Origin: Candidatus Hydrogenedentes bacterium CG07_land_8_20_14_0_80_42_17
GTDB taxonomy: Bacteria; UBA8481
DNA: 8,199 nucleotides
Assembly: GCA_002780065.1 (NCBI GenBank)
Contig: PEWQ01000207.1
Coordinates: 1-8,199 of the forward strand
Direction of reading: 5' to 3'
Both the position numbers and the translations under genes were made by a program. Position 1 is the stretch's first letter; each line of letters begins with the position of its first letter. The notes beneath the pieces are model-generated. The model was given only the letters and a program-made list of their open reading frames with translations, searched no databases and was not told where the DNA came from. Shown here piece by piece: positions 1 through 8,199 of this stretch.

Positions 1-61
1 GGCTTTCAAACTGTTGAAGTTGGGCTAGAGACAAGGAAAAAAAGATAAAATAAAAAATTAT

Positions 62-502
62 TTAAAAAATCTCCGTGTCTCTGTTTCTCCGTGATTCAAA
101 AATGCTACTTTCACGAGCCCTGTTCTCAGTCAATTCTGATATGACTCTGTCAATCTCTTCTTTAGTTACAGGTTTGACTAAACATCGAGTAGCTTTTAAA
201 ACTAACAGCTTATCCTCGATGAACTCCTTTGGATGTCCTGTTATGAGAACTACATTCGGAGGATTCACTATCTCAAAATCGTTTTCACCCTGCACAAGAT
301 GCAAAAGCGAAAATATCTCAGAACCTGATGTATCCGGGAAACAGAAATCTAATAGAACTATATCGAATTGCCTCACGTCAAGTTTTTCTCGAACCTTGTT
401 GTAATCGCCGATCGAAGTGACAGTATGTCCTTTTCTAATCAGGTGCCGAGTTAGAGCATTTCTAAATCCATCGTCATCATCTATAAAAAGTATTCTCGCC
501 AT
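62..502 (-). CDS. Single-domain response regulator (CheY/Spo0F-like receiver)
   Basis: A 146-aa protein made of one receiver domain and a short tail. It shows the acidic pocket DDDD at 8-11, phosphoacceptor Asp52 in LLDFCFPD, Thr88 in LITGHP and Lys110 before Pro. An insertion of about ten residues (around 'QGENDFEIVNPP', 71-82) separates helix 3 from strand 4. No output domain follows, so it should work by protein contact or as a relay intermediate, like Spo0F or CheY. It is the last gene of the run, two bases after the stop of the double receiver. Its C-terminal residues (SRRNRDTEIF) are encoded by an 8-bp tandem repeat, so the original C-terminus may have been replaced. The GTG at 505 would add one Met. 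Confidence 0.87.
   Translation of the reverse strand: MARILFIDDDDGFRNALTRHLIRKGHTVTSIGDYNKVREKLDVRQFDIVLLDFCFPDTSGSEIFSLLHLVQGENDFEIVNPPNVVLITGHPKEFIEDKLLVLKATRCLVKPVTKEEIDRVISELTENRARESSIFESRRNRDTEIF
70..93. repeat. Three tandem 8-bp repeats at the 3' end of the last receiver gene
   Basis: On the minus strand the units are CACGGAGA, AACAGAGA and CACGGAGA, at 93-86, 85-78 and 77-70. The outer two are identical and the middle one differs at two positions. The array is translated as the last residues of the receiver protein, followed at once by a TAA stop and an A/T-rich tail. CACGGAGA/CACAGAGA repeats resemble short dispersed intergenic repeats of many bacterial genomes (from memory, unverified). 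Confidence 0.6.
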
Positions 503-504
503 CA

Positions 505-1572
505 CTATCTCCTTTCTCTTTCCAGTTCTCTCTTTTCATCTCTGGAAAGATAGCCATCTATTCTCTTATACATCTCGGATACACTAATATTCGAATTATC
601 AAGAGACAGGTTCTTCAATTCAGCTTCACTAATTAATTTCAGAACAAATATGGCAAAGATCGCGGCAAAAATCATTCCTAACAGCACTATTTTGGTTTCA
701 GGTTTTTTAAGAAAATGCTTGAAGCATATAAATGATCTCTTCGTTCCCGACTCGAACTTGTCCGCCATGTTGCTATTCTCTTCTGCCAGCACTTGCTGTC
801 TCTGCTCCCTCGCATCTTTAATTAGCGATTCCGCTATAATAGGAAGTCTTTCGATGCCGTAAACTTTATCGATACATGAAGTCACAGAATATTTTTGAGC
901 TTCAATTTTCTCCTCTCGATTCGCTTCGCCTGAGATAAAAGCAATCACCATACTTTCGTCAACCGCGCCAAGAACTTTTGCGATTTCGATACCACTAACA
1001 TCCGGCAGGTGAATGTCGATAAACGCAAGATCGAAGTCTCCCTTTTTCCATATATCCAGAGTAGAATTCGCCGAATCGGATTCCTCCACCTTAAATCCCG
1101 CTTTTTCCAGAATGCGCCGCGCCGCGTGCCTGAAGCCCTCATGGTCATCGACAAGAAGAATTTTCCCTTTCTGCTTTTCAAGAGGCTTGGCTAATGCTTC
1201 ATCGGCCTTTCGAGTTAGTCCCGCTTCAATCGCAGCTTTGAGTTCCTCTTCCGCCTTTTCTTTATGAACGAAAGAGACTGCGCCCTGCTTTAGAGCCTCA
1301 GTCTCGGTGGCTTTTGTCCACATGCCGGACATCAAAATGACAGGAAGTTCCGGTTTGACCTTCATGATCGTCTTCATCACTTCAAAGCCTGAAACGCCGG
1401 GAAGCCAACAGTCGACAAGAGCTAAATCAAATTTTTCTTTCTTGAGAACCTCGAGCGCTTCGGAACCCCGTTCCTTTGCCACAGAATCCCATCCGTCACT
1501 TGACAGATAATTCTGCAAAGCATTTACATAATTCAAGTCGTCTTCAACAATTAAAATGCGCCCTTTTGTCAT
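505..1572 (-). CDS. Tandem double receiver protein with C-terminal membrane anchor
   Basis: A 355-aa protein. REC1 (residues about 5-118) has Glu10/Asp11/Asp12, phosphoacceptor Asp54 in LVDCWLPG, Ser82 and Lys104; the usual Pro after the Lys is replaced by Glu. REC2 (about 136-250) has Asp142/Asp143, Asp186 in FIDIHLPD, Ser214 and Lys236, again without the following Pro. A helical linker leads to one hydrophobic segment near 294-314 (IVLLGMIFAAIFAIFVLKLI), then a charged tail of about 40 residues ending in ERERR. There is no DNA-binding or enzymatic output domain. Both receivers look phosphorylatable, so it may act as a membrane-tethered phosphate sink or localised docking partner (inference). 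The ATGA overlap with the kinase gene and a GAGGAG ribosome binding site at 1586-1581 support the start. Confidence 0.85.
   Translation of the reverse strand: MTKGRILIVEDDLNYVNALQNYLSSDGWDSVAKERGSEALEVLKKEKFDLALVDCWLPGVSGFEVMKTIMKVKPELPVILMSGMWTKATETEALKQGAVSFVHKEKAEEELKAAIEAGLTRKADEALAKPLEKQKGKILLVDDHEGFRHAARRILEKAGFKVEESDSANSTLDIWKKGDFDLAFIDIHLPDVSGIEIAKVLGAVDESMVIAFISGEANREEKIEAQKYSVTSCIDKVYGIERLPIIAESLIKDAREQRQQVLAEENSNMADKFESGTKRSFICFKHFLKKPETKIVLLGMIFAAIFAIFVLKLISEAELKNLSLDNSNISVSEMYKRIDGYLSRDEKRELERERR
509..514 (-). promoter_or_regulatory. Ribosome binding site that selects ATG for the last receiver gene
   Basis: AAGGAG at 514-509 lies six bases before ATG 502, but only three before the in-frame GTG 505. 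The ATG start is therefore favoured and leaves a two-base gap after the upstream TAG stop. Confidence 0.6.
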
Positions 1573-4487
1573 TTTACACTCTCCTCTGCTTTAGCAATTG
1601 TCTTCTCAATTAAATCGACAAGTTCCTGTAGCAAAAATGGTTTGGTCAATAGGTTGTCTCGCTCCGATAAAGGCAGTTGCTTAATTAAATCCTTTCTCGC
1701 ATAACCTGAAATGTAAATTACATTCAAGCCTGGAAAACGTTCTTTCATAATATTTGCAAATTCAAATCCGTTCATTCCCGGCATTATCACATCTGTCACC
1801 AAGAGATCAAAGCTCTGCTCTTTTTCCGCTAATTGAAGAGCAACTTGCGGTGACTCTGCATCAAAAACTTTATAGCCGAGCGAACTCAATCTTCTCTTTA
1901 CCAGTTTCCGTATCTGATTTTCATCCTCAACAACTAAGATTTTTTTCCCTTTCGTATATTCTTCTTTCTTGTCTATTTTTACTTGTTTCGGCAAAACAGA
2001 TTTCATTGACATAGGATAATATTGAAACAATATAGCCACCATAGTTCCTACGCCAGGTGAGCTTTCCACGCAGATAAATCCGTTGTTCTGTTTGACAATA
2101 CTATAAATAGATGCAAGCCCTAATCCCGTCCCCTTCTCTTTTGTCGTATAGAGCGGCTCGAATATTTTATCCAGAGCATTCTCATCGATGCCTATTCCAT
2201 TATCGATTATTTGTAGACTGATGTAATCACCCTCAGGAACGGTAAATTTTCCTATTTTTTTCTGAAGATCAAAATGACATACGTTAGTTTGAATCGTTAT
2301 TTTCCCAACATCAGGAATTGCCTCAACGGAATTAATTAACAAATTCGAGATTATCTGTTCGAGCTGAACAACATCTATATAAATACAACCATTAAGAGGT
2401 GTACACTCAAATTGCAATTTAATATTCTCTCTGCTCAGGCTCATTAAATAACGTTTGCTATTATTCAAACATTCATTCAAATTCACATATTGTAACTTAG
2501 GCGCCTCCTGCCGCCCAAATTGAAGAAGTTTTTTAGTAAGACTCGAAGCTCGGTCAGATGCTTCGATTATGTCTAGCACTATGTCGGCATTAAAACAATC
2601 TGTACCTTGATTGTTTTTCAGTAGCTCGGCATTATTTCTTATTACAGTCATGATGTTGTTGAAATCGTGAGCCAATCCTCCGGTAAGCCTCGCAATAGTC
2701 TCGAGTTTACTCAATTTAATTTCTCTATCTTCATCCCTTCTCTTTTCGTTGATGTTGCGAAGCACAATAAAGTTGTAAGACTTTTCATTAGTCTGAAACG
2801 GCAAAATTGAAATCTCGAGTTCTATTCTTGTGCCATCTTTTCTTTCAATAAATGTCTTGAAAACTTCATCTCCTGATAATTTAGTCACGGTTAGATCATT
2901 TTTCGACAGCACGTTTTTCAAGACTTCACTTCTGTTATCATCTTTTTGATCAGTAATAAGTATCCTGTTAAATTCGGCATTATTGAAAGTTATCTGTCCG
3001 GTCTCGTCCATAATAGCTATTCCATCCAGCGATGCGCCTGCGATGTATTCAAATAAATCTTTTTGGAATTTGAGTTCTAGTCGCGTATGCTCTAATTGTG
3101 AAACATCTATGAATGTCAATAGAGCTCCTAGAAATTCCTGATGTTTCGTCAGCAGAGGAGTTCCTGAAACTTCAACCGGTTTTTCTTTTCCATTCTTGAG
3201 TTTTAAACGAAGTCTGAACGATGCTCTCTTGCCATTGGCTATCTCTTTCAGTGCTTCAATAAAGCTATTTTTTTGCGGCTCATCCAAAAAATCCGAAATT
3301 GCTATGGTAACAATTATTCCCGGATCCAATTCGAAAATTTCAGATAATTTTGAATTGTAAATCAATGTCGTTCCGTTCAAGTCAGTTATGCAGTTTCCTT
3401 CCTGCATAGTCATAAAAATCGCTTGGAACTTTGTCGAAATAGTATCGTACATTGTTGCGTTAAAACTCGATGCCAACAAAATATTTCTCATCTTTACAGC
3501 AAGCTCGGTTATCTCGTCATTTCCTCCGACAACTCTCGCGTCCAGTTTTTTGTCTCTGTCACTCTTCACCGCTTCGGAATAAAATCGTTTGATTCTTTCA
3601 ACAACCCAATAGTCGATAATTTTATGGAAGATAAAACTTACAAGCATCGATGCAAGCAATGCCCCAATAATGAGATAAACCAATGTTGCCCTGAAGAATT
3701 TGTTTGAGTGATTCTGAGATTTCGAACTGAATTCAAAAATAGGAGTATTGCTTCTATTGTAAATAATTCCCGAGGCACTAACCGAATTACCATCTAACTT
3801 AACATAAGCCATTGTATCCGTCGCTGATATTGAAACAGGAATAGTAATCTCTATTGTGGAACCTGTTATACTGCCTAATCGCTCCAGCATATCCTTCCCG
3901 ATTCTTCGCACCATAACGATTATTCCTTTTTGAGAGCCTCGGAAGCCGCCCAAAAGAATAGGATGAGCCGAAATGATGACGGCGCTATCATTACATACTT
4001 CGAACCCTGTTCTCGGCTTGATTTTATGGTTGAAAGTGGTTCTGTTCATTCCCTCGACAAATTTCATTGCGCTCCTGACTATCACTTCAGTATCACTACC
4101 ACTCAAAGCAGTAATTGAAATCGGAGTATCAGTATCGAGTCTAAAAAGCGCAATAGCCTCAACATTGATATTCTTCATTGCCGCTTCATTCAAATTCGCA
4201 TCAGCGTATTCTTTATTCAATTCATCAACGAAACGGTATGTTTCATTCCATGCGCCCCAATCAGCGCATTGCAAACTCAAATCTTCTTTTTCATACATCA
4301 TTAGTTTGACAGCGGCTGACAGCCTGGATATTTCCTCATGCTTTTCAAATAGTTCGATTGCCTTGTTATTCAAAAGCATTGCAATAGCTACAAAAATAAT
4401 AAAGCAAAAGAGAAAAATACTTCCGCCTATTAAAAGCAGACGTTTCTTCAATGAAAAAAACTTATGAGCTTTCTTTTCCGCCGCCAT
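1569..4487 (-). CDS. Membrane hybrid sensor kinase: CHASE4-HAMP-PAS-PAS-HisKA-HATPase-REC
   Basis: A 972-aa inner-membrane sensor. Membrane helices lie near residues 16-40 and 268-288. Between them is a periplasmic domain carrying DWGAWNETYRF near 76-86, a CHASE4 signature. A HAMP-like linker (about 292-345) and two PAS domains (about 355-460 and 475-582) lead to the kinase core. The core has H-box LAHDFNN with His607, N-box NLLINSVEA with Asn719, G1 DNGIG at 762-766, F-box IFEPLYTTK and G2 GTGLGLA. The C-terminal receiver (about 848-965) has Glu854/Asp855, phosphoacceptor Asp899, Ser927 and Lys949. All key residues are present, so this is probably the signal-responsive kinase of the operon. 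The ligand is unknown. The start is uncertain: ATG 4487 is preferred as a better codon, while GTG 4496 would add three residues and give a 4-nt GTGA overlap. It ends in an ATGA overlap with the next gene. Confidence 0.92.
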   Translation of the reverse strand: MAAEKKAHKFFSLKKRLLLIGGSIFLFCFIIFVAIAMLLNNKAIELFEKHEEISRLSAAVKLMMYEKEDLSLQCADWGAWNETYRFVDELNKEYADANLNEAAMKNINVEAIALFRLDTDTPISITALSGSDTEVIVRSAMKFVEGMNRTTFNHKIKPRTGFEVCNDSAVIISAHPILLGGFRGSQKGIIVMVRRIGKDMLERLGSITGSTIEITIPVSISATDTMAYVKLDGNSVSASGIIYNRSNTPIFEFSSKSQNHSNKFFRATLVYLIIGALLASMLVSFIFHKIIDYWVVERIKRFYSEAVKSDRDKKLDARVVGGNDEITELAVKMRNILLASSFNATMYDTISTKFQAIFMTMQEGNCITDLNGTTLIYNSKLSEIFELDPGIIVTIAISDFLDEPQKNSFIEALKEIANGKRASFRLRLKLKNGKEKPVEVSGTPLLTKHQEFLGALLTFIDVSQLEHTRLELKFQKDLFEYIAGASLDGIAIMDETGQITFNNAEFNRILITDQKDDNRSEVLKNVLSKNDLTVTKLSGDEVFKTFIERKDGTRIELEISILPFQTNEKSYNFIVLRNINEKRRDEDREIKLSKLETIARLTGGLAHDFNNIMTVIRNNAELLKNNQGTDCFNADIVLDIIEASDRASSLTKKLLQFGRQEAPKLQYVNLNECLNNSKRYLMSLSRENIKLQFECTPLNGCIYIDVVQLEQIISNLLINSVEAIPDVGKITIQTNVCHFDLQKKIGKFTVPEGDYISLQIIDNGIGIDENALDKIFEPLYTTKEKGTGLGLASIYSIVKQNNGFICVESSPGVGTMVAILFQYYPMSMKSVLPKQVKIDKKEEYTKGKKILVVEDENQIRKLVKRRLSSLGYKVFDAESPQVALQLAEKEQSFDLLVTDVIMPGMNGFEFANIMKERFPGLNVIYISGYARKDLIKQLPLSERDNLLTKPFLLQELVDLIEKTIAKAEESVK

Positions 4488-4492
4488 TTTAT

Positions 4493-4690
4493 TCACTCTT
4501 CTATATCAAGCAACTCTCTGAGTTCGCCTATCTGATCCCTCAATTTTTTTACCTCGGCTAAAGCTTCTTGAACGGATTCCAGAGCAATGTCCCTGCAGAA
4601 CTCCTCATCGTTTGCAACCTCGAGATTTATAGCAATAGCTCCTAACGTATTGTTAAGATCATGAAACTGCTTCGAATATTTTTTCCCCAT
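4493..4690 (-). CDS. Small stand-alone H-box (DHp-like) histidine phosphotransfer protein
   Basis: A 65-aa protein with no ATPase, sensor or membrane part. Residues 9-21 read FHDLNNTLGAIAI, an H-box with His10. It resembles the HDFNN box of the membrane kinase encoded next (AHDFNNIMTVI) and also the HDL..P.GAI..G.E motif of ChpT-type phosphotransferases. A turn (NDEE) follows, then a long second helix rich in Leu, Glu and Lys (residues about 30-62). This gives the antiparallel two-helix outline of a DHp hairpin that would dimerise into a four-helix bundle. It lies between a histidine-less kinase and a full hybrid kinase, coupled to the first by TGATG. The likely role is phosphoacceptor or relay partner (inference). 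It is far shorter than Spo0B or ChpT, which keep a degenerate ATPase-like domain. It could instead be only a dimerisation inhibitor. Confidence 0.75.
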   Translation of the reverse strand: MGKKYSKQFHDLNNTLGAIAINLEVANDEEFCRDIALESVQEALAEVKKLRDQIGELRELLDIEE

Positions 4691-5742
4691 CACTGTCCTC
4701 CTTTTTGTAATTTCATTTCCATAGCTTTATTAACCGCTCTCCATAATTCTTCTGCGAAAAAAGGTTTTTTGAGAAATACATAACCGAACGCTTCTATCTC
4801 TTCGCGCTCTTTTCCGCTCATAATCAAAGCCGGCGGCATATCATCTCCTAAAACCAGTTTCATTGAATCGAGAAATGCGAGCCCGTTCATTTCATCAAGC
4901 AAATAATCTGCAACAATAAGATCGAACTTTTCGCTCCGCAATCGCGAGATGCTGTCCTTTGCTGTTTCGCAAATAACAGTTTTGTTCTTCTTTCCGGAAA
5001 AGATTTTGTAAAGAGATCTGCCCATCTCCGGGTCATCTTCGAGCACCAAGACCCTGAGATTAGATTTAGGAGTCGAAGGGATTTCAACAGATTGAAGCTT
5101 CTTCGCAAAAACAACCTCAAACCTCGCTCCTCCGAGTTTTTTAGGGTCAGTTGCAGAAATTCTGCCGCCGGCATTCTCGACAATCTCTTTGCACACGGAA
5201 AGTCCGAGCCCTAATCCCTCGCTCAAATTTTTTGTAGACAAATAGCGCTGAAATATCTTTTCTCTTTGCTCGTAAGATATTCCCGCTCCTGAATCTTCTA
5301 TGGAAAAACCAACCGAATCTTCATCCATAAAAGTTTCAATAAAAATTATTTTAGCATCGGCTGTTCGAAGTGCTTCAATAGCGTTTGAGATCAAATTCAT
5401 AACCACTTGTAAAAGGTCATTAAAATCTCCGTAAACAGCAGGCAGTTCAATCAAATTTCTTTCTATCAAAATTTTTCCATTCGAAATATCAGAATCAAAA
5501 AATTCCAACGCCTTTCTTATTACTCCATTCAAGCTTACGGAATCAAAACTTTTTTCTGAAGATTTCATGGATTTGCCGCTTGAATTTACAATCTCCTGAA
5601 TTTTTTTTGCAGTAAGGCGGATATTCATCGCAGACTCTTTTATATTTTCGGATACTGCCGACTGTAATATCGATTCAGTCTCCGTTAAAATAGAAGATAA
5701 TAATTTTTCTATTTCATTCTTTCGATTCAATACGTCACTCAT
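4690..5742 (-). CDS. Soluble hybrid kinase (GHKL ATPase plus receiver) lacking the phosphoacceptor histidine
   Basis: A 350-aa protein without signal peptide or membrane segment. Residues 1-60 are two helices resembling a dimerisation/H-box hairpin. [10 protein letters not shown] at 9-18 aligns with the usual HEI(R)NPLSSI, putting Asn9 at the histidine position. I find no histidine anywhere in the protein. Residues about 105-215 form an intact GHKL ATPase: N-box Asn116/Asn120, G1 box DSGAG at 150-154, F-box IFQRYLSTK and G2 box GLGLG at 176-180. Residues about 229-345 form a complete receiver: Glu235, Asp236, phosphoacceptor Asp279, Ser309 and Lys326 before Pro. An ATP-binding kinase core is thus kept while cis-autophosphorylation on His is lost. 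The next gene encodes a small His-bearing hairpin whose start overlaps this stop by one base. Trans-phosphorylation of that protein is the simplest reading (inference); it could also be a pseudokinase scaffold. Confidence 0.85.
4696..4701 (-). promoter_or_regulatory. Ribosome binding site that selects ATG for the small H-box protein
   Basis: GGAGGA at 4701-4696 lies five bases before ATG 4690 but only two before the in-frame GTG 4693. The ATG is therefore the better start. It sits in TGATG, sharing one base with the stop of the upstream kinase, which is a classic translational-coupling junction. Confidence 0.65.
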
Positions 5743-7342
5743 AAGAAACCACCTCGATTCTGTCCTTTTGAAGAATAAACCTGCTTCTGACGTGAAGAGT
5801 TTCTATTGGCAATTCCACGCCCCTAGAAGAAAGCGTCACACCTGGATAAGTCTCGTTTAGTACTTTTATTTCGCCTTTCGGAACATCGTCCGTTTCCGCA
5901 ATAACAGTGACTCGAAGAGTCATAAGTTTTCTAAGTTCAGTCAAAAGCTTTATCCGAGTCGAAACTAAATGGTCGATAATATTCTTTGCCGAATCATCGA
6001 GTTCTTCAGCTTTCGGCAGAGATGTCAGCGTATTATCAATATCTCTAAATTTATCTCGCAGAATCGAAATTCCTTTTTCAATCCGCTCGAGACGCTGAAA
6101 TGCCACAAAATTTTCTCCAAAAAAAACTTTCATTAAAGTACCGCTTACCGAACCTAGAACTTTGCAGTGAATGCCGCTGCCTGTTCTTATTCTTCCTCCG
6201 ACAATAGCTCCGGGATTTCCTAGCACCGACAGTGTTCCAAGAAGATTCACGTTTGAATGAAGTATTCCCTTCTCAACATAAATATTTCCGAGACAATCGA
6301 TATTGGAATTTTCAATGAATTTTGCCGTAATATCGCCCTTTGCGGAGACAAAACCGCTTTCCTTAGTAATAATTCCGCCGCGCACTTTGATCGTTCCGTC
6401 AGCTTCAACTTTAGCGCCTAAAATCAAACCGCCTATTTCAATGTTGCCTCTAGCTTTTACCTCGAATCCGTCCGTCACCGTGCCTTTGATTATAACCGAG
6501 CCGGGGAAGTCGATATTGCCCGTAGAAAGATCAATATCGCTGTCAATTCTTTTTATCGGAATTATCGATAGGACTTTGGAACCGGCCATTTGTTCAAGCC
6601 GAAATTCTCCTGAGCTTACTGCAACAATTTTGTTATCCTTAAGTTCAGTTCCTTTTCCCGCAGTAAATGACTCGCAATTAGTTATATCAGCAGGAAAAAG
6701 TAATTTGCCCTTTACGTCATTTCCCGGCGTCGGAGGCGTTGGAGAATGTTTTACGGCTAATACAGTTCCTGCTTCGACATTTCTTTTCGAGGCAAATGTC
6801 CTGTAATCGATTCTTCCAAATTCGTCAAACTCGATATTGGATTCTTCAGATAAAAAAACAATCTCCCACTCACCATCGTTTCCTGGAACAGGTGGAGTTC
6901 CTTTTGCTACAACTCCGCGTCTGGTTTTATCCAAAGGCAAAGCAAGAAGTCTTTCGACTGCATCTATATCCACGCCATGAGCGATGCCAAATTTTGTTTT
7001 CAATATATCCAGAGCTTCATCTAACGAAGGCACTTCGCCGCCTGCAATCGGAGGAAGCACAATCAGCTCGGCAGTCATGCAGTCATCGGAAATATCAATC
7101 TTTAATTCAGCAGGCTTTGGTTTAATAAAATTGGTCTCCGCATCCGCTAATTCGTCTAGAGCTTTCAGAAATTCGGAATTGGTAGGAGATATATTATCCA
7201 AAATTTTGTTAAGATCCGAAATATTTGCAATTTTTTTCGGCAAAATAGCACTTAAATCTTCAACAGCTTTTAATGCGTTCGCAATAACAGACTCTGCCTT
7301 TAGAGCGGCAAGCGGAGAAACCTTCTTTGTAGAGTCACTCAT
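5735..7342 (-). CDS. fapA: FapA family protein (DUF342), beta-helix and coiled coil
   Basis: A 535-aa cytoplasmic protein of the FapA/DUF342 family. Residues 1-75 are helical. Residues about 80-230 form the N-terminal FapA domain, with two family hallmarks: PVPGNDG near 151-157 and [13 protein letters not shown] at 201-213. Residues about 265-400 show short Gly- and Val/Ile-rich turns ('GNIEIGG', 'GTIKVRGG', 'GNIYVEKG') typical of a right-handed beta-helix. Residues about 410-475 are charged helices, likely a coiled coil, followed by a beta-rich C-terminal part. In Vibrio vulnificus, FapA is a polar flagellar-assembly protein controlled by EIIA-Glc; most relatives are uncharacterised. No flagellar gene is visible here. 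The start ATGAGTGA overlaps the previous stop by 8 nt, so translation is probably coupled. Family membership is secure; the role in this operon is not known. Confidence 0.85.
5749..5755 (-). promoter_or_regulatory. Ribosome binding site of the histidine-less kinase
   Basis: GAGGTGG at 5755-5749 on the minus strand lies six bases before ATG 5742, inside the 3' end of the FapA gene. It confirms the start chosen for the kinase despite the 8-nt gene overlap. Confidence 0.55.
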
Positions 7343-7994
7343 GATTTTTGCCGCGTCTTCTCGAAATGCCTTGCGGCGGAGTGTTCAAGCACTTTGAAAT
7401 TGTCGAAATAAGTAACTCAGTATTCAAAGGCTTTCCAAAAAAACTCAATGCGCCGAGTTTCTTTGCAAGAGTTTTATTCGATTTTTCTGTATAGCCTGAA
7501 ATAACTATGACTTCAGATTTATTCGATATTTTGCGTATACGTTTCATTACTTCAAAGCCGTCTATTCCGGGCAACTCGAGATCGAGCAAAATGAGAGAAG
7601 GTTTTTGTTCAGTTATAATGCTTCCAGCCTCAAAACCGTCTGTAGCTTCGAGTATAGATAGCTCTAATTTTGCCGCTTTCAATCTTCTGATAAGAGCTCT
7701 TCGGAAAGCTGAATCGTCATCTACTATGAGAATTTTCGTTTTTTTATTCTTATTCTGTTTAAAGCCGTACCGTTCTGCAAATTCGTCCAATTCACTGGAT
7801 AAAATTCTTCTGTGTCCGCCCGGAGTTTTAAACCCGCGAATTATTCCACGGTCAATCCAATAATTGACAGCCGTAAAAGAGACTCCAAGCCTATCAGCGG
7901 CCTCGAATGACGTTAAAGTTGATTCATTGTTTCTTTCACTAAAATTCTTTACGGTAATTTTTAACCGGCTTTTTTTATTAGTTCTGCTCTTCAA
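7335..7994 (-). CDS. Response regulator with N-terminal BldC/MerR-type HTH and C-terminal receiver
   Basis: A cytoplasmic DNA-binding regulator of 219 aa, first in the operon. After a basic N-terminal stretch, residues about 27-77 form an excisionase/MerR-like winged helix. It has '[21 protein letters not shown]' helices and the wing signature KTPGGHRR typical of BldC-like proteins. Residues about 88-202 form a complete receiver: acidic pocket DDD at 92-94, phosphoacceptor Asp138 in LLDLELPG, Ser166 and Lys188 before Pro. HTH-before-REC is the reverse of the classic response regulator order. The start is TTG 7994, set by the ribosome binding site; a GTG at 8003 would add three residues. Its last 8 nt overlap the FapA start. 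It is the only DNA-binding protein in the window and so the likely transcriptional output. The 9-bp repeats over its own promoter suggest autoregulation (inference). Confidence 0.88.
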
Positions 7995-8000
7995 CTTCCG

Positions 8001-8008
8001 CACCTCCT
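8001..8008 (-). promoter_or_regulatory. Strong ribosome binding site that selects a TTG start
   Basis: The minus strand reads AGGAGGTG at 8008-8001, an extended match to the 16S rRNA 3' end. The GTG at 8003-8001 is part of this site and cannot be its start codon. The in-frame TTG at 7994-7992 lies six bases downstream, which is ideal spacing. The first gene therefore most likely starts with TTG. Confidence 0.7.
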
Positions 8009-8020
8009 AAATACATTCAC

Positions 8021-8056
8021 TACTTTAATTATACTAATTATTTTAATTATTGTAAT
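8021..8056 (-). promoter_or_regulatory. Sigma70-type promoter of the signalling operon
   Basis: On the minus strand a perfect -10 TATAAT lies at 8033-8028. A -35-like ATTACA (4 of 6 matches to TTGACA) lies at 8056-8051, with the optimal 17-bp spacer. The start of transcription would fall near 8021, leaving a leader of about 27 nt before the chosen start codon. AT-rich DNA makes chance matches likely, but the spacing and position just ahead of a strong ribosome binding site support the call. Confidence 0.55.
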
Positions 8057-8059
8057 TAT
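8024..8059. repeat. Four tandem 9-bp AT-rich repeats with invariant TAATTAT core
   Basis: On the plus strand the units are TTTAATTAT, ACTAATTAT, TTTAATTAT and TGTAATTAT, starting at 8024, 8033, 8042 and 8051. The seven-base core TAATTAT is identical in all four and the 9-bp period is exact. A degenerate fifth unit (TATTAATGT) follows. The array covers the -35 to -10 region of the first gene, so it is a candidate multi-site operator. Its low complexity means slippage could also have produced it. Confidence 0.7.
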
Positions 8060-8081
8060 TATTAATGTATATTTTTACAGT

Positions 8082-8100
8082 TGTGGATAACTTGTGGAAT
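8082..8100 (-). promoter_or_regulatory. DnaA-box-like pair (one perfect, one degenerate)
   Basis: The minus strand carries TTATCCACA at 8090-8082, which matches the strict DnaA box consensus. A related sequence, ATTCCACA, lies at 8100-8093, 11 bp away in the same orientation. The pair sits directly upstream of an AT-rich repeat block and the operon promoter. DnaA is known to act both at origins and as a transcription factor. Whether either role applies here is inference, and a single perfect 9-mer can occur by chance. Confidence 0.4.
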
Positions 8101-8117
8101 ACGGGGGAAATACGGGG
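8098..8117. repeat. Paired AATACGGGG direct repeats (REP-like, RAYT-associated)
   Basis: Two copies of AATACGGGG start at 8098 and 8109, 11 bp apart. On the minus strand they read CCCCGTATT. The second copy runs on into GGGGACACATCAC towards the transposase stop codon. GGGGACACA-type motifs are, from my general knowledge, common beside RAYT genes. No REP hairpin is visible here, so this may be only part of the element. Confidence 0.5.
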
Positions 8118-8122
8118 ACACA

Positions 8123-8199
8123 TCACTTATTTAGTTTTTTCCTTCCCGGTTTCTGTGGTTTTAATATCCTGCCTGTCATCTTTTCTAGTTTTTCTGTAA
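8123..8199 (-). CDS. REP-associated tyrosine transposase (RAYT, Y1/HUH type), C-terminal fragment at window edge
   Basis: Only the last 24 complete codons and the stop (TGA at 8125-8123) lie in the window; the rest continues beyond 8199. The minus-strand frame reads TEKLEKMTGRILKPQKPGRK followed by KLNK. This resembles the typical RAYT C-terminus, in which an acidic-basic 'EKLEK..GR.L.PKK' helix is followed by a 'PGRPKK'-like basic tail. RAYTs are single-strand HUH nucleases related to IS200/IS605 TnpA that act on REP repeats. The CCCCGTATT repeats directly after the stop fit that reading. The catalytic HUH and Tyr residues are outside the window, so activity cannot be judged. It points the same way as the signalling operon but is separated from it by about 130 bp holding a separate promoter. 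The call rests on a short tail and its context. Confidence 0.6.
   Translation of the reverse strand, partial: TEKLEKMTGRILKPQKPGRKKLNK

Follow-up and report, generated by a model that had tools for sequence, protein, structure and literature searches.

A natural candidate for a split histidine kinase: a histidine-less hybrid kinase and a 65-aa DHp-type hairpin encoded in adjacent, coupled genes

In an operon of a Candidatus Hydrogenedentes genome, a 350-aa hybrid kinase with a complete ATP site and no histidine is encoded directly ahead of a translationally coupled gene for a 65-aa protein that consists of little besides a DHp-type hairpin with an H-box histidine. From sequence comparison and predicted structures, we tentatively read the 65-aa protein as a stand-alone DHp hairpin that would be phosphorylated in trans at His10 by its ATP-using 350-aa partner, a reading to which we give somewhat less than an even chance. 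It is ranked first because a complete ATP site in a histidine-less protein is otherwise hard to explain. The interaction of the two proteins, the phosphorylation, the receiver targets and the physiological role are what we infer from these features. The two halves are small and soluble, complement each other and are encoded side by side, so that trans-phosphorylation is testable with two purified proteins.

The window, that is, the whole stretch of DNA analysed, is the complete contig C167 (8199 b), one of 207 in a draft genome of 2.39 Mb that is 87% complete. It carries seven genes, all on the minus strand, and adjacent ones overlap or almost abut in an operon-like arrangement (Table 1). The open reading frames from which the sequence-only reading started are real. 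The 222-aa protein is likely an output regulator; its HTH domain lies at the N-terminus of the receiver protein and not C-terminal to the receiver. A gene for FapA (DUF342) stands inside this two-component operon. The best NCBIfam match of the membrane hybrid kinase is CckA (2.8e-87), its 293 bits falling short of the cut-off of 1000. Three more receiver domains end the operon (62-1572), bringing the total to six receivers for two phosphoacceptor histidines.

Table 1. Genes of the window, with coordinates and the evidence for each product.
Product	Coordinates	Strand	Evidence
HTH_17/MerR-like DNA-binding domain followed by receiver, 222 aa	7335..8003	-	Response_reg 3e-23, HTH_17 2.9e-10
FapA (DUF342) beta-solenoid protein, 535 aa	5735..7342	-	Pfam FapA 1.1e-63, FapA_N 1.3e-28
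His-less hybrid histidine kinase, 350 aa	4690..5742	-	Pfam HATPase_c 3.4e-20, Response_reg 1e-9, no HisKA match; alignment; AF2; structural matches
Stand-alone DHp-type hairpin, 65 aa, H-box FHDLNN, His10	4493..4690 (stop codon included)	-	Sub-gathering Pfam HisKA, RBS, overlaps, codon score, AF2
Membrane hybrid kinase CHASE4-PAS-PAS-HisKA(AHDFNN)-HATPase-REC, 975 aa	1569..4496	-	Domain search
Double receiver (REC-REC), 355 aa	505..1572	-	Response_reg 4.9e-46 in two stretches; C-terminal predicted transmembrane stretch by eye
Single receiver protein	62..505	-	Response_reg 2.3e-14; probable start ATG at 502 (146 aa)

In the 350-aa kinase, a DHp region (residues 2-59) is followed by a CA/HATPase domain (about 64-218) and a receiver (229-348). 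Its AlphaFold2 model (pLDDT 89.2) comprises the receiver, the CA domain and a DHp hairpin with helices at 2-27 and 32-59, and it aligns structurally with DHp-CA kinases (Z 18-22). The protein contains no histidine at all (0/350), as had been read from the sequence, while His makes up 0.9-2.7% of the remaining window proteins. In an alignment of 47 kinases from the loci collected in this analysis, Asn9 falls in the column of the H-box His, which holds His in 45 of the 46 other kinases; this agrees with the sequence-only reading and rests on the sequence alignment, since the structural registers for Asn9 differ by about one among templates. The kinase also has K13 at H+4 (Asn in 36/46 others), L14 at H+5 (Pro in 38/46) and, in helix 2, Gly56 in place of a Leu found in 40/46. 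In contrast, all 12 of the CA columns conserved at ≥90% are retained (N116, N120, D150, G152, G154, F164, G176, G178, G180, L181, G193 and G205), which upholds the claim that the ATPase motifs are kept. The loss is thus confined to the phosphoacceptor half, and a CA domain intact at 12/12 columns beside a DHp that has lost its His, Asn+4 and Pro+5 speaks for continued selection on ATP use, with the required His lying elsewhere. With Asn9 and its HATPase_c match, the 350-aa kinase has the make-up of the ATP-binding protein without phosphoacceptor that belongs to a split kinase (PMC3591291). Contig scans of genomes with this kinase as the query returned generic kinases only, and searches of viral contigs and plasmids found nothing.

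The hairpin gene starts at ATG 4690, with aaGGAGGacagtg upstream and GGAGG as the Shine-Dalgarno sequence. Its start overlaps the kinase stop codon in TGATG, confirming the junction described earlier, and its own stop overlaps the following GTG start. The codon score of the hairpin frame is 0.33 bits per codon, compared with 0.23-0.36 for the neighbouring genes, and the other five frames score negative. These signals bear on the possibility of a single kinase-REC-DHp chain, either split by a sequencing error or produced by a frameshift. The hairpin gene does come immediately after the kinase in a different reading frame, within one operon, and the fused order would look like that of kinase-REC-HPt hybrids. 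Nevertheless, the separate ATG, preceded by a strong Shine-Dalgarno sequence and coupled through the usual TGATG, speaks against a single chain, as do the kinase frame, in which inspection found no slippery heptamer, and the free hairpin gene of a related genome described below; we consider this explanation very improbable.

The 65-aa product has the size of domain A of EnvZ (~67 residues). Against Pfam HisKA (PF00512) it scores E 4.1e-4, and its 20.8 bits lie below the gathering score of 26.9; it is therefore termed HisKA-like, an assignment supported by its H-box, its fold and an A1-A2 profile match (E 7.9e-10). AlphaFold2 predicts two helices, 6-27 and 33-64 (pLDDT 92.6). All 65 residues are placed on HK853 251-317 (Z 8.7, rmsd 1.7 Å), where the start of the range sets His10 on His260, but these structural matches are non-discriminating, as unrelated proteins with helical hairpins reach scores like that of HK853. 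The hairpin and the kinase's own DHp are alike in the geometry of their AlphaFold2 models: helix 1 ends at His+17 in the former and at Asn+18 in the latter, with turns of 5 and 4 residues, respectively. Together, the sub-threshold HisKA score and the two-helix model fit the earlier description of this protein as hardly more than an H-box hairpin. Its HDLNN retains both the acidic residue after the His and the Asn at +4, and conforms to the HE/DxxN/T motif of the bifunctional type. The protein thus corresponds to the other half of a split kinase, a phosphoacceptor protein without an ATPase (PMC3591291), and has nothing else in its chain. Searching PDB sequences for the hairpin turned up nothing beyond chance matches.

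HisKA and HATPase searches of the same genome found an in-frame HisKA in every kinase-like HATPase protein except the 350-aa kinase; the remaining HisKA-less HATPases are GyrB and MutL (both by sequence), topoisomerase VI B, a SpoIIE-HATPase_c_2 protein and a HATPase_c_2-STAS protein. Among the matches found, the 65-aa protein is the sole credible HisKA without HATPase, and this wording is limited to matches found because the HisKA search missed the hairpin of the related genome and has low sensitivity for short proteins. All remaining HisKA matches lie in kinases with HATPase. The one orphan phosphoacceptor half found therefore adjoins the one histidine kinase found to lack HisKA, and the complementary loss on which the idea of a split kinase was based is specific.

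A two-sequence hairpin profile, run over about 386 genomes, matched hairpins within larger ORFs and produced no further lone hairpin; the kinase-hairpin pair was found in one genome only. Short-ORF matches in two genomes were rejected as lone hairpins, that of G324 resembling a four-helix bundle protein and that of G266 a coiled coil. In an unrelated genome, a predicted membrane protein of 287 aa (G007:C231, L165:793-1656, minus strand) carries a C-terminal DHp-like hairpin (HEVNNPLTIATGNLELL) with no CA domain following. It is HisKA-like and HATPase-less, and its 7-kb contig holds no kinase gene.

One other genome of the phylum, G001 of the same order, was compared. It encodes a hairpin orthologue (37% identity, E 2e-5; own HisKA score E 1.3e-4) whose free-standing gene is flanked by a cold-shock gene and a nucleotidyltransferase, far from any His-less kinase, and no intact His-less kinase of HisKA type was found in G001. 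An orthologue of the window FapA (G001:C103, E 8.4e-85) marks the syntenic locus. Behind it come a receiver gene and the gene for a 294-aa protein, then another FapA and finally a hybrid kinase with AHDFNN. The 294-aa protein (L115:2082-2966, plus strand), kinase-like by profile, carries Ser in place of the His (ASELVTPL instead of the expected AHEIRNPL) and a decayed N-box (GLLDTA), and is thus degenerate in DHp and CA alike. Its kinship with the 350-aa kinase is weak (hhalign probability 83%, pairwise BLAST E 0.37), and no H-box gene lies next to it at this locus. The order thus seems to conserve a kinase relative lacking the His next to FapA and a hybrid with HDFNN, whereas the hairpin seems able to change place. 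The free hairpin and the degenerate kinase relative of G001 argue against an obligate pair.

The G001 hybrid kinase region (G001:C103, L123:691-5119, plus strand) contains repeated GAG runs (poly-Glu) and has its coding split over two frames, possibly through a frameshift in the assembly. FapA genes of the other inspected genomes stand in other contexts, several of those in unrelated genomes beside a sigma-factor gene, and so yielded no further kinase loci.

The degenerate G001 relative also recalls DivL, which has N-terminal PAS domains, binds ATP poorly and lacks a receiver. DivL carries Tyr (Ala in one species) in place of the phosphoacceptor His and regulates CckA, a His-less kinase acting as a sensor (PMC4211667). 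The 350-aa protein, likewise a kinase-like DHp-CA protein with its His replaced, could be a pseudo-kinase of this kind and serve the neighbouring CckA-like hybrid as allosteric sensor or regulator, with the hairpin acting separately. DivL (4q20) is among the structural matches of the 350-aa kinase (Z 19.8), and by analogy with DivL, the fact that His-less proteins keeping the kinase fold can be pure regulators counts against a split kinase. However, the ATP-site motifs of the 350-aa kinase are all intact, in contrast to the poor ATP binding of DivL and to the lost N-box of the G001 relative, whose kinship is in any case weak; in addition, its DHp begins at residue 2, it has no PAS match, and it carries a C-terminal receiver. 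A role as a pure regulator appears improbable to us.

A second alternative takes the hairpin as a minimal ChpT/Spo0B-like phosphotransfer protein that would pass phosphate from the receiver of the CckA-like hybrid to output receivers, the His-less kinase not being its ATP-dependent donor. We found no match to the HPt domain (PF01627) in this genome or in G001, although hybrid kinases are present, and the search behind this negative covered a draft that is 87% complete and a single relative, and relied on a first-look filter by which short matches have been missed; the hairpin itself has no match to the same model. With no HPt match in either genome, the hairpin may be a minimal ChpT-like shuttle, and a relay of this kind would explain both the missing HPt domains and the unlinked orthologue in G001, which stands apart from any His-less kinase. 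The hairpin of ChpT spans residues 20-83 and, at 64 residues, is of the same size; it shuttles phosphate on His33 (PMC3433190). In ChpT and Spo0B a DHp-type hairpin with a shuttle His takes the place of an HPt domain, and the 65-aa protein has such an H-box and predicted hairpin, with a neighbouring hybrid kinase that scores best against CckA models. On the other hand, ChpT and Spo0B each have a second domain, and the 65-aa protein ends after its hairpin, with no C-terminal CA-like domain and no match to PF10090, the domain of ChpT. A relay also leaves unexplained the complete ATP site of the His-less kinase beside the hairpin. We take it seriously as an alternative or complement to the split kinase and rank it second, though on the unlikely side. 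As a family, these hairpins are also candidates for the smallest phosphotransfer protein of DHp type.

The split-kinase reading accounts for the intact CA site, as the CA domain of the 350-aa kinase would phosphorylate His10 in trans. The usual four-helix bundle would arise from two copies of the hairpin or from the hairpin together with the His-less one of the kinase, and phosphate would pass from His10 to receivers of the same operon, whether the kinase's own REC, the HTH-REC regulator or the single or double RECs. With its HDLNN, the free hairpin could also be a phosphatase. A split kinase and a relay can both be true together. In one distinctly unlikely version, the coupled hairpin would take the place of the neighbouring kinase's dead DHp within a mixed four-helix bundle, serving both as phosphoacceptor and as the only shuttle of a cell without HPt domains.

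Split kinases with separate HisKA and HATPase proteins were predicted from domain counts in 2013 (PMC3591291), one possible advantage being an output that is ultrasensitive or bistable, and the HisKA and HATPase domains of EnvZ are active on separate polypeptides (Park et al. 1998, cited in PMC3591291). The locus is thus a natural candidate for a predicted kind and not a new principle. The split of EnvZ was engineered, whereas here it would be natural, and the kinase half retains a His-less DHp plus a receiver. In SMART, 711 HATPase-less HisKA proteins with HE/DxxN/T have been proposed as split kinases (PMC3591291), a class to which the 65-aa hairpin belongs; that study gives counts and no partners, whereas in this window a matching His-less kinase is encoded right beside the hairpin. 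Of the precedents named in the sequence-only reading for a split between adjacent genes, the CheA type holds, whereas ChpT, like Spo0B, is a stand-alone phosphotransferase. In the literature searched, the experimentally studied natural split kinases are of the CheA type only: CheA3/CheA4 of Rhodobacter sphaeroides is a characterised split kinase that acts in trans, and Hik36/Hik43 form the split CheA of Synechocystis (PMC3591291; PMC7656254). The present pair resembles CheA3/CheA4 in combining an ATP-binding protein that has no phosphoacceptor with a separate phosphoacceptor protein. It differs in that CheA3 and CheA4 are CheA proteins (P1/P4), while the window would pair a HisKA-type hairpin with a HisKA-type Asn-for-His kinase in adjacent, translationally coupled genes, a candidate natural HisKA-type pair with complementary losses.
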